DNA of 64,000 bases from Blautia sp. (GTDB taxonomy: Bacteria > Bacillota > Clostridia > Lachnospirales > Lachnospiraceae): positions 88,423 to 152,422 of the forward strand of contig JALFGN010000065.1 in NCBI GenBank assembly GCA_022777285.1. Reading direction: 5' to 3'. The notes under the pieces were generated by a model. That model did not search any database, was not told the origin of the DNA, and saw nothing but the letters and a program-made list of their open reading frames with translations. The first letter of the stretch is position 1. Each line of letters begins with the position of its first letter. The translations under genes were made by a program, and so were the position numbers. This document shows positions 1 through 64,000 of this stretch, piece by piece.

Positions 1-615
1 TAACAAAGAGGGAGAAGAATCTGCCTTTTCCAGAACTGCTTTTTGTATGGAAGCTTCCAGCGCATCCTCAGGTGTCTTTTTTTTCGGATAAACGGTAACA
101 TCCTTTTCCCAGAGAAGACTTTCTTCTCCTAAATACAGTTCACAGCGAAGCGTCACTGAAGAACCGTCTGCCTCCACGTAGTCACCAATCGTACCTTCCC
201 AGCTTAGCAAATCAGGGGAAGAAGTTGTCCAGAACAGGCGTACAGGAGAATCTGCCAATGTTTCAGGGAGGGAAAGGGGGTAGCGGATCTGATCAAGAGA
301 TTTGTTTTTTCCACAGATTACCGATTCCAGACAGGAAGAGGTATCTGTGAGAAGCTCCCGGGCTTTTTCCTGGGTGTAAGTTTTTTCAGGAACCCGGATA
401 CGGACTTCCTGAGTAGTTCCATCTTCGGTACGTGCAGTCAGTGTCTCTTCATAATCACCGGCGCCGTATTCCAGACGTTCCAGAGTCTGTGTAGGAGTTC
501 TGGTATGGTATTGCCACAAGGTGATTCCAAATCCAGCTATATTTCCGGTGAAAATCAGACTAAGACTTATGAGAAAAAGCTTCTTTTCTTCAGATATTTT
601 TGATTTAAACTTCAA
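1..615 (-). CDS. Hypothetical membrane-anchored protein, C-terminus cut by window edge; TTG start with GGAGG upstream
   Basis: Reverse-strand reading from TTG at 615 gives MKFKSKISEEKKLFLISLSLIFTGNIAGFGITLWQYH..., open to position 1; directly downstream of the GspF-like gene, so probably same operon. Confidence 0.7.
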   Translation of the reverse strand, partial: MKFKSKISEEKKLFLISLSLIFTGNIAGFGITLWQYHTRTPTQTLERLEYGAGDYEETLTARTEDGTTQEVRIRVPEKTYTQEKARELLTDTSSCLESVICGKNKSLDQIRYPLSLPETLADSPVRLFWTTSSPDLLSWEGTIGDYVEADGSSVTLRCELYLGEESLLWEKDVTVYPKKKTPEDALEASIQKAVLEKADSSPSLL

Positions 616-1348
616 TTCCTGCCATCCTCCTGCCCCAGAAAAAAGCTCCGGCATATACAATGAGACAAAGGGTCATCAGAACAATACCGGCTGTATTGTG
701 ATAGAGAACATCCAGAAATCCGGGAGAAGTGATGCGCATATACAGAATGATACCAGCAGGCATCAGACTCATAAAATTGTGTTCCATTTTTCTTGCAGCC
801 AGCATAGCGTCAATTTCTTTTTTGGCATCAATTTTGTCTTCTATAATACGAACGCTTTGCTGCAGGGTTTCTCTCATGTTCCCGCCCATGCGTTTCGATT
901 GTACCAGAATCTGAGAAAAATTTCGGATATCCTCTACCTGACTTTTACATCCCAGGTCATAAAAAAGTTTTTCGACAGGTACACTCAGGCGCATTTGCGC
1001 AGCCATGTAGGTCAGTTCGCGTGTCATTTCGCCATCCGGACCATAAATGCGATCTAAATCTTTTCTTGCTTCCAATACAGCATTTTCAAGCGAATATCCG
1101 GCACAAACGGCTGTATTTATGGCATTGAGTGCGTCGCGAAATTGATGATGCAGGCGCTGTCTTTTTCGGACAAGCAGCTGGTGTCTGCGCATGGAAAGAT
1201 ACCAGAAGGGAAGAGGGAGAAGAAAAAAGAAAGTAATCAGACTACGATAACAGAGTTCGTTGATTACAACACAAAGGAGAATACTTTCTGCAAGGTAGCG
1301 GATCCATTCGAATGGTGTAAATGTATAGTTACTGTAAGAATTGTTCAT
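605..1348 (-). CDS. Type II secretion F / TadB-like membrane protein
   Basis: T2SF-like sequence (FRDALNAINTAVCAGYSLENAVLEA...SKRMGGNMRETLQQ) with C-terminal TM segments; overlaps CpaF-like gene by 4 nt. Confidence 0.85.
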   Translation of the reverse strand: MNNSYSNYTFTPFEWIRYLAESILLCVVINELCYRSLITFFFLLPLPFWYLSMRRHQLLVRKRQRLHHQFRDALNAINTAVCAGYSLENAVLEARKDLDRIYGPDGEMTRELTYMAAQMRLSVPVEKLFYDLGCKSQVEDIRNFSQILVQSKRMGGNMRETLQQSVRIIEDKIDAKKEIDAMLAARKMEHNFMSLMPAGIILYMRITSPGFLDVLYHNTAGIVLMTLCLIVYAGAFFWGRRMAGIEV

Positions 1349-2544
1349 AATTGAATACCAGCCCTTTCCAGTTTTTCTTTATGTTTCAGCAGGTTCTGTT
1401 GTTGAAGCCCTTTTCCTTCCTGATAAGTAAATAAAGGGTGCAGCAGAACCTCATCATTTTTGATTCCGTCCAGTTCAACAATTTCCATAACTTTGCGACT
1501 CTTGTCGCGCTGACGCCCAAGATATATGAAAAGGTCGAAACCGGCAGCAATCTGTCTGCGTATGGCACTCAGGGGCATATTCAGTTTCATGAGAACCAGT
1601 GTTTCCAGACGACTGATCATATCCGAACAACTGTTGGCATGAATCGTAGACATGCTTCCTTCCGAGCCGACATTCACTGCCTGAAGTAATTCATGGGCAT
1701 CGCTTCGGACTTCTCCTACAATAATACGATCCGGACGCATGCGAAGAGCAGTTTTCAGCAGATCGGTAACAGTGATCTCCTGTGAATGTTCAATATTAGC
1801 CATTCGGCATTCCATGCGGATCAGATTGGGAACTCCCTGAATCTGCAGTTCCGCATTATCTTCAATGGTGATAATTCGTTCATCTTTTGGAATATAAGCA
1901 GACAGAGCATTGAGGAAAGTAGTTTTTCCTGCACCGGTTCCGCCTCCGATCAGAATGGTATATTTGGCTTTTACAAGAGAAATGAGCATATGTAAAGCCT
2001 CTTTTGTCAAGCTTTGTTTTTCCAGAAGTGTATCCATGGTAATGGGATCTTTGGGGAATTGGCGGATGGTAAGTACCGGACCATCCAGCGCAACTGGAGG
2101 GATGACCACATTAACCCGGGAGCCATTTTCCAGACGTGCATCTACAATCGGATGGAGTGTGTTGATGACACGGTTGCAGCGAGATACGATCTGCTGAATC
2201 ACATCATCCAGTTTCTCTTTAGAAGTGAAGGTTTTATCCCATGGAAGAATACGACCATTTCGTTCAATAAATATATGATTCCAACCATTTACCATGATTT
2301 CTGTGATATCTGTATCTTCCAGAAGTTCCTGAAGTACATCCAGTTTTCTCACAGAACGAAAGAGTTCTTTTTGCAGCTGCATTTTCTGATTCAGACTGAG
2401 TCCGTAATTTCGCCCTTCTGTCAAAAGTAATTCGTCAATCAGATCCAGAACTTCTTCGTCGCTGGATTCCCATATCGTGTCCAGCTGTTCCATAAGTTTT
2501 TCTTTAAGGATTGAAAATATTTCCATAGGCATGTTCCTTTCCAA
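1345..2544 (-). CDS. TadA/CpaF-type secretion ATPase
   Basis: Walker A GGGTGAGKTTFLNALS, IRMRPDRIIVGEVR, GSEGSMSTIHANS. Confidence 0.93.
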   Translation of the reverse strand: MERNMPMEIFSILKEKLMEQLDTIWESSDEEVLDLIDELLLTEGRNYGLSLNQKMQLQKELFRSVRKLDVLQELLEDTDITEIMVNGWNHIFIERNGRILPWDKTFTSKEKLDDVIQQIVSRCNRVINTLHPIVDARLENGSRVNVVIPPVALDGPVLTIRQFPKDPITMDTLLEKQSLTKEALHMLISLVKAKYTILIGGGTGAGKTTFLNALSAYIPKDERIITIEDNAELQIQGVPNLIRMECRMANIEHSQEITVTDLLKTALRMRPDRIIVGEVRSDAHELLQAVNVGSEGSMSTIHANSCSDMISRLETLVLMKLNMPLSAIRRQIAAGFDLFIYLGRQRDKSRKVMEIVELDGIKNDEVLLHPLFTYQEGKGLQQQNLLKHKEKLERAGIQL

Positions 2545-3535
2545 TCAGTTCTTTTCTCACTGCTTCTCCAAAAGAGCCTTTTGTGAGTCCATAGGGCCAG
2601 TTTCCGGGTTCTGTGAAAGAGGAAGGGGATGGAAGCAGAAGCTTTCTGGTTTTTTCGAGAATTTCCTGTTCTCCCGATTGTTTCATACAAGTTTCGTATT
2701 GCTGGATTTTTTCCGCAGATGGTCTGTCTTTCAGGATGGGCATATAGATTTGTCTGCATTTCCGCAGCAGAAGAATAGAAGAGGAAATGTTTTCTCCAAA
2801 ATCAATGATTACTGTATGATAATTGCTTTCTCCTGCAATGTGCTGCAGAAGTCCGTCGTACTCTTCCTCTGTAACAGACCAGATATCTTCGGGTACGAAA
2901 ACCGGCGGGATGTAATGAAGCGTTCCTGTCTGATGGATAAGAGAGGCGAGCAGAGCAGTTGTATTTTCTTTTTTCTGTCGGAGATGATAAAAGAAATCTC
3001 CCAGATTTCTGGGGTATTTTATTGCAAAGAGAGATTCGAATCCAGAGCAGGATTCCAGATTGAGATATAAAACCGGATATCTTTCCGATAGAATCTGACT
3101 GGCTGCAAGGGCGAAAGATGTTTTTCCGCATCGGTTTACAGGAGAATAGACGCCAAGAAGCTCAAGATTTTGTCGGGCATTTGTTTCCGGAATACAGGAA
3201 GGAAAATGAGTTCCCATAAGAGTCAGCAGTTCCTGAAGAATTTCTGTGCAGGATTGATATTTTGAAATATTTGGATAATCACAGAGGGAAGAGGGACCTT
3301 CCTCCAGAAGTACGATCATTTTACCCTGAAAGGCATCACGAATGCAGGTTTCCAGGCTGTTTTCAGCTGCAAGTACCAGGGCGACTTCATGAATTTTTCC
3401 ATATTCGCAGAGCTTTTGTGGATTTGTAAATGCCATAAATTCCAGAGAGAGTCTGCACTTTTGTTTTAACCAGGAAGTCAGGCGGCAGGCAAAATCTTCT
3501 TCTTTATCGTATACAGCAAGGATTTTCTTTTTCAT
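2504..3535 (-). CDS. CpaE/TadZ-like protein (degenerate MinD-like ATPase)
   Basis: MKKKILAVYDKEEDF... start at 3535; GVYSPVNRCGKTSFALAASQIL degenerate P-loop; position between prepilin peptidase and CpaF-like. Confidence 0.75.
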   Translation of the reverse strand: MKKKILAVYDKEEDFACRLTSWLKQKCRLSLEFMAFTNPQKLCEYGKIHEVALVLAAENSLETCIRDAFQGKMIVLLEEGPSSLCDYPNISKYQSCTEILQELLTLMGTHFPSCIPETNARQNLELLGVYSPVNRCGKTSFALAASQILSERYPVLYLNLESCSGFESLFAIKYPRNLGDFFYHLRQKKENTTALLASLIHQTGTLHYIPPVFVPEDIWSVTEEEYDGLLQHIAGESNYHTVIIDFGENISSSILLLRKCRQIYMPILKDRPSAEKIQQYETCMKQSGEQEILEKTRKLLLPSPSSFTEPGNWPYGLTKGSFGEAVRKELIGKEHAYGNIFNP

Positions 3536-4053
3536 TAATAAAATCCTCCCGCATAGAGCATAATACCAAGAAAAACAGGAACAGTAAAATGAAAATGTTC
3601 GGCTCTGGAACCGGGTTTCATGTAAGGAATAAAACGGCGATTCCGGCTGCAGGCCCGGATATAACGTAAAAAATAAGAAAGACGTTCGGAAAGATTGCCG
3701 CAGGCCATAAGAAATGCAAAAGAAAGAAGTGCACCAAGAAGAAAACTGCAGATCATACTGCGCAGAATCGTTCCGGTGCCAAGAAGGCCGCCAAGAACAG
3801 AGAGTAATTTGATATCTCCTGCACCCATCATACGAAATAAAAACAGAGGAAACAGAAGAAGCAGAGGGAGAAGCATGCCTTTCAGAAAAAGAGGCAGTCC
3901 ATCGAGACCTCTTGCGTGAAGCTGATAGCCGGCGCCTATTCCGAGACCCAGCCAGATCCATTCATTTGGGACTTTTTCTGTAAACAGATCTGTGCAGACA
4001 GCACCTGCGGACAGAAAAAGTGCCAGTTGTGTCTGTAAACACATAAAAAACAC
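3535..4053 (-). CDS. A24-family prepilin peptidase (TadV/CpaA-like)
   Basis: Hydrophobic 172 aa protein with FRMMGAGDIKLLSVLGG (GxGDxKL motif). Confidence 0.85.
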   Translation of the reverse strand: MFFMCLQTQLALFLSAGAVCTDLFTEKVPNEWIWLGLGIGAGYQLHARGLDGLPLFLKGMLLPLLLLFPLFLFRMMGAGDIKLLSVLGGLLGTGTILRSMICSFLLGALLSFAFLMACGNLSERLSYFLRYIRACSRNRRFIPYMKPGSRAEHFHFTVPVFLGIMLYAGGFY

Positions 4054-4287
4054 CTCGCTAAAATGAAAATAAAAAATAGAAAATGGGGAACAATGACCGA
4101 TCGGTCTGACTTGATGAATTTGATTATATACGGTCTTTTAAGGGATGTCCAGAGAAAAACAGACAAAAATTTCTTTTTAGCAACCATTCACAAAATTACT
4201 ATTTGCAATACGGACAGTTTTCAGTTAAAATAAATATTATACAATTAGGTGGGCAGAAAATTTGTCCATTGCTGAAGGAGAATAGCC

Positions 4288-4902
4288 ATGGGTGTAATTG
4301 TATTTTTAGGTGACAGTATAACAGATGCGGGAAGAACCACTTCATGTCCGCCTCTTGGGGCAGGATATGTAAGAGAATTTGCTTCTGCATTAGGTGAAAG
4401 AGAGAATACCTGGAATATCTTTAATGAGGGAGTAGACGGTTACATTACTGAACGGGTAGCCAAAGACCTGCGCAGTGACTGTATTGCGTTGCATCCGGAT
4501 TACGTAAGTATTCTGGTAGGAATTAATGATGTAGGGCTGATTGTGGAGGCGGATGTGTCAGAACAGGAAAAACTGTATATGCTGGAAGACAGTATCCGTG
4601 CATACCATGAGATGTTATTTGACTTATCAAGAGAGACCGAGGCCGAGATCATTACTCTGGAGCCTTTTATCTTTCCAAAGGAAGGAAAGTATGAAGATTG
4701 GTTGCCCTGGCAGAAAAAGATGTCCAAGAATATAAGGAAACTGGCACGTAATTATCATGCAAAGTTTATTCCTGTTCAGGAACCATTGGAGCGGGAAATA
4801 GAAAAACGCGGACATGATGCCATTACTACCGACTGCATTCATTTAACTGAAACCGGTCATAAAATTCTGGCTGAAATTGTCAGAGAAGGATTTAAACTTT
4901 AA
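4288..4902 (+). CDS. SGNH/GDSL-type hydrolase
   Basis: IVFLGDSITDAGRTT (block I), GINDVG (block III), DCIHLTETGH (block V). Confidence 0.9.
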   Translation: MGVIVFLGDSITDAGRTTSCPPLGAGYVREFASALGERENTWNIFNEGVDGYITERVAKDLRSDCIALHPDYVSILVGINDVGLIVEADVSEQEKLYMLEDSIRAYHEMLFDLSRETEAEIITLEPFIFPKEGKYEDWLPWQKKMSKNIRKLARNYHAKFIPVQEPLEREIEKRGHDAITTDCIHLTETGHKILAEIVREGFKL

Positions 4903-4946
4903 AAAAACGCTGTACGGAGAAACATGTTCATCCGCACAGCGTTTTT
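4903..4946. terminator. Bidirectional intrinsic terminator between convergent genes
   Basis: AAAAACGCTGT ... ACAGCGTTTTT inverted repeat with flanking A/T runs. Confidence 0.85.
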
Positions 4947-4959
4947 GTGTAAGAGGATT

Positions 4960-7329
4960 TTAAGGCTTGGGAAAGACGATCTGAACCGTAAATAAGTCAG
5001 CATCTGTTAAGACTTCCAGTGTACCGCCCTGCAGTTCTGTGAAACTTTTGGCAATTGCCAGTCCAAGACCGCTTCCTTCTGTATTTCTGGAGACATCTCC
5101 ACGTACAAAACGTTCTGTAATTTCAGAAGGATTAAAATTCAGTTCAGAAGCAGAAATATTTTTCATAGTTATAGATACGCAGGCTTCTGCGTCTTTCACA
5201 TCAATATAAGCTCTGGTTCCAGGCATGGCATATTTTGTAATATTCACCAGAAGATTCTCGAAAATCCGATAAGTTTTCTGACCATCCAGCGAGAGTATGA
5301 TTTTTTCTTCCGGAAGATGCCAGCGGAAATACACATCGGAAGAATCTATGTTTTCAGAAAGTTCCAGTTTTACCTGCTGTATGAGATTTATGAGATCTAC
5401 ATCTGCGAGATTCAGGGTAATGGTCCGACTGGTAGCTTTACTGATCTCAAATAAATCTTCGATGAGAAGCTTCAGACGGGCAGATTTCTGATCCAGAATA
5501 TCAATATAATGTGCACGTTCCTCTTCCGTAATCGATTCCTGTTTCAGAAGATCCACGTAGGTAATGATTGCTGTAAGAGGCGTTTTTAAATCATGGGATA
5601 CATTGGTGATTAATTCGGTTTTCATTTTCTGGCTTTTTACTTCTTCGTCTACAGCCTTTCGGAATCCGCTCTGGATTTTAATAATTTCTTCCCGGAATGG
5701 TTCAAAGATTCCCAGGTCTTCCGGAATGGTTCCATTGAGATTTCCTTCTGCCAGTTGATTGGTGGCATCTAACAGGTGACTGTATTGATCTTTTAAGTCA
5801 TTGCTGTATTTTCGAAGCAGAAGAAACAAAGCAATCGAGTATACGACCAGCGCTGCAATTCCCCAGAACCACATAAGACTGATAAAACCAAGAATAATGA
5901 AGTTGATCAGAACAATTTTGATCAGAGATTTGGTAGTATCGTCTTTCAGGTTCAGGTGAAGAAGGCTACTGTAAGTTCTTCGGAAAAGTTTTTTTGTCCA
6001 AGGCCAGATCCGATAGATAAGTACACGTTCCTTAATATAGTTTTTTGACCCCATAGTGAACAGGAAACGCATGCATCCGGCTGCCCAGTAGACAGAAGCA
6101 AACATTGCTGTCCATCCTGCGAATCCCCACAGATACTGAAGGGCAGAAGCAAGACTGTCATTCATTCCGATACTGGTCATCACATTAAAAATGGACTGAT
6201 TACTGAGAAAGTGACTGTCCAGTGATACGATTATGCCAAAGACCAAAAAGAACAATGGAATTGCTGCAGCCAGTTCAAACGGTGCATGAAAGATTTTCTC
6301 ATTGCCTGTTTCAAGCGGACGGATAAAAGGAAGCAGAAGTGCAGCTCCTGCTACCAGAGCCATGAGAGTAAGAAAAACAATAAAAAGATCTTCTGTCTGT
6401 GAATGTACGCCTGCAATAGAAAGAAGTTCCATGTCATCTGCAGTCATACTGTCAAAATCGGATCTATTCATAAGATAAACGTAAGTACGTCCCTGAGGCT
6501 TCTGAAAAGGAGCAGTCATTCCGTAACTAATGTTAAAATCAGAGCAGGGTGTCTGTCTTGCGGCTTCATTCAGTACTTGTGAGCCATTGGTAGATTTTCC
6601 GGAAAAAAATTCCGAGGAAGAGATACTTCCGTTCTGATCGTAAGTGATGACTGCGCCGAAAGCATAATCGGATCCAAGCTGATCCTGTTTCATTCCATCC
6701 AGGATGGTATAAATATTGTCTGAGGTATTACTGTCCAGAATTTTTCCGGAAGCATCTCTTACCTGATATTTCACATAAGAGCGAAGAGTAGAAAAATTAT
6801 AATTCCAGTCGGAAAAAACATATAGAAAATCATTATAAGAATTCATAATCGCTTCCTGAGAAGTATATCCTTGTCCGTTGACATCATTTCGGTATTTGTT
6901 ATGCGGGTAATTGTCATAATTCAGTTCGGAGGATGACAGTTCTGAATTTCCTGTTCCCGCTGTTTCTGCAGTTACTTCTTCTGTGGCTGTCTCTGTTTTT
7001 TCCTCTGCTGTTTTTTCACTTTTTTCTTTTTCGGAATCTTTCTGGTCTGTTTCTGATGTCTTTTTGTTTACCAGTGCAGAAGGAAAGAAAACATCAAAGG
7101 GAGATAAAATCTCCGAGGTTTTTCTCTGTTGTTCTTCTGCGTAAAGTACGTAATTACTGCCAATCAGAGTAGACAGAAAAGAGGAGGAATGTAACTGAGT
7201 AATCAGATTCCGGTTCTGTCCTCTGACATAATGAGGACGAATGACCATCATTGCCAGAGAAGGCAACAGTATGATGAGTAAAATCAGTCCTACGGCAAGT
7301 TTATGATATTTTTTCGATTTTGTATCCAA
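4960..7329 (-). CDS. Multi-TM sensor histidine kinase
   Basis: HisKA ELITNVSHDLKTPLTAIITYVDLLK; GSGLGLAIAKSFTELQGG ATPase G-box; several TM segments. Confidence 0.93.
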   Translation of the reverse strand: MDTKSKKYHKLAVGLILLIILLPSLAMMVIRPHYVRGQNRNLITQLHSSSFLSTLIGSNYVLYAEEQQRKTSEILSPFDVFFPSALVNKKTSETDQKDSEKEKSEKTAEEKTETATEEVTAETAGTGNSELSSSELNYDNYPHNKYRNDVNGQGYTSQEAIMNSYNDFLYVFSDWNYNFSTLRSYVKYQVRDASGKILDSNTSDNIYTILDGMKQDQLGSDYAFGAVITYDQNGSISSSEFFSGKSTNGSQVLNEAARQTPCSDFNISYGMTAPFQKPQGRTYVYLMNRSDFDSMTADDMELLSIAGVHSQTEDLFIVFLTLMALVAGAALLLPFIRPLETGNEKIFHAPFELAAAIPLFFLVFGIIVSLDSHFLSNQSIFNVMTSIGMNDSLASALQYLWGFAGWTAMFASVYWAAGCMRFLFTMGSKNYIKERVLIYRIWPWTKKLFRRTYSSLLHLNLKDDTTKSLIKIVLINFIILGFISLMWFWGIAALVVYSIALFLLLRKYSNDLKDQYSHLLDATNQLAEGNLNGTIPEDLGIFEPFREEIIKIQSGFRKAVDEEVKSQKMKTELITNVSHDLKTPLTAIITYVDLLKQESITEEERAHYIDILDQKSARLKLLIEDLFEISKATSRTITLNLADVDLINLIQQVKLELSENIDSSDVYFRWHLPEEKIILSLDGQKTYRIFENLLVNITKYAMPGTRAYIDVKDAEACVSITMKNISASELNFNPSEITERFVRGDVSRNTEGSGLGLAIAKSFTELQGGTLEVLTDADLFTVQIVFPKP

Positions 7330-8014
7330 CTCCCCACACCACCTTTAAATATTTTGGTACCTTAGGGTTGATCTCTATTTTTTCGCGGATATTACGTACA
7401 TGGACCATAACGGTTTCTGTATTGACAGCCCGTTCATTCCATACACGTTCATAAATTTCATCCGCAGAGAAAACCCGTCCGGGATTTTTGATCAGCAATA
7501 GAAGAATGCGGAATTCCATGGGAGTCATTTTTACAAGAGCACCATCCACCCGAACCTCAAAGGTCGTTTCATTTACTTCAAGTCCTCCGATCGTATAAAC
7601 AGAATCGGCATTTTCTGCTTCCTGTTTCTGCAGTTTTTCCATGAAACGTTTGTAACGGCGAAGCTGCGAGTTGACTCTTGCCATAAGTTCCATAGGGGTA
7701 AATGGTTTTGTGACATAATCATCTGCACCAATGTTCAATCCCATAACCTTATCTACTTCTTCAGACTTGGCGGAAAGCATGATGACCGGAAAGTCATATT
7801 TTTCCCGAAGCTTCATAGTCATCGTGATGCCATCCATACAGGGCATCATAATGTCTACGATGGCCAGATGAATCTCCTCTTTTTCCAGAATATCCAGACC
7901 TTCCAGTCCGTTTTCGGCCTGGAATACCTGATAACCCTGGCTGCGCAGATAGATTCCTACGGCTTCCCGAATATCTTTGTCATCTTCCACAATTAATATA
8001 TGGTTTACTTCCAT
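7301..8014 (-). CDS. OmpR/PhoB-family response regulator
   Basis: ILIVEDDKDIREAV...LAIVDIMMPCMDG receiver; C-terminal winged helix VNTETVMVHVRNIREKIE. Confidence 0.95.
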   Translation of the reverse strand: MEVNHILIVEDDKDIREAVGIYLRSQGYQVFQAENGLEGLDILEKEEIHLAIVDIMMPCMDGITMTMKLREKYDFPVIMLSAKSEEVDKVMGLNIGADDYVTKPFTPMELMARVNSQLRRYKRFMEKLQKQEAENADSVYTIGGLEVNETTFEVRVDGALVKMTPMEFRILLLLIKNPGRVFSADEIYERVWNERAVNTETVMVHVRNIREKIEINPKVPKYLKVVWGVGYKIEKIS

Positions 8015-8097
8015 GGTAAATCTCCCCTCTTTTGCTGTTCTGGTATCAGTATAGGATACAAAATGAAAAAGTCACAGGATAGAAATCGAAAGAAAAT

Positions 8098-9204
8098 CTA
8101 AAGTTTTTCAAAAAAAGTTTTTATCCGGTCTATGCGGCTGGTCATGGATGCCAGCATAGAATCAAGAATCGTAAGGGCTGCCATGGATTCTACCACTACA
8201 ACTGCGCGTGGAACAATAATGGGATCATGACGTCCTTTGATAGAAATATCCAGTTCTTCTCCGGATCTGGTAACACTTTCCTGAATGGATGCAATGGATG
8301 GAGTCGGTTTGAATGCAGCGCGGATGATAATCGGGGTTCCATCACTGAGTCCACCGGTGATTCCACCAGAATGATTGGTTTTTTTCCATACATTTCCCTC
8401 GTTATCCATACGGTAGGCATCGTTGTTATGTAAACCATCAGAAGAAGCGACACGAATACCGTCACCGATTTCAAAAGATTTGACTGCACCGATGGAAAGG
8501 ATGGCTTTTCCAAGATTTGCATTGAGTTTTTCAAAAACCGGTTCTCCTATACCGGCAGGAACGCCGGTGATTTTGCATTCGATCATTCCGCCGGCAGAAT
8601 TTTTTTCACTCATACATTTTTCCAAATATGCAGAAGCTTCTTTTGCAGCGGCAGCATCCGGCATGAAAAGTGCATTGTTTTGGATTTCTTCAAAATCAAA
8701 GAGATCCCGGTTAATGGAAACAGGGCCTATAGACAGTGTGTAAGCACAGACTTCTACACCCAGTTCTCTCAGAATCTTAGCAGCGACTGCACCGGCGGCT
8801 ACACGTCCGATGGTTTCCCGGCCGGAAGAACGTCCACCGCCTCTGTAGTCACGAAAACCATATTTTACATCATAATTCCGGTCTGCATGTCCGGGACGGT
8901 AATAGTTTGCAATTTCGCTGTAGTCATGAGAGCGCTGGTCTGTGTTTGCCACTATGAGAGAGATGGGGGTTCCGGTTGTTTTACCTTCAAAAACACCGGA
9001 AAGAATCTCCACACGATCTGATTCTTTTCTTTGGGTGGTGTATCGGGACTGGCCAGGTTTTCTTCGATCCAGATAAGCCTGAATATCCTCTTCACATAGT
9101 GGAAGTCCCGCGGGGCAGCCATCGATGACTACGCCGATTCCTGCACCGTGAGATTCTCCCCAGGTGGTGATTTTAAATATATTTCCAAAAGTTGAACCAA
9201 ACAT
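8098..9204 (-). CDS. aroC: Chorismate synthase
   Basis: MFGSTFGNIFKITTWGESHGAGIGVVIDGCPAGL and RPGHADRNYDVKYGFRDYRGGGRSSGRET. Confidence 0.97.
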   Translation of the reverse strand: MFGSTFGNIFKITTWGESHGAGIGVVIDGCPAGLPLCEEDIQAYLDRRKPGQSRYTTQRKESDRVEILSGVFEGKTTGTPISLIVANTDQRSHDYSEIANYYRPGHADRNYDVKYGFRDYRGGGRSSGRETIGRVAAGAVAAKILRELGVEVCAYTLSIGPVSINRDLFDFEEIQNNALFMPDAAAAKEASAYLEKCMSEKNSAGGMIECKITGVPAGIGEPVFEKLNANLGKAILSIGAVKSFEIGDGIRVASSDGLHNNDAYRMDNEGNVWKKTNHSGGITGGLSDGTPIIIRAAFKPTPSIASIQESVTRSGEELDISIKGRHDPIIVPRAVVVVESMAALTILDSMLASMTSRIDRIKTFFEKL

Positions 9205-9343
9205 AAGTAATACCTTCCTGTTCTTGATTTTTTTGTTTTTTAATATAACATGTTTCAGAGGAAAAATCCATTGAATCTTCAAAAGGGATAAGATACAATA
9301 ACAGCAGCAATCAGAATAAAAAAGGCAGGAAAATCCTGCCAGA

Positions 9344-9634
9344 ATGGAGTTTCATATGGAAAAAACGTGGGTGGTTTATCTGCTTTGTATCAATGTTCTG
9401 GCTTTCGGTCTGTTTGGAGCAGACAAATGGAAAGCCAGACATAAAAAATATCGTATCCGCGAACGTACACTGCTTTTGGCAGCAGTGATAGGAGGTTCTG
9501 TGGGAGCCTTGTGCGGCATGTATTTTTTTCGGCATAAGACGCTCCACAGAAAATTCCGTATAGGCCTGCCTGCTATTCTTTTTCTTCAGGCAGTTATTAC
9601 AGGATTTCTAGTTGTCGGATTCCCAGCGTCCTGA
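9344..9634 (+). CDS. DUF1294-family membrane protein
   Basis: FGLFGADKWKARHKKYRIRERTLLLAAVIGGSVGALCGMYFFRHKT. Confidence 0.85.
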   Translation: MEFHMEKTWVVYLLCINVLAFGLFGADKWKARHKKYRIRERTLLLAAVIGGSVGALCGMYFFRHKTLHRKFRIGLPAILFLQAVITGFLVVGFPAS

Positions 9635-10471
9635 GGCACCGCATGGAAGGACCAGACCGCTTTGCGTAACCGGAAGACCGATTTCCTGGGAATCCACTTT
9701 TCCTTTGTATTTTTTCAATTCTGTAGCCAGCATATAAGTGAGTACTGCAGGTGCCAGACCGGTTGTGTAGGAATTTACCAGGAAGAACAGAGGGTCTTCG
9801 CTGAGTATATTGGTACACAGTTTGATCAGAGGATGAATGGCTTCTTCGATTTTCCAGATTTCTCCCTTGGGTCCTCTTCCGTAAGAAGGAGGATCCATGA
9901 TGATCGCATCGTAATGATTTCCTCTTCGTATTTCCCGTTCTACAAATTTTACACAGTCATCTACCAGCCAGCGAATCGGCGCATCTCCCAATCCGGAAGA
10001 GACAGCATTTTCTTTGGCCCAGGTAACCATACCTTTGGAGGCATCCACATGTGTGACCTGAGCACCGGCAGCAGCTGCTGCAAGTGTAGCACCGCCTGTA
10101 TAGGCAAAAAGATTCAGGACTTTTACAGGTCTTCCGGCATTTCTGATTTTTTCTGAGAACCAGTCCCAGTTTACTGCCTGTTCTGGAAAGAGACCGGTAT
10201 GTTTGAAACTGAATGGCTTCAGGTTGAAGGTGAGACTTTTGTATTGTATGGTCCACTGTTCCGGGAGATCAAAGAATTCCCATTCACCGCCGCCTTTTTT
10301 GCTTCTATGATAATGGGCATTCATTTTTTTCCATCCTCTATGGCTCTTCGGTGTGTCCCAGATAACTTGAGGGTCTGGTCTTACCAGCAGGTAGTTTCCC
10401 CATCGTTCCAGTTTTTCCCCTTTTGAAGTATCTATAATTTCATAATCTTTCCATTGATCTGCAATCCACAT
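9608..10471 (-). CDS. Class I SAM-dependent methyltransferase (RlmI-like / Methyltrans_SAM)
   Basis: VLNLFAYTGGATLAAAAAGAQVTHVDASKGMVTWAKEN...AIIMDPPSYGRGPKGE; start at MWIADQWKDYE. Confidence 0.88.
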   Translation of the reverse strand: MWIADQWKDYEIIDTSKGEKLERWGNYLLVRPDPQVIWDTPKSHRGWKKMNAHYHRSKKGGGEWEFFDLPEQWTIQYKSLTFNLKPFSFKHTGLFPEQAVNWDWFSEKIRNAGRPVKVLNLFAYTGGATLAAAAAGAQVTHVDASKGMVTWAKENAVSSGLGDAPIRWLVDDCVKFVEREIRRGNHYDAIIMDPPSYGRGPKGEIWKIEEAIHPLIKLCTNILSEDPLFFLVNSYTTGLAPAVLTYMLATELKKYKGKVDSQEIGLPVTQSGLVLPCGASGRWESDN

Positions 10472-10637
10472 GATGAAATCCTTTCTGAAAAATAATATAG
10501 TAGCTATTCTTTCAGTATAGCAGAAGGAAGAGAGGCAGGCAATGCAGAAAATCTTTTTTGCGTCTTTTCCATCGTATTTTTGCATAAACTCTATTATTAC
10601 TGTGGACGAAGCTTTGCCCGTCCGGGAGGTTGAAAAT

Positions 10638-13235
10638 ATGTATGAAGATCTGACAGGAGAGGAATTGTGCAAAAGATGGAATACAGATGAACAGAAAGGG
10701 CTGACATGGAAGGAAGCAGAGCGTCGTCTTTTGGAACAGGGAGAAAATACACTGAAAAAGGGAAAAGAGCGGACGATTCTGGATATGATTCAGGAACAGC
10801 TCAATGATCCGATGATTTTTGTATTGTTCATGGCGGCATCTATTTCTCTGCTTCTGCGGGAATTCGGTGACACAGGAATTATACTTTTGGTTATTTTTCT
10901 GAATACAACGATAGGAGTTATACAGGAGGGAAGAGCAAAGAAGGCGATGGAAGCACTGAAGAAAATGACAGCTCCTGAAGCAGTTGTGAAGCGTGAGGGC
11001 GTGTATAAAAAAATTTCTGCATCAAAAATCGTGTGTGGGGATGTAGTGAAACTGGAGGCCGGGGATCAGATCCCTGCGGATATCCGTTTGCTGACTTGTC
11101 GGGGACTTGAGACAAATGAGTCTGCACTGACCGGGGAATCCTTGCCGGTACGTAAAGAAACAAAGAGGATTTCAAAAGGAAGTCCGATGGCAGAATGGAA
11201 AAACATGGTTTTTATGTTGACGGAAGTCAGAAAAGGAAGTGCAGAAGGAATCGTTGTTGCGACAGGAATGGACACAGAGCTGGGAAAAATTGCACATATG
11301 ATCAACGAAACAAAAGGTGAGATGACTCCGCTTCAGAAACGTTTGGGAGAGTTAGGGAAAACGCTCAGTGTGGGAGCGGTTGGTCTTTGCATGGTTTTGT
11401 TTCTTCTGGGAATTGTGCAGCATAGAAATATTCTGCAGATGCTTTTACTTTCCATTTCTCTTGCAGTAGCAGCTATACCAGAGGGGCTTCCTGCAGTAGT
11501 GACGATCGTACTGGCTCTTGGAGTGGCAAGAATGGCAAAGGCAAATACAATTATCCGAAAACTTCCTGCAGTCGAGACCCTGGGATCCGTCGGGGTTATA
11601 TGTTCGGATAAAACAGGGACATTAACACAAAACAAAATGAAAGTAGTAAAAGTATATGGGAATAACAAGCTTTTACCTGTGAATCAGATGCGCAAAAGGG
11701 AGTTCCCGAAGTTGATGGAAGGATTTTTATTATGCAACAACAGTGTTCTCGGAAAACAGGAGATTGGAGATTCTACAGAATTGGCTTTGCTGCATATGGG
11801 AAAGGAAATGGGATATACCAGAGAGAAGATGGAGGAAAGATATCCAAGAGTAAGGGAAATACCTTTTGATTCAGAAAAAAAATATATGATTACGGTACAT
11901 AAAGACGGAAATAACGAGACCGCTTATGTAAAAGGGGCCTGTGATTACCTTTTGGAATGCTGTAGTTTCTGGTGGGTGGATGGTGTGGCAGTACCAATGA
12001 CCCAGGTGCACAGAATGAAAATCCGGATGGTAATGGAAAGTATGGCCAGGGAAGGACTCCGGGTACTTGCCCTTGCTTTTAAACAGTATGTGAAGGAGCA
12101 GACGGAAAAGGAGATTATGAGAAGTCTCACATTTGCGGGACTGGCAGGGATGATGGATCCGCCAAGACCAAAGGTTCAACAGTCAGTTAGAAGATTGAAA
12201 CAGGCAGGTGTACAGGTAGTTATGATCACAGGGGATTATAAAGATACTGCATTTGCTGTGGCAAGAAATATCGGAATTGCAGAATCTTTTGATCAATGCA
12301 TGACAGGGATGGAACTGGATGTGATGCCCGAGGCTGTTTTTGAAGAAAAAATGAAAAATATCCGTGTATTTGCAAGAGTTACACCTGCTCATAAGGTGAA
12401 AATCGTAAAACGTTTCCGGGAAAATGGTGAAATTGTGGCTATGACAGGAGATGGGGTCAATGATGCACCTTCTCTTCAGGCGGCAGATATAGGCATTGCC
12501 ATGGGAGCAAACGGAACAGATGTGGCAAAGAATGCGGCAGACATGATATTGACCGATGATAATTTTGCAACCATTGAAAGGGCTATGGAAGAAGGGAGAG
12601 GTATTTATGTAAATATAAAAAAATCAATTTTATTCCTTTTGTCTTCTAATTTTGGAGAAATTCTTACCATGTTTGCGGCAGTTTTATTTTCTTTGCCGAC
12701 ACCTCTGAAAGCAAGTCATATTCTATGGGTCAATCTGATTACGGATTCCTTGCCGGCTCTTGCTCTTGGTGTGGATAAAAATGACTGGAAAGCCCTTATG
12801 AGTCAGAGACCACGAGAACCGAAAGAGGGAATTTTTGCACAGGGAGGATGGTTCTGTACGATTTTTTACGGTCTGCTGATCGGAAGTATCACATTATACG
12901 CTTTTTTTAAAGGCGGGCAGACCTATGCATTTACAGTACTTGGAATATCCCAGTTGTTTCATGCAATCGGTATGCGGGATCGGGAAAAGTCTGTATTTTG
13001 CATGAATCATCTGGAAAATCCGTTTATGATCGTTGCTTTTTTTCTTGGAATCGGATTACAGGCAGCAGTTACAGAAATTCCATGGCTGGTGGAAGTTTTT
13101 CAGATTCATCGCCTGTCCTTAGGAGAATGGTGGTGGCTGATCAAGGTTTCTGCAATTCCTTTGCTTGCACATGAATTGCTTCTTTTGCAGGATTTTTTAA
13201 TGGAAATTGCATATAAAAATAAAAAACCCAGTTAA
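10638..13235 (+). CDS. Calcium-transporting-type P-type ATPase (P2)
   Basis: CSDKTGTLTQNKM, TGES, PEGLP, MTGDGVNDAPSLQAADIGIAMG; start taken at MYEDLTGEELCKRW. Confidence 0.92.
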   Translation: MYEDLTGEELCKRWNTDEQKGLTWKEAERRLLEQGENTLKKGKERTILDMIQEQLNDPMIFVLFMAASISLLLREFGDTGIILLVIFLNTTIGVIQEGRAKKAMEALKKMTAPEAVVKREGVYKKISASKIVCGDVVKLEAGDQIPADIRLLTCRGLETNESALTGESLPVRKETKRISKGSPMAEWKNMVFMLTEVRKGSAEGIVVATGMDTELGKIAHMINETKGEMTPLQKRLGELGKTLSVGAVGLCMVLFLLGIVQHRNILQMLLLSISLAVAAIPEGLPAVVTIVLALGVARMAKANTIIRKLPAVETLGSVGVICSDKTGTLTQNKMKVVKVYGNNKLLPVNQMRKREFPKLMEGFLLCNNSVLGKQEIGDSTELALLHMGKEMGYTREKMEERYPRVREIPFDSEKKYMITVHKDGNNETAYVKGACDYLLECCSFWWVDGVAVPMTQVHRMKIRMVMESMAREGLRVLALAFKQYVKEQTEKEIMRSLTFAGLAGMMDPPRPKVQQSVRRLKQAGVQVVMITGDYKDTAFAVARNIGIAESFDQCMTGMELDVMPEAVFEEKMKNIRVFARVTPAHKVKIVKRFRENGEIVAMTGDGVNDAPSLQAADIGIAMGANGTDVAKNAADMILTDDNFATIERAMEEGRGIYVNIKKSILFLLSSNFGEILTMFAAVLFSLPTPLKASHILWVNLITDSLPALALGVDKNDWKALMSQRPREPKEGIFAQGGWFCTIFYGLLIGSITLYAFFKGGQTYAFTVLGISQLFHAIGMRDREKSVFCMNHLENPFMIVAFFLGIGLQAAVTEIPWLVEVFQIHRLSLGEWWWLIKVSAIPLLAHELLLLQDFLMEIAYKNKKPS

Positions 13236-13270
13236 AAAGGGCGTAATTTCCACGAAAATGCAAGAAGTGC

Positions 13271-13300
13271 TTGACATTAAGTCATACACTGTCATACAAT
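13271..13300 (+). promoter_or_regulatory. Sigma-A-type promoter upstream of the aminotransferase gene
   Basis: TTGACA - 18 nt - TACAAT, about 45 nt before the start codon. Confidence 0.6.
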
Positions 13301-13345
13301 ACTGCTTAGCAAAATAAAAATCGATAAAATACCAGGAGGAGAGCC

Positions 13346-14626
13346 ATGACACCGTATAAAGAGCTGAGTAAAGAACAGTTACAGGTGCTGAAAGCCCAGT
13401 TAGATAAAGAATTTGAAGAAGTAAAAGCAAAAGGTCTGAGTCTTGACATGTCCAGAGGTAAGCCGTCTAAGAAACAGCTGGAACTGGCTATGGATATGCT
13501 GGAAGAATTAAAGAGTACAGATAAATTAAAATGTGAAGCAGGAATTGACTGCCGCAACTACGGTCTTCTGGATGGTATACCGGAAGCAAGAAGACTTCTG
13601 GGAGCGATGACAGAGGTTACTGCAGACCAGATTATTATATTTGGAAATTCCAGTTTGAATGTAATGTTTGATACAATCTCACGTTCTATGACACACGGTG
13701 TATGCGGCAATACTCCCTGGTGTAAACTGGATAAAGTAAAATTCCTGTGTCCTGCACCGGGATATGACCGTCACTTTAAAATTACAGAATATTTCGGAAT
13801 TGAAATGATCACAGTACCTATGACGCCTACCGGTCCGGATATGGATATGGTAGAAGAACTGGTAAGTTCAGATCCTGCAATCAAAGGAATCTGGTGTGTA
13901 CCGAAATATTCCAATCCACAGGGAATCACTTATTCAGAAGAGACCGTAAAGCGGTTTGCAAGACTGAAACCGGCAGCAGAAGACTTCCGTATCTTCTGGG
14001 ATAATGCTTATTGTATCCATCATCTGTATGAAGAGAAAGATTTCCTTCTGGAGATTCTGGAAGAATGTGAAAAAGCAGGAAATCCGGATCTTGCATATAA
14101 ATTTATTTCAACATCAAAGGTAAGCTTTCCGGGTTCCGGTATTGCAGCGGTTGCTTCCTCTCCAAGAAATCTGGCAGATTTTAAGAAACATATGGCTATT
14201 CAGACAATCGGTCATGATAAAATCAATCAGCTGAGACATGTTCGTTTCTTTAAAGATATCGATGGAATGCACGAGCATATGAAGAAACATGCAGAAATTC
14301 TCAGACCAAAATTTGAAGCAGTGGAAAATACGCTGGAAAGAGAACTGGGAGGCCTTGGAATCGGAGAATGGACCAATCCCAAAGGTGGATATTTCATTTC
14401 TTTTGAATCTATGGAAGGATGTGCAAAAGCCATTGTTGCAAAGGCAGCAGAAGCAGGCGTGAAAATGACAGAAGCAGGAGCAACTTATCCGTATGGCATG
14501 GATCCGCATGATACGAACATCCGTATTGCACCAAGTTTCCCGACACTGGAAGAACTGCAGCTTGCTACAGAAATCTTTGTTTTGAGTGTGAAGCTGGTAA
14601 GTGTGGAAAAACTTCTGGCACAGTAA
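13346..14626 (+). CDS. PLP-dependent aminotransferase, class I/II fold (Aminotran_MocR / type Ic AspAT-like)
   Basis: LSLDMSRGKPSKKQLELAMDM..., GIWCVPKYSNPQGITYSEE, STSKVSFPGSGIAAVASS. Confidence 0.88.
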   Translation: MTPYKELSKEQLQVLKAQLDKEFEEVKAKGLSLDMSRGKPSKKQLELAMDMLEELKSTDKLKCEAGIDCRNYGLLDGIPEARRLLGAMTEVTADQIIIFGNSSLNVMFDTISRSMTHGVCGNTPWCKLDKVKFLCPAPGYDRHFKITEYFGIEMITVPMTPTGPDMDMVEELVSSDPAIKGIWCVPKYSNPQGITYSEETVKRFARLKPAAEDFRIFWDNAYCIHHLYEEKDFLLEILEECEKAGNPDLAYKFISTSKVSFPGSGIAAVASSPRNLADFKKHMAIQTIGHDKINQLRHVRFFKDIDGMHEHMKKHAEILRPKFEAVENTLERELGGLGIGEWTNPKGGYFISFESMEGCAKAIVAKAAEAGVKMTEAGATYPYGMDPHDTNIRIAPSFPTLEELQLATEIFVLSVKLVSVEKLLAQ

Positions 14627-14630
14627 TAAG

Positions 14631-14676
14631 ACAGGCGATGCTTTGCCGAATGGAGTAGGGCATCGCCTGTTTTTTA
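14631..14676 (+). terminator. Intrinsic terminator
   Basis: ACAGGCGATGC ... GCATCGCCTGT followed by TTTTTT. Confidence 0.85.
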
Positions 14677-14741
14677 TATGTGCAGCACAATGTACTTTAC
14701 TTCGACAGATGAAATAAGCTAGAATAAAAAGAAAAAAGGGG

Positions 14742-16163
14742 TTGAGTATGATGAAACAGAAAAAAAGCAGAAAGAGCAAGTATGCAAAAGCAAAAAAAAT
14801 TGTTCTTGGGATTCTGCTTGCATATATAGCAGTGCTGTTGATCATCTACGGAGCAGGTGTATTCTATTTTTCCAAGCACTTTTTTCTGGGAGCACAGATA
14901 AATGGAGCAGATTGTTCCGGGAAAACAGTAAAAGAGGTAGAGACATCCATTGCAGATGAAATTGCATCTTATGCATTGACTATAAAAGAACGGGGAAAGA
15001 ATACAGAAGTAATTACAGCAACAGGAATTGAACTGACTTATGTGAAAGACGGTAAGATCCAGGAATTAATGGAAAAACAGAATCCTTTTCTATGGTTTTT
15101 ATCATTTGCTGAAAACAATGCGCATACCATGTCAGCAACGACTGCTTTTAGTGAAGAAAAACTGACAAAAGTGATCCTGGGTCTGAACTGTTTTGCAGAA
15201 GAAACGATTCAGCAGCCGGAAGATGCACATCTGGAAATGGGTGAAAACGGGTATGAAATCATTCCTGAGAAAGAGGGAAATGCTCTTGATCAGGAAAAAA
15301 CAACAGCAGTCATCCGGGAAGCGATTGCAGCCGGTAAGACAGAAATCGATCTGCAGAAAGAAGACTGTTATCTCAAACCGTCTGTTTATGAAAATGATAA
15401 AACGCTGATTTCTCAAAGAGATCAGAGCAATCAGTACTTAAAGGCAACCATTACCTTTGACTTTTCTGACAGGCAGGAGGTTGTGGATAAAAATGTAATC
15501 AAAGACTGGCTTACAACCAATGATGAGCAGGAAATTGTATTAGATGAAGAAAAAGTAAAAGAATATGTAGTTGCCATGGCAAAGAAATACGATACGTTTG
15601 GATATCCGAGAAAATTCAAAACCTCTTATGGAGAAACCATAACTGTAAGCGGTGGTGATTATGGATGGCTGATTGCCAGAAATGATACAACTGCAAAGCT
15701 GATCGAAGCAATCAAGAGCGGAAAATCACAGACAATGGAACCTGATTATACATATAAAGGATATGTGCGTGATACAGATGATATAGGAAATACTTATGTG
15801 GAAATCAGTCTGGCAAGACAGCATATGTGGTTCTATAAAGACGGACAGCTCCTTGTAGATACGGATGTGGTAACCGGTAATCACAACCAGGGCCTGGATA
15901 CCCATACAGGTGTTTATGGAATTATGTATAAAGAAAGAAACGCAACGCTGGTAGGGGAAAATTATTCTTCACCAGTGAAATATTGGATGCCTTTCTATGC
16001 CAATACCGGAATTCATGATGCTAGCTGGCGTACCGTATTTGGAGGAACGGAGTATATAAATAATGGTTCTCATGGATGTGTCAATACGCCGGAAGCAAAT
16101 GCAGAGAAAATATTTAACAATATTGAAAAAGGTGTGCCGGTTGTTGTTTATGATAACCAGTAA
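14742..16163 (+). CDS. L,D-transpeptidase (YkuD) with N-terminal TM and peptidoglycan-binding-type region
   Basis: ISLARQHMWFYKDGQLLVDTDVVTGNH ... HDASWRTVFGGTEYINNGSHGCVNTPEANAE (HGCVN catalytic motif). Confidence 0.93.
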   Translation: MSMMKQKKSRKSKYAKAKKIVLGILLAYIAVLLIIYGAGVFYFSKHFFLGAQINGADCSGKTVKEVETSIADEIASYALTIKERGKNTEVITATGIELTYVKDGKIQELMEKQNPFLWFLSFAENNAHTMSATTAFSEEKLTKVILGLNCFAEETIQQPEDAHLEMGENGYEIIPEKEGNALDQEKTTAVIREAIAAGKTEIDLQKEDCYLKPSVYENDKTLISQRDQSNQYLKATITFDFSDRQEVVDKNVIKDWLTTNDEQEIVLDEEKVKEYVVAMAKKYDTFGYPRKFKTSYGETITVSGGDYGWLIARNDTTAKLIEAIKSGKSQTMEPDYTYKGYVRDTDDIGNTYVEISLARQHMWFYKDGQLLVDTDVVTGNHNQGLDTHTGVYGIMYKERNATLVGENYSSPVKYWMPFYANTGIHDASWRTVFGGTEYINNGSHGCVNTPEANAEKIFNNIEKGVPVVVYDNQ

Positions 16164-16247
16164 CATTGACAAAGAAGCATAAATTGATTAGTATAAAAGT
16201 AAATGTAAAAACACAGAAAAATGATAGAAATCATAAGGGAGAAAGAT

Positions 16248-17279
16248 ATGAATATAGTAGTTTTGGCAGGAGGAAACAGTACGGAAAGAGAAGTTTCCAT
16301 TTCATCCGGTGAGGGAGTCTGTGCAGCCTTGCGTAAGAAAAAACACAGAGCCGTCCTGGTAGATGTGTATTTCGGAAAAGAATCATGGGGAGACGAGATG
16401 TTTCCGGAATCCTATGATATTGATGCAGAAGTGGCTTATATGAAAAAGATGAGCAGCTATGTGGAAACAACTGCCCATACCAGAAAAGAATTTTTTGGCC
16501 CGAATGTACTGGAAATCTGTAAAGCGGCAGATATTGTATTTCTGGCACTTCATGGATCAAACGGAGAAGACGGAAAGGTACAGTCCGTGTTTGATCTGAT
16601 GGGAATTCCTTATACAGGAACCGGTCCTTTGAGCAGTGGTATGGCAATGGATAAAGGCATTACAAAGATGGTATTTGAAGCACAGGGAGTCCCAACACCA
16701 AAAGGTGTCACACTTGTGAAAGGGAAAACCAATACAGAACTGGAAGAGTATGATATGACATTTCCGGTTGTTGTAAAACCATGTTGTGGCGGCTCCAGTG
16801 TAGGTGTCTGCATCGCCAATGACGAAGAGGAATATGAAAAAGCACTGGAAGAAGCATTTTCCTATGAAAATGAAGTAGTAGTCGAACAGTATATCAGTGG
16901 AAGAGAATTTTCTGTTGCAGTGGTGGAGGGAAAAGCATACCCGGTGATTGAGATTGCTCCGATTCAGGGATTTTATGATTATAAAAATAAATACAGTGCA
17001 GGTTCCACGATCGAAACCTGTCCTGCTGATATCAGTGAAGAACAGACAAGAAAAATGCAGAAATATGCAGAGCTTGGCTATAAAGTGCTGGGACTGCAGG
17101 CATATGGAAGACTGGACTTTATTATGAACGAGCAGGGAGAGATGTATTGTCTGGAAGCCAACACCCTTCCGGGTATGACACCGACCAGCCTGATTCCTCA
17201 GGAAGCAAAAGTAATCGGAATTGATTATCCGGATCTTTGTGAAAAACTGATTGAAGTTTCTTTGAAAAAATATAGATAA
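16248..17279 (+). CDS. ddl: D-alanine--D-alanine ligase
   Basis: VVLAGGNSTEREVSISSG, LHGSNGEDGKVQ, KPCCGGSSVGV, EANTLPGMTPTSLIPQEA. Confidence 0.94.
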   Translation: MNIVVLAGGNSTEREVSISSGEGVCAALRKKKHRAVLVDVYFGKESWGDEMFPESYDIDAEVAYMKKMSSYVETTAHTRKEFFGPNVLEICKAADIVFLALHGSNGEDGKVQSVFDLMGIPYTGTGPLSSGMAMDKGITKMVFEAQGVPTPKGVTLVKGKTNTELEEYDMTFPVVVKPCCGGSSVGVCIANDEEEYEKALEEAFSYENEVVVEQYISGREFSVAVVEGKAYPVIEIAPIQGFYDYKNKYSAGSTIETCPADISEEQTRKMQKYAELGYKVLGLQAYGRLDFIMNEQGEMYCLEANTLPGMTPTSLIPQEAKVIGIDYPDLCEKLIEVSLKKYR

Positions 17280-17291
17280 ACAGGAGCTGTT

Positions 17292-18662
17292 ATGAAAAAT
17301 CTTACATTGGAAAATATTGCAAAGGCCTGTGGAGGTGTCTACAGAGGAAAAGCGGAAATGGCAGCAATGGAAGTTTCCCATATTTCCACAGACAGTCGAA
17401 AAGTAGAAAAAGGCGGGCTGTTTGTACCTATTAAAGGGGCCAGAGTGGATGCTCATGATTTTATTGAATCGGTGATGGCAGCAGGAGCATTGTGTACATT
17501 GAGTGAAAAAGATTTGGGAGAAAAGGAATATCCATATATTCAGGTAACCGCTTCTCTTCAGGCAGTGAAAGATATTGCGGAATTTTATCTGGCACAGCTT
17601 GGAATCCCGGTTGTAGGAATTACGGGAAGTGTGGGCAAGACCAGTACCAAGGAAATGATTGCGGCAGTTCTGGAACAGAAATTCAAAGTATTGAAAACGC
17701 AGGGGAATTTTAATAATGAGCTTGGGCTTCCTCTGACAGTATTCGGATTAAGACCGGAACATGAGATTGCTGTGTTGGAAATGGGAATCAGTGATTTCGG
17801 TGAGATGCATCGTCTTGCAAAAATTGCACGGCCGGATACTTGTGTGATTACCAATATTGGTTTGTGCCATCTGGAGTTTCTCAAATCAAGAGATGGAATT
17901 TTAAAGGCAAAAACAGAAATTTTTGATTTCCTGAAACCAGAAGGACACATCATTCTCAATGGGGATGATGACAAGTTGGTTACTGTGAAAGAAGCCAAAG
18001 GTGTGAAACCGGTATTTTTCGGTATCGAGAATCATGAAGGCATCTGGGCAGACGAAATCGAAAGTCAGGGGCTGAAGGGAATTTCCTGCAGAATTCATGT
18101 AGGAGAGGAAAGTTTCTCTGTTTTAATTCCGATTCCTGGCCGTCACATGGTGTACAATGCCCTGGCAGGAACAGCGGTAGGTCTCACTTATGGTCTGACG
18201 CTGGCTGAGATTCAGGCAGGAATTGAAAGTCTGCAGTCTTTAAGCGGAAGATTTCATATTCTTGAAGCAGCAGGTAAGACAATTATCGATGACTGTTACA
18301 ATGCAAATCCGGTTTCTATGAAAGCTTCTTTGGAAGTATTGCAGGATGCACTGGGGCGTAAAGTTGCAATTCTTGGTGATATGGGAGAGTTGGGTGTCAA
18401 TGAAGTGGAAATGCATAGAGAAGTTGGAGCGTTTGCCGCATCCAGAGACATTGATCTGATCGTATGTACAGGAACGTTGTCAAAAGAGATGGCAGAAGCG
18501 GCTCGTAAGGCAGCACCGGAAAAACAGGTAGAATACTTCCCGGACAGAGCAGCACTTTTCGAAGCACTTCCGAATCTGGTTAAGGATGGAGATACTGTGC
18601 TTGTAAAAGCATCTCACTTCATGCAGTTTGATAAAGTGGTAGAATCATTGAAAGAAAAATAA
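17292..18662 (+). CDS. murF: UDP-N-acetylmuramoyl-tripeptide--D-alanyl-D-alanine ligase
   Basis: ISTDSRKVEKGGLFVPIKG, GITGSVGKTSTKEMIAAVL, EMGISDFGEMHRLAKIARPD. Confidence 0.95.
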   Translation: MKNLTLENIAKACGGVYRGKAEMAAMEVSHISTDSRKVEKGGLFVPIKGARVDAHDFIESVMAAGALCTLSEKDLGEKEYPYIQVTASLQAVKDIAEFYLAQLGIPVVGITGSVGKTSTKEMIAAVLEQKFKVLKTQGNFNNELGLPLTVFGLRPEHEIAVLEMGISDFGEMHRLAKIARPDTCVITNIGLCHLEFLKSRDGILKAKTEIFDFLKPEGHIILNGDDDKLVTVKEAKGVKPVFFGIENHEGIWADEIESQGLKGISCRIHVGEESFSVLIPIPGRHMVYNALAGTAVGLTYGLTLAEIQAGIESLQSLSGRFHILEAAGKTIIDDCYNANPVSMKASLEVLQDALGRKVAILGDMGELGVNEVEMHREVGAFAASRDIDLIVCTGTLSKEMAEAARKAAPEKQVEYFPDRAALFEALPNLVKDGDTVLVKASHFMQFDKVVESLKEK

Positions 18663-18669
18663 AAAAGAT

Positions 18670-18709
18670 AAGAAATGCAGGCATGGTCTTTATGCCTGCA
18701 TTTCTTTTA
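18670..18709. terminator. Bidirectional terminator between convergent murF and plsC-like genes
   Basis: AAGAAATGCAGGCAT ... ATGCCTGCATTTCTT. Confidence 0.85.
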
Positions 18710-19424
18710 ACATATTCAGAATAACATTCTGTGTATAGAGTCCAAGATGTTTTTTATCCTCTTTGGAGAGCTGTTCGGGATAAATAGGTTTTCCATATTC
18801 CACAATTACTTTGGCAGGTTTGATTTTCGGAAACTGTGCTTCAAAAATCTCAGCGGAGTTATGAATGGCAATTGGAATAATGGGGCATCCGGATTTTGTG
18901 GCAATTTTAAAACTGCCCTCGTGGAAAGGAAGCAGTTCCAGTTCGCTCTCACCTTTGTTTCTGGTTCCTTCCGGGAAAATGCAGATGGAAATACCATTTT
19001 TTATTTTGTCAATGGCTGTTAAAATGGTTTTCAGTCCTTCTTTGATATCTTTCCTGTCCAGAAACAGACAATGAAGATAAGTCATCCATGTGGACAGAAG
19101 AGGAATCGGTTCCATCTCTTTTTTGGCAACATAGCCGGTGGGGTCCGGACACATTACATAGGTAAGAAGAATATCAAAGAAACTTCTGTGATTGCCTATG
19201 TAGAGAACTGCCGTATCACGGGGAACATTTTCGTGTCCTTTTACAGTAATGTCTGAGCCTGTAATTTTCAGGATAAAACGAAATACTGCCTGAATGATAC
19301 GGAGAGAGCTGATATCTTTTGTCCGTTTGTTATATTTTCCTATAATCCATTCTACAAGAAGGATAGGAATGGACAGAATCAGATATCCAATTACTACAAT
19401 GCATACTAAAATAAAACGTAACAT
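18690..19424 (-). CDS. 1-acyl-sn-glycerol-3-phosphate acyltransferase (PlsC family)
   Basis: GNHRSFFDILLTY (HxxxxD-type box), ICIFPEGTRNKGE. Confidence 0.92.
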   Translation of the reverse strand: MLRFILVCIVVIGYLILSIPILLVEWIIGKYNKRTKDISSLRIIQAVFRFILKITGSDITVKGHENVPRDTAVLYIGNHRSFFDILLTYVMCPDPTGYVAKKEMEPIPLLSTWMTYLHCLFLDRKDIKEGLKTILTAIDKIKNGISICIFPEGTRNKGESELELLPFHEGSFKIATKSGCPIIPIAIHNSAEIFEAQFPKIKPAKVIVEYGKPIYPEQLSKEDKKHLGLYTQNVILNMLKEMQA

Positions 19425-19602
19425 TGCAACCGCCTTTCTATACCGTTTGGTATATTCGTGTTTGTTATCTATTATACGAAAAAAAGAAACTTGTTTCAAG
19501 CCCCTGCAAGGATGTTCGTCAAAATATGTAAAAACAACTTGAAAAAAACAATGATTTGTAGTAACGTATCTAATACACGTTTATTTGTTTATGGGGGAAA
19601 AG

Positions 19603-21003
19603 ATGGAAAGGCAAGGTATATTCAAAAAACTGATTGGGGATAAAAAATTTTACAAAATGATTCTGATGATCGCAGTGCCGATTATGATCCAGAATGGAAT
19701 CACAAATTTTGTCAGCCTTCTGGACAATATTATGGTAGGGCGGATCGGGACAGAACAGATGTCGGGAGCGGCAATTGTCAATCAGTTGATTTTTGTGTAC
19801 AATCTCTGTATTTTCGGAGGTGTTTCCGGAGCCGGTATTTTTACTGCTCAGTATTTCGGACAAAAGGACGATGAAGGGGTAAGAAATACTTTCCGGTACA
19901 AGCTCTGGATGGCATGCATTCTTACGGTTGCTACGATTGTATTGATGCTGGCAGGCGGAGAAACTTTAATCAATTTGTATCTTCACGGAGAAGGAAGCCG
20001 TGAAAATGCAGCGGCAACGCTTCTTTACGGCAAACAGTATCTGGTTATTATGCTGGCAGGACTTCCGCCATTTATGCTGGTGCAGGTTTATGCAAGTACC
20101 CTTCGTGAATGTGGAGAGACAGTATTGCCAATGAAAGCCGGAATTACAGCAGTTGTGATCAATCTGGTATTCAATTATGTCTTAATATACGGAAAGTTTG
20201 GTTTTCCTGTACTTGGCGTGCAGGGTGCTGCAATTGCAACCGTACTTTCCAGGTATGTGGAAGCAGTGATTGTAGTCGGCTGGACGCACACGCACAAAGA
20301 GAAGAATCCTTATGCAGAGGGACTTTATCAGACCTTAAAGGTTCCGGCTTTTCTGACAAAAAAAATCCTGATCAAGGGTACACCACTGCTTTTGAATGAG
20401 ACTCTGTGGGCGGCAGGTATGGCGATGCTTACCCAGTGTTATTCCGTAAGAGGACTCAATGTAGTAGCAGCTTTAAATATCTCTAACACGATTAATAATG
20501 TATTTAATATTGTATTTATTGCGCTTGGAGATTCGGTAGCAATTGTGGTAGGACAACTTCTTGGAGCCGGTGATATGAAGAAAGCCAGAGATACTGACAC
20601 AAAGATGATTGCATTTTCAGTGTTCTGCTGTACGCTCGTTGCTGCAATCATGCTGCTTATGGCGCCTCTGTTTCCAATGCTTTATAATACCAATCAGGAA
20701 GCTAGAGAACTGGGCAAATATTTTATTATGGCAACAGCAATTTTCATGCCGCAGAATGCATTTCTTCATGCAACGTATTTTACTCTTCGGTCCGGGGGAA
20801 GAACCATTGTCACGTTCTTGTTTGACAGTGTATTTATCTGGTGTGTCAGCGTATCCATTGCATTTACACTAAGTCGTTTTACCACACTTCCTGTCATTGC
20901 CATTTATGTAATGGTTCAGCTTGGAGATATTATCAAATGTGTAATCGGATTTATACTGGTCAAAAAAGGGGTATGGCTGCAGAATATTGTAACAAGTGAC
21001 TGA
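19603..21003 (+). CDS. MATE-family efflux transporter
   Basis: IAVPIMIQNGITNFVSLLDNIMVGRIGTEQMSGAAIVNQLIFV; about 12 TM segments. Confidence 0.93.
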   Translation: MERQGIFKKLIGDKKFYKMILMIAVPIMIQNGITNFVSLLDNIMVGRIGTEQMSGAAIVNQLIFVYNLCIFGGVSGAGIFTAQYFGQKDDEGVRNTFRYKLWMACILTVATIVLMLAGGETLINLYLHGEGSRENAAATLLYGKQYLVIMLAGLPPFMLVQVYASTLRECGETVLPMKAGITAVVINLVFNYVLIYGKFGFPVLGVQGAAIATVLSRYVEAVIVVGWTHTHKEKNPYAEGLYQTLKVPAFLTKKILIKGTPLLLNETLWAAGMAMLTQCYSVRGLNVVAALNISNTINNVFNIVFIALGDSVAIVVGQLLGAGDMKKARDTDTKMIAFSVFCCTLVAAIMLLMAPLFPMLYNTNQEARELGKYFIMATAIFMPQNAFLHATYFTLRSGGRTIVTFLFDSVFIWCVSVSIAFTLSRFTTLPVIAIYVMVQLGDIIKCVIGFILVKKGVWLQNIVTSD

Positions 21004-21012
21004 AAAGAATGA

Positions 21013-21047
21013 AAACAGATCTGTGTAATAACAGGTCTGTTTTTTTG
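21013..21047 (+). terminator. Intrinsic terminator after MATE gene
   Basis: AACAGATCTGT ... ACAGGTCTGTTTTTTT. Confidence 0.75.
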
Positions 21048-21113
21048 TGGAAGCGTTCTGAAAAGAAATGTGATTTCATATACTATGGATGAGATGGTTT
21101 CGAAGGCGGCATT

Positions 21114-21521
21114 TTGGTGAACCGAATAAAGACAGTCTTTGTTCTATTATTTCTGCTGTGTTTGTTGTCCGGTTGTTCGATTGAGAAGGTCAGAGCACAG
21201 AATGGAGTAAAACCGGAGTATACGGTTATGAAAGAAACAGATTTTCCGGATAAAGTAAAAGAACTGATCGCAGAGAATAAAGAATCGGAGTTTCAGCTTA
21301 CATATCAGGATGGTTCCTGGCTTTATCTGATCAAAGGATATGGAAAACAGAAAACCGGCGGTTACAGCATCCAGATTGAAGATTTATCTTTATGGGAAAA
21401 TGCGATCCATTTACAGACAGTTTTACTTGGCCCGGAAGAAGAAGATTTAAAAGACGATCCATCGTATCCGTATCTGGTGGTAAGGATGAAGTATCGGGAA
21501 GAACCGGTAATTTTTGAATGA
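21114..21521 (+). CDS. Small lipoprotein of unknown function
   Basis: Signal peptide and lipobox TVFVLLFLLCLLSGCSIEKV; overlaps start of the SipL-like gene. Confidence 0.7.
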   Translation: MVNRIKTVFVLLFLLCLLSGCSIEKVRAQNGVKPEYTVMKETDFPDKVKELIAENKESEFQLTYQDGSWLYLIKGYGKQKTGGYSIQIEDLSLWENAIHLQTVLLGPEEEDLKDDPSYPYLVVRMKYREEPVIFE

Positions 21522-23095
21522 AAAGAGGTTTTAATGTGGAGCTCATTACAAAACAGGTGCGCATGATGCATACAAAATGTCAGGCAGTCAGTCAGATTAC
21601 TTTTGATGAGGATCTGAATGTACCGGATGCAAAGCCGGATGTGGGACGTATGATACAGAAAAAAGGGGAGATACAGATTGAAGATCTGCAGATCTCCGAA
21701 GGTCATGCATTTATTTCCGGAGCACTTCTGGTAGCGCTCCTTTATGTCAGTGACAGTGAAGAACGGAAAGTACAGAGTCTCTTAGGAACACTTCCAATCG
21801 GAGAAACATTGCATCTGGAAGGTCTGGAAAACGGAGATAAAGTAAGGCTGTGCTGGGATATTGAAGATTTGAGTGTGCAGCTCATTAATTCCAGAAAGCT
21901 CAATATAAAAGCACTGGTTACTTTTACTGGTTTTGTGGAGGAAATAAAAGAAGTGCTGCTTCCGGCAGGTGTGGAAGAAGAAAATATCTCTCAGAAAAAG
22001 AAAGATATTTCTGTCATGGGAATCGGAGTACATAAAAAGGACACCATGCGAGTGAAGGAAGAAATTACACTTGCCTCGAATAAGCCCAATATTCATGAAC
22101 TGTTGTGGAATACAGCGGAGACAAGAGGAATGGATATCCGGACACAGAATGATAAGATTACCGTAAAAGGAGAACTGTTTTTATTTGCTCTTTACAGAGG
22201 AGAGGATGACAATAATTCTCTTCAATGGCTGGAGAACTCTATACCTTTTTATCAGGAAATGGAATGTGCAGGATGCAGGGAGGATATGGTGCCGAATGTA
22301 GAAATTATGGCGCCGCACAGTGAATTGAAAGTAAAGACAGACAACGATGGAGAAGAACGGATCATTAGTATTGATACCGTGTTGGAAATGGAAATAAAAT
22401 TATATGAGGAAGAAGAACTTTCTATTCTATTGGATGTATATACACCTTCCAGAGATTTGCGGACCGTTTGTGAAAATACGAAGCTGCAAAGCCTTCTGGT
22501 GAAAAATGTTTCCAAGTGCCGCATCAGTGACCGGATGAAAACAGAGCCGAATCAGGGAAAAATTTTACAGATCTGTCATAGTGATGGAAACATAAAAGTA
22601 GATGATACCAGACTGGTGGAAAATGGAATAGAAGTGGAAGGAATCGTTCAGGTGCGCATTTTGTATATTATAGGAGATGATGAAATGCCGTTTTATTCGA
22701 TGGATGCCATGATTCCATTTTCTCATGTGATTGAGGCATCGCAGATTGGAAAGGATTGTGTTTATCATCTTCGGACAGATCTGGAACAGCTTTCCACAAC
22801 TATGATCGACAGTGATGAAATAGAAGTAAAGATCGTTATGAATTTGAATGCTCTTGTCTTCAGACAGACAGATACGCCCATTGTCCGGGAAATAGAGGAA
22901 CAGGAACTGGACCGGGAGAAGCTTCGAAGTATGCCGGGGATTGTGGCATATCAGGTACAGCCCCAGGATACCATGTGGGATATTGCAAAAAAATTTTATA
23001 CAACGACAGACAATATTGTTGCATTGAATCATCTGGAATCAGAAGAACTGCATCCTTATGAAACGTTGATTCTTATGAAAACAGTAGAAAGTTAA
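21518..23095 (+). CDS. DUF3794 (SPOCS) + LysM protein, SipL-like spore coat assembly factor
   Basis: N-terminal VSQITFDEDLNVPDAKPDVGRMIQKKGEIQIEDLQ; C-terminal LysM YQVQPQDTMWDIAKKFYTTTDNIVALNHLESEELHPYETLIL. Confidence 0.88.
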   Translation: MKRGFNVELITKQVRMMHTKCQAVSQITFDEDLNVPDAKPDVGRMIQKKGEIQIEDLQISEGHAFISGALLVALLYVSDSEERKVQSLLGTLPIGETLHLEGLENGDKVRLCWDIEDLSVQLINSRKLNIKALVTFTGFVEEIKEVLLPAGVEEENISQKKKDISVMGIGVHKKDTMRVKEEITLASNKPNIHELLWNTAETRGMDIRTQNDKITVKGELFLFALYRGEDDNNSLQWLENSIPFYQEMECAGCREDMVPNVEIMAPHSELKVKTDNDGEERIISIDTVLEMEIKLYEEEELSILLDVYTPSRDLRTVCENTKLQSLLVKNVSKCRISDRMKTEPNQGKILQICHSDGNIKVDDTRLVENGIEVEGIVQVRILYIIGDDEMPFYSMDAMIPFSHVIEASQIGKDCVYHLRTDLEQLSTTMIDSDEIEVKIVMNLNALVFRQTDTPIVREIEEQELDREKLRSMPGIVAYQVQPQDTMWDIAKKFYTTTDNIVALNHLESEELHPYETLILMKTVES

Positions 23096-23225
23096 ATTTT
23101 AAAATTTTAAAAAATCCGGAAAAATATTATTGAAAAGGGAAAAAATATAAGTTAGAATAAAATATATACAGAAGAATACAGTATACAAAAAACATAAGGA
23201 TAGAAAAGTACAGGGGTAGAAAAAG

Positions 23226-24098
23226 ATGAGATTAAGAGCACTGGCCAAAATTAATCTGGGTTTGGATGTAATCAGAAAAAGGGAAGATGGTTATCATGAA
23301 GTTCGTATGATCATGCAGACCATAAATATGTATGATCAGCTCGAAATTGATATCAAAGAGGAACCGGGGATTTCCATTACTACAAATCTTCCTTTTATTC
23401 CTACAAATGAAAATAATCTGGTGTATAAAGCAGCAAAGCTGCTGATGGATGAATTCCATATTGAAAAGGGCATTACTGTAGAACTTCAGAAATTTATTCC
23501 GGTTGCTGCGGGAATGGCAGGAGGAAGTTCGGATGCTGCAGCTACTATGATCGGTATGAATCGGTTGTTTGGTCTTGGGCTGACAGTCAGACAGCTTATG
23601 GAACGCAGTGTGTCGATTGGAGCAGATGTACCTTATTGTCTGCTTCGGGGAACTGCCCTTGCGGAGGGGATTGGAGAGAAGCTGCGTCCATTGCCGCCTT
23701 GTCCGAACTGTTATGTATTGATCGGGAAGCCATCCATCAGTGTATCTACAAAATTTGTTTATGAGAAACTGGACGCAGGAAATATAGAAGAACATCCGGA
23801 TATTGACCGGATACTGGAAGGGCTTCAGTGGCATAATCTCAACAAGATATCCGAAAATATGGGGAACGTTCTGGAAAGTGTGACGATACCTGCTTATCCG
23901 ATCATAGAAGAAATCAAAAATCATATGAAAGAACATGGGGCAGTCAATGCGATGATGAGCGGAAGCGGTCCTACTGTATTTGGACTTTTTGATGACAAGA
24001 TGGTAGCAGAAAGAGCCTGCGAGGCTCTGAGGGAAAGCCATCTTGCCAGAACTGTTTTTCTGACCACGGTATTTAACAACGGAGGAACACGCAGATGA
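23226..24098 (+). CDS. ispE: 4-diphosphocytidyl-2-C-methyl-D-erythritol kinase
   Basis: ALAKINLGLDVIRKREDGYHEV, PVAAGMAGGSSDAAATM, MSGSGPTVFGLF. Confidence 0.96.
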   Translation: MRLRALAKINLGLDVIRKREDGYHEVRMIMQTINMYDQLEIDIKEEPGISITTNLPFIPTNENNLVYKAAKLLMDEFHIEKGITVELQKFIPVAAGMAGGSSDAAATMIGMNRLFGLGLTVRQLMERSVSIGADVPYCLLRGTALAEGIGEKLRPLPPCPNCYVLIGKPSISVSTKFVYEKLDAGNIEEHPDIDRILEGLQWHNLNKISENMGNVLESVTIPAYPIIEEIKNHMKEHGAVNAMMSGSGPTVFGLFDDKMVAERACEALRESHLARTVFLTTVFNNGGTRR

Positions 24099-24766
24099 CA
24101 ATGGATTTGGAAATGCATATGGATGAATATCTTCCGCTGCGTGATGTGGTTTTCAACACATTGCGAAGAGCGATACTGAAAGGGGATCTGAAACCAGGGG
24201 AGCGTCTTATGGAGATTGCGCTGGCAGAGAAACTGGGTGTAAGCCGTACCCCGATTCGGGAAGCGATCCGTAAACTGGAGTTGGAAGGTCTTGTGGTGAT
24301 GACACCGAGAAAGGGTGCAAAAGTGGCTTCTATTACGGAGCGGGATCTGAATGATGTTCTGGAAGTACGAAAAGGGATGGAGGAGCTTGCAATTAAGCTG
24401 GCCTGTCAGAGGATTACAACGGATCAGATGGACCAACTGGAACGTGTGGAAAAGAAATTTTTAAATCTTATTGAAAGTGGAAAGCTTACGGAACTGGCAG
24501 AGGTGGATGTGGAATTCCATGATATTATCTACAATGCCACCAACAATAAACGTCTGGTGCAGATGCTCAGTAATCTGCGGGAACAGATGTACCGTTATCG
24601 GATGGAATATCTGAAAGACAGTGCAGTGCGAAAGAAACTGGCAGAAGAACATGGAGAAATTTGTAAGGCTCTTCGAAAAAGAGATATGGAAGGTGCCCTC
24701 AGATGCATTTATGTTCATGTAGATAATCAGCAAAAAGCGATTATCCGCAGTTTGAATGCAGAATGA
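24095..24766 (+). CDS. GntR-family (FadR-type) transcriptional regulator
   Basis: N-terminal wHTH ILKGDLKPGERLMEIALAEKLGVSRTPIREAIRKLELEGLV; FCD-like C-terminus. Confidence 0.93.
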   Translation: MTMDLEMHMDEYLPLRDVVFNTLRRAILKGDLKPGERLMEIALAEKLGVSRTPIREAIRKLELEGLVVMTPRKGAKVASITERDLNDVLEVRKGMEELAIKLACQRITTDQMDQLERVEKKFLNLIESGKLTELAEVDVEFHDIIYNATNNKRLVQMLSNLREQMYRYRMEYLKDSAVRKKLAEEHGEICKALRKRDMEGALRCIYVHVDNQQKAIIRSLNAE

Positions 24767-24800
24767 TCGGATGAATAAAAACAAAAAACAGGGGAAATTC

Positions 24801-24830
24801 TAAGAGAGATGCGTAAGCATCTCTTTTTTC
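24801..24830 (+). terminator. Intrinsic terminator
   Basis: AGAGATGC GTAA GCATCTCTTTTTT. Confidence 0.85.
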
Positions 24831-24865
24831 ATTCAATTTACACATGTTTCTGAAAGGAGACAGAT

Positions 24866-26365
24866 ATGGAGCGACAAAGTAAAATTTCTTCCTTTATAGA
24901 AGAAAATGAAACTTATATAAGAGAAACTTTGAAAGACTGTGATGATATTATCATTCGGCCCATGATTCTGGGACAGGAAAAGAAAATCCATTGTCTTGTG
25001 GTTTATGTTGAAGTGGCAGTCAGTAATATGATGCTGGAGGATTCTGTAATCGGCAAGCTGATCAATCATATGTGGGAAATGCCACGAGATGAGATCCTGG
25101 AGTTTGTCCAGGATAATGGCCTGGGGATTTCAGATGTAAAGACACTGAATACGATGCAGGAGGCTTTGGGATGTGTGTTTGCAGGGAATGCCGTTTTCTT
25201 TTTGGACGGTTATCCTCATGCTGTAAAAGTGTCAAGCCAGGGGTACCCAAAGCTTGACATTCAGGAAGCATCCAGAGAAAAAGTGCTGAGAGGTTCCAGA
25301 GAAAGTTTTACAGATGCATTAAAAACAAACTCTGCATTGGTACGAAAGCGTATCAGAGATCCGGAATTGAAAGTAAAAGAAAAGAAGCTTGGAAGACGCA
25401 GTCAGACGATGGTACAAATTCTTTATATGGAGGGAATTGTAAGGAAGGAACTTTTAGACGAACTTGACAGGCGGCTGGAAGGTTTTGAAATTGACGGGGT
25501 TTTGGACAGTGGAATCGTGGAACAGCTTACCGGAGATAACTGGATTTCTCCTTTTCCGCAGTTTCAGACAACAGAAAGACCGGACAAATGTGCGATGGAA
25601 GTATTGAACGGAAGAATCCTTCTTCTGGTGGATCATTCTCCGGAAGGACTGCTTCTGCCGGCAGCTTTTAATGATTTTCTGCAGGTCAGTGAAGATCAGT
25701 ATCAAAATTTTGAGATGGCTACCTTTCTTAGAATAATCCGCTATCTGGCAACCGCTTTTTCTATGCTGTTTTCCGGTGTCTATCTGGCAGTTACGAATTT
25801 TCATACGCAGGTTCTTCCTTCCAATCTGATTCTGTCTTTTGCAGAAGCAAGGAAGGGAGTTCCCTTTCCGGGAATTCTGGAAATTTTCTTTATGGAAGTT
25901 GCTTTTGAAAGTATTCGGGAAGCGGGTGTACGGGCGCCTGGCCCACTGGGCGGAACCATAGGAATTGTGGGAGGTCTGATCATTGGACAGGCAGCCGTAT
26001 CGGCGAATCTGGTCAGTCCGATTGTTGTAGTGATTGTAGCAATTACTGCACTGGCTACCCTTGCGATTCCAAATGAGGAATTTTCTGCGCCTTTTCGTCT
26101 TTTGAAATTTGGGTTTATTGTTTTGGGAGGAACCATGGGGATGTTTGGAATTTTGCTGGGGTTATATCTGATTCTCGGTCATCTGGCAGGATTGAAAAGT
26201 TTTGGAATTCCATATCTGGTACCTTTTGCAGCACAGAGAAAAGAAGGATACAGAGGACTGAGAGATGGAATTCTTATCCTGCCGACCAGATTTCGGAAAA
26301 GAAGACCTCTGTATGCAAGAAAAGAGCAGAAAATAAGATTGAAAATGAAAAATGGAGGAAATTAG
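24866..26365 (+). CDS. GerA-type spore germination protein, A subunit
   Basis: VLRGSRESFTDALKTNSALVRKRIRDPELKV and APGPLGGTIGIVGGLIIGQAAVSANLVSPIVVVIVAITALA. Confidence 0.95.
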   Translation: MERQSKISSFIEENETYIRETLKDCDDIIIRPMILGQEKKIHCLVVYVEVAVSNMMLEDSVIGKLINHMWEMPRDEILEFVQDNGLGISDVKTLNTMQEALGCVFAGNAVFFLDGYPHAVKVSSQGYPKLDIQEASREKVLRGSRESFTDALKTNSALVRKRIRDPELKVKEKKLGRRSQTMVQILYMEGIVRKELLDELDRRLEGFEIDGVLDSGIVEQLTGDNWISPFPQFQTTERPDKCAMEVLNGRILLLVDHSPEGLLLPAAFNDFLQVSEDQYQNFEMATFLRIIRYLATAFSMLFSGVYLAVTNFHTQVLPSNLILSFAEARKGVPFPGILEIFFMEVAFESIREAGVRAPGPLGGTIGIVGGLIIGQAAVSANLVSPIVVVIVAITALATLAIPNEEFSAPFRLLKFGFIVLGGTMGMFGILLGLYLILGHLAGLKSFGIPYLVPFAAQRKEGYRGLRDGILILPTRFRKRRPLYARKEQKIRLKMKNGGN

Positions 26366-26366
26366 C

Positions 26367-27434
26367 ATGTTTGCGGATAATCGGACGATTTCCCACCGCC
26401 AGCTTTTCCGGCAGATCGTTTTGTGTTTTACAGGGGTTCTCCTTGTTGTTGTACCGGCCTTATCCGGACTTTCAGGGGCCAGAGGCGTCCTCTGTCTGTT
26501 TTTTATGTATGGTTTATTTATACCTGGAAGCATTTTTTTTGTTCGTATTCGGGCTTGCTATGAGAGACCGGAGAAATATCTGGGAAAATTCTGGGGCAGA
26601 ATTTTCTGTCTGTTTTATATCTCTTATCTCTTTTTTACAGGAATTTTTTTGCTTCTTCTGATCAGCCGTATTGCAGAGCGGTATTTTATTGAGGGAAGCG
26701 AGCCTATTCTGATCATTCTTTTGAGTGGTGCCGTCTGTTATATGGGATGTCATCAGGGACTGGAACGAAGAGGGCGTATGGGAGAAGTTGTCTTTTCTCT
26801 GCTTCTTTTTTTGATCGGGTTGATGTTGCTGTTGGCGATTGGAAAAATGAATCCCGGATATCTGTCATTTCACGAAAAAACAACCTGGAACGGGTGGATG
26901 GGAAGTATTTATGAAGCCTTCTGTCTTTATCTGCCTGTTTTTTTTCTTCCGTTTACTCTGGCAAATGTGGAACGTCCCGGAAGGGGAGGAAAGGCGATGA
27001 ACCTGGCAGTCCTTCTGGTGACATCCCTTGTATCTTTTTCACTGATTCTTCTCCAGGGAGCATTTGGGAAAAATGGATATGAACAGAAAAAATATCCGCT
27101 TTTTGATCTGATGGCAGGTGTGAAGCTTCCCGGGGATTTTCTGGAACGGGTGGATATTTTCTGGATCGGTGCAGTCCTTTTCTGTATTCTTTATGCTATG
27201 GGAAGTATCTTTTTTTATTGCCATACAGTATTGGAGAAATGTCATATGGAGTCCTGGGCACTCTGGATTGCAATTGCTTTGGTGACAGCAGCTGCAGCGA
27301 CAGAAAAAACGGGAATATCTCCGGAGATATATGGGAAACTTCTTGCGTATGTTTATGGGCCGCTCTTTCCTGTTTCCGGAGCAGTTGCAGGAATGGCTCT
27401 GAAAAGAAAACGGAAGGAAGGTGGCACGCAATGA
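26367..27434 (+). CDS. GerB-family germination protein (B subunit, amino-acid permease-like)
   Basis: About 10 TM segments; position between gerA and gerC genes; ISHRQLFRQIVLCFTGVLLVVVPALSG N-terminus. Confidence 0.85.
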   Translation: MFADNRTISHRQLFRQIVLCFTGVLLVVVPALSGLSGARGVLCLFFMYGLFIPGSIFFVRIRACYERPEKYLGKFWGRIFCLFYISYLFFTGIFLLLLISRIAERYFIEGSEPILIILLSGAVCYMGCHQGLERRGRMGEVVFSLLLFLIGLMLLLAIGKMNPGYLSFHEKTTWNGWMGSIYEAFCLYLPVFFLPFTLANVERPGRGGKAMNLAVLLVTSLVSFSLILLQGAFGKNGYEQKKYPLFDLMAGVKLPGDFLERVDIFWIGAVLFCILYAMGSIFFYCHTVLEKCHMESWALWIAIALVTAAAATEKTGISPEIYGKLLAYVYGPLFPVSGAVAGMALKRKRKEGGTQ

Positions 27435-28069
27435 AAAGAAGATACAGGATGATAGCTGTCGTATTTCTTCTGACAGGCAGCCTTTGGGCATGTGGAGTTC
27501 CGCTGGAAGACCGGGCATTTCCTCTTTCTGTGGCTGTAGACTATACAGAGGGAAAGTATGAGGTATATTATGGCATGCCTGACCTTTCAGCAGAGACAGG
27601 ACAGGATAAGGAAGGAGAAAACAGCGGGCAGAAAGAAACGGTTGTATGTTACAGAGGAAGGAGTATGGAAGAAACAGAAGAACTTTTTCTGCGCAGCCAG
27701 GAAGATTATCTGGATCTGGGACATGTAAAAGCGTTTCTTCTGGGAGAAAATCTTCTGAAAAATAAGAATGCCTATGAAGCACTTCTGGCATATCTGGAAG
27801 AAAAACCGTCCGTTGCCGGAAATATTTATGTCTTTTCCTGCCGTTCTCCCAGGGAAATCATGGAACTGGAGGGAACGGAACTGGATTCCCTGGGTACTTT
27901 TCTTGTGCGGATTGTAGAGAGTCGTCCTTACAGCCGGCAGGAAGAACAGACAGATCTGCAGAGTCTGTATAATGCATGGCACAATCAGGAGAACAGACCA
28001 TCTATGCTGCAGGTGGAGGCAGAAGGCCAGACACTTCTGGTAAAAGGAAATCTCTATGAAAGAGAATAA
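27431..28069 (+). CDS. Short GerC-like lipoprotein (Ger(x)C N-terminal domain only)
   Basis: Lipobox LTGSLWACG, GVPLEDRAFPLSVAVDYTEGKYEVYYGMPDLS; only about 212 aa, third gene of the ger operon. Confidence 0.78.
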   Translation: MKRRYRMIAVVFLLTGSLWACGVPLEDRAFPLSVAVDYTEGKYEVYYGMPDLSAETGQDKEGENSGQKETVVCYRGRSMEETEELFLRSQEDYLDLGHVKAFLLGENLLKNKNAYEALLAYLEEKPSVAGNIYVFSCRSPREIMELEGTELDSLGTFLVRIVESRPYSRQEEQTDLQSLYNAWHNQENRPSMLQVEAEGQTLLVKGNLYERE

Positions 28070-28098
28070 ACAGAAGCAAGTATGGAAATACTTGGTAT

Positions 28099-28764
28099 AT
28101 GAGAAAATATGGAAATAAAATAAGAAAATGGGGAAGCAGAGCGATTCTTGTGCTCCTTATGGCGGCATTAGCAGTCACCGGCAGTTTTGTTATAAGACTT
28201 CGGAACGAAAAAAATAAGATGCAGCAGCGACTGAACAGAGAGATTAGTCAGGGGATTGCAGATAAAATTTTTCGTTTTCATGTGATTGCAAACAGTGATA
28301 CAAAGAAGGATCAGAATTTAAAACTGCAGATAAAATCCACAGTGGTTGATTATATGAAGCAGATTACGGGAGCAAATAGTACATTTGAAGATACCAAAGA
28401 ACAAATTCTGATTCATTTACCTGAAATTGAGAGAAAAGCAGAAGAAATCATTCATACAGAAGGGTATGAGTATCCGGTAACAGCCAGAGTTGGAAAAAGT
28501 TATTTTCCGGATAAAACGTATGGAGACTGTACATTTCCGGCAGGAACTTATGAATCCCTGATTCTTACAATCGGAGAAGGGAAAGGAAAAAACTGGTGGT
28601 GTGTATTGTATCCGGGGCTTTGCTTTATCAATGATACTTACGGAATTGTGACAGAAGATAAAAAAGAAGAATTAAAAGAAATACTTACAGAAGAAGAATT
28701 TCTGTCTTTATGGGAAAATCCGAAAGAAAAGAAAAAAATTCGTTTTGGATTCAAATGGTTTTAA
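28099..28764 (+). CDS. spoIIR: Stage II sporulation protein R
   Basis: IADKIFRFHVIANSDTKKDQNLKLQIKSTVVDYM and WWCVLYPGLCFIND. Confidence 0.94.
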   Translation: MRKYGNKIRKWGSRAILVLLMAALAVTGSFVIRLRNEKNKMQQRLNREISQGIADKIFRFHVIANSDTKKDQNLKLQIKSTVVDYMKQITGANSTFEDTKEQILIHLPEIERKAEEIIHTEGYEYPVTARVGKSYFPDKTYGDCTFPAGTYESLILTIGEGKGKNWWCVLYPGLCFINDTYGIVTEDKKEELKEILTEEEFLSLWENPKEKKKIRFGFKWF

Positions 28765-28844
28765 CGTTGTGACTTGCATTCTTACACTAATAAGGGTAAA
28801 ATAAAATGGAAATACGCAAAAAGACAGAAATCAGAGGTTTTCTT

Positions 28845-29666
28845 ATGGAACAGAACAGACAGGCACCCATCGGTGTTTTTGATTCAGGTGTGGGCGGGCT
28901 TACCGTAGCACGCGAAATTATGCGGAATCTGCCCAGTGAAAGAATTGTATATTTCGGAGATACGGCAAGAGTGCCTTATGGAAATAAATCAAAAAATATT
29001 GTGTTGAAATTTTCCAGGCAGATTGTGCATTTTTTGCAGACACAGGAAGTAAAGGCAATCGTTGTTGCCTGTAATACTGCCAGTGCGCTTGCGCTTGAAA
29101 CCATTCGGGAAGAAATCGATATTCCGATTATCGGTGTGGTAAAGCCGGGAGCCAAAGTGGCAGCAGCAGCTACAAGAAATAAAAAAATTGGTTTGATTGG
29201 TACCAGAGGAACCGTTCATTCCGGTCTGTATACAGAAATCATTCAGGAGTACGATTCGCAGATTCAGGTAATCGGACAGGCTTGCCCTCTGTTTGTGCCG
29301 TTGGTAGAAGAAGGATGGCTGAAAGACAAGGTAACACTGGAAGTTGCAAAACGTTATGTGAATCCGCTTCTTGATCAGGGCATTGATACACTGATTCTTG
29401 GATGTACCCATTACCCGCTTTTAAGATCTATGCTTCAGGAACTGGTAGGAGAACAAGTCACACTGGTGAATCCGGCATACGAAACAGCAAAAGCTCTGGA
29501 ACGCTTGCTGAAGGAAAACAATCTGGATAATAATCAGGGAGTGGAAGAAGAATTTCCCTATCGTTTCTATGTGAGCGATGCAGCAGAACAGTTCCGGGAT
29601 TTTGCAAATTCTATATTGCCTTATGATGTAAAGATGACAAAGCAGATTAATATTGAGGAGTACTGA
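28845..29666 (+). CDS. murI: Glutamate racemase
   Basis: APIGVFDSGVGGLTVAREI, VACNTASALALETIR, LILGCTHYPLL. Confidence 0.96.
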   Translation: MEQNRQAPIGVFDSGVGGLTVAREIMRNLPSERIVYFGDTARVPYGNKSKNIVLKFSRQIVHFLQTQEVKAIVVACNTASALALETIREEIDIPIIGVVKPGAKVAAAATRNKKIGLIGTRGTVHSGLYTEIIQEYDSQIQVIGQACPLFVPLVEEGWLKDKVTLEVAKRYVNPLLDQGIDTLILGCTHYPLLRSMLQELVGEQVTLVNPAYETAKALERLLKENNLDNNQGVEEEFPYRFYVSDAAEQFRDFANSILPYDVKMTKQINIEEY

Positions 29667-29668
29667 AA

Positions 29669-30121
29669 ATGACAAAGGACGTGCTGATCACAGTAAAAGG
29701 AATGCAGGCAATCGAAGCAGGAGAAGGACAGGAAGAAGTAGAAGTAGTGGCAAAGGGCGATTATTATTTTAAGAACGGTCATCACTTTATCTGCTATGAA
29801 GAGATGTTGGAAGGATTTGAAACGCCTACAAAGAATATGATCAAGATTACAGATAATACAGTAGAAGTACAGAAGAAAGGGATTACCAACACCCATATGG
29901 TATTTGAAGAAGCCAAGAAAAGTCTTACTTTTTATACGACTCCTTTCGGAAATATGGAAATGGGTATTTCCGCTACCAAAATTGATGTCAAAGAAGAGCC
30001 GGAGAATCTGGATATCCTCATTGATTATGCACTGGAAATTAATCAGGTACATACGGCAGACTGCCAGATTCATGTGAATGTACAGTCAAAGGAAGCAGGG
30101 GAATTTCACCTGTGTTCCTAA
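29669..30121 (+). CDS. DUF1934-family protein (YwiB-like)
   Basis: Small beta-barrel-like protein: GDYYFKNGHHFICYEEMLEGFETPTKNMIKITDNTVEVQKKG. Confidence 0.8.
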   Translation: MTKDVLITVKGMQAIEAGEGQEEVEVVAKGDYYFKNGHHFICYEEMLEGFETPTKNMIKITDNTVEVQKKGITNTHMVFEEAKKSLTFYTTPFGNMEMGISATKIDVKEEPENLDILIDYALEINQVHTADCQIHVNVQSKEAGEFHLCS

Positions 30122-30164
30122 AAACCAGGAGAGGTTGTGAGAATGGATCACAGCCTCTCTTTTC

Positions 30165-30944
30165 TTATTTACGAAACTCTTTTTTGCTGCACTGGTTTCG
30201 GTATTGTCTTAGTGTATAGCCGGTCTTTTCTTTAAAAATCTTTCCGAGATGACTCTGCGAAGAGTAGCCAAGGTAGGTGGCGATTTCGATATAAGAATAC
30301 TGAGAATAGGTCAGAAGGTTTTTTACGGCATTTATTTTCTGATTCTGAATATAAGATGTGATGGAAATTCCCTCATATTTATGAAAAAGTTCCGAGAGAT
30401 AATTGGCATTCAGATTCAGAGCTTCTGCCATATCCCGCACCACAATTTTTTCGTGAAGATGGGCGAAGATATAATCCTTGCATTTATTGATGTGAGGATT
30501 TTTTTCTTTGTTTTGTTTGCCCTGTTCATGGAGTTCTTTTACCATTTTGGTGTATTGAAGCTCTGCAAGATGAAGAATATGGTAGATTGTAGGAATATCT
30601 CTGCATTCATCAATTTTCTGTATGTAGACGTCACTGAGGGAAAGCGCAATTTCAGGGAGAAGTCCTCCGCGTATGGCTGCACGGCTTGCAAGGGTAATCA
30701 CGACAACTCCCATATATTGCATATTGCGCAGAGGATCTTTTGATAAAGTTCCCAGTTCTCCTACATAATCTTCCGAACGGCTTTTTTCCAGCCTTTCCAC
30801 ATCACCGGATTCAATACTGCCAAATTCCCGCAGTTCCTGATCGTGGGGATTATGTACTTTTTCCAATTCCTCATTTTCAAAAATTAGTCTGGAAAAATAT
30901 TCCTGTATGGAATCCTCTACGGATGAAAAAATACGATTTTTCAT
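30165..30944 (-). CDS. AraC-family transcriptional regulator
   Basis: C-terminal HTH pair LNLNANYLSELFHKYEGISITSYIQNQKINAVKNLLTYSQYSYIEIATYLGYSSQSHLGKIFKEKTGYTLRQYR. Confidence 0.93.
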   Translation of the reverse strand: MKNRIFSSVEDSIQEYFSRLIFENEELEKVHNPHDQELREFGSIESGDVERLEKSRSEDYVGELGTLSKDPLRNMQYMGVVVITLASRAAIRGGLLPEIALSLSDVYIQKIDECRDIPTIYHILHLAELQYTKMVKELHEQGKQNKEKNPHINKCKDYIFAHLHEKIVVRDMAEALNLNANYLSELFHKYEGISITSYIQNQKINAVKNLLTYSQYSYIEIATYLGYSSQSHLGKIFKEKTGYTLRQYRNQCSKKEFRK

Positions 30945-31146
30945 CAGAATAGCACCTCATTCCCTTTGCGTTTTTCTGTTTTGTACTTTCGATGAGTCTA
31001 TTGTACAGGATTCTCTTTCTGATTGCACGAGAATTATCTGAGAATCATGATAAAAAACTGAGAAAAAAGATATAAAAAGAGGAATCAATCGATTAAATTG
31101 GATACAGAAACAAAGAAATCCATGTATGGGAAAAAGGAGAAGGGCA

Positions 31147-32316
31147 ATGAAAGTAAAAGGAGTGAATCTTGGAAACTGGCTGGTATTGGAAAAATGGATG
31201 AGTCCCGCGTTATTTGATGGTACAACAGCAGAAGATGAATATTATCTTCCCACGCAGCTTTCAAAAGAGGTCTATGAAGCAAGAATCAAGATGCATCGGG
31301 CAGAGTATATCACAGAAGGAGATTTTGTAAGAATCAAATCCATGGGAATGGATGCAGTACGTATTCCGGTTCCATATTTTATCTTTGGTGACAGGGAACC
31401 TTTTATCGGATGCATTGAAGAACTGGATAAGGCTTTCAACTGGGCAGAAAGGTACGGACTTCAGGTTCTGATTGATCTCCACACGGTTCCGGACAGCCAG
31501 AATGGTTTTGACAACGGAGGAATCAGTGGAGTATGTAAATGGTCCCAGCAGCCGGAAGAAGTAGAATTCGTGCTGAATGTACTGGAAAAACTGGCAGAAA
31601 GATATGGAACAAGAAAAGGTCTCTGGGGAATTGAAGTTGTCAATGAGCCGATTCTGGAAGATATGTGGGAAACCATGAATGTACCGGAACGTTATCCGGC
31701 AGTGGATCCGGAAAAAGCCAAAGGAACAAAACCAAATACACTGGAATTTATCAGACAGTTTTATCTGGATGCATATGACAGAATCCGTAAATATATGTCG
31801 GAAGAGAAATATGTGGTCATTCATGATGCATTTGCGTTAAAAGCATGGAAAGATTTTATGCGCGAAGACAAATACAAAGGTGTCGTGCTGGATACCCATC
31901 AGTATCTGATGATGGCAGAAATGGATGGTTGCAAACAGACGGTAGAAGGTTATCTTTCTTATATTCAGGAACATTATGTAAAAGATATTCAGGAAATGGA
32001 AGAATACTTCCCGGTCATCTGTGGGGAATGGTGCCTGTTTAATTCACTTGCTGTTGGAAGAGACACAAAAGGCGGACAAAGCGTCTTAAACGGAGTCGAA
32101 GGTATGTCGGAAGAACAGATGAGTGATGAAAAGAAAAAGGAAATTTACCAGGCAGTTGCAAAAGCACAGCTGGAGGCATGGAATGCAGGTTCCGGTTATT
32201 TCTACTGGAGTTATAAACTTCTGACAGATACAGTAAACACAGATGGCTGGATTGGATGGGACAGCTGGGATCTGGGAAGATGTGTGGATTTCGGTTGGTT
32301 TCCTACAGAGAAATAA
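31147..32316 (+). CDS. Glycoside hydrolase family 5-type beta-glucanase
   Basis: GVNLGNWLVLEKWMSPALF, GIEVVNEPI (acid/base), FPVICGEWCLF (nucleophile). Confidence 0.88.
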   Translation: MKVKGVNLGNWLVLEKWMSPALFDGTTAEDEYYLPTQLSKEVYEARIKMHRAEYITEGDFVRIKSMGMDAVRIPVPYFIFGDREPFIGCIEELDKAFNWAERYGLQVLIDLHTVPDSQNGFDNGGISGVCKWSQQPEEVEFVLNVLEKLAERYGTRKGLWGIEVVNEPILEDMWETMNVPERYPAVDPEKAKGTKPNTLEFIRQFYLDAYDRIRKYMSEEKYVVIHDAFALKAWKDFMREDKYKGVVLDTHQYLMMAEMDGCKQTVEGYLSYIQEHYVKDIQEMEEYFPVICGEWCLFNSLAVGRDTKGGQSVLNGVEGMSEEQMSDEKKKEIYQAVAKAQLEAWNAGSGYFYWSYKLLTDTVNTDGWIGWDSWDLGRCVDFGWFPTEK

Positions 32317-32351
32317 ATTTAAAGATACAGCAGATGCTATACAGGAAAGGG

Positions 32352-32386
32352 CCGGATGACTTATGCAGTCATCCGACTCTCTTTCT
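32352..32386 (+). terminator. Intrinsic terminator downstream of the GH5 gene
   Basis: CGGATGACT TATGC AGTCATCCG followed by a T-rich tract. Confidence 0.7.
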
Positions 32387-32524
32387 TTAATGCGTATTTG
32401 AGAACTGTTCATTGTATTCCGTAAGAGGAACGAAATGTTCCTGTTCCGAATGCAGCAGGAAATAGCAGATTCCTATTAATATCAGTAATAACAACAGTGC
32501 TAGGATTTTCTTTATATGTTTCAT
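32387..32524 (-). CDS. Small 45-aa membrane/exported peptide: MKHIKKILALLLLLILIGICYFLLHSEQEHFVPLTEYNEQFSNTH
   Basis: Clear RBS (AGGGAG, 9-10 nt before ATG), single hydrophobic segment with positive N-terminus; immediately downstream of the 169-aa gene on the same strand. Confidence 0.65.
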   Translation of the reverse strand: MKHIKKILALLLLLILIGICYFLLHSEQEHFVPLTEYNEQFSNTH

Positions 32525-32555
32525 TTCTATAATCTCCCTGGTAGAAATAATATTT

Positions 32556-33065
32556 TTATGCTTCTTGAACAAAATTGACAGTTGCATAATCTGTCATGTC
32601 ACCTACTGTGGTTTCGTAAGTATAATGAACAGAAATGTGATCTGTGCTATATGAAACATAGCTATCGGTAAGCAACCAAATACCATATCTTGAAGGGGGT
32701 GCGGAAATAGAAACAGTATCCAAAGCAAATTTTGGTCTTCCACTTTCCATGTAGGATTGATATTTAATTGTTACAGTTCCAACGGTCATATTATTAATAC
32801 TTGTTATAATATTTTTGGTTTTTGTTTTTACGCCAGAGAGACGTGCTGCGCGAGAACTTAATTCTTTATGATTATATTCTTCATGATTGAATTTAATATT
32901 ATATTCTTCAAGAGAAAGCATTTTTGATGTTTCAGCATCATTATTAACTTCAAGGGAGTTTATGGATATAGTTGGATTCTGCGCAAATATTGTGGAAATA
33001 TTACATAGAGTACTTAAAATGACGGCTAATAATATGCTAATAATATGTTTTGCTTTTTTATTCAT
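32556..33065 (-). CDS. Secreted 169-aa protein of unknown function
   Basis: Sec signal peptide MNKKAKHIISILLAVILSTLCNISTIFAQ; RBS AAGGAG upstream; divergent from AgrC-like gene. Confidence 0.8.
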   Translation of the reverse strand: MNKKAKHIISILLAVILSTLCNISTIFAQNPTISINSLEVNNDAETSKMLSLEEYNIKFNHEEYNHKELSSRAARLSGVKTKTKNIITSINNMTVGTVTIKYQSYMESGRPKFALDTVSISAPPSRYGIWLLTDSYVSYSTDHISVHYTYETTVGDMTDYATVNFVQEA

Positions 33066-33210
33066 AGATTATGCTCCTTGTATAAGCGAATTATTATTAA
33101 TTGATTATCATTTTTAGTTTATCATTGGAATCTCCCCCTTAAATAAATCGTAGGTATTTCTTGAATCTTTTTTTTATCATGTTATAATAATACCACAGTA
33201 TTTGTAAGTT

Positions 33211-33250
33211 GGAAAAATTTTTCCTGAACGTTTTTTTTGCTCCTGACTGT
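33211..33250. promoter_or_regulatory. Candidate LytTR-regulator binding region in the divergent promoter
   Basis: On the minus strand ACAGTCAGGA (33250-33241) and ACGTTCAGGA (33231-33222), direct repeats 19 nt start-to-start; adjoining perfect 14-bp palindrome GGAAAAATTTTTCC (33211-33224). Confidence 0.5.
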
Positions 33251-33280
33251 TTTGTGATTTTCTGAAAGACAGGTAGTTTT

Positions 33281-34531
33281 ATGTTAGAAATTAGTTCTAT
33301 TATGGCCAGTATATTGATTAATTTTATTTGTATTCCCGATTTGCTGCCTGAGAAACTCACGATTCGCCAATTATTGAGTCTTTTTCTTATATTGTTTTCT
33401 CTTCATACAGTGATTGCTTTTGTGTTGCCACAATATTTTATCCCATCAATTATTTTTATGATTATTTTTTGTTTATTCACTACAGAAGTAGTTTGTTGGT
33501 CACTTATATTTTGCGTATTATCAGGATATTTTCTTGTTAATTCATTGATTGAGTTATTTTTATTTTTGTATCGAACATACATGAGACCAGATATTTACGA
33601 ATTAAAACTTTCTTTTTTGGTATATCTTGTTATTTGTTTTGGAATTGTTCTTCCTCTTGTCAAAATTTTGAAAGGAATAAAAAATAAAATTTTATATTCC
33701 TGTTCTTTGGAACAGTCAGATACGCCGACAATCATTTATTTATCTTTTTGTCTTATGCTTTGTATCTGTTGTATTATGATCAGTGGAAAAATCGGTTATA
33801 ACCGGACAACCTCTTTTGTGAATCATATCGTTTATCCGATTATTTTTTTTCTGTCTACGATACTTTTGTATTTTTTCTGTTGTCGAGTGCAGTCTCAAAA
33901 ACAGAAGGAACTTATGAATGCGTACATACAGAATCTGGAAAAGGCTTATTCTGATACCAGAAAAATCAAACATGATTATGATAATGTGTTGTCCAGTCTG
34001 GGTGAATATATTCAAAGAAAAGATCTGCAGTCGTTGGAAGAGTATTATCAAAATGAAATTTTCATCTTTAGTCACCAAAATAGAAAAGGAACATTTTTTC
34101 CGGAACTTTCCAATATCCAGATTCCAGAAATAAAAAGTCTGCTTACAGCAAAATTATTTGAAGCATCACAGAATGGTCTCTCTGTACATCTGGAAATTAT
34201 GGAGCCGGTTTCTGGATTTCCATCTCCCGTTCTTCATTTTGTAAGGATTCTGGGGATTTTTCTGGATAATGCGATAGAGGCAGCAGCAGAGACGCAGGAA
34301 AAACAATTGGAGATTGCTTTTATGAAAAATCAAGACGGGTTGTCCATTGTAATCAAAAATAGTACTTTGCCGTTAGATGTTTCTCTTAAGACTACAAAAG
34401 GTTTGGGACATGGATATGGTTTATCGATTGCTTCAGAATTAATCAGTAAACATCCGGAAGTTCTCTGGAAGATGGATTACCAGGATAAAATATTCACACA
34501 GATTCTTGAGATTAGAGGGAGAAATGTATGA
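33281..34531 (+). CDS. GHKL-domain (AgrC-like) sensor histidine kinase
   Basis: Six-plus N-terminal TM segments, H-box RKIKHDYDNVLSSL, N-box FLDNAIEAAAE, GLGHGYGLSIASELI. Confidence 0.9.
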   Translation: MLEISSIMASILINFICIPDLLPEKLTIRQLLSLFLILFSLHTVIAFVLPQYFIPSIIFMIIFCLFTTEVVCWSLIFCVLSGYFLVNSLIELFLFLYRTYMRPDIYELKLSFLVYLVICFGIVLPLVKILKGIKNKILYSCSLEQSDTPTIIYLSFCLMLCICCIMISGKIGYNRTTSFVNHIVYPIIFFLSTILLYFFCCRVQSQKQKELMNAYIQNLEKAYSDTRKIKHDYDNVLSSLGEYIQRKDLQSLEEYYQNEIFIFSHQNRKGTFFPELSNIQIPEIKSLLTAKLFEASQNGLSVHLEIMEPVSGFPSPVLHFVRILGIFLDNAIEAAAETQEKQLEIAFMKNQDGLSIVIKNSTLPLDVSLKTTKGLGHGYGLSIASELISKHPEVLWKMDYQDKIFTQILEIRGRNV

Positions 34532-35268
34532 TTCCTGTATATGTATGCGAAGATAATCCGGTTCAGTTGAAGATGATAAGAGAAATAATCGAAAAACTGA
34601 TTTTTATTGAGGATTATCATATGGAAATTCAATGTGCGGCTATTCATCCGGAGCAACTTTTGAATCATCTTACGCCCGGGATACCTACAGGAATCTATTT
34701 CCTTGATATTGATTTGAATGGAAAAATGAATGGGCTACAGTTGGCAGAAAAAATCCGTCAGTATGATCCCTATGGATTTCTTATTTTTATAACGGCTTAT
34801 TATGAACTTTGGAAACTGACCTTTGAATATAAAGTATCAGCTTTTGATTTTATCAATAAAAATCAAAGAGAAACGCTTGGGATGAACATTGCATCTTCCT
34901 TGCATGCTGCCTGGCAGCAATACAGCCGCCTTCATGCTTCTGTGAAGAAAACAGTGCCCTTTCGTGTAAATGGGAAAATTCTTTACCAGGATATACAGGA
35001 GCTTCTGTATATGGAATCGGCTTCTTCACATCGAATCATTTTACATGGTATGAAGCAAATGATTCATACATCGGGAGATTTGAATGCCTTTGAAAAAATT
35101 CTCCCTGAATATTTTTTTCGATGCCATCGTTCCTGTATCATTAACCTGAAACAGGTGTCCGTTTTTGATGAACAAAATAATTCTGTTTCTTTTCCGGATC
35201 AGACGCAATGTCCGGTAGCTTTTCGAAAAAGACGATTGTTAAAGGAGTCTCTTGCTTCTCTGAGATAG
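34528..35268 (+). CDS. LytTR-family (AgrA-like) response regulator
   Basis: Receiver IPVYVCEDNPVQLK...FLDIDLNGKMNGLQLA; LytTR domain LLYMESASSHRIILHG...FFRCHRSCIINLKQV; 4-nt overlap with kinase gene. Confidence 0.92.
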   Translation: MIPVYVCEDNPVQLKMIREIIEKLIFIEDYHMEIQCAAIHPEQLLNHLTPGIPTGIYFLDIDLNGKMNGLQLAEKIRQYDPYGFLIFITAYYELWKLTFEYKVSAFDFINKNQRETLGMNIASSLHAAWQQYSRLHASVKKTVPFRVNGKILYQDIQELLYMESASSHRIILHGMKQMIHTSGDLNAFEKILPEYFFRCHRSCIINLKQVSVFDEQNNSVSFPDQTQCPVAFRKRRLLKESLASLR

Positions 35269-35331
35269 CGGAATTCATCTTTTCTGGTTTGCAGAGGAGA
35301 TTTTCTTATGATAAGATAAATACATAAAAAG

Positions 35332-35368
35332 ACTGCCTTTTGAATTCTTAACCAATTCAAAAGGCAGT
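35332..35368. terminator. Strong bidirectional terminator (15-bp perfect stem)
   Basis: ACTGCCTTTTGAATT CTTAACC AATTCAAAAGGCAGT. Confidence 0.9.
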
Positions 35369-35372
35369 TCCT

Positions 35373-35840
35373 TTATTTTTCGTTATTTTTTACCATGTTC
35401 ATTGCTTTTGTACGCATCCGCTTAAAGAATCCCTGTTTCTTCGGAGGTGTTGCCAGAGAACCACGAACACCCTTTACGCCGGTAATGTAAATACCACTTA
35501 CATCAGCTTTTACTTCTTTTTTCACAGGAATCAGATCAAATACCTGTTCGTCGGCTACCAGAGTGACGATCTTTGGACCAACTTTGGCTTTTACAATCGG
35601 AAGCTTGGAACGTCTCATAAGCTTCGGTGTCTGGTCAATAACCATCTGAGGAAGACCGGACTGTTTGATTGGAAGCCGCTTCTTATCAATAATCAGCATG
35701 TGTATGGTCTGTTTGGCCGCTTCAATCTGTGCCTGTTGTTCTTCTTGTTTTTTCTGGGCTCTTTTGCCAAGAAAATATAAAACTGCGAGAATTGCGATCA
35801 AAACCAGTAAAATGATCAGCAGAATTTGCCATACTTTCAT
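35373..35840 (-). CDS. Membrane-anchored protein of unknown function
   Basis: N-terminal TM MKVWQILLIILLVLIAILAVLYFLGKRAQKK; basic C-terminus; RBS upstream. Confidence 0.75.
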   Translation of the reverse strand: MKVWQILLIILLVLIAILAVLYFLGKRAQKKQEEQQAQIEAAKQTIHMLIIDKKRLPIKQSGLPQMVIDQTPKLMRRSKLPIVKAKVGPKIVTLVADEQVFDLIPVKKEVKADVSGIYITGVKGVRGSLATPPKKQGFFKRMRTKAMNMVKNNEK

Positions 35841-36004
35841 TTGTACAAAACCTCCTCAATATTGACTCATAAAGCAACTATTATTTTAGCATTATTTCCT
35901 GGAAAAGGCAATAAAAATGTGAAAGAAAGGGTTTCTTTTTCAAGGTATGTATGGTATAACATTGAATATGTAGCCAATCATGGAAATACGAAAGGATTTT
36001 GATT

Positions 36005-37168
36005 ATGAAGAAAAGAAAGTTAGCAGCAGTCCTTGCACTGGCAGTTGCTCTTACAGTTGCAGGATGCGGTGATAAAAAAGAAAGTACGCAGGAGAATACA
36101 AAGACAGAAACGCAAGATACGAAAACGGAAACAGACGAAGCTACAGAAGATATTACAAAAGATGCGGAAGGACATGTGGTGGCAGTCGATGTGGATGACA
36201 TTTCCAAGTATGTGACATTGGGAGATTATAAGAATCTGGAAGTGGAAGTGACCAAGAGCCAGGTGACAGATGAAAGCGTAGAACAGTATATTCAGCAGCA
36301 GTTGTCTTATCAGCCTGTGGAAGTCACAGAAGATCGTCCGGTTCAGGAAAATGATACAGTTAATATTGATTATACCGGATATATGGATGGAGAGGCCTTT
36401 GAAGGCGGAACTGCCACAGATACGGATCTGATCATTGGTTCCGGACAGTTTATTGACGGATTTGAAAGCGGATTGATCGGAAAGAAAAAAGGGGAAGAAG
36501 TGACATTGGATCTTAATTTCCCGGATCCCTATCAGAAGAATCCGGACCTTGCAGGAAAAGCAGTACAGTTTAAGGTAAAGATTAATAAGATTTCCGAACC
36601 GGCAGAACTTACAGATGCCTGGGTAGCAGAGAATACAGACTTGAAGACGGCAGACGAATATAAGGCAGAAATCAAAGCGTCTCTTACAGAAAGTGCAGAG
36701 ATGGAATATAAAAATACAAAGAAATCCAATCTGTTTCAGGCGCTGGTAAATGTGTCCACCATCAATGAATATCCGGATGAGCTGGTGGAAAAAGCGAAAA
36801 AGATCATGGAAAAACGTTTTGAAACTTCTTATGCAGAACCAGCAGGTATGACACTGGAAGAGTATTGGGAGGCACAGGATATTTCACAGGAGGACGCAGA
36901 TAAGATTGTAGAACAGAGTGCAAAGAGCAGTCTGGAACAGGGCATGTATGTGCAGGCTCTTCTGGATGCGGAAGGTGTTGTTTTTACACAGGAAGATTAT
37001 GAAAAAGAGCTGGATGCTTTTGCAAAAGAATATGGTTTTGCTGATGCGGCCGCACTGAAAGCAGTTTACAGTGATGCAGAACTGGTCAAAGATAATGTAC
37101 TCTGGAGTAAATCCTGTGAAATCCTTGAAAAGTATGCAAAGATAACGGAAGTAAACGCAGAGAATTAA
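36005..37168 (+). CDS. Trigger factor-like FKBP-type peptidyl-prolyl isomerase lipoprotein
   Basis: Lipobox LALAVALTVAGCGDKKE; FKBP motif NDTVNIDYTGYMDGEAFEGGTATDTDLIIGSGQFIDGFESGLIGKKKGEEV; trigger-factor C-terminal-like helical region. Confidence 0.9.
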   Translation: MKKRKLAAVLALAVALTVAGCGDKKESTQENTKTETQDTKTETDEATEDITKDAEGHVVAVDVDDISKYVTLGDYKNLEVEVTKSQVTDESVEQYIQQQLSYQPVEVTEDRPVQENDTVNIDYTGYMDGEAFEGGTATDTDLIIGSGQFIDGFESGLIGKKKGEEVTLDLNFPDPYQKNPDLAGKAVQFKVKINKISEPAELTDAWVAENTDLKTADEYKAEIKASLTESAEMEYKNTKKSNLFQALVNVSTINEYPDELVEKAKKIMEKRFETSYAEPAGMTLEEYWEAQDISQEDADKIVEQSAKSSLEQGMYVQALLDAEGVVFTQEDYEKELDAFAKEYGFADAAALKAVYSDAELVKDNVLWSKSCEILEKYAKITEVNAEN

Positions 37169-37202
37169 GAGGTAACTTTTTTCCCTTTCTGCATATACTA
37201 AA

Positions 37203-37610
37203 ATGAGTATAGGCAGAGAGGGATTTTTATTGCAGAAAAATAATCCGAAAAATGATTTTTACGAACAGGAACGTTATGCCAGACAGGATATGAGAAGGTT
37301 TCAGGCCAGTTATCCCGAGAATGCGGCAGTCATTCAGTGTTATGTGGAAGATGCATGTGACAGAATGGATTACGAAGGCAGTCGTATGTATGATGAATGT
37401 CCGGACAGGTACATGCTTCGACGTACCTGTGCTTCTATTTACAATCGAATTAAAAAAGATAGTGAGAAATTGAGTCTGGAAGCCGGTTCCAGCAGAAAAT
37501 GCGGAAATCTTCCCAAAGAGACACTGGAAGAACTGATAGAAGTCCTTTTTTACAATGAAATTTATCGAAGAAGATGCAGAAGAAGGCAGGGAAAGAATTT
37601 TTATCCCTGA
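37203..37610 (+). CDS. Conserved-looking hypothetical protein (135 aa)
   Basis: ORF in operon orientation; compact, Arg/Cys-rich, no recognised domain. Confidence 0.6.
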   Translation: MSIGREGFLLQKNNPKNDFYEQERYARQDMRRFQASYPENAAVIQCYVEDACDRMDYEGSRMYDECPDRYMLRRTCASIYNRIKKDSEKLSLEAGSSRKCGNLPKETLEELIEVLFYNEIYRRRCRRRQGKNFYP

Positions 37611-37706
37611 TGAGAGGGGAAAACTCTACTTTGGGGCTTGCGATTTTGTCATAAAACTTTTACAATAGAAGCAAATACCTGTTTGGGTATTGACAGGGGA
37701 GGAAAT

Positions 37707-38879
37707 ATGACAGAGTCAGGGGAATTTTTGAAAAAATATGTAAATCAAGATTTGATTCGGATTATTATAAGCGGTCCAAGGAAAAAAGAAGGACCGTCAA
37801 AGATACAGATACGTCCGCTGCTTATAAAGGGGCAGCTGAAATATCAGATTACACAGACGGTGGGGCAAAAGGAGCTCCACCAGAATTATGAAGAGGCAGA
37901 AGTTTGCAGAATGGCAGAAGAATGGATACATACGGAATTTCGGCAGCTTCAGATGGAGAGCAGAACTGCTTCCGGAACACTTCTTATGAGCAAAAAAGGA
38001 AAAGCAACCATTAAAATCAAACAAAAGAGCGAAGAACAGAAAACTTTTGTTCCGATGCTGACACATAACCGGCAGAAACATTATCTTCTGGAAGAGGGGG
38101 TGCCGGTGCCTTTTCTGATTGATCTGGGAGTTATGACAGAAGAGGGAAAAATCAGACATGCAAAATATGATAAGTTTCGGCAATTGAATCGTTTTCTGGA
38201 ATTTATTGAAGATATTCTTCCGAAGCTTCCAAAAGACAGAGAAGTTACAATTATTGATTTTGGATGCGACAAGTCTTATCTCACCTTTGCCATGTATCAT
38301 TATCTTCGTCAGTTGAAGGGATATGATGTGCGTATTATAGGTCTGGATCTGAAAGAAGATGTAATCAAAACCTGCAGCCGTCTTGCAGAAAAATATCATT
38401 ATGAAAAACTGAAATTTTATCAGGGAGATATTGCTTCCTATGAGGGATGTGAGCAGGCAGATATGGTGGTTACGCTTCATGCTTGTGATACAGCTACCGA
38501 TTATGCGCTTTACAAAGCAGTGAAGTGGGGAGCTTCTGTAATTCTTTCGGTACCTTGCTGCCAGCATGAGTTGAATCGCCAGATCCGAAATGAACAGATG
38601 GAACCAGTACTGGGATATGGGATCTTGAAAGAACGGTTTGCGGCCATTCTTACAGATGGACTTCGGGCGCAGATGCTGGAAAGTGCAGGATATGACACGC
38701 AGATTCTGGAATTTATTGATATGGAACATACGCCGAAGAATCTGCTTATTCGTGCAGTGAAAAATGAAAACAGGGTTTATAGTGAACAGCAGAAAGAAGC
38801 ATGGGAAAGCTGTGCAAGAGCATTTGGAGTACATCCGACTCTGGAATCTCTGTTGTTTTTAGAAGGGAATCATAAATGA
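37707..38879 (+). CDS. SAM-dependent methyltransferase (Methyltransf_32-like)
   Basis: VTIIDFGCDKSYLTFAMYHYL, DVRIIGLDLKEDVI, LHACDTATDYALYKAVKWGASVILSVPCCQHEL. Confidence 0.85.
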   Translation: MTESGEFLKKYVNQDLIRIIISGPRKKEGPSKIQIRPLLIKGQLKYQITQTVGQKELHQNYEEAEVCRMAEEWIHTEFRQLQMESRTASGTLLMSKKGKATIKIKQKSEEQKTFVPMLTHNRQKHYLLEEGVPVPFLIDLGVMTEEGKIRHAKYDKFRQLNRFLEFIEDILPKLPKDREVTIIDFGCDKSYLTFAMYHYLRQLKGYDVRIIGLDLKEDVIKTCSRLAEKYHYEKLKFYQGDIASYEGCEQADMVVTLHACDTATDYALYKAVKWGASVILSVPCCQHELNRQIRNEQMEPVLGYGILKERFAAILTDGLRAQMLESAGYDTQILEFIDMEHTPKNLLIRAVKNENRVYSEQQKEAWESCARAFGVHPTLESLLFLEGNHK

Positions 38880-41344
38880 AAAAAATACTGACAAAAGCAG
38901 GTATTCTTTTTGTGGTCTTTTTGCTGGGGGTAATGGTATTCAGCAGTTTTATGAATAAAAAGACTACGGATAATAAGATGGATCTTGAAAAAGCCACATT
39001 ACCGGTTCTGTCCATGAAAATCGGAGACCAGAAGGTGAACCGTATGTATGGACATGCACAGGAGATGCAGGTGGATTTTATGAGAGACAGCCTGACTCCT
39101 CTGGGGACAGACAAGGAACTTACAGTCAGCATTGACCCAAAAGGACATAAGATTGAGAACCTGATTTATGAGGTTCGTACTTCTGATGGAAGCAAAGTTA
39201 TAGAAAATGATAAGATCAAAAATTTTAATGAAGAGGAAGACGGAGAAAAAACAGTCTCCTTTTCTTTGCAGAAATCCATTCTTATGAATCAGGAGTATTC
39301 TCTGATTCTGACTTTGAATACGGAAGAGGGAGAGTGGTATTATTATACAAGAATCTTACAGCGTTCCGGTCTTCGTACAGAGAACTATATAGACTTTGCC
39401 CAGAGTTTCTCCAATAAGACATTCAACAAAGAGAATCTGGGAGACCTGAAAGTGTATCTCGAATCGGATAATTCTGTTTCCAATAACAGTTTTGCCAATG
39501 TGAATATTCATTCCAGTGCAGATCTGGTAACATGGGGAAGTCTGGAGCCATCCGTGATGCAAACGGGTATTCCGACGATAAAAGACATCAATGAAACAAC
39601 AGGCAGTGTTTCTCTCACTTATTTTATTACTGCAGAAGATGATGAGGGAAATCAGGAATATTATCAGGTGGATGAATTTTATCGGATGCGTTATGACGGA
39701 AGCAGGATTCGCCTGCTTGATTTTGAACGTTCGGCCAAAGAAATTTTCACCGGAAATGCCGCTTCCGTTGCCAGCGGGAAGATTAATCTTGGAATTACTT
39801 CCAAAAATGTGCAGTATGTAACCAGCCAGACCGGTGAAATCATTGCTTTTGCACAGCAGGGGGACTTATGGTCTTATAATACATCTGTAAATAAGTTGAC
39901 ACAGATTTTCAGTTTTCGACAGTTTGATGATATAGAAGAACCAGACGAGAGAAATGCGATCTCCCTTCATGATTTTAAAATTATCCGTGTAGAAGAAAAC
40001 GGAGATATGGATTTTGTAGTTTATGGTTATATGAATCGGGGAGAAAATGAAGGATATACAGGAGTTGCTGTATATCACTATTATAACGATGAAAATATGC
40101 TGGAGGAAAAAATTTTCCTGCCCAGTACAAAATCCTACGAATTCATGGAACAGGATGTGCAGGTGCTTTCTTATGTCAGTACCGATAATCTGTTTTATCT
40201 GATGCTTCAGGGAAAACTCTATAAGATTCATATGACAGAGGGAAATTATGAAATCTTAAAAGAAGGAATTGAAAATAATTGTTTCCTGGTGTCAAATTCC
40301 AACAAGCATGTGGCCTGGATGGAAGAAATGGATCCCTATGCTTCTTCCAATATTGTTCTGATGGATCTGGAATCAGGAGAGACCACCCGAATCACGGCAG
40401 AAGAGGGAACGAAAGTTCGGGCTTTCGGATTCATCAATGAAGATCTGGTATATGGAATTGCCAGAGATGGGGATATTTTGACAGATGCTTCCGGAACCTT
40501 CTGTTATGCTATGAAAGAAGTGAGAATTCAGAACTTTGAAGGGGAGATTGTCAAGAGCTATGCGCAGGATGGCGTATACCTGACAGATGTAGACATTCAG
40601 CAGGGGCTGATTGAACTGAAGAGAGCCCAGTGGCAGACAGATCATTATGCAGAAATCACGAGTGATCATATTATGAATAACGTGAAGTCAGCGGAGGAAG
40701 CTGCTTCTGTGATTACAGTCACAACCTCCCGTAAAGGGACGACAACAGGGCTTGTCTTTGCTGAAGACAGCAGAAACAAAAATCCTTTGATGCTGATTTC
40801 CAAATATCTGGTTTTGGAGCAGATTCCTGTTCTTGATATGAGTATGAAAGAAGAAATAGAAGAAGCGTATTATGTATATGCCAGAGGCCAACTGACAGAA
40901 ATCTGTGAAAATCCGGGACAGGCAGTCCGGGATGCAGATAATCTGGCTGGTGTAGTTCTGAATCGTGCACAGCAGTATATATGGGAACGTGGAAATCTGA
41001 GAACAAAAATCACATTAAATATGGATGACATACCGGATTGCTTCAAAAGTGCATCAACGGATCTTTCATATCTGAAAGAAAATATAGGAGAAGAAGGAAC
41101 TGTGCTGGATTTTACAGGTTGTAGTCTCGATCAGGTACTTTATCAGCTTAGTGCACAGAGACCGGTAATTGTAAGTCTGGGAGAGCAGGGAAATCGTGTG
41201 ATTGTAGGATACGATGCATACAATACACTGCTTTATAATCCGGCAGATGATACCACTTCCTATATGGGACTGAATGACAGCAGAGCAGCATTTGAGGCAG
41301 CAGGAAATGTATTTATCAGCTATATAGAAAAATTACCAGATTAA
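38876..41344 (+). CDS. Large exported/membrane-anchored protein with beta-propeller-like middle and C39-like C-terminal fold
   Basis: N-terminal TM; 822 aa; C-terminus LDQVLYQLSAQRPVIVSLGEQGNRVIVGYDAYNTLLYNPADD resembles C39_2-type cysteine peptidase layout. Confidence 0.7.
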   Translation: MKKILTKAGILFVVFLLGVMVFSSFMNKKTTDNKMDLEKATLPVLSMKIGDQKVNRMYGHAQEMQVDFMRDSLTPLGTDKELTVSIDPKGHKIENLIYEVRTSDGSKVIENDKIKNFNEEEDGEKTVSFSLQKSILMNQEYSLILTLNTEEGEWYYYTRILQRSGLRTENYIDFAQSFSNKTFNKENLGDLKVYLESDNSVSNNSFANVNIHSSADLVTWGSLEPSVMQTGIPTIKDINETTGSVSLTYFITAEDDEGNQEYYQVDEFYRMRYDGSRIRLLDFERSAKEIFTGNAASVASGKINLGITSKNVQYVTSQTGEIIAFAQQGDLWSYNTSVNKLTQIFSFRQFDDIEEPDERNAISLHDFKIIRVEENGDMDFVVYGYMNRGENEGYTGVAVYHYYNDENMLEEKIFLPSTKSYEFMEQDVQVLSYVSTDNLFYLMLQGKLYKIHMTEGNYEILKEGIENNCFLVSNSNKHVAWMEEMDPYASSNIVLMDLESGETTRITAEEGTKVRAFGFINEDLVYGIARDGDILTDASGTFCYAMKEVRIQNFEGEIVKSYAQDGVYLTDVDIQQGLIELKRAQWQTDHYAEITSDHIMNNVKSAEEAASVITVTTSRKGTTTGLVFAEDSRNKNPLMLISKYLVLEQIPVLDMSMKEEIEEAYYVYARGQLTEICENPGQAVRDADNLAGVVLNRAQQYIWERGNLRTKITLNMDDIPDCFKSASTDLSYLKENIGEEGTVLDFTGCSLDQVLYQLSAQRPVIVSLGEQGNRVIVGYDAYNTLLYNPADDTTSYMGLNDSRAAFEAAGNVFISYIEKLPD

Positions 41345-41519
41345 AAGAACAGGACAGGAAAGAGAGCCAATCTTATTTTGAGGAGGCTCTCTTTCTTTGA
41401 ATCTAAAAACTGGACTGGTAAAAAAAGTAAAAACTGGATATTTTGAAAGAGACAGTTTTGTGTATAATAATCATATAAGTTAATACATAATCAAACATAT
41501 ATGAAAGGTAGGATAGCTC

Positions 41520-42395
41520 ATGGAAAATAAGAGATATGAATTAAACAAACAGCTTGCACAAATGTTAAAGGGCGGGGTAATCATGGATGTAACAACACCG
41601 GAACAGGCAAAAATAGCAGAAGCAGCCGGTGCATGTGCTGTCATGGCACTGGAAAGGATCCCGGCGGATATTCGTGCAGCCGGCGGAGTTTCCAGAATGA
41701 GTGATCCGAAAATGATTAAAGGGATACAGGAAGCAGTATCCATTCCTGTAATGGCAAAGTGCCGAATTGGACATTTTGTAGAAGCACAGGTTCTGGAAGC
41801 AATTGAGATTGATTATATAGATGAAAGTGAAGTGTTATCTCCTGCAGATGATGTTTATCACATTAACAAAAGAGAATTCAAGGTACCGTTTGTCTGTGGT
41901 GCACGGGATCTGGGAGAAGCACTTCGAAGAATTGCAGAAGGTGCATCTATGATCCGTACAAAAGGAGAACCGGGAACTGGAGATGTAGTGCAGGCAGTTC
42001 GTCATATGAGAGCTATGAATGCAGAAATAAGAAGGGTGCAGAACTTGCGTGAAGATGAAATTTTTGAAGCAGCAAAACAACTGCAGGTTCCGGTAGATTT
42101 ATTACAGTATGTACATGATAATGGAAAGCTTCCGGTAGTGAATTTTGCAGCTGGTGGTGTAGCTACACCGGCAGATGCAGCGCTTATGATGCAATTGGGA
42201 GCAGAAGGCGTGTTTGTAGGATCCGGCATCTTTAAATCCGGAGATCCGGCAAAACGTGCGGCAGCAATTGTAAAATCCGTTACCAATTATACAGATGCAA
42301 AACTGATTGCCGAACTTTCCGAAGATCTGGGTGAAGCTATGGTAGGTATTAATGAACAGGAAATTGAACTGTTGATGGCAGAACGGGGAAAATAA
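41520..42395 (+). CDS. pdxS: Pyridoxal 5'-phosphate synthase lyase subunit
   Basis: [51 protein letters not shown]. Confidence 0.98.
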
Positions 42396-42396
42396 G

Positions 42397-42963
42397 ATGA
42401 GAATAGGAATTTTGGCCTTACAGGGGGCATTTGCCGAGCACGGGCATGTGTTGGATAAACTGGGAGTCGAACATTTCGAAATAAGACAGCAAAAGGATCT
42501 GGAACGACCCTTTGACGGGCTCATCCTTCCAGGAGGAGAAAGTACAGTTATGGGAAAATTGCTTGAAGAATCCGGTATGCTGGAAAGGATTCGAAAAAGA
42601 ATCGAAGACGGTATGCCGGTATTTGGAACCTGTGCAGGGCTCATCCTTCTGGCAAGGGAAGTAGAAGAAAATCCATCCTGGTTTGGAACCATGCGTATTC
42701 AGGTAAAGAGAAATGCTTATGGAAGGCAGCTTGGCAGTTTTTATACAGAGCAGGAATTTAAAGGAATCGGCAAGATTCCCATGGCTTTTATTCGTGCTCC
42801 TTATATCGCAGATGTATATGAAGACACGGAGGTATTGGCAGTAGTAAATGGAAAAATTGTGGCAGCACGCCAGAAAAATCAGCTTGTGACAGCCTTTCAT
42901 CCGGAAGTGACAGAGGATACGCGGGTACATGAATATTTTTTGAATATGGTTACAAATCAGTAG
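42397..42963 (+). CDS. pdxT: Pyridoxal 5'-phosphate synthase glutaminase subunit
   Basis: [49 protein letters not shown]. Confidence 0.97.
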
Positions 42964-43095
42964 AATTATCTCAGGAAAAGGTCATGCTTTTATACACAGG
43001 ATCTTTTCCTGTTTTCCTTCTATTGATGACAGAGAAGTTCTGTGCGCTATAATCCTATTAAAATGATATGAATAATAAGGATTTGTAGAGAAAAA

Positions 43096-43839
43096 ATGAA
43101 GGAAGAAATAAAAAACCAGATTAAAAAATTGAAAGAAGAAAAAAATGCGGTCATTCTGGCACATTATTATGTGGACGGAGAAGTGCAGGAAATTGCAGAT
43201 TATGTGGGTGATTCTTATTTTCTGGCGAAAAAGGCAACAGAAATACCAGCAGAGGTGATTATTTTTTGCGGTGTGTCTTTCATGGGAGAGAGTGCCAAAA
43301 TCCTGAATCCGGGAAAAACAGTAATTATGGCGGATGAACATGCAGACTGTCCTATGGCTCATATGATTGACGTAGACAGAATTCGGGAAGTTCGTAATCT
43401 GTATTCAGATGCAGCAGTGGTTTGTTATGTCAATTCCACAGCAGAAATTAAAGCTGAGTCAGATGTGTGTGTCACTTCTTCCAAAGCTGTAAAGATTGTG
43501 GAAAGAATTCCAAATAAGAATATCTTTTTTATCCCTGATAATAATCTGGGACGTTATGTGGCAAAACAACTGCCGGACAAAAATTTTATCTTTCATGATG
43601 GATTCTGCCATGTCCATAAAAGTATTCATAAAGAAGAAGTTCAAAAAGCCAGAGAAGCAAGACCACAGGCACTTGTGCTGGCACATCCGGAATGTACGGA
43701 GGATGTACTGGCAGAGGCGGATTTTGTGGGAAGTACCTCTTAGATTATTGACTTTGCCACAGAATCTTCTCATACAGAATTTATTATTTGTACGGAAATG
43801 GGGATTTTTTATGAACTGCATCTGAAAAATCCGGGCAAG
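43096..43839 (+). pseudogene. nadA: Quinolinate synthase, 3'-truncated, in-frame TAG at 43741-43743
   Basis: AVILAHYYVDGEVQEIADYVGDS, FCGVSFMGESAKIL, VCYVNSTAEIKAESDVCVTSSKAVKI; reading through TAG gives IIDFATESSHTEFIICTEMGIFYELHLKNPGK, the expected NadA continuation, which then ends. Confidence 0.88.
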
Positions 43840-43840
43840 C

Positions 43841-44371
43841 CATACATGCTCTTTTGGTTCGGCAAACAACAGTTATGCATTCCGTTTGATGAAGCTTTTG
43901 AAAAAAGCAGAGATTAATTTTATCTCTTGTCCTACAGAAAATATCTATCTGCAAGGAAGGCAGGATACTTATCCAAAACGTCGTGGGTTGATACGGGTAA
44001 AGGAATTAAATGATGCAGGCATCAATGTATGTTTTGCACAGGATTCTATGTCGGATCCATGGTACCCTCTGGGCAACGGAAATATGATGATGATTTTGGA
44101 TCATGGTATACATATCTGTCAGATGATGTCTTTTCAGGAAATAGATCATGCGTTGGATCTGATTACTGTGAATGGTGCAAAAACAATGCATTTACAGGAT
44201 TTTTACAGAATAGAGGAGGGAAAACCTGCAAACTTCGTTGTGATTAATGCAAAATCCGAATTTGAAGCAATCTGTGCAAGAGCTGGTATTCTCGCTTCTG
44301 TAAGAAATGGTGAGTTTTTACTGCAAAAAGAGCCGGAAGTGCTGCATACGGAATTGGAAATTTTAAAATAA
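43841..44371 (+). pseudogene. codA: Cytosine deaminase (CodA-like), C-terminal fragment only
   Basis: In +1 frame relative to nadA: HTCSFGSANNSYAFRLMKLLKKAEINFISCPTENIYLQGRQDTYPKRRGLIRVKELNDAGINVCFAQDSMSDPWYPLGNGNMM...; no N-terminal half present. Confidence 0.85.
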
Positions 44372-44380
44372 ATGGATAGA

Positions 44381-44416
44381 AAATCTCCTGGTTATAACAC
44401 CAGGAGATTTTTTTGA
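44381..44416 (+). terminator. Intrinsic terminator
   Basis: AAATCTCCTGGT TATAAC ACCAGGAGATTT followed by T-run. Confidence 0.88.
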
Positions 44417-44532
44417 TTCAGCATGCAACAAAACCGCAGAAAATATACACTGTATAAATGTCTTAGTAAAGATTAAGAAGACAGGAGAGAAAAGAGAATG
44501 CTATAATTTTTTTGAAAGAAGGAGGTGGCTTT

Positions 44533-45033
44533 ATGGAAGAATGCAGGGAGATGGTCCAAAAGGCAAAAGAGGGAAATAAAGAAGCGTTTGGCATTTTGTA
44601 TGAAACGGTATATGAAGATATGTACAGATTTGCATGGTATACCTTGAGAAATCCGGAGGATGCAAAAGATGTAGTGGCAGAAACAGTTGCAGATGCATTT
44701 GAGACCATTGGAAATCTTCGTGATACCAGTGCATTCCGTGGATGGATATTTAAAATCTTATCCAATAAATGTAAAAGAAAACTGAAAGAATATACGAAGA
44801 AGACTTATGTTTACGAAGCATATCAGGAAAAAAGTCAGCAAGATTTGGAGCAGAATCTGCAGGTGCGGCAAGTTTTCTTTTCTCTGACGGATGAGGAACG
44901 TTATCTTGTAGCCTTGCAGGTGTTCGGTGGATACAGGAGCAAAGAAATCGGTATCCTGTTACATAAAAATCATAATACAGTAAGATCAAAAATTGACCGC
45001 GCATTAAAGAAAATGGAAAAATTGCTTCAATAG
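44533..45033 (+). CDS. ECF-type sigma-70 family RNA polymerase sigma factor
   Basis: Region 2 FGILYETVYEDMYRFAWYTLRNPEDAKDVVAETVADAFE; region 4 FGGYRSKEIGILLHKNHNTVRSKIDRALKKMEK. Confidence 0.9.
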   Translation: MEECREMVQKAKEGNKEAFGILYETVYEDMYRFAWYTLRNPEDAKDVVAETVADAFETIGNLRDTSAFRGWIFKILSNKCKRKLKEYTKKTYVYEAYQEKSQQDLEQNLQVRQVFFSLTDEERYLVALQVFGGYRSKEIGILLHKNHNTVRSKIDRALKKMEKLLQ

Positions 45034-45052
45034 GAAAGGTGGTGGATCCGGT

Positions 45053-47128
45053 ATGGAAGAAAAGAAACGCGAAAATTTTTATATGCAGGAAGAAAATAAG
45101 AAGAAAAGTCAGCTGGATGCAGTAAAGAAATCAGCTGGACAAGTGGAAATTCCGGACGAACTCAGGCCGCAGAATCTGGATGAAATCATTCGTACAGGAA
45201 GAGAAAAGAAAAAACACAACAAACAGATTGGCAAGTTTCTGTACAGACAGAGATGGAAAGGAGCGGTTGTGGCAGCCTGTGCAGTGCTCGCAGTGGGAGT
45301 TTCTGTTACGCTGCAGTCGTCCAAAGGGCAGTTGCAGGAAGATACAAATGCAGGAGCACAGACAGAAATGACTGGCAGAGAATCGGAAACTTCAGATGCA
45401 GGCAGCACAGCAGAAGAAATTGAAGGGTATCAAACAGCGGCCAGCTATGAAGAAATCCATAAAAAAATTTATCAGGACAATGAGAGAGCCTGGCTGATGA
45501 GAAACAGCTGGTACGACAGCGGCAGAGTTTATGAAGCTGAGATTGCACAGGAAGAGGGCACAGTAGATACAGGTGCTGCGGACATGAGTATGGGTGTTTC
45601 TTATTCCGAAACCAATGTGAGAACAGAGGGAGTGGACGAAGGAGATCTTGTAAAAACAGACGGTACTTATATTTATACGTTGACCCGTTCCGGAAAAATC
45701 CGTATTACAAAAGCAGATGGAAATTCTTTGAAAAAAGTCAGTGAAACATCCCTGGAAAACCTGACGGATACCATACAGGAAATATATGTGGATGGAAATG
45801 TTTTATGCATTGTAGTATCCGGCTATCAAACGGGAGTGATCATGGAAGATACAGATGTGTATTCTGTGAATTCTACAGATTATACAAAGTTGTATACTTA
45901 TGATATATCCGATAAAACCAATCCGGTTCTGAAGGGGATGGTGAGCCAGGATGGATATTATCAGACTTCGAGAAAGGTGGGGAGTTTTGTTTATCTTTTT
46001 TCCCAGTATTGTCCTTCCGGTGGGAATCCTTCGGCAGAGAAACCGGAATTGTATATACCAAGAGTAGCTGGCAGTATTTTGCCGGCAGAGGATGTATGGT
46101 ACCCGGTGGTACCTCAGACAGATACATCACAGCTTGTGATTTCCTCTGTTAATCTGGAGACACCGGATCAGGTGCAGGACAGTCGTTCTCTGATTGGAGG
46201 ATGCAGTCTTTATTATGTAAGTAGTAAAAATATCTATGTGTGTACAGAGAACTATGAAGGACAGGAGGTGAAAAATCAGATTGCCAGATTTTCCTATGAA
46301 GACGGAACACTGGAATTAAAAGCAGCAGGACAGATCAATGGCATAATCAATGATTCGTTTTCCATGGATGAATATGACGATTATCTGCGGGTGGTAGTTA
46401 CCAGATATGCAGATGGATTTGGAAGTACAGAAAGCAACAGCCTTTATATCCTGGATGAGAAGATGAACATGACCGGTAAAATAGAAGATCTGGCAAAAGG
46501 AGAAACCATTCGTTCTGCCAGGTTTATGGGAGAGATTGGATATTTTGTTACCTATAAGCAGATGGATCCTCTTTTCTCTGTAAATTTGAAAGATCCGCAG
46601 AAACCGGAGATTTTGGGAGAACTGAAGGTTACCGGATTTTCTCAGTATCTGCATTTTTATGGGGAAGACAGACTTCTGGGAATCGGATGGGAAACGGATC
46701 CGGATACAGGTATTCAGGAAGGCCTGAAACTATCCATGTTTGATATTTCCAATCCGGCAGATGTAAAAGAAGTGCATAAAATGATTTTGAAGGATGTAGA
46801 TCTTTGCATTGCAGCAGAGAATTATAAAGGAATCCTGATTGATCCCAAAGAAAATATTTTTGGATTTGGAATGGGGTCTTACAGTGATAAAGATTACAGT
46901 CTGTATGGGTATTACGGAGTATTTACGTATTCGGAAGAAGAAGGATTTTCCCAGGAACTGATGCAAAGCCTCAGCCAGATGTCTGTAAGTTCCGGAAATA
47001 CATATGGAACGATTGAAGAGACTCGGGGGATTTATATAGGCGATACCTTCTATCTTTGCGGTGACAGCGGTATTTATGCATTTGACAGAAAGAAGGAATA
47101 TCAGGCTTATGGTAAGCTGGAGTGGTAA
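45053..47128 (+). CDS. Membrane-anchored beta-propeller protein (Beta_propel family) with cytosolic N-terminal tail, possible anti-sigma factor
   Basis: Cytosolic about 65 aa, TM KGAVVAACAVLAVGVSVTL, then SYSETNVRTEGVDEGDLVKTDGTYIYTLTRSGKIRITKADG typical of the family. Confidence 0.85.
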   Translation: MEEKKRENFYMQEENKKKSQLDAVKKSAGQVEIPDELRPQNLDEIIRTGREKKKHNKQIGKFLYRQRWKGAVVAACAVLAVGVSVTLQSSKGQLQEDTNAGAQTEMTGRESETSDAGSTAEEIEGYQTAASYEEIHKKIYQDNERAWLMRNSWYDSGRVYEAEIAQEEGTVDTGAADMSMGVSYSETNVRTEGVDEGDLVKTDGTYIYTLTRSGKIRITKADGNSLKKVSETSLENLTDTIQEIYVDGNVLCIVVSGYQTGVIMEDTDVYSVNSTDYTKLYTYDISDKTNPVLKGMVSQDGYYQTSRKVGSFVYLFSQYCPSGGNPSAEKPELYIPRVAGSILPAEDVWYPVVPQTDTSQLVISSVNLETPDQVQDSRSLIGGCSLYYVSSKNIYVCTENYEGQEVKNQIARFSYEDGTLELKAAGQINGIINDSFSMDEYDDYLRVVVTRYADGFGSTESNSLYILDEKMNMTGKIEDLAKGETIRSARFMGEIGYFVTYKQMDPLFSVNLKDPQKPEILGELKVTGFSQYLHFYGEDRLLGIGWETDPDTGIQEGLKLSMFDISNPADVKEVHKMILKDVDLCIAAENYKGILIDPKENIFGFGMGSYSDKDYSLYGYYGVFTYSEEEGFSQELMQSLSQMSVSSGNTYGTIEETRGIYIGDTFYLCGDSGIYAFDRKKEYQAYGKLEW

Positions 47129-47254
47129 AATTCCCTTGCGAAGCATTATACAATGCGATATACTTATGTGGAGCAGAGTTTTCTGCTCCGCATTTTTATA
47201 TTTGGATGGAAAAGTTAAGGCTGTTGGAGCCGGAAAATAAAGGAGAACAAATTT

Positions 47255-48646
47255 ATGAAACTGACAACAGTAAAAGAAATTTACAGGAACAGGGAAGAAT
47301 ACCTGGACAAAGAAATCACAGTAGGCGGTTGGGTCCGCAGTGTCCGTGATTCCAAAACTTTTGGATTTATTGTGCTTCATGACGGAAGCTTTTTCGAAAC
47401 GCTGCAGATTGTATACCATGATTCTATGGATAATTTTCAGGAGATCAGCAAGCTGAATGTAGGTGCGGCAATTATTGTAAAGGGTACTCTGGTGGCAACA
47501 CCTCAGGCAAAACAGCCATTTGAAATTCAGGCGACACAGATTACAGTAGAAGGAGAATCAGCAGCAGATTATCCGCTGCAGAAAAAGCGCCATTCTCTGG
47601 AATATCTGAGAACGATTTCTCATCTGCGTCCGAGAACCAACACATTCCAGGCTGTATTTCGTGTAAGATCACTGATTGCTTATGCCATTCATCAGTTCTT
47701 CCAGGAGAGAGGATTTGTTTATGTGCATACACCACTGATCACAGGAAGTGACTGTGAAGGTGCCGGTGAAATGTTCCGCGTAACAACACTTGATATGGAA
47801 AATCTTCCAATAACAGAAGATGGAAAAGTAGATTATACAAAGGATTTCTTTAAAAAAGAAACCAATCTGACTGTAAGTGGACAGTTAAATGGGGAAACCT
47901 ATGCACAGGCCTTTCGCAACATTTATACGTTTGGACCTACTTTCCGTGCAGAAAATTCCAATACTACCCGTCATGCGGCAGAGTTCTGGATGATTGAGCC
48001 GGAGATGGCCTTTGCAGATCTGGAAGACAATATGATTCTGGCAGAATCGATGTTGAAATATGTGATTCGTTATGTACTGGAAAATGCACCGGAAGAAATG
48101 AATTTCTTTCATTCCTTTATTGATAAAGGTTTGCTGGAACGTCTGAATCATGTTATGAATTCCGAGTTTGCACATGTTACCTATACAGAAGCCATTGAAA
48201 TTCTGGAAAAAGCAAACGATAAATTTGAATATAAAGTATTCTGGGGATGTGATCTTCAGACAGAACATGAACGTTATCTGACAGAACAGGTTTACAAACG
48301 TCCGGTATTTGTAACCGATTATCCGAAGGAAATCAAAGCCTTCTATATGAAATTGAACGATGACGGCAAGACGGTGGCTGCTATGGACTGTCTGGTTCCT
48401 GGAATCGGTGAAATCATTGGAGGAAGCCAGAGAGAGGATTCCTATGAAAAACTGAAAGGACGTATGGAAGAACTGGGCCTGAATGAGGAAGATTACGGTT
48501 TCTATCTGGATCTGCGCAAATATGGATCCACCCGTCATTCCGGTTTTGGTCTGGGATTTGAACGCTGCGTTATGTATCTGACAGGTATGCAGAACATCCG
48601 TGACGTCATTCCATTCCCGAGAACTGTAAATAACTGTGAGTTATAA
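47255..48646 (+). CDS. asnS: Asparaginyl-tRNA synthetase
   Basis: [77 protein letters not shown]. Confidence 0.97.
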
Positions 48647-48661
48647 TAAAGGGAGAAATTT

Positions 48662-49732
48662 ATGAGATTTTTTCACGTTGCAGATGTCCATCTGGGAGCA
48701 GAGCCGGATAAGGGCTTTCCCTGGAGCGAAGACAGAGGGCGGGAAATCTGGGACAGTTTTCGAAGATTAATTCAGCAGGTCGGCGAAAGAAAAGCCGACC
48801 TGTTTCTGATTGCAGGCGATTTATTCCACCGCCAGCCTTTGTTGAAGGAACTGAAAGAGATCAATTATCTTTTTTCTACGATTCCGCATACAGAGATTGT
48901 TTTAATGGCAGGAAACCATGATTATCTGAAGAAGGATTCCTGTTATTTGAAATATCCATGGGAACCCAATGTACACTGCCTTTGGGGGAGAGAAGAACCC
49001 TGTGTGGAATTGCCGCGTCTTGGGACTGCTGTTTACGGAATCAGCTATGACAGGAAAGAAATCCGGGATCCTTTGTATCATCACATACATGCGGCAGGAA
49101 AACAGCCAATTGAGATTTTGCTGGCTCACGGAGGAGATGAACGGCATATTCCTTTTTCTGTGCAGATTCTGGAACGGTCAGGATTTGATTATGTTGCGCT
49201 TGGACATATTCATAAACCGGATATTCTGATTCCAGATAAAATAGCATATGCAGGTGCCTTGGAACCATTGGACAGGAATGATACGGGGAGTCATGGTTAT
49301 ATCGAAGGAACCATACAGACAACAGGGAAAAAGGCAGAAGTGAAAATTCAGTTTGTTCCATTTGCCCTGCGTGCATATAGAAATCTGTCTATATCAGTGG
49401 ATGAAACAACCACTCAATATGAACTGGAACAAAAAGCAGTGCAGATGCTGAAAAAAGAAAAACAGAATCTGTGCTGTCTGAAGTTGGAAGGAAGCCGGGC
49501 CATGGATGCTTTTTTTGACTTCAATCGATTCTATAAACTTGGTAATGTGCGGGATGTTCAGGATATGACACATACTTCTTATCAAAAAGAAGTTCTGAAA
49601 CAAAAATATGGGGGAACCTTAATCGAAGCTTATGCAGAGGCTTTTGCACATAAAAATCTTACAGAGAAGGAAAAAAAGGCATTTGCATATGGAATCGAAG
49701 CATTGTTGGAAGCCAGAGAGGAATCATTATGA
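48662..49732 (+). CDS. Metallophosphoesterase, SbcD/Mre11-like (YhaO-like) exonuclease
   Basis: FFHVADVHLGAEPD, LIAGDLFH, LMAGNHDYL, YVALGHIHKP. Confidence 0.9.
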   Translation: MRFFHVADVHLGAEPDKGFPWSEDRGREIWDSFRRLIQQVGERKADLFLIAGDLFHRQPLLKELKEINYLFSTIPHTEIVLMAGNHDYLKKDSCYLKYPWEPNVHCLWGREEPCVELPRLGTAVYGISYDRKEIRDPLYHHIHAAGKQPIEILLAHGGDERHIPFSVQILERSGFDYVALGHIHKPDILIPDKIAYAGALEPLDRNDTGSHGYIEGTIQTTGKKAEVKIQFVPFALRAYRNLSISVDETTTQYELEQKAVQMLKKEKQNLCCLKLEGSRAMDAFFDFNRFYKLGNVRDVQDMTHTSYQKEVLKQKYGGTLIEAYAEAFAHKNLTEKEKKAFAYGIEALLEAREESL

Positions 49733-51171
49733 TACTGAAACAATTGATGCTGAAAAATTTCGGAAAATTTCATCGGACCTCCCTGGAATTGAAAGATGGA
49801 ATTAATATTATCTATGGGAGAAATGAGAGCGGAAAAAGTACGATTCATACATTTATAAAAGCAATGCTTTTCGGAATTCGCAGACAGCGTGGAAGAGCTT
49901 CCAGAACAGATGTATATACCAGATATACACCCTGGGAAAATTCTGGCTGGTTTGAAGGGGCAATGGTGTTTTCCTGCGGTGAAAAAGATTTTTGTCTGGA
50001 ACGGAATTTCCGAAGGGGAGAGGAAGCGGTTCAGCTGGTATGCAGGACGGATGGAGAGCTTCTTTCTGTAGAGGACGGGGATTTGTCGGTTCTTCTGGGA
50101 GGAATCAGTGAAACGGTATATGAGAATACGGTTTCTGTAGGGCAGATGAAGAGCCGTACAGGAGAAGGGCTTGTGTATGAGCTGCGCAATTATTTTTCAA
50201 ATTATCAGGGGAGCCAGGATGGAAAACTGGATATAGAAAAAGCAGAGCGTATATTAAAAAACAGAAAAAGAGAATGGGCAAAAATCAGAGAAGAAAAGGA
50301 AAATAAGCAGAGAAAGGAAACCGATCGAATCACTTATGAAATGGAATATCTCAGAAAAGAACTGGAAGAACTGGAGGCAAAAGTTTCTGAGATTCCCAAA
50401 AAGCGAAAATCTCCAAGGGAAGAAGGAATCAGAAAGAAAATCCGGATGACAGGCACGCTTGGAAGTGTGTTGATCTTGCTTCTATGTGGGATTTTGGATA
50501 AAATTCTGACAGGCATCGTTTTTTCAATGGTGCTTGCAGGAATCAGTATTTTTTTATATAGAAGGGTCAGACCAAAGCCACCGTTTGGGGATGATTCTTA
50601 TCGATTTCTCAGAAGTCAGATACAGGAAAAAAGAACACGCCTTTCCAATCTGGAAGAAGAATTGGAAGAACTGGAAAGAACTTTTGCAGAAGATCGGAGA
50701 GAACAGGAAGAAATCGAGGCAATTGAACTGGCAGAGAAAAAAATCAGAGAATTGTCTGTTTCTATGCAGGAATCAGCCGGAAAGAATCTGCAAAAACAGA
50801 TATCTCAAATATTCAGAGAAATGACAGAGGGCAGATATGAACAGATTTCTGTGGATGATCATCTGAATCTATATCTTTTTGAAAAGGAACGACATGTTCC
50901 ATTGTTTATGGTCAGCAGTGGGACGGTAGAACAAGTTTATCTTGCCCTGCGACTTGCAGCAGCAGACTTGTTATGTCAGGAAGAACCGTTTCCGGTGATT
51001 CTGGATGAAATCTTTTCCATGTATGATGACAGAAGACTTGCGCAGACATTGAAATGGCTGGCGAAAAATCGGAAGCAGACCATTCTTTTTACCTGTAATC
51101 ATAGAGAAGAGGAAATTTTAAAGAGATGTGGGATTCCCTTCCATTTTATAGAATTGCATATGGAATCTTGA
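49729..51171 (+). CDS. SMC/Rad50-like AAA ATPase, compact YhaN-like, with central TM segments
   Basis: Walker A IIYGRNESGKST; VSSGTVEQVYLALRLAAADLL signature; Walker B FPVILDEIFSMYDDRR; central hydrophobic GSVLILLLCGILDKILTGIVFSMVLAGISIFLY. Confidence 0.88.
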   Translation: MILKQLMLKNFGKFHRTSLELKDGINIIYGRNESGKSTIHTFIKAMLFGIRRQRGRASRTDVYTRYTPWENSGWFEGAMVFSCGEKDFCLERNFRRGEEAVQLVCRTDGELLSVEDGDLSVLLGGISETVYENTVSVGQMKSRTGEGLVYELRNYFSNYQGSQDGKLDIEKAERILKNRKREWAKIREEKENKQRKETDRITYEMEYLRKELEELEAKVSEIPKKRKSPREEGIRKKIRMTGTLGSVLILLLCGILDKILTGIVFSMVLAGISIFLYRRVRPKPPFGDDSYRFLRSQIQEKRTRLSNLEEELEELERTFAEDRREQEEIEAIELAEKKIRELSVSMQESAGKNLQKQISQIFREMTEGRYEQISVDDHLNLYLFEKERHVPLFMVSSGTVEQVYLALRLAAADLLCQEEPFPVILDEIFSMYDDRRLAQTLKWLAKNRKQTILFTCNHREEEILKRCGIPFHFIELHMES

Positions 51172-51177
51172 AAAAGA

Positions 51178-51226
51178 GAGACCTGGAGCGTGTTTGAAAA
51201 AGCAAATTCCAGGTCTCATTGTTTTT
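51178..51226. terminator. Terminator between convergent yhaN-like and prs genes
   Basis: GAGACCTGGA ... TCCAGGTCTC then T-rich tract. Confidence 0.7.
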
Positions 51227-51227
51227 A

Positions 51228-52421
51228 TTATACTTCTGTTTTTTTACGGTTGTGTTTTGCCAGCAGCTTATTGATTCGCTCAATAGGATTCAACAGTTTG
51301 CTGATGGAGGTATCATGATTTAAGGTATCGATGATAAGGGCAATGTATTTACTCATATCACAGTTTACATAATATTCACGCTGAAGAAGTTCTTCTGTCT
51401 GATATACAAGATTCGTAGTGAGCAGACGGTCAAAATCACCTCTTTCATAAGCCTTATCAAATTTCTCAAGACCATTTGTAAAAAGTCCGAACGTAGCACA
51501 CATAAATATTTTACCTGCCCCTTTTTCTTTCAGAAGAGCGGCTACTTCCAACATGCTGTCTCCGGAAGAAATCATATCATCAATGATGATCATGTTCTTT
51601 CCTTTTACATCAGCCCCCAGAAATTCATGGGCTACAATTGGATTACGTCCGTCGATAATAGTAGAATAATCACGGCGTTTGTAGAACATACCCATATCTA
51701 CACCCAGTACATTTGCAAGGTAGATTGCACGGCTTGTACCGCCTGCATCCGGGCTTATTACCATTAATTTGTCGCTGTCAATTTCCAGGTCGGGTTCTGC
51801 TTTAAACAGACCTTTTATAAACTGATAAGCTGGCTGTACAGTTTCAAATCCGTGAAGCGGAATGGAATTCTGTACACGGGGATCATGCGCATCAAAGGTA
51901 ATAATATTGTCTACTCCCATATTGACCAGTTCCTGAAGTGCGAGTGCGCAGTCCAGAGATTCTCGGCCTGTACGTTTATGCTGACGGCTTTCATACAGGA
52001 AAGGCATAATTACATTGATACGACGGGCTTTGCCGGCAATTGCGGCGATTACACGTTTCAGATCCTGAAAATGATCATCCGGGGACATATGATTCGTATG
52101 TCCGCAAAGTGAGTAAGTGAGGCTGTAGTTGCACACATCCACCATCAGGTAAATGTCATCGCCACGAACAGATTCTTTCAGGAGACCTTTTGCTTCTCCG
52201 GAACCGAATCTTGGTGTTTCTGCATTTACGAGGTAGGAATCGCGAAGATAACCTTCAAATTCCAGGTTGTCAATCTGAGAATAATCCCGGTTCTTTCTCC
52301 ATTTTACGATGTAATCGTTTACCTTGGAGCCGAGTGTATCACAACTTTTCAGTGGAATGATTCCAAGGCGTCCTACTGGGAGAGAATCTAATGGGGTGGT
52401 ATCTTTTGGTGCTGGTGACAT
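51228..52421 (-). CDS. prs: Ribose-phosphate pyrophosphokinase
   Basis: VISPDAGGTSRAIYLANVLG; MIIIDDMISSGDSMLEVAALLKEKGAGKIFMCATFGLF (PRPP-binding loop). Confidence 0.9.
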   Translation of the reverse strand: MSPAPKDTTPLDSLPVGRLGIIPLKSCDTLGSKVNDYIVKWRKNRDYSQIDNLEFEGYLRDSYLVNAETPRFGSGEAKGLLKESVRGDDIYLMVDVCNYSLTYSLCGHTNHMSPDDHFQDLKRVIAAIAGKARRINVIMPFLYESRQHKRTGRESLDCALALQELVNMGVDNIITFDAHDPRVQNSIPLHGFETVQPAYQFIKGLFKAEPDLEIDSDKLMVISPDAGGTSRAIYLANVLGVDMGMFYKRRDYSTIIDGRNPIVAHEFLGADVKGKNMIIIDDMISSGDSMLEVAALLKEKGAGKIFMCATFGLFTNGLEKFDKAYERGDFDRLLTTNLVYQTEELLQREYYVNCDMSKYIALIIDTLNHDTSISKLLNPIERINKLLAKHNRKKTEV

Positions 52422-52424
52422 GAT

Positions 52425-53414
52425 TTACTTTCCTCCTAAAAGTTTTTTTTGTATTCTTATGTCGTTTCCAATAAGTTTGAGCATGGTGTAATTACTGGAG
52501 ATTCTGGAAAAAATACGTTCTGAGTATGTTGCCAGAAAGTCCTCCATGGTCAGATTGGTAGAAATAATAGTAGATTTACGGTTTGTAATGCGGTCGTTTA
52601 TGCAGAAAAAAAGCTGGCTGGACACAAAACTGTTCGTGAGTTCTGTTCCAAGATCGTCAATGATGAGTAAATCACAGCTGGATATATATTCTGTCATATC
52701 GGAAGCTGTATGATCCCGCTGAAAGGTATTTTTTGCAAGCAAATTAAAAAAGTCAAATGCTGAAAAATAAAGGACGAAATAAGAGCGGTCAATCAGTTCC
52801 TTTGCAATACAGTGTGAGAGAAAAGTTTTCCCCACACCCGTATCTCCATAGAAGAAAAGGCCACAGGGATGTTCGGAAAATTGTTCAATAAAATCCCAGG
52901 ATTTATTCACTGCATCCTGAGCAGTTTCCAAAGCATTGAGGCCGGTTGCGGGATTTACTACATTCTGCGGGTAGTACTCGAATGAAAAGTTTTGAAAGTT
53001 TTCTGCTTTCAGTATTTCCCGGATATTAGACTGGGTATACAGTAAATCTACAGCAGCTTTTTTAAAACAGGAACACTTCTGATTTTCAATGTAGCCAGTA
53101 TCCTTGCAGAGGGGACAGTCGTATTTACGTTCCAGATAATCAGCAGGAAAGCCATGAATCTGGAGCAATGCGGTCCGTTCTTCTGATAATGCAGAAATGG
53201 ATGCAGACAGATCAAAGTCAGGCTCAGAGGAAGACATGAGAAGAACCCGGGCTTTTTTCAAACTGAGAGAAGCAATTTCCTCATCAATTTCCTGAAGCCT
53301 GGGAATCTTTTCGTAAGCAATACGGATATGTTCATCCTGTTCATGTTTGTGTTTCAACTGTTTTTGATTGTAAGAACGCATAAGCGCATCATATTGTGAG
53401 TTGTTCAGTGACAC
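52425..53414 (-). CDS. DnaC/DnaI-like helicase-loader ATPase
   Basis: CPLCKDTGYIENQKCSCFKKA Zn-binding region, GLFFYGDTGVGKTFLSHCIAKELI, LLIIDDLGTE. Confidence 0.92.
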   Translation of the reverse strand: MSLNNSQYDALMRSYNQKQLKHKHEQDEHIRIAYEKIPRLQEIDEEIASLSLKKARVLLMSSSEPDFDLSASISALSEERTALLQIHGFPADYLERKYDCPLCKDTGYIENQKCSCFKKAAVDLLYTQSNIREILKAENFQNFSFEYYPQNVVNPATGLNALETAQDAVNKSWDFIEQFSEHPCGLFFYGDTGVGKTFLSHCIAKELIDRSYFVLYFSAFDFFNLLAKNTFQRDHTASDMTEYISSCDLLIIDDLGTELTNSFVSSQLFFCINDRITNRKSTIISTNLTMEDFLATYSERIFSRISSNYTMLKLIGNDIRIQKKLLGGK

Positions 53415-53425
53415 AATCTTTCTCC

Positions 53426-54532
53426 TTATTTATTAAGCAGTTGTTTTTCCAACTCACTTACATCATAAGCACGTTGGTGAAAGTTGTTAAATTTATTTTT
53501 TGAAACAGATGCTTTGGAACGGGGAGCAGCAGAAGAACTGGAAGTTTTTGTCTGACGACGATCTTTGTCCAGTTTTTCGATATCAGATACATGCTGAACG
53601 CCCTGCTTCTTCCAGCTTCTGAGAATAGAATCTGCATAAGCAAAATTCGGCTGTCCGGTTGCCAGAACCGTGCGGCTGCAGGCAACGGATATAATATCCA
53701 GAGTGAAACCGTATTCATTGAGCCAGAGGTTCATATAACGGATTTCTTCATCAACCGGATTTCGGCCTTTGATACCAAAAGCCCGCAGAATAGAAAAATA
53801 ATTGCGGTTGTAAGTATTGGTTTCAGCTTTGGCCTGTTCGACGGTAGTGATCTTCTGTTCTGCCCAGGCAAGAGCAACTGTTTCTATGTAGCGGATACTG
53901 CGGCTGCCTTTCGACACACAGTATTCGATGAGATATTCCATTAAATCGGCTGAAAAATGAAGTTCTTCATAAAAATAAAGAAGTTTGTTAATTTCTGTAG
54001 GAGAAAGTGTTTTACCAAGATACTGTTCTGCTACAAACAGCATCTGGACAACCTCATCCCTGGTTTGCAATTCTTTTATTTTAGAAGGGGATAAAGCGGT
54101 TGTTGTTATTTTTTCAGCGGAAGCAATCCCGGATTTTGGAATACTGGAAGCGGCAGCCGAAGCCGCGGCGGGATTGCCTGTAAGATTTTCTGTATCGGTT
54201 TCTTTGGGAGCAGGAGAGGAAAACGATTCCGGCGATTTTAAGCGTACACCGGTAAGGGAACCTCTTTCATCAAGAAAGAGATCGAGGATTCCTGCCTTAT
54301 CCCAGTATTTTAATGCCCGAAGTACATCATTTTCGGTACAATTAAAAATGTCGGCAATGGAAGACAGTTGAAGCGAAGAAGAAATACCAGAGGCATTTCT
54401 GAGTAAATAAAGATAAACCTTAACAAATTCTCCGTTTGCCTGCGGCATGCAGGTGTCCAGAAAATAGTTGGAGACAAAAGTGAAATCTCCAGGAAAATCA
54501 TTATAAATTGTAAATTGTCCCATTCCCAACAT
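53426..54532 (-). CDS. DnaD-domain replication initiation protein
   Basis: DnaD-like N-terminal FVKVYLYLLRNASG wHTH region and C-terminal domain ...YAEQKITTVEQAKAETNTYNRNYFSILRAFGIKGRNPVDEEIRYMNLW; next to DnaI-like gene. Confidence 0.88.
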   Translation of the reverse strand: MLGMGQFTIYNDFPGDFTFVSNYFLDTCMPQANGEFVKVYLYLLRNASGISSSLQLSSIADIFNCTENDVLRALKYWDKAGILDLFLDERGSLTGVRLKSPESFSSPAPKETDTENLTGNPAAASAAASSIPKSGIASAEKITTTALSPSKIKELQTRDEVVQMLFVAEQYLGKTLSPTEINKLLYFYEELHFSADLMEYLIEYCVSKGSRSIRYIETVALAWAEQKITTVEQAKAETNTYNRNYFSILRAFGIKGRNPVDEEIRYMNLWLNEYGFTLDIISVACSRTVLATGQPNFAYADSILRSWKKQGVQHVSDIEKLDKDRRQTKTSSSSAAPRSKASVSKNKFNNFHQRAYDVSELEKQLLNK

Positions 54533-54649
54533 CCTTTTCTAAATACATCAATTAATATCCGTATTCAGTATAGCACACTATTTTTGAAAAGAGAATAAGC
54601 ATTTTTTTACAAAACATTCAGTCCTGTGTTGGAAAAAGGATGTTCATAA

Positions 54650-54877
54650 TGTGGATAATGTGGATAAAAAAGTGGAAGATTTTTATGGGAAACTTTAAAA
54701 TGTCGAAAAAACCTGTATTTTAAGATACTTTGGTAAATGATGTGAAAAATTTATGTTAACTTTATTCTAAACAAAAAAATCCACATGCATATACGAAATT
54801 GAATGTGTATAAGCATGTGGATAGTGTGGATAACTATAGGAAAATGGCTTAAAACCAATACTTTCCAATGTGGATTA
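54650..54877 (-). promoter_or_regulatory. DnaA-box cluster
   Basis: TGTGGATAA (RC TTATCCACA) at 54650-54658, 54659-54667 and 54825-54833; TTTTTCACA at 54741-54749; TTATACACA at 54804-54812; single-mismatch boxes at 54816-54824 and 54869-54877; all same orientation. Confidence 0.8.
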
Positions 54878-54887
54878 AAATGTGTAT

Positions 54888-56267
54888 TTACATTCCGAGA
54901 AGATTTTCGCCTATTTTATAAACATCTCCGGCACCCATGGTGATAATCAAATCTTCGGCTGTGCAATTTGTCAGCAGGAAATCTTCGATTTCATCAAAGG
55001 TAGGGAAATAATAGGCATCAGTTCCCAGTGCTGCGATTTTGTCCTTGAGAATCTCTGATGAGATGCCAAGGGTATCAGTTTCTCTGGCTGCATAAATATC
55101 TGCCAGAATTACTTTATCTGCCAGAGTCAGAGCCTGGGCAAAATCTTCCATGAGAGCCTTGGTTCTTGTATAAGTATGAGGCTGGAATACGCACCAGGTT
55201 GTCTTATGAGGATAATTTGCAGCAGTACGTAAAGTAGCTGCAATCTCTGTTGGATGATGTGCATAATCATCAATCACAGTAACGCCTCCGACTTTTCCCT
55301 TGTACTGGAAGCGACGGTCGGTACCTCCGAAATGAAGGAGTCCTTTTTGAATATGTTCCAGAGAAAGGCCAAGTTTCATACCAAGAGCAATTACAGCAAG
55401 AGCATTGGACACATTATGGATGCCCGGTACAGAAAGGGAGAAGTGACCAATGGTTTTTCCGTTTCTGACACAGTCAAAAGAACCGTGAGCAAATTCGTCA
55501 AATACAATGTTTTCTGCCTGATAGTCTCCTGCAGTTTTCAGCCCATAGGTAATGATTTCGCAGGGAAGATCCTTTGTGATTTCTTCATAATCCGGGATCT
55601 CACTGTTGATGATCAGTGTTCCGTCAGCAGGAAGCTTCTGGGCAAACAGGCGGAAAGAATGCCGGATATCATCCAGATCTTTGAAGAAATCAAGATGATC
55701 TGCATCAATATTCAGGATGATACTGATTTTGGGGAAAAAGCTCAGGAAACTATTCGTATATTCACAGGCTTCTGTAACAAAAGTTTCAGAAGCACCTACA
55801 CGGATATTTCCATGGATAGCAGGAAGGATTCCGCCTACAGAAATAGTAGGATCGGCATTGGCTTCCAGGAGAATATGAGAAACCATAGAAGTGGTAGTCG
55901 TTTTTCCATGGGTTCCTGACACAGCTACCGGAATATCATAGTTACGCATGATTTGTCCAAGAAGTTCTGCTCGTGTAAGCATAGGAATCTGTTTTTCTTT
56001 TGCACAGGCGAATTCCGGATTATCCGGATGAATGGCAGCTGTGTATACGACAAGCTGGACATCATCTGTAATATTGGAGGCTCTCTGACCGATGTATACA
56101 ACTGCGCCGAGACTTTCCAGATGGTTGGTTAAATCGGATTTTTTGGAATCGGAACCGGATATGCGAAAATTTTCTTTCAGGAGAATTTCTGCAAGACCGC
56201 TCATACTGATGCCGCCGATACCGATAAAATGAATATGCAGTGGTTTATTAAAATCTATTTCATACAT
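54888..56267 (-). CDS. murC: UDP-N-acetylmuramate--L-alanine ligase
   Basis: IHFIGIGGISMSGLAEILL, AVSGTHGKTTTTSMVSHIL, VIDDYAHHPTEIAATLRTA. Confidence 0.96.
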   Translation of the reverse strand: MYEIDFNKPLHIHFIGIGGISMSGLAEILLKENFRISGSDSKKSDLTNHLESLGAVVYIGQRASNITDDVQLVVYTAAIHPDNPEFACAKEKQIPMLTRAELLGQIMRNYDIPVAVSGTHGKTTTTSMVSHILLEANADPTISVGGILPAIHGNIRVGASETFVTEACEYTNSFLSFFPKISIILNIDADHLDFFKDLDDIRHSFRLFAQKLPADGTLIINSEIPDYEEITKDLPCEIITYGLKTAGDYQAENIVFDEFAHGSFDCVRNGKTIGHFSLSVPGIHNVSNALAVIALGMKLGLSLEHIQKGLLHFGGTDRRFQYKGKVGGVTVIDDYAHHPTEIAATLRTAANYPHKTTWCVFQPHTYTRTKALMEDFAQALTLADKVILADIYAARETDTLGISSEILKDKIAALGTDAYYFPTFDEIEDFLLTNCTAEDLIITMGAGDVYKIGENLLGM

Positions 56268-56446
56268 AATACGCTGCTTCCTTTCTTCATGCATTTTTCG
56301 TAAGCAGACAGCAAAAAATGCTGTTTGTAACTGTAAATATTATACATAAAAAAGCGCGTAATGGAAAGTCTTTCTTTTGATTTGGTAAGGCCTAGGTAAA
56401 ATGTCACAAAAACTCGTGTGAAGTCGAAAATAAATTGTTAAAAATG

Positions 56447-56475
56447 TTCACATTGATTTCTGATTGTGCTATAAT
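56447..56475 (+). promoter_or_regulatory. Extended -10 promoter of glgC
   Basis: TTCACA - 17 nt - TATAAT with TGC immediately upstream of the -10. Confidence 0.6.
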
Positions 56476-56510
56476 ATAAAAATCATAATATATATACAAG
56501 AGGTGATTGC

Positions 56511-57785
56511 ATGATTAAGAAAGAGATGATTGCCATGTTACTCGCAGGAGGACAGGGCAGCCGTTTAGGTGTATTGACTGCAAAGGTTGCAAAACCGGCA
56601 GTTTCTTTTGGTGGGAAATATAGAATCATTGATTTCCCGTTAAGCAACTGTATCAATTCAGGTGTAGATACAGTGGGTGTTTTAACACAGTATCAGCCTT
56701 TAAGACTGAATACACACATTGGCATTGGTATTCCCTGGGATTTGGATAAAAATGTGGGAGGTGTATCCATTCTTCCTCCTTATGAAAAGAAAACAGACAC
56801 AGAATGGTATACAGGAACAGCCAATGCAATCTACCAGAATATGGCATATATGGAAACATTTAATCCGGACTATGTACTGATCCTCGGAGGAGATCATATC
56901 TATAAGATGGATTATGAAGTCATGCTGGACTATCACAAAGCAAATAAGGCAGATGTAACACTTGCCTGCATGCCGGTACCATGGGAAGAAGCAAGCCGTT
57001 TCGGCCTTGCTATTACAGACGAATCCGGACGGATTACGGATTTTGAGGAGAAACCGGAACATCCGAAGAGTAATCTGGCATCTATGGGTATTTACATATT
57101 CAGCTGGCCGGTGCTGAAAGAAGCACTTCTTGCCCTGAAAGATCAGCCGGGCTGTGATTTTGGTAAACATATCCTTCCGTACTGCCGGGAAAAAGGACAG
57201 CGTCTGTTTGCGTACGAATACAACGGATACTGGAAAGATGTAGGAACATTAGGATCCTATTGGGAAGCCAATATGGAACTGATCGATATTATTCCGGAAT
57301 TTAACCTGTATGAAGAATTCTGGAAAATTTATACAAAGAGTGACATTATTCCTCCGCAGTATATTTCTGCAGATGCAATTGTAGACAGAAGTATTGTAGG
57401 AGAAGGTTGTGAGATTTACGGTGAACTTCATAATTCGATTATCGGAGCAGGTGTAGTCATTAAGAAAGGCACCGTTGTCAGAGATTCCATTATTATGAAA
57501 CAGACGGTAATCGGAGAAAATTCCGTAATCGACAAGGCGATTATAGCAGAAAATGTTACTGTAGGAAATAATGTAGTCATGGGCGTGGGAGAAGCAGTTC
57601 CAAATAAGGAAAAACCAAGTGTATATTCCTTTGGACTGGTTACGATCGGAGAAAATTCCGTGATTCCTGCGAATGTAAGAATTGGCGTAAATACAGCAAT
57701 CGTTGGTGCTACCTCAGCGGAAGATTATCCGGGCGGTGAACTGGCAAGCGGTGAAACATTGAATAAGGAAGGTGAGACAGCATGA
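56511..57785 (+). CDS. glgC: Glucose-1-phosphate adenylyltransferase, catalytic subunit
   Basis: [44 protein letters not shown]. Confidence 0.96.
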
Positions 57786-58897
57786 GAGCAATAGGTATTA
57801 TTCTTGCCGGCGGCAATAACAACAAAATGAAAGAATTATCCCAAAAAAGAGCAATTGCAGCAATGCCCATTGCAGGCAGCTACCGGAGTATAGACTTTGC
57901 ACTTAGCAATATGTCAAATTCCCGTATTCAGAAAGTGGCAGTTCTTACACAGTATAATGCCCGTTCATTGAATGAGCATCTGAGCTCTTCCAAATGGTGG
58001 GATTTCGGAAGAAAACAGGGCGGACTTTATATCTTCCCGCCTACGATCACAGCAGACAACAATTCCTGGTACAGAGGTACGGCAGACGCAATGATTCAGA
58101 ATCTGAATTTCCTGAAAAACAGCCATGAACCTTATGTTGTGATCGCTTCCGGTGACTGTGTTTACAAAATAGATTTCAATAAAGTACTGGAATTCCACAT
58201 TGCAAAACGTGCAGATGTGACTGTAGTATGCACTGATATTTACGGAGATGATGCGACCAGATTTGGATGCCTGAAGATGAATGAAGACTGCAGAATTGAA
58301 GAATTTGAAGAGAAACCGATGGTAACTCAGAGCAATACGATTTCAGCAGGTATTTATGTAATCAGAAGAAGACAGTTGATTGAACTTCTTGAAAAATGCC
58401 AGGAAGAAGACAGATACGATTTTGTAAAAGATATTCTGATCCGTTATAAAAATCTGAAGAGAATCTACGGATACAAGATTAATACATACTGGAGTAATAT
58501 TTCTACAGTAGACTCTTATTACAGAACAAACATGGATTTCCTGAAACCGGAAGTAAGGGATTATTTCTTTAAGCAGTACCCTTCCATTCAGTCTAAGATT
58601 GATGACCTTCCGCCTGCAAAATACAATCCTGGATCAGCAGTGAAAAACAGCTTGATTTCCAGTGGATGTATTATCAACGGACAGGTGGAGAACTCTATCC
58701 TGTTTAAAAAGGTATTTGTAGGAAATAACTGTGTAATTAAAAATTCCATCATTTTGAATGATGTTTATCTGGGTGATAATACCCACATTGAAAACTGTAT
58801 CGTGGAAAGCCGCGATACCATTCGTGCAAATTCCTATTACTGCGGTGAAGAAGGAATTAAAATTGTTATTGAGAAAAATGAAAGATACGTTCTTTAA
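57782..58897 (+). CDS. glgD: Glucose-1-phosphate adenylyltransferase subunit GlgD
   Basis: [43 protein letters not shown]; overlaps glgC stop. Confidence 0.94.
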
Positions 58898-58989
58898 TTA
58901 GGACAGAACTATTACAAAAAGAAAAGTATGCAGGGTGCAAGTGTACATAAGCAGGACTTTTTGAGAAGGCCAGGAAAGGGGAAGGTTTT

Positions 58990-59271
58990 ATGAACATCAC
59001 AGATGTAAGAGTGAGGAGAGTTGCAAAAGAGGGCAAAATGAAAGCAGTGGTATCTATTACGATTGATGAGGAGTTCGTAGTACATGATATCAAAGTAATA
59101 GAGGGGGAAAAAGGGCTGTTTATCGCAATGCCCAGTCGTAAAGCGACCGATGGTGAATATAGAGACATCGCGCACCCGATTAACTCAGATACTCGCGAAA
59201 GAATTCAGGGAATCATTCTTCAGAAGTATGAACAGGTACTTGCGGAAGAACCAATGGAGGCAGAAGCCTGA
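58990..59271 (+). CDS. spoVG: Septation regulator SpoVG
   Basis: [51 protein letters not shown]. Confidence 0.97.
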
Positions 59272-59296
59272 ATATTCATAAAAGAAACGAAAATCG

Positions 59297-59325
59297 GCAG
59301 CAGGACAAATTCCTGCTGCTGTTTT
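59297..59325 (+). terminator. spoVG terminator
   Basis: GCAGCAGGA CAAAT TCCTGCTGC TGTTTT. Confidence 0.88.
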
Positions 59326-59330
59326 ACATA

Positions 59331-59620
59331 GTGTGCCGAGCATGGCACGAATCTTACTGGTGAAAGTCCAGTCACGGGTATTTACCGCCAAGTGTAGTGA
59401 ATCACAAGTCGGTGCCAGTAAAGGTAAACGTAAACAGAAGTTGTAAATCAAGAGATTGTGGAACGAAAGATGGAACGCCTGTATTTCCGCTTGGCTTTTG
59501 TAATGGAAAAGATCCCGTGTTGGCTTATGGGGTACAGAAAGAGGATGCTATACGAAAGATAAAGATGCCGAAGAAAAAGTCTGCCAGACTGTTTCGAGTG
59601 CAGCTGGGAAAAGAATGAAA
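59331..59620 (+). mobile_element. Probable 5' remnant of a bacterial group II (class C-like) intron; right limit uncertain
   Basis: Starts GTGTGCCGAGCATGGCAC...TGGTGAAAGTCCA, matching the GUGYG 5' end and early domain I pattern of group II introns; located 11 nt after a terminator hairpin; no RT ORF and no domain V seen. Confidence 0.6.
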
Positions 59621-59635
59621 AAGGGGAATTCAGAT

Positions 59636-60943
59636 ATGAATAAAAATAATTTTGCAAAAAATCCTCCTATGGGATGGAACAGTTGGGACTGTTACGGAGC
59701 GGCAGTTACAGAAAAAGAGCTGATGCAGAATATTGATTATATGGCTCAGCATCTGAAAGAACATGGATGGGAATATATTGTATGCGATATCCAATGGTAT
59801 GAACCTACTGCAGATTCCAGTCATTATCATAAATTTGCAGATTTATGTATGGATGAATATGGAAGAGTCATTCCGGCGTCAAATCGTTTTCCTTCTGCAG
59901 CAGATGGAAAAGGATTTAAACCGATTGCAGATTATGTACATAGTAAGGGACTGAAATTCGGTATTCACATTATGAGGGGAATTCCGCGTCAGGCAGTTGC
60001 TGCGAATACGAAAGTAAAAGGTACGAACTATACAGCAAGAGATGTGGCACATCCATTTTCTATCTGCTGCTGGAATACCGATATGTATGGTCTGGATGCT
60101 ACAAAACCGGGAGCGCAGGAGTACTATGATTCGATTATTGAGCTTTATGCATCCTGGGGTGTGGATTTTCTTAAAGTGGACGATATCTGTGTGAAATACG
60201 GACGCCCTGGAGATGAGAGTACATTGGCATATGGAGGCGATGAAATTGAGCTTCTTCGCAGAGCAATCGATAAATGTGGACGTCCTATCGTACTCAGTCT
60301 CTCTCCGGGACCTGCTATGGTGGAGCAGGCAGAACATCTTCGGAAAAATGCTAACATGTGGAGAATTACCAACGATTTCTGGGACAGCTGGGATGCTATT
60401 ATGGAAATGTTTATGCGATGCAAGAACTGGAGCCCTTATGTATCGGAAGGCTGTTTCCCTGATTGTGATATGCTTCCTCTTGGGCATATTTCCATTATTG
60501 GATGTGAGCATGGGGTAACGGAACGTCAGACAAGACTTTCCAGAGAAGAACAGAGAACGATGATGACCTTATGGTGTATTTTCCGTTCTCCGCTTATGCT
60601 TGGATGCGAGATGACGGATATGGATGAATGGACAAGAAGTCTGCTTACAAACGATGAAGTGCTTGCTCTTCTTCGTGACAGCAGGAATGCACATCAGGTC
60701 CTTCGTCTGGGTAATCTGATTGTATGGCAGGCTCATGATGAAGCGCAGAATCAGTATGTGGCGTTATTCAACGTGACAGACTGGCAGGATGATTTTGCTG
60801 TGGATTTTGCAGCATTGGAACTGGAAGGCACATACAAACTTCGGAATCTCTGGGAAAACAAAGATCTGGGGGAGGTATCTGACAAATTTGTAGTATCCAT
60901 AAAATCCCATGACGCAAAACTGTATAAACTTACAAAAGCGTAA
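59636..60943 (+). CDS. Glycoside hydrolase family 27 alpha-galactosidase-like
   Basis: NPPMGWNSWDCYGAAVTE, FLKVDDICVKYG (nucleophile region), ITNDFWDSWDA. Confidence 0.88.
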   Translation: MNKNNFAKNPPMGWNSWDCYGAAVTEKELMQNIDYMAQHLKEHGWEYIVCDIQWYEPTADSSHYHKFADLCMDEYGRVIPASNRFPSAADGKGFKPIADYVHSKGLKFGIHIMRGIPRQAVAANTKVKGTNYTARDVAHPFSICCWNTDMYGLDATKPGAQEYYDSIIELYASWGVDFLKVDDICVKYGRPGDESTLAYGGDEIELLRRAIDKCGRPIVLSLSPGPAMVEQAEHLRKNANMWRITNDFWDSWDAIMEMFMRCKNWSPYVSEGCFPDCDMLPLGHISIIGCEHGVTERQTRLSREEQRTMMTLWCIFRSPLMLGCEMTDMDEWTRSLLTNDEVLALLRDSRNAHQVLRLGNLIVWQAHDEAQNQYVALFNVTDWQDDFAVDFAALELEGTYKLRNLWENKDLGEVSDKFVVSIKSHDAKLYKLTKA

Positions 60944-60953
60944 AGCAAAATAA

Positions 60954-61002
60954 AAAGATGCCTGTACTTCTGGTTAAAAAAATCAGAAATACAGGCATTT
61001 TA
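60954..61002. terminator. Bidirectional terminator between convergent genes
   Basis: GATGCCTGTACTTCTG ... CAGAAATACAGGCATTTT. Confidence 0.75.
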
Positions 61003-61012
61003 ATTTTGTGAA

Positions 61013-62395
61013 TTAGTGATTGATTCTCCATCCTGCCGGATATTTGTTTTTTAAAGTTTCGTTTACCAGCTTTCCGAATCCAATGGGATGTCCATCTACA
61101 CATACCAGCTGCCAGCCTTTTGCTGAAGTAGATTCTCCTTCTGCCACAAGAAGTGTTTCTCCTTTCAGATACCGTGAGATCCTTTCATCCTGTGAGTTGA
61201 GATTCAGAATGGAAGGGAAATCTTCTGCTGTAAGGGCAAGCGCCAGAGGTTGGGAAGGTTCAAAACGATTCTTTTTCAGTTCTCCCAGGAACAAACCATT
61301 TCGGAGAAAATGAATGCCTTTATAGTGATTGTCTGCAGGAGGAAGATAGTAAACATTCTGATTTCGCACTTCGATTCTTTCTTTTTCAAAAGGAATCGTT
61401 CCGTTGCTCCAGAATTCGTTAAGCAGTTTCCAGGATTCTTTGTCACAGGTACTTTTTATGTGGTGAGAAGATGGATAAAGCGTGCCTTTCTTTTGCAGCA
61501 AGGCAAGAAAATGTCCTTCTCCTTCTACTTTGTGAGGGAAGATGCGGACACATTTTTCCAGTTCCGGATTTCCGTTGCCAAGTTTTGGGTTTCCCTGAGA
61601 AAATCCATATTGCTTCGGAATAGGGAGAAGTTCCATTTCCGGAAAATTTTCCAGAATAAAGGAGATGGTTCCTTCATTTTCAACAGGCGCAAAGGTACAT
61701 GTGGAATACAGCATGATACCGCCGGGTTTCAGCATATGGATGGCATTGGATACAATGTCCCGCTGTAAATTAGCAAAGAAATCAGGTCTTGTTTCGTCCC
61801 ATGTTTTCGCTACAGCAATGTCTTTTCGAAACATCCCTTCTCCGGAACAGGGGGCATCTACCAGAATTTTATCAAAAAATTCCGGCATGAGCTTGGCGAG
61901 ATTTCCCGGGATTTCATTCGTGACAAAAGAGTTTCGGATTCCGCACAATTCAATATTTCGAAGAAGCGCTTTGGCTCTGGAATTGCTGATATCATTGGCA
62001 ACCAGCATTCCTTTGCCGGAAAGTCTGGCACCCAGTTCGGTTGCTTTTCCTCCCGGGGCAGCACACAGATCGAGAACGAAGTCTCCCGGTTCTACCGGGA
62101 GAATGGCAGCAGGGGCCATGGCACTTGGTTCCTGCAGATAATAGAGTCCGGCAGTATAATAAGGATGTCTGGCCGGGCGGTCTTCTTCCTGATAATAGAA
62201 TCCATTTTTTGTCCAGGGAACGGGTGTCAGGTGAAAGGGCGATTTTTTCAGGAATTCTTCTGTGCTGATTTTTAAATTATTTACCCGAAGACCAAAATGG
62301 CGGGGGTGTTCGTAGCTTTTTAAGAAATCATCGTACTCATCTCCAAGCATGTCTTTCATACGGGAGAGAAAGGCTTTTGGCAGTTGTTCAATCAT
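61013..62395 (-). CDS. RsmF/NOL1-NOP2-Sun-type rRNA (cytosine-C5) methyltransferase
   Basis: VLDLCAAPGGKATELGARL, KILVDAPCSGEGMFRKD, LYSTCTFAPVENEGTI. Confidence 0.94.
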   Translation of the reverse strand: MIEQLPKAFLSRMKDMLGDEYDDFLKSYEHPRHFGLRVNNLKISTEEFLKKSPFHLTPVPWTKNGFYYQEEDRPARHPYYTAGLYYLQEPSAMAPAAILPVEPGDFVLDLCAAPGGKATELGARLSGKGMLVANDISNSRAKALLRNIELCGIRNSFVTNEIPGNLAKLMPEFFDKILVDAPCSGEGMFRKDIAVAKTWDETRPDFFANLQRDIVSNAIHMLKPGGIMLYSTCTFAPVENEGTISFILENFPEMELLPIPKQYGFSQGNPKLGNGNPELEKCVRIFPHKVEGEGHFLALLQKKGTLYPSSHHIKSTCDKESWKLLNEFWSNGTIPFEKERIEVRNQNVYYLPPADNHYKGIHFLRNGLFLGELKKNRFEPSQPLALALTAEDFPSILNLNSQDERISRYLKGETLLVAEGESTSAKGWQLVCVDGHPIGFGKLVNETLKNKYPAGWRINH

Positions 62396-62512
62396 AGGGA
62401 TACTTCCTTTTTTATATGTTCTCATGATACTATAGCACAATTCGAAGCGGATTGCGAATTTTTTCGGGACGTGATATGCTAAAAAGAAAAAATAGAGAAA
62501 AAAGAGAAGAAA

Positions 62513-63460
62513 ATGGAAAATATTATTTTATCTTTTAATGTCATTGCACCATTGTTTTTTCTGATGGTCATCGGTTACGTGCTGGTAAATTATACGGGGC
62601 TTGCTGATAAAGAATTGTGTCAGAAAGCAAATGCACTTGTATTTAAAATCTTTTTACCCTGTATGCTTTTTAAAAATATTTACCAGAGCAATATCCGGGA
62701 ACAGATGCAGGGAGAACTTTGTATGTTTGCTGCGGGCAGCCTTCTTCTGCTGGTTTTGATTCTTTGCCTGACAGTTCCGAAAATCGTGAAACAGGAAAAT
62801 CAGCAAGGAGTTGTTATTCAGGCGATTTTTCGAAGCAATTATGTGATCTTTGGAGTGGCTGTCGTAGAAAATATGTATGGGGCAGGGAATACAGTGACCG
62901 CATCGATTCTCAGCGCAATTCTGGTACCCATGTATAATTTTCTTGCTGTGATTGTTCTGTCTATCTATGGAGAAAAGAAAGAACGGGACTGGAAGAAGGT
63001 TATTACGGGGATTTTGAAAAATCCGCTGATTTTTGCTTCTGTATTGGGAATTTTTGCCTCTCTGGCACGCATTCAGCTGCCTGTGGCAGTGGAAACGACA
63101 CTGGGAGATCTGGCAAAACTGGCAACACCCATTGCATTTCTTATTTTGGGTGGTGATTTTGATTTTTCTAAAGTAAGAGGAAATCTGAAAACGGCCGGAT
63201 GGGTCATTGCAGTAAAAATGATTGCACTGCCTGTTATCATGATTCCCATTGTGGTTAGTATGGGGTACAGAGATTCGGATCTTCTGGCGGCGTTGCTGGC
63301 TTATCAGACACCGATTGCCGTATCCAGCTATATTATGGCTCAGCAGGCGGGTGCAGACGATCAGCTGGCAGGCCAGTTGGTGGTATTCAGTTCCGCAGTG
63401 TCTATTGCAACTTTGTTTGTGACGATTTTTATTTTAAAACAGATGGGATATTTAAGATAA
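62513..63460 (+). CDS. AEC-family (auxin efflux carrier) transporter
   Basis: About 10 TM; VIGYVLVNYTGLADKELCQKANALVFKIFLPCMLFKNIY; AYQTPIAVSSYIMAQQAGAD. Confidence 0.9.
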   Translation: MENIILSFNVIAPLFFLMVIGYVLVNYTGLADKELCQKANALVFKIFLPCMLFKNIYQSNIREQMQGELCMFAAGSLLLLVLILCLTVPKIVKQENQQGVVIQAIFRSNYVIFGVAVVENMYGAGNTVTASILSAILVPMYNFLAVIVLSIYGEKKERDWKKVITGILKNPLIFASVLGIFASLARIQLPVAVETTLGDLAKLATPIAFLILGGDFDFSKVRGNLKTAGWVIAVKMIALPVIMIPIVVSMGYRDSDLLAALLAYQTPIAVSSYIMAQQAGADDQLAGQLVVFSSAVSIATLFVTIFILKQMGYLR

Positions 63461-63476
63461 AGGATTGGATAAGTAT

Positions 63477-63502
63477 CAGGCACCACAATGGTGCCTGATT
63501 TG
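63477..63502 (+). terminator. Terminator-like hairpin after AEC gene
   Basis: CAGGCACC ACAAT GGTGCCTG. Confidence 0.65.
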
Positions 63503-63507
63503 TAAAA

Positions 63508-63542
63508 AACAAAAAAACGGAACCCTTATAAAGTAAGGATCC
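63508..63542 (-). terminator. Terminator downstream (minus strand) of the tRNA-Pro remnant
   Basis: Minus strand GGATCCTTA CTTTA TAAGGGTTCC GTTTTTTTG. Confidence 0.75.
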
Positions 63543-63561
63543 CGGTGCCCCTGCCAAGGAG

Positions 63562-63603
63562 TCGAAGCGACGTGATTCGAACACGCGACCTCTGCGTCCC
63601 GAA
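63562..63603 (-). pseudogene. 3' half of tRNA-Pro(CGG): anticodon loop through acceptor; probable att site
   Basis: Minus strand TTCGGGA (loop, anticodon CGG) CGCAG AGGTC GCGTG TTCGAAT CACGT CGCTTCG A; no matching 5' half (no CTGCG anticodon-stem partner or D-arm) immediately upstream. Confidence 0.75.
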
Positions 63604-64000
63604 TTATCATGCATAGAGGATAGTAGTTATCAGGGAAAGGTGCGTAAATGTAAGAAAGTGGCTAAATTATAGGGGGTTATAGGGTAAAAAAATGAGAGGC
63701 TGAATTTACCGAATATTTATTAAGGCAGACTTTTGTGTAACATTTGGTGTAACAAGCTTCCAGAAGAAAGTAATTGTTTTGCTTTATTACGTATCTTTTT
63801 TCTCTTAAGCAATGCGAAAAATTGAAGCTGTCAAATATTTTTATGATATGTCGAAAATATGTATATATGCGTAGTAAAAAGTCGTAAAATAACGAAAATT
63901 AACTTAATATATCATAAAATTGCGCTTGATTTCAGATTATTTTATCCGTATAATTATTATATAGATAAATCGAAGGGAGAAGGTTTCTATGAGAGATGTA

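What the first reader, a model, noticed from the sequence alone, without database searches (positions are those of the whole stretch)
32387..35268. Agr-like two-component system divergent from two small exported-protein genes, with no agrB present
Sequence: AgrC-like GHKL kinase and AgrA-like LytTR regulator overlap by 4 nt; divergently oriented are a 169-aa Sec-signal protein and a 45-aa single-TM peptide. The whole block is visibly more AT-rich than its neighbours and is bounded by terminators at about 32.36 and 35.35 kb, so it looks like a self-contained accessory cassette. Knowledge: classical agr has AgrB and AgrD next to AgrC and AgrA; here neither is recognisable. Inference: the exported proteins may be the signal, the regulated effector, or an effector with its immunity peptide.
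Basis: partly seen in the sequence, partly recalled or inferred. Interest (0 to 1): 0.75.

Follow-up and report, generated by a model that had tools for sequence, protein, structure and literature searches.

The report
Orphan Agr-like switch with exported proteins
A gut-type Firmicute genome carries a small inserted cassette in which an Agr-type sensor and regulator pair faces two short genes for exported proteins that have no known relatives, and the genome shows no Agr signal-maker, so the pair probably switches on a secreted product in response to some other signal.

Summary
At 32387-35268 an AgrC-like GHKL kinase (416 aa, 33281-34531 +) overlaps an AgrA-like LytTR regulator (246 aa, 34528-35268 +) by 4 nt. 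Divergent to them is an operon for a 169-aa Sec-signal protein (32556-33065 -) and a 45-aa single-TM peptide (32387-32524 -). Terminators bound the block, the AT-richest of the window. No AgrB reaches Pfam's cut-off in this draft genome (93% complete); the same search finds AgrB in four genus relatives. The cassette was found in no genus relative: in 14 of 16 readable relatives its flanking genes are adjacent, so it is an insert, together with an AraC-GH5 pair.

Lack of AgrB is ordinary here: 24 of 43 sampled kinase loci lack it nearby. In several relatives the gene facing the kinase encodes a small exported bacteriocin-like protein (lactococcin-972, DUF2712). I read this as an AgrCA-type switch for a secreted effector operon, with the 45-aa peptide as immunity or signal. 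Both small proteins are orphans; the 169-aa one has an all-beta C-terminal domain without a significant fold match. Both share L-x-E-Y-N-x-x-F just after the signal or TM segment (shuffle P about 0.02). Signal and function are not shown.

The parts
32351..32377 (-). terminator-like stem-loop closing the exported-protein operon (also reads as a terminator for GH5 on +)
   Evidence: 11-pair stem; both strands reported
32387..32524 (-). 45-aa single-TM peptide (sec45), MKHIKKILALLLLLILIGICYFLLHSEQEHFVPLTEYNEQFSNTH; predicted extracellular tail carries LTEYNEQF
   Evidence: RBS AGGGAG, 31 nt after the stop of sec169; no Pfam, NCBIfam or PADLOC family
32556..33065 (-). 169-aa Sec-exported protein (sec169): signal peptide, linker with LEEYNIKF, C-terminal all-beta domain (residues about 78-168)
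   Evidence: C-terminal 100 aa modelled at pLDDT 83, pTM 0.70, six strands; no homologue found
33187..33215 (-). putative sec169 promoter (TTTCCA-17-TATTAT), poor -35, its -10 overlapping the -10 of the kinase promoter
   Evidence: consensus match only, as many found as expected by chance in the stretch
33161..33188 (+). putative kinase promoter TTGAAT-16-TATAAT with TG before the -10
   Evidence: one of the two best promoter-like matches of the stretch; consensus match only
33222..33251 (-). LytTR-like direct repeat (AACGTTCAGG and ACAGTCAGG) just upstream of the sec169 -35; start-to-start 18-19 bp instead of the canonical 21
   Evidence: once in the genome; such a pair in 2.8% of shuffles; similar half-sites 21 bp apart in L094, L097, L074; canonical spacing from PMC2766830
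33281..34531 (+). AgrC-like GHKL sensor kinase, N-terminal membrane domain to about residue 206, H231 in HDYDN, N box DNAIEAA 329, G box GHGYGL 376
34528..35268 (+). AgrA-like response regulator, REC (phospho-Asp in FLDID, about D60) plus LytTR DNA-binding domain
35331..35369 (+). bidirectional terminator closing the kinase/regulator operon

Best explanation
This is an AgrCA-type (GHKL kinase / LytTR regulator) switch that drives its own divergent operon of a Sec-exported effector-like protein (sec169) and a small membrane peptide (sec45). Proposed working: the kinase and regulator are made at a basal level from a near-consensus promoter. The kinase membrane domain senses an extracellular or membrane-borne peptide that AgrB does not make, H231 phosphorylates the regulator, and the LytTR domain binds the direct repeat next to the weak sec169 promoter. 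That turns on sec169, secreted with cleavage of its signal peptide, together with sec45, which stays in the membrane and most likely protects the producer (immunity) or reports the product to the kinase. Basis: the gene content, the divergent layout, the export signals and the insertion are seen in the sequence or by comparison. The control of sec169 by the regulator, the antibacterial or competitive role and the immunity role are inferred from relatives with the same layout.
For: Domains and invariant boxes of a working GHKL kinase and LytTR regulator. Divergent operon with a 215-bp shared promoter region; the sec169 promoter lacks a good -35 and has upstream a repeat close to the AgrA half-site that occurs once in the genome. 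Related kinases face small exported proteins. L074, same genus: lactococcin-972 family, Pfam E 9.9e-6, plus an AgrD-like 55-mer. L097 and L106: DUF2712, E 6e-9 and 2e-7; next to the L106 gene lie transporter-like multi-TM genes. L092: a 93-aa signal-peptide protein followed by a four-TM gene with a weak FtsX match. L085, L115 and L123: other signal-peptide proteins. L071, same genus: a lipoprotein beside a kinase/regulator pair that also overlaps by 4 nt. Similar half-sites lie 21 bp apart upstream of the kinase in L094, L097 and L074. Accessory insertion.
Against: sec169 has no similarity to any bacteriocin, no cysteines in the mature part and no fold match; a role in competition rests only on the layout of relatives. 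The repeat spacing (18-19 bp) differs from the canonical 21 bp, and in the related SilA system a 1-bp change abolished activity (PMC2766830). Most sampled AgrC-like loci do not face a small exported protein. No transporter or immunity gene of a known family is in the cassette. The kinase sits on a long branch of the tree and is not placed near the bacteriocin-linked kinases with support.
Confidence: 0.45

Rival explanations
1. One of the exported gene products is itself the signal: the tail of sec45 (about EQEHFVPLTEYNEQFSNTH) or the released linker of sec169 (with LEEYNIKF) is a linear peptide sensed by the kinase, so the cassette is a self-contained autoinducing circuit that replaces AgrB/AgrD; the other partner tunes or mimics it.
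For: No AgrB in the genome above cut-off. The two neighbours share L-x-E-Y-N-x-x-F behind the signal or TM segment; local alignment shuffle P 0.02. A DNA pattern for this motif occurs only three times in 2.72 Mb, two of them here; the third, in L131, showed no sign of lying in a small exported protein. Pheromone-driven GHKL/LytTR pairs without AgrB exist, such as sil (PMC2766830).
Against: The motif was picked from these two proteins, so the genome count is no independent test. P 0.02 is modest. No relatives exist to show conservation. No dedicated exporter or protease lies nearby. The tail could equally be a protein-binding or immunity motif.
Confidence: 0.22
2. The kinase is uncoupled from quorum sensing, like C. 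difficile RgaS: it senses another envelope or environmental cue, and sec169/sec45 are an ordinary envelope-associated or host-adaptation pair.
For: RgaS-RgaR is an AgrC/A-like orphan pair that does not answer to the AgrD1 peptide (PMC10327067). AgrB-less AgrC-like pairs are common (24 of 43). Among the nearest solved folds to sec169, at non-significant E about 0.1, is Lmo2686/Zea, a secreted protein that is not a bacteriocin.
Against: The compact cassette with a divergent exported-protein operon resembles dedicated local switches more than a global regulator; the repeat pattern occurs only here in the genome.
Confidence: 0.25
3. The kinase eavesdrops on cyclic peptides made by other species, or uses an AgrB missing from the draft assembly.
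For: The genome is 93% complete in 146 contigs. AgrB occurs in only 4 of 20 genus genomes, so peptides made by neighbours could be sensed.
Against: No AgrB above cut-off in the assembly; no evidence on ligand type.
Confidence: 0.08

Closest known systems
Staphylococcal-type agr (AgrBDCA)
   Same: membrane sensor domain with a GHKL kinase domain, LytTR regulator, adjacent overlapping genes, divergent candidate target operon
   Different: no AgrB or AgrD in the cassette and no AgrB in the genome above cut-off; kinase and regulator far below the AgrC/AgrA equivalog cut-offs
RgaS-RgaR of C. difficile and VirS-VirR of C. perfringens
   Same: clostridial AgrC/AgrA-like kinases and regulators not encoded beside AgrBD (PMC10327067)
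   Different: those act on several loci or regulatory RNAs; here the candidate target is the divergent exported-protein operon inside the same insert
Lactococcin-972 / DUF2712 loci next to AgrC-like kinases (L074, L097, L106)
   Same: AgrC-like kinase divergent from a small Sec-exported protein gene; in L097 with LytTR-like repeats between
   Different: those have AgrB nearby (L097, L106) or an AgrD-like gene (L074) and other membrane-protein genes; sec169 is not of their families
Peptide-pheromone bacteriocin circuits of lactic acid bacteria (sil, blp, com type)
   Same: GHKL kinase, LytTR regulator, direct repeats before the induced operon (PMC2766830)
   Different: no double-glycine pheromone and no peptide exporter seen in the cassette; repeat spacing differs

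Membership tests
agr quorum-sensing locus | AgrC-like GHKL sensor kinase | tested here: met
   HATPase_c_5 4.8e-12, motif boxes present; NCBIfam AgrC best name but 119 of 500 bits
agr quorum-sensing locus | AgrA-like LytTR response regulator | tested here: met
   LytTR 1.1e-18, REC 7.1e-11; AgrA model 154 of 400 bits
agr quorum-sensing locus | AgrB peptidase in the locus or genome | tested here: not met
   PF04647: only a sub-threshold 13.5-bit match in G000; four genus relatives score over the cut-off. Assembly is 93% complete.
agr quorum-sensing locus | AgrD precursor peptide | tested here: not met
   No AgrD-like ORF recognised between 30 and 38 kb (by eye); the 45-aa peptide is one N-terminal TM segment with a cysteine-free tail. 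AgrD elsewhere in the genome not tested.
AgrCA-type orphan two-component system (RgaSR/VirSR-like) | AgrC/A-like pair without adjacent AgrBD | tested here: met
AgrCA-type orphan two-component system (RgaSR/VirSR-like) | direct-repeat LytTR sites upstream of targets | tested here: inconclusive
   repeat at 33222-33251 with matching half-sites but 18-19 bp spacing; 2.8% of shuffles give as good a pair
AgrCA-type orphan two-component system (RgaSR/VirSR-like) | phosphotransfer between the pair and control of a target promoter | not testable with these tools
   needs a bench test
Lactococcin-972 or DUF2712 bacteriocin-like protein | sequence match to PF09683 or PF10916 | tested here: not met
   no match for sec169, although both models hit the corresponding proteins of relatives
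Zea/Lmo2686 secreted protein | sequence or significant fold similarity | tested here: not met
   no phmmer hit; Foldseek E about 0.09-0.1, TM-score 0.3-0.5, not significant

The most novel reading that the evidence does not exclude
An Agr-type kinase whose ligand is not an AgrB-made cyclic peptide but a linear, membrane-tethered or cleaved tail with an L-x-E-Y-N-x-x-F motif, shared by the effector precursor and its small companion, so that one cassette carries sensor, regulator, signal and effector without any dedicated processing enzyme.
Probability: 0.15. Interest if true: 0.65.

Novelty: new variant of a known kind. Interest (0 to 1): 0.4.

Why it matters
AgrB-less AgrC/AgrA-like pairs are common in this family (about half of those sampled), and I know of few with an identified ligand. 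This cassette is compact: one candidate target operon with two small exported products and no AgrB above cut-off in the genome. It therefore makes the question 'what does an orphan AgrC sense?' testable with one promoter fusion and two synthetic peptides. The exported protein is also an orphan with a possibly new small beta fold.

Tried and rejected
Homologues of sec169: pattern scans of genome and viral contigs, tblastn of plasmids and phages, and 397 family and 361 class genomes (8, 62) gave only itself or weak E 1e-4 to 1e-2 matches, several of them in the signal-peptide region of long unrelated ORFs (L003-L005, L125-L128). PHROG 37361 (2.7e-4) looked promising but hit no other genome; treated as noise. 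Pfam, NCBIfam, PADLOC and PDB sequence searches were negative. The full-length structure model was poor (pLDDT 45); the 100-aa C-terminal domain was good (83), but Foldseek found nothing significant in PDB or viral models. Lmo2686/Zea recurs among the non-significant hits; not pursued further. The kinase tree does not place the window kinase (long branch, open fork). Low GC as a sign of foreign origin was weakened by the same low GC in genus relatives' kinases. Rfam gave no hit over its gathering scores. An automatic count of small signal-peptide genes (69) missed several that are plain by eye, so no rate is claimed.

Full report
What is there. HK 33281-34531 and RR 34528-35268 on + overlap by ATGA. 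On - a 169-aa protein (32556-33065) and, 31 nt downstream of its stop, a 45-aa peptide (32387-32524, AGGGAG ribosome site) form an operon. HK carries HATPase_c_5, HDYDN (H231), DNAIEAA and GHGYGL boxes and a membrane domain to about residue 206; RR carries REC and LytTR. NCBIfam names AgrC and AgrA as best matches but far under the cut-offs, so these are AgrC/AgrA-like, not members of those equivalogs. Terminator-like stems close both ends at 32351-32377 and 35331-35369, and the block is the AT-richest in the window.

No AgrB. PF04647 finds nothing over its cut-off in the 2.72-Mb, 93%-complete genome; the same model finds AgrB over cut-off in four of twenty genus genomes, including one with four copies, so the search works. 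The gap in completeness leaves a small chance that one was missed. AgrD was looked for only around the cassette.

Is that unusual? No. I took 43 related kinases, most from the family search and four from the genus search, with flanks, and looked for AgrB with a profile built from the loci. Of the 43 rows of the tree (the window kinase included; the broken L074 kinase was too short for the tree) 19 have AgrB in the stretch read and 24 do not, some with short flanks. On the tree the label needs nine changes, so loss or reshuffling of AgrB is frequent. Six AgrB-less loci (L086, L089, L098-L100, L102) form one clade, and in at least two of them (L089, L099) a 61-67-aa TM peptide faces the kinase. 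C. difficile RgaS-RgaR is a studied AgrB-uncoupled case (PMC10327067).

The cassette is an insert. In relatives of the genus the DUF1934 gene and the YajC-like 155-aa gene are convergent neighbours. Of 16 loci where both can be read, 14 have them adjacent and two (L063, L070) carry an unrelated 4.3-kb insert at the same spot. In the window 5.25 kb lies there: AraC-GH5 plus this cassette. The AraC-GH5 pair occurs elsewhere in at least six relatives (L076-L081), with no match to the cassette kinase or regulator near it, so the cassette is a unit of its own. It was found in no other genome searched; kinase identity to the best relatives is about 30%.

The exported proteins. sec169 has no family, no solved relative and no homologue in any collection searched. 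Its C-terminal 100 residues fold, without an alignment, into a six-stranded beta domain at pLDDT 83 and pTM 0.70, while the full-length model is poor. No fold match is significant. sec45 is a single TM segment with a tail of about 20 aa. The tail's PLTEYNEQF resembles SLEEYNIKF of the sec169 linker, in both cases behind the signal or TM segment; the local alignment beats 98% of shuffles. A DNA pattern for the motif occurs three times in the genome, two of them here, but the motif was chosen from these two, so this shows rarity and not significance.

Regulation. HK has a near-consensus promoter TTGAAT-16-TATAAT; the facing sec169 promoter has a poor -35 and its -10 overlaps that of HK (promoter-like matches in the stretch are no more numerous than chance). 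Upstream of the sec169 -35 lies the repeat AACGTTCAGG / ACAGTCAGG; a pair as good arises in 2.8% of shuffles, and a loosened pattern for it occurs once in the genome. Half-sites of the same look (YCCTRA on the strand of the kinase) lie exactly 21 bp apart upstream of the kinase in L094, L097 and L074, the last of these within or near its AgrD-like gene. In the window the spacing is 18-19 bp. LytTR sites are normally 9-bp repeats with a 12-bp spacer, and one-base changes of spacing abolished activity in the SilA system (PMC2766830). I therefore treat the site as plausible, not shown.

Mechanism. In relatives the gene or operon facing an AgrC-like kinase is repeatedly a small Sec-exported protein, some of recognised or probable bacteriocin families: lactococcin-972 in L074 (same genus), DUF2712 in L097 and L106, unknown signal-peptide proteins in L085, L092, L115, L123, and a lipoprotein in the locally AgrB-less genus locus L071. 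A bacteriocin role for DUF2712 is my reading of these neighbourhoods; no paper in the library names the family. By analogy the window cassette is best read as a dedicated switch for an exported effector with a small membrane partner, with confidence 0.45. That the signal is one of the products themselves (0.22), or that the kinase answers to another cue (0.25), cannot be excluded.

Verdict. Real and correctly described; a new variant of a known kind (orphan AgrCA-type switch with an orphan exported-protein operon). The lack of AgrB is common; the novelty lies in the two orphan exported proteins and their shared motif.

Noticed in passing
window 30122-35372; L063:2124-6386; L070:1993-6395: The convergent DUF1934 / YajC-like junction is an insertion spot in this genus: this genome has AraC-GH5 plus the cassette, two relatives have a different 4.3-kb operon that includes a transporter-like protein.
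   Followed up: partly
L011:1046-1249, L021:1062-1247 (same loci as L089 and L099; clade with L086, L098, L100, L102): A clade of AgrB-less AgrC/AgrA-like pairs (kinases starting MLLSFF..LAIRNVWP); at least two members face a 61-67-aa single-TM peptide (MKHLLKG.../MKHFLKA...) of unknown role.
   Followed up: partly
L074:3328-5053: Genus relative G404 has a lactococcin-972 gene and an AgrD-like 55-mer facing an AgrC-like kinase gene that is interrupted by an in-frame TAA.
   Followed up: partly
L071:1618-4355: Genus relative G408 has a kinase/regulator pair with the same 4-nt overlap and no AgrB nearby, divergent from a lipoprotein without a Pfam family; an AgrB lies elsewhere in that genome.
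   Followed up: partly
L103:1-11501, L105:1-11501: AgrC/AgrB loci with an apparent pair of divergent LytTR regulators beside one kinase.
   Followed up: no

What the first reader, a model, noticed from the sequence alone, without database searches (positions are those of the whole stretch)
54650..54877. DnaA-box cluster upstream of DnaD- and DnaI-like primosome genes
Sequence: three perfect TTATCCACA boxes, two TTWTNCACA variants (TTTTTCACA, TTATACACA) and two one-mismatch boxes in 228 bp, all in the same orientation; two pairs are abutting 9-mers with no spacer (54650-54667, 54816-54833). The stretch sits in a 355-bp AT-rich gap between murC and dnaD/dnaI-like genes. Knowledge: DnaA-box clusters outside oriC act as DnaA titration or initiation-control sites (for example in B. 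subtilis), and oriC itself normally sits by dnaA/dnaN, absent here. Inference: DnaA may directly control primosome-loader expression, coupling initiator level to helicase loading, or the site titrates DnaA.
Basis: partly seen in the sequence, partly recalled or inferred. Interest (0 to 1): 0.7.

Follow-up and report, generated by a model that had tools for sequence, protein, structure and literature searches.

The report
Phased DnaA-box array at helicase-loader operon
Across almost the whole gut-bacterial family Lachnospiraceae, a cluster of binding sites for DnaA, the protein that starts chromosome copying, sits between murC and the genes for the helicase-loading machinery, with spacings suggesting that DnaA bends this DNA into a loop to control those genes or to count itself.

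Summary
In detail: seven co-oriented DnaA boxes lie in the 355-bp murC–dnaD gap, three of them perfect. It is not chance and not local. In 98 of 100 sampled Lachnospiraceae genera murC directly precedes dnaD; 87 of these gaps hold at least one perfect TTATCCACA (239 perfect boxes, 0.5 expected; 232 on the dnaD strand). The array has two parts. R1 starts right after the murC stop codon and often forms one arm of the murC terminator. R2 lies just upstream of a conserved extended −10 promoter of dnaD. R1–R2 distances in 47 genera cluster at multiples of about 11.0–11.1 bp; control distances do not. This suggests a DnaA-held DNA loop. It is not oriC: dnaA and the GC-skew switch lie elsewhere. No array was found upstream of dnaD in 38 other Clostridia families. 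Most likely DnaA controls the dnaD–dnaI–prs promoter through this loop. The main rival is a titration or datA-like site; one genome that keeps the array at murC without dnaD supports it, and so does a second conserved array elsewhere. DnaA binding itself is untested.

The parts
54888..56294 (-). murC, upstream gene; the array begins downstream of its stop codon
   Evidence: ORF list; TIGR01082, 474.6 bits against a cut-off of 335.1
54804..54833 (-). R1: boxes TTATCCACA (54825-54833), CTATCCACA (54816-54824, abutting), TTATACACA (54804-54812); start-to-start spacings 9 and 12
   Evidence: the same 9/12 layout right after the murC stop in other genera; in the window R1 starts about 54 nt after the stop
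54869..54877 (-). one-mismatch box TAATCCACA near the murC stop
54773..54822 (-). murC intrinsic-terminator-like hairpin ATCCACATGC / GCATGTGGAT followed by a T run; its 5' arm overlaps an R1 box
   Evidence: RNA fold and coordinates; hairpin in 61 of 94 gaps, R1 box in the 5' arm in 51. The tool's consensus scan did not report it; it allows loops of only 3-8 nt
54741..54749 (-). variant box TTTTTCACA between R1 and R2
   Evidence: not conserved in the Blautia alignment
54650..54667 (-). R2: two abutting perfect boxes; R1 doublet to R2 doublet is 166 bp
   Evidence: conserved in relatives
54590..54595 (-). -35 element TTCTCT of the dnaD promoter (non-consensus, conserved as TTYTCT)
54567..54575 (-). 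extended -10 TGCTATACT of the dnaD promoter
   Evidence: TGnTAWANT downstream of the last box in 81 of 94 genera, 3.3 expected; sequence checked
53426..54532 (-). dnaD-like gene (DnaD/DnaB superfamily, two DnaB_2 stretches)
   Evidence: PF07261, 151.6 bits, 2 stretches; TIGR01446
52425..53414 (-). DnaI/DnaC-like AAA+ helicase-loader gene, 11 bp downstream of dnaD
   Evidence: NF005304, 369.8 bits against a cut-off of 215
51228..52421 (-). PRPP synthetase (prs), 3 bp downstream of the loader gene, probably the same operon
   Evidence: NF005299, 589.6 bits

Best explanation
The gap carries a selected, family-wide DnaA-binding array that responds to DnaA and controls the dnaD-dnaI(-prs) promoter. 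Proposed mechanism: DnaA binds the strong abutting boxes at R1 (murC 3' end) and R2 (upstream of the promoter). Because the sites lie on the same face of the helix, DnaA at the two sites joins and closes a loop of about 75-190 bp around the murC terminator. The R2 complex then contacts RNA polymerase at a promoter with an extended -10 and a poor -35, so helicase-loader supply follows the level or nucleotide state of DnaA. Shown here: box sequences, conservation, layout, promoter conservation, phasing, and that this is not oriC. Inferred: DnaA binding, looping, any effect on transcription and its sign (activation guessed from the poor -35 and the upstream site).
For: Sequence: 239 perfect boxes in 98 gaps, 0.5 expected; 232 of 239 on the dnaD strand. 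All 67 perfect abutting doublets found within 1.5 kb upstream of a listed dnaD are on its strand, 84-579 bp upstream; the reversed control word gave none in 200 genomes. Anatomy: first box 0-3 nt after the murC stop in 74 of 98; 9-bp spacing 145 times, 12-bp 36 times. Promoter: TGnTAWANT downstream in 81 of 94 (3.3 expected), with conserved TTYTCT at -35. Phasing: R1-R2 distances periodic at 11.0-11.1 bp (R = 0.65, n = 47; unique distances R = 0.56, n = 30, no null set of 4,000 as high); gap length and distances to the dnaD start are not. Lac loops in vivo fit 11.08-11.60 bp per turn (PMC1762422). In 14 genera with shortened gaps only R1 remains and the last box lies 41, 51, 61-63 (10 genera), 86 or 88 bp from the -10, mostly whole-turn steps. 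In one genome an AI-2E-like gene lies between array and dnaD on the same strand, array still upstream of both.
Against: No binding, expression or TSS data. In G196 murC keeps four perfect boxes in a gap with a convergent gene while dnaD lies elsewhere without boxes, so the array can exist without a dnaD promoter. Several genera with gaps of 2-67 bp have no array, so control of this kind is dispensable. Box-to-promoter phasing is weak once shared ancestry is reduced (unique distances p = 0.04). R1 overlaps the murC terminator, so part of its conservation may be RNA-level. Sister-pair phasing limited to differences over 5 bp is marginal (z = 1.9, n = 14).
Confidence: 0.52

Rival explanations
1. 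Titration or datA/DARS-like site: the array soaks up DnaA, or changes its nucleotide state, near the origin and so sets initiation timing. Lying at dnaD is secondary.
For: G196 keeps the array at the murC 3' end in a convergent gap without dnaD. A second array of the form box-N44/45-box-box is conserved elsewhere (strict pattern in 47 of 200 genomes), often near trxB/hpf/secA. dnaD lies within 3-23% of genome length of dnaA in nine genomes. Six clusters outside oriC in B. subtilis affect initiation timing when all are deleted (PMC5295017; PMC13220808).
Against: Almost invariable place upstream of the dnaD promoter and fixed strand relative to it. Short-gap genera keep boxes at promoter-like distances. 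Titration needs neither phase nor a promoter.
Confidence: 0.28
2. Both at once: a DnaA-responsive promoter whose site also titrates DnaA, as for some B. subtilis clusters.
For: All of the above fits; B. subtilis clusters upstream of sda, ywlC and yqeG are both DnaA-bound regions and promoters regulated by DnaA (PMC8203912; PMC4447404).
Against: Adds a second role without separate evidence in the same genome.
Confidence: 0.14
3. R1 is mainly an RNA element (the murC terminator) and its boxes are by-products of the hairpin.
For: An R1 box lies in the terminator 5' arm in 51 of 61 gaps with a hairpin.
Against: It does not explain the abutting first box outside the stem, R2, the strand bias, phasing with R2, or the genera without a detected hairpin that keep R1.
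Confidence: 0.03
4. A replication origin or secondary origin.
For: AT-rich DNA with many DnaA boxes next to replication genes.
Against: In Blautia parvula dnaA is at 4.25 Mb, GC skew changes sign there (-0.17 to +0.17) and does not change at the dnaD locus at 3.37 Mb (-0.12, -0.16).
Confidence: 0.02
5. Chance or base composition.
For: The gap is AT-rich.
Against: 0.5 perfect boxes expected in 98 gaps, 239 seen; conserved layout.
Confidence: 0.01

Closest known systems
Bacillus subtilis DnaA-box clusters outside oriC (sda/yqeG, ywlC, ywcI/vpr, trmE/jag, gcp/ydiF, yydA)
   Same: Clusters of TTATCCACA-like boxes between genes, away from oriC; most are at promoters; deleting six gives early initiation (PMC5295017, PMC13220808, PMC4447404).
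   Different: None of the main bound regions listed for B. subtilis is at dnaD, dnaB or dnaI (PMC4447404, PMC8203912). No helical phasing is described in the passages read.
Caulobacter crescentus DnaA regulon (dnaB, dnaQ)
   Same: Predicted DnaA boxes upstream of replication genes, including the replicative helicase gene dnaB, in the DnaA transcriptional regulon (PMC8203912).
   Different: Caulobacter dnaB is the helicase itself; here the operon encodes the DnaD-like protein and the loader. Unrelated lineage and layout.
E. coli datA, DARS1 and DARS2
   Same: Non-oriC DnaA-box sites that control DnaA activity (PMC5295017, PMC13220808).
   Different: datA needs IHF and drives ATP hydrolysis; here all boxes are direct repeats at a promoter, and nothing is known about nucleotide exchange.
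Clostridial bipartite oriC (C. difficile oriC1/oriC2)
   Same: DnaA-box clusters in AT-rich gaps (PMC7561715).
   Different: Those flank dnaA; this site lies 0.14-0.88 Mb from dnaA in nine genomes and has no skew switch in the one tested.

Membership tests
DnaA-box cluster (at least 3 boxes, mean distance under 100 bp, as cited in PMC7561715) | At least three TTWTNCACA-type boxes close together | tested here: met
   Seven boxes in 228 bp
DnaA-box cluster (at least 3 boxes, mean distance under 100 bp, as cited in PMC7561715) | Box density above chance | tested here: met
   239 perfect boxes, 0.5 expected, in 98 orthologous gaps
DnaA-box cluster (at least 3 boxes, mean distance under 100 bp, as cited in PMC7561715) | DnaA binds it | not testable with these tools
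   Needs ChIP or a footprint
DnaA-regulated promoter | Boxes at a promoter of the target gene | tested here: met
   Conserved TTYTCT-17-TRTGnTATAMT downstream of the array in 81 genera; TSS not mapped
DnaA-regulated promoter | Transcript responds to DnaA | not testable with these tools
   Needs an expression assay
Chromosomal replication origin (oriC) | Next to dnaA/dnaN or at the GC-skew switch | tested here: not met
Chromosomal replication origin (oriC) | DnaA-trio and unwinding element | tested here: inconclusive
   The strict trio pattern was found in 1 of 94 gaps, but also in none of the dnaA/oriC loci, so the test has no power
datA / DARS | Stimulates ATP hydrolysis or nucleotide release by DnaA | not testable with these tools
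   Biochemical assay needed
DnaA titration cluster | Deletion advances initiation | not testable with these tools
   Genetic test needed

The most novel reading that the evidence does not exclude
Lachnospiraceae, and perhaps only they, control initiation through two conserved non-oriC DnaA arrays: a looped, helically phased array that sets helicase-loader supply at dnaD-dnaI, and a second array of the form box-N44/45-box-box elsewhere on the chromosome. Together these would form a DnaA-counting circuit that stands in for YabA/Hda-type regulators.
Probability: 0.25. Interest if true: 0.8.

Novelty: new variant of a known kind. Interest (0 to 1): 0.62.

Why it matters
How clostridia regulate DnaA is open: C. 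difficile has no recognised YabA, Hda or DiaA and its DnaA control is described as unknown (PMC7561715). A conserved DnaA array at the helicase-loader operon would tie the initiator directly to the next step, helicase loading, and gives a concrete, testable cis-element in one of the main gut families. The 11-bp phasing also makes a natural record of DnaA-dependent DNA looping that can be tested with half-turn and whole-turn insertions.

Tried and rejected
Origin hypothesis: rejected by dnaA position and GC skew. Known RNA element: Rfam gave nothing near any gathering score. DnaA-trio search: no power, since it also failed at dnaA/oriC loci. Single tool promoter scan: not informative, 5 sites found and 3.0 expected; the comparative promoter replaced it. 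dnaA is missing from this fragmented assembly, so oriC was studied in relatives. Pure terminator origin of R1: rejected as a full explanation. Pan-Clostridia conservation: rejected; 39 dnaD loci from 38 other families show no array and no murC upstream, and in the genomes outside the family in which the murC 3' end could be read no comparable array follows murC. The key paper on B. subtilis clusters (Okumura 2012) is not held and was read only through reviews.

Full report
Observation. The seven boxes are present as described, all on the − strand, the sense strand of murC, dnaD, dnaI and prs. Three are perfect. TTTTTCACA has two mismatches to TTATCCACA but fits TTWTNCACA. In the own genome, a 2.72-Mb, 146-contig assembly, TTATCCACA occurs 68 times against 13 for the reversed word. 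Only two places have three perfect boxes within 250 bp: this gap and a locus next to phage terminase- and portal-like genes.

Genes. murC is TIGR01082. The dnaD-like protein carries two DnaB_2/DnaD-domain stretches (PF07261, TIGR01446). The next gene is a DnaI/DnaC-type AAA+ ATPase (NF005304), then PRPP synthetase. The gene spacing of 11 and 3 bp suggests one operon (sequence, inference).

Conservation. A genome-collection search for the DnaD-like protein returned 18 usable loci, mainly Blautia and other Lachnospiraceae; 17 have perfect TTATCCACA boxes upstream. I then searched 200 genomes of the family, one per genus with one exception, and fetched the upstream DNA of 100. murC is directly upstream in 98. 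87 of the 98 gaps have at least one perfect box, 67 at least two, 46 at least three; 239 perfect boxes in all, 232 on the dnaD strand, 0.5 expected from a first-order Markov null. Independently, a search for the perfect abutting doublet gave matches in 120 of 200 genomes and none for the reversed word. Of 122 listed doublets in genomes with a listed dnaD, 67 lie 84–579 bp upstream of it, all 67 on its strand. Sampling caveat: the 100 genomes were taken from the better-scoring dnaD matches, so distant members of the family are under-represented.

Extent. In 39 dnaD loci from 38 other families of the class, no murC is upstream and no array is present. murC was located in 30 genomes. Outside the family no comparable array follows it where its 3' end could be read; three of those loci have a single one-mismatch box. 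The doublet itself is present in only 27 of 194 class-level genomes. The array is therefore specific to Lachnospiraceae at this depth of sampling.

Anatomy. R1 starts 0–3 nt after the murC stop codon in 74 of 98 gaps; in the window it starts about 54 nt after it. Typical box starts, counted from the first base of the stop codon, are 3, 12 and 24, so spacings are 9 and 12. The 9-bp spacing occurs 145 times over all gaps, the 12-bp spacing 36 times. In 61 of 94 gaps a terminator-like hairpin with a T run follows, and in 51 of these an R1 box is part of its 5' arm. In the window the stem is ATCCACATGC/GCATGTGGAT (54773–54822). R2 is a second doublet or triplet. Downstream of it lies a conserved promoter, TTYTCT–17–TRTGnTATAMT, in 81 of 94 gaps (3.3 expected). 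The −35 is poor in nearly all genera, which is usual for activator-dependent promoters (established knowledge; inference here).

Phasing. In 47 genera with two doublets, R1–R2 distances run 77, 86–88, 97–99, 108, 120–122, 131, 140–146, 151–157, 164–168, 174–176 and 183–189. The best period is 11.0–11.1 bp with R = 0.65. With each distance counted once (n = 30) R = 0.56, and none of 4,000 smoothed null sets reached it. All pairs of perfect boxes give 11.0 bp (unique n = 76, p = 0.001). Controls (gap length, R1 or R2 to the dnaD start) show no significant periodicity. Among phylogenetically independent sister pairs, 21 differ in spacing and the differences cluster near multiples of 11 (z = 2.7). 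Restricting to differences over 5 bp leaves 14 pairs and a marginal result (z = 1.9). Several variants of this test were run and it was not planned in advance. Measured lac loops in vivo fit 11.08–11.60 bp per turn, more than 10.5 for free DNA (PMC1762422), so 11.0–11.1 is what selection for loop closure in living cells would give. Distances from the last perfect box to the −10 are also periodic near 10 bp, but weakly when each distance is counted once (p = 0.04). In 14 genera with gaps under 165 bp only R1 remains, and the last box (up to one mismatch) to −10 distances are 41, 51, 61–63 (ten genera), 86 and 88.

Decoupling. In G031 an AI-2E-transporter-like gene sits between the array and dnaD on the same strand; the array stays right behind murC, upstream of both. 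In G196 murC is followed by four perfect boxes and then a convergent PTS enzyme I-like gene, while dnaD lies on another contig without boxes. This one case argues for a role of the array that does not need dnaD, or for decay not yet complete. Genera with gaps of 2–67 bp have no array at dnaD; at least two of them (G011, G018) still have the second array.

Not an origin. In Blautia parvula dnaA is at 4.2525 Mb with boxes around it, and GC skew goes from −0.17 to +0.17 there; at dnaD (3.37 Mb) it stays at −0.12 to −0.16. In nine genomes dnaD is 139–883 kb from dnaA, 3–23% of genome length.

A second array. Most other doublets belong to one further conserved element: TTATCCACA–N44/45–TTATCCACATTATCCACA, with a weaker TTAT(A/G)CAC-type box 12 bp before the doublet. 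A strict pattern found it in 47 of 200 genomes, with a few matches that are the dnaD locus itself. Context in 20 fetched loci: trxB-like, a secreted protein, hpf and secA. In the own genome it lies at C66:59209–59280, outside the window. It was not the given finding but bears on the titration rival.

Judgement. That this is a real, selected DnaA-box array is very likely (about 0.95). That it mainly controls dnaD–dnaI through a DnaA loop is the best single account (about 0.52); titration or datA-like action follows (0.28), both together 0.14. Among the main DnaA-bound regions listed for B. subtilis none is at dnaD, dnaB or dnaI (PMC4447404, PMC8203912); boxes upstream of the helicase gene dnaB in Caulobacter are the nearest parallel. 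My literature searches found no description of this array, but most subscription papers are not held.

Noticed in passing
own genome G000:C66:59209-59280 (L023:4210-4281), outside the window; L137-L156 in other genera: A second conserved DnaA-box array, TTATCCACA-N44/45-TTATCCACATTATCCACA with a weak TTATnCACn box 12 bp before the doublet, often between trxB-like, secreted-protein, hpf and secA genes. Roughly 39-66 kb from dnaA in three complete or near-complete genomes (G036, G139, G086).
   Followed up: partly
own genome G000:C1:4837-4868 (L022): Three perfect DnaA boxes 12 and 11 bp apart just after phage terminase- and portal-like genes: a prophage carrying a DnaA-box cluster.
   Followed up: no
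window 54773-54822 and 61 of 94 related gaps: DnaA boxes built into the stem of the murC transcription terminator, so DnaA binding and termination share the same bases.
   Followed up: partly
window 53426-54532: The dnaD-like protein has two DnaB_2 (DDBH2) stretches, possibly closer in layout to B. subtilis DnaB or C. difficile CD3653 than to single-domain DnaD (from memory); the name dnaD is approximate.
   Followed up: partly
L140 and L153 (oriC regions of G193 and G106): Very dense oriC box arrays (more than 15 perfect boxes), while other genera in the family have almost no perfect TTATCCACA within about 1.5 kb of the dnaA C-terminal domain (L205, L206, L208).
   Followed up: no
whole genome G000: dnaA is missing from the assembly (no PF08299 match), although completeness is 93%.
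   Followed up: yes
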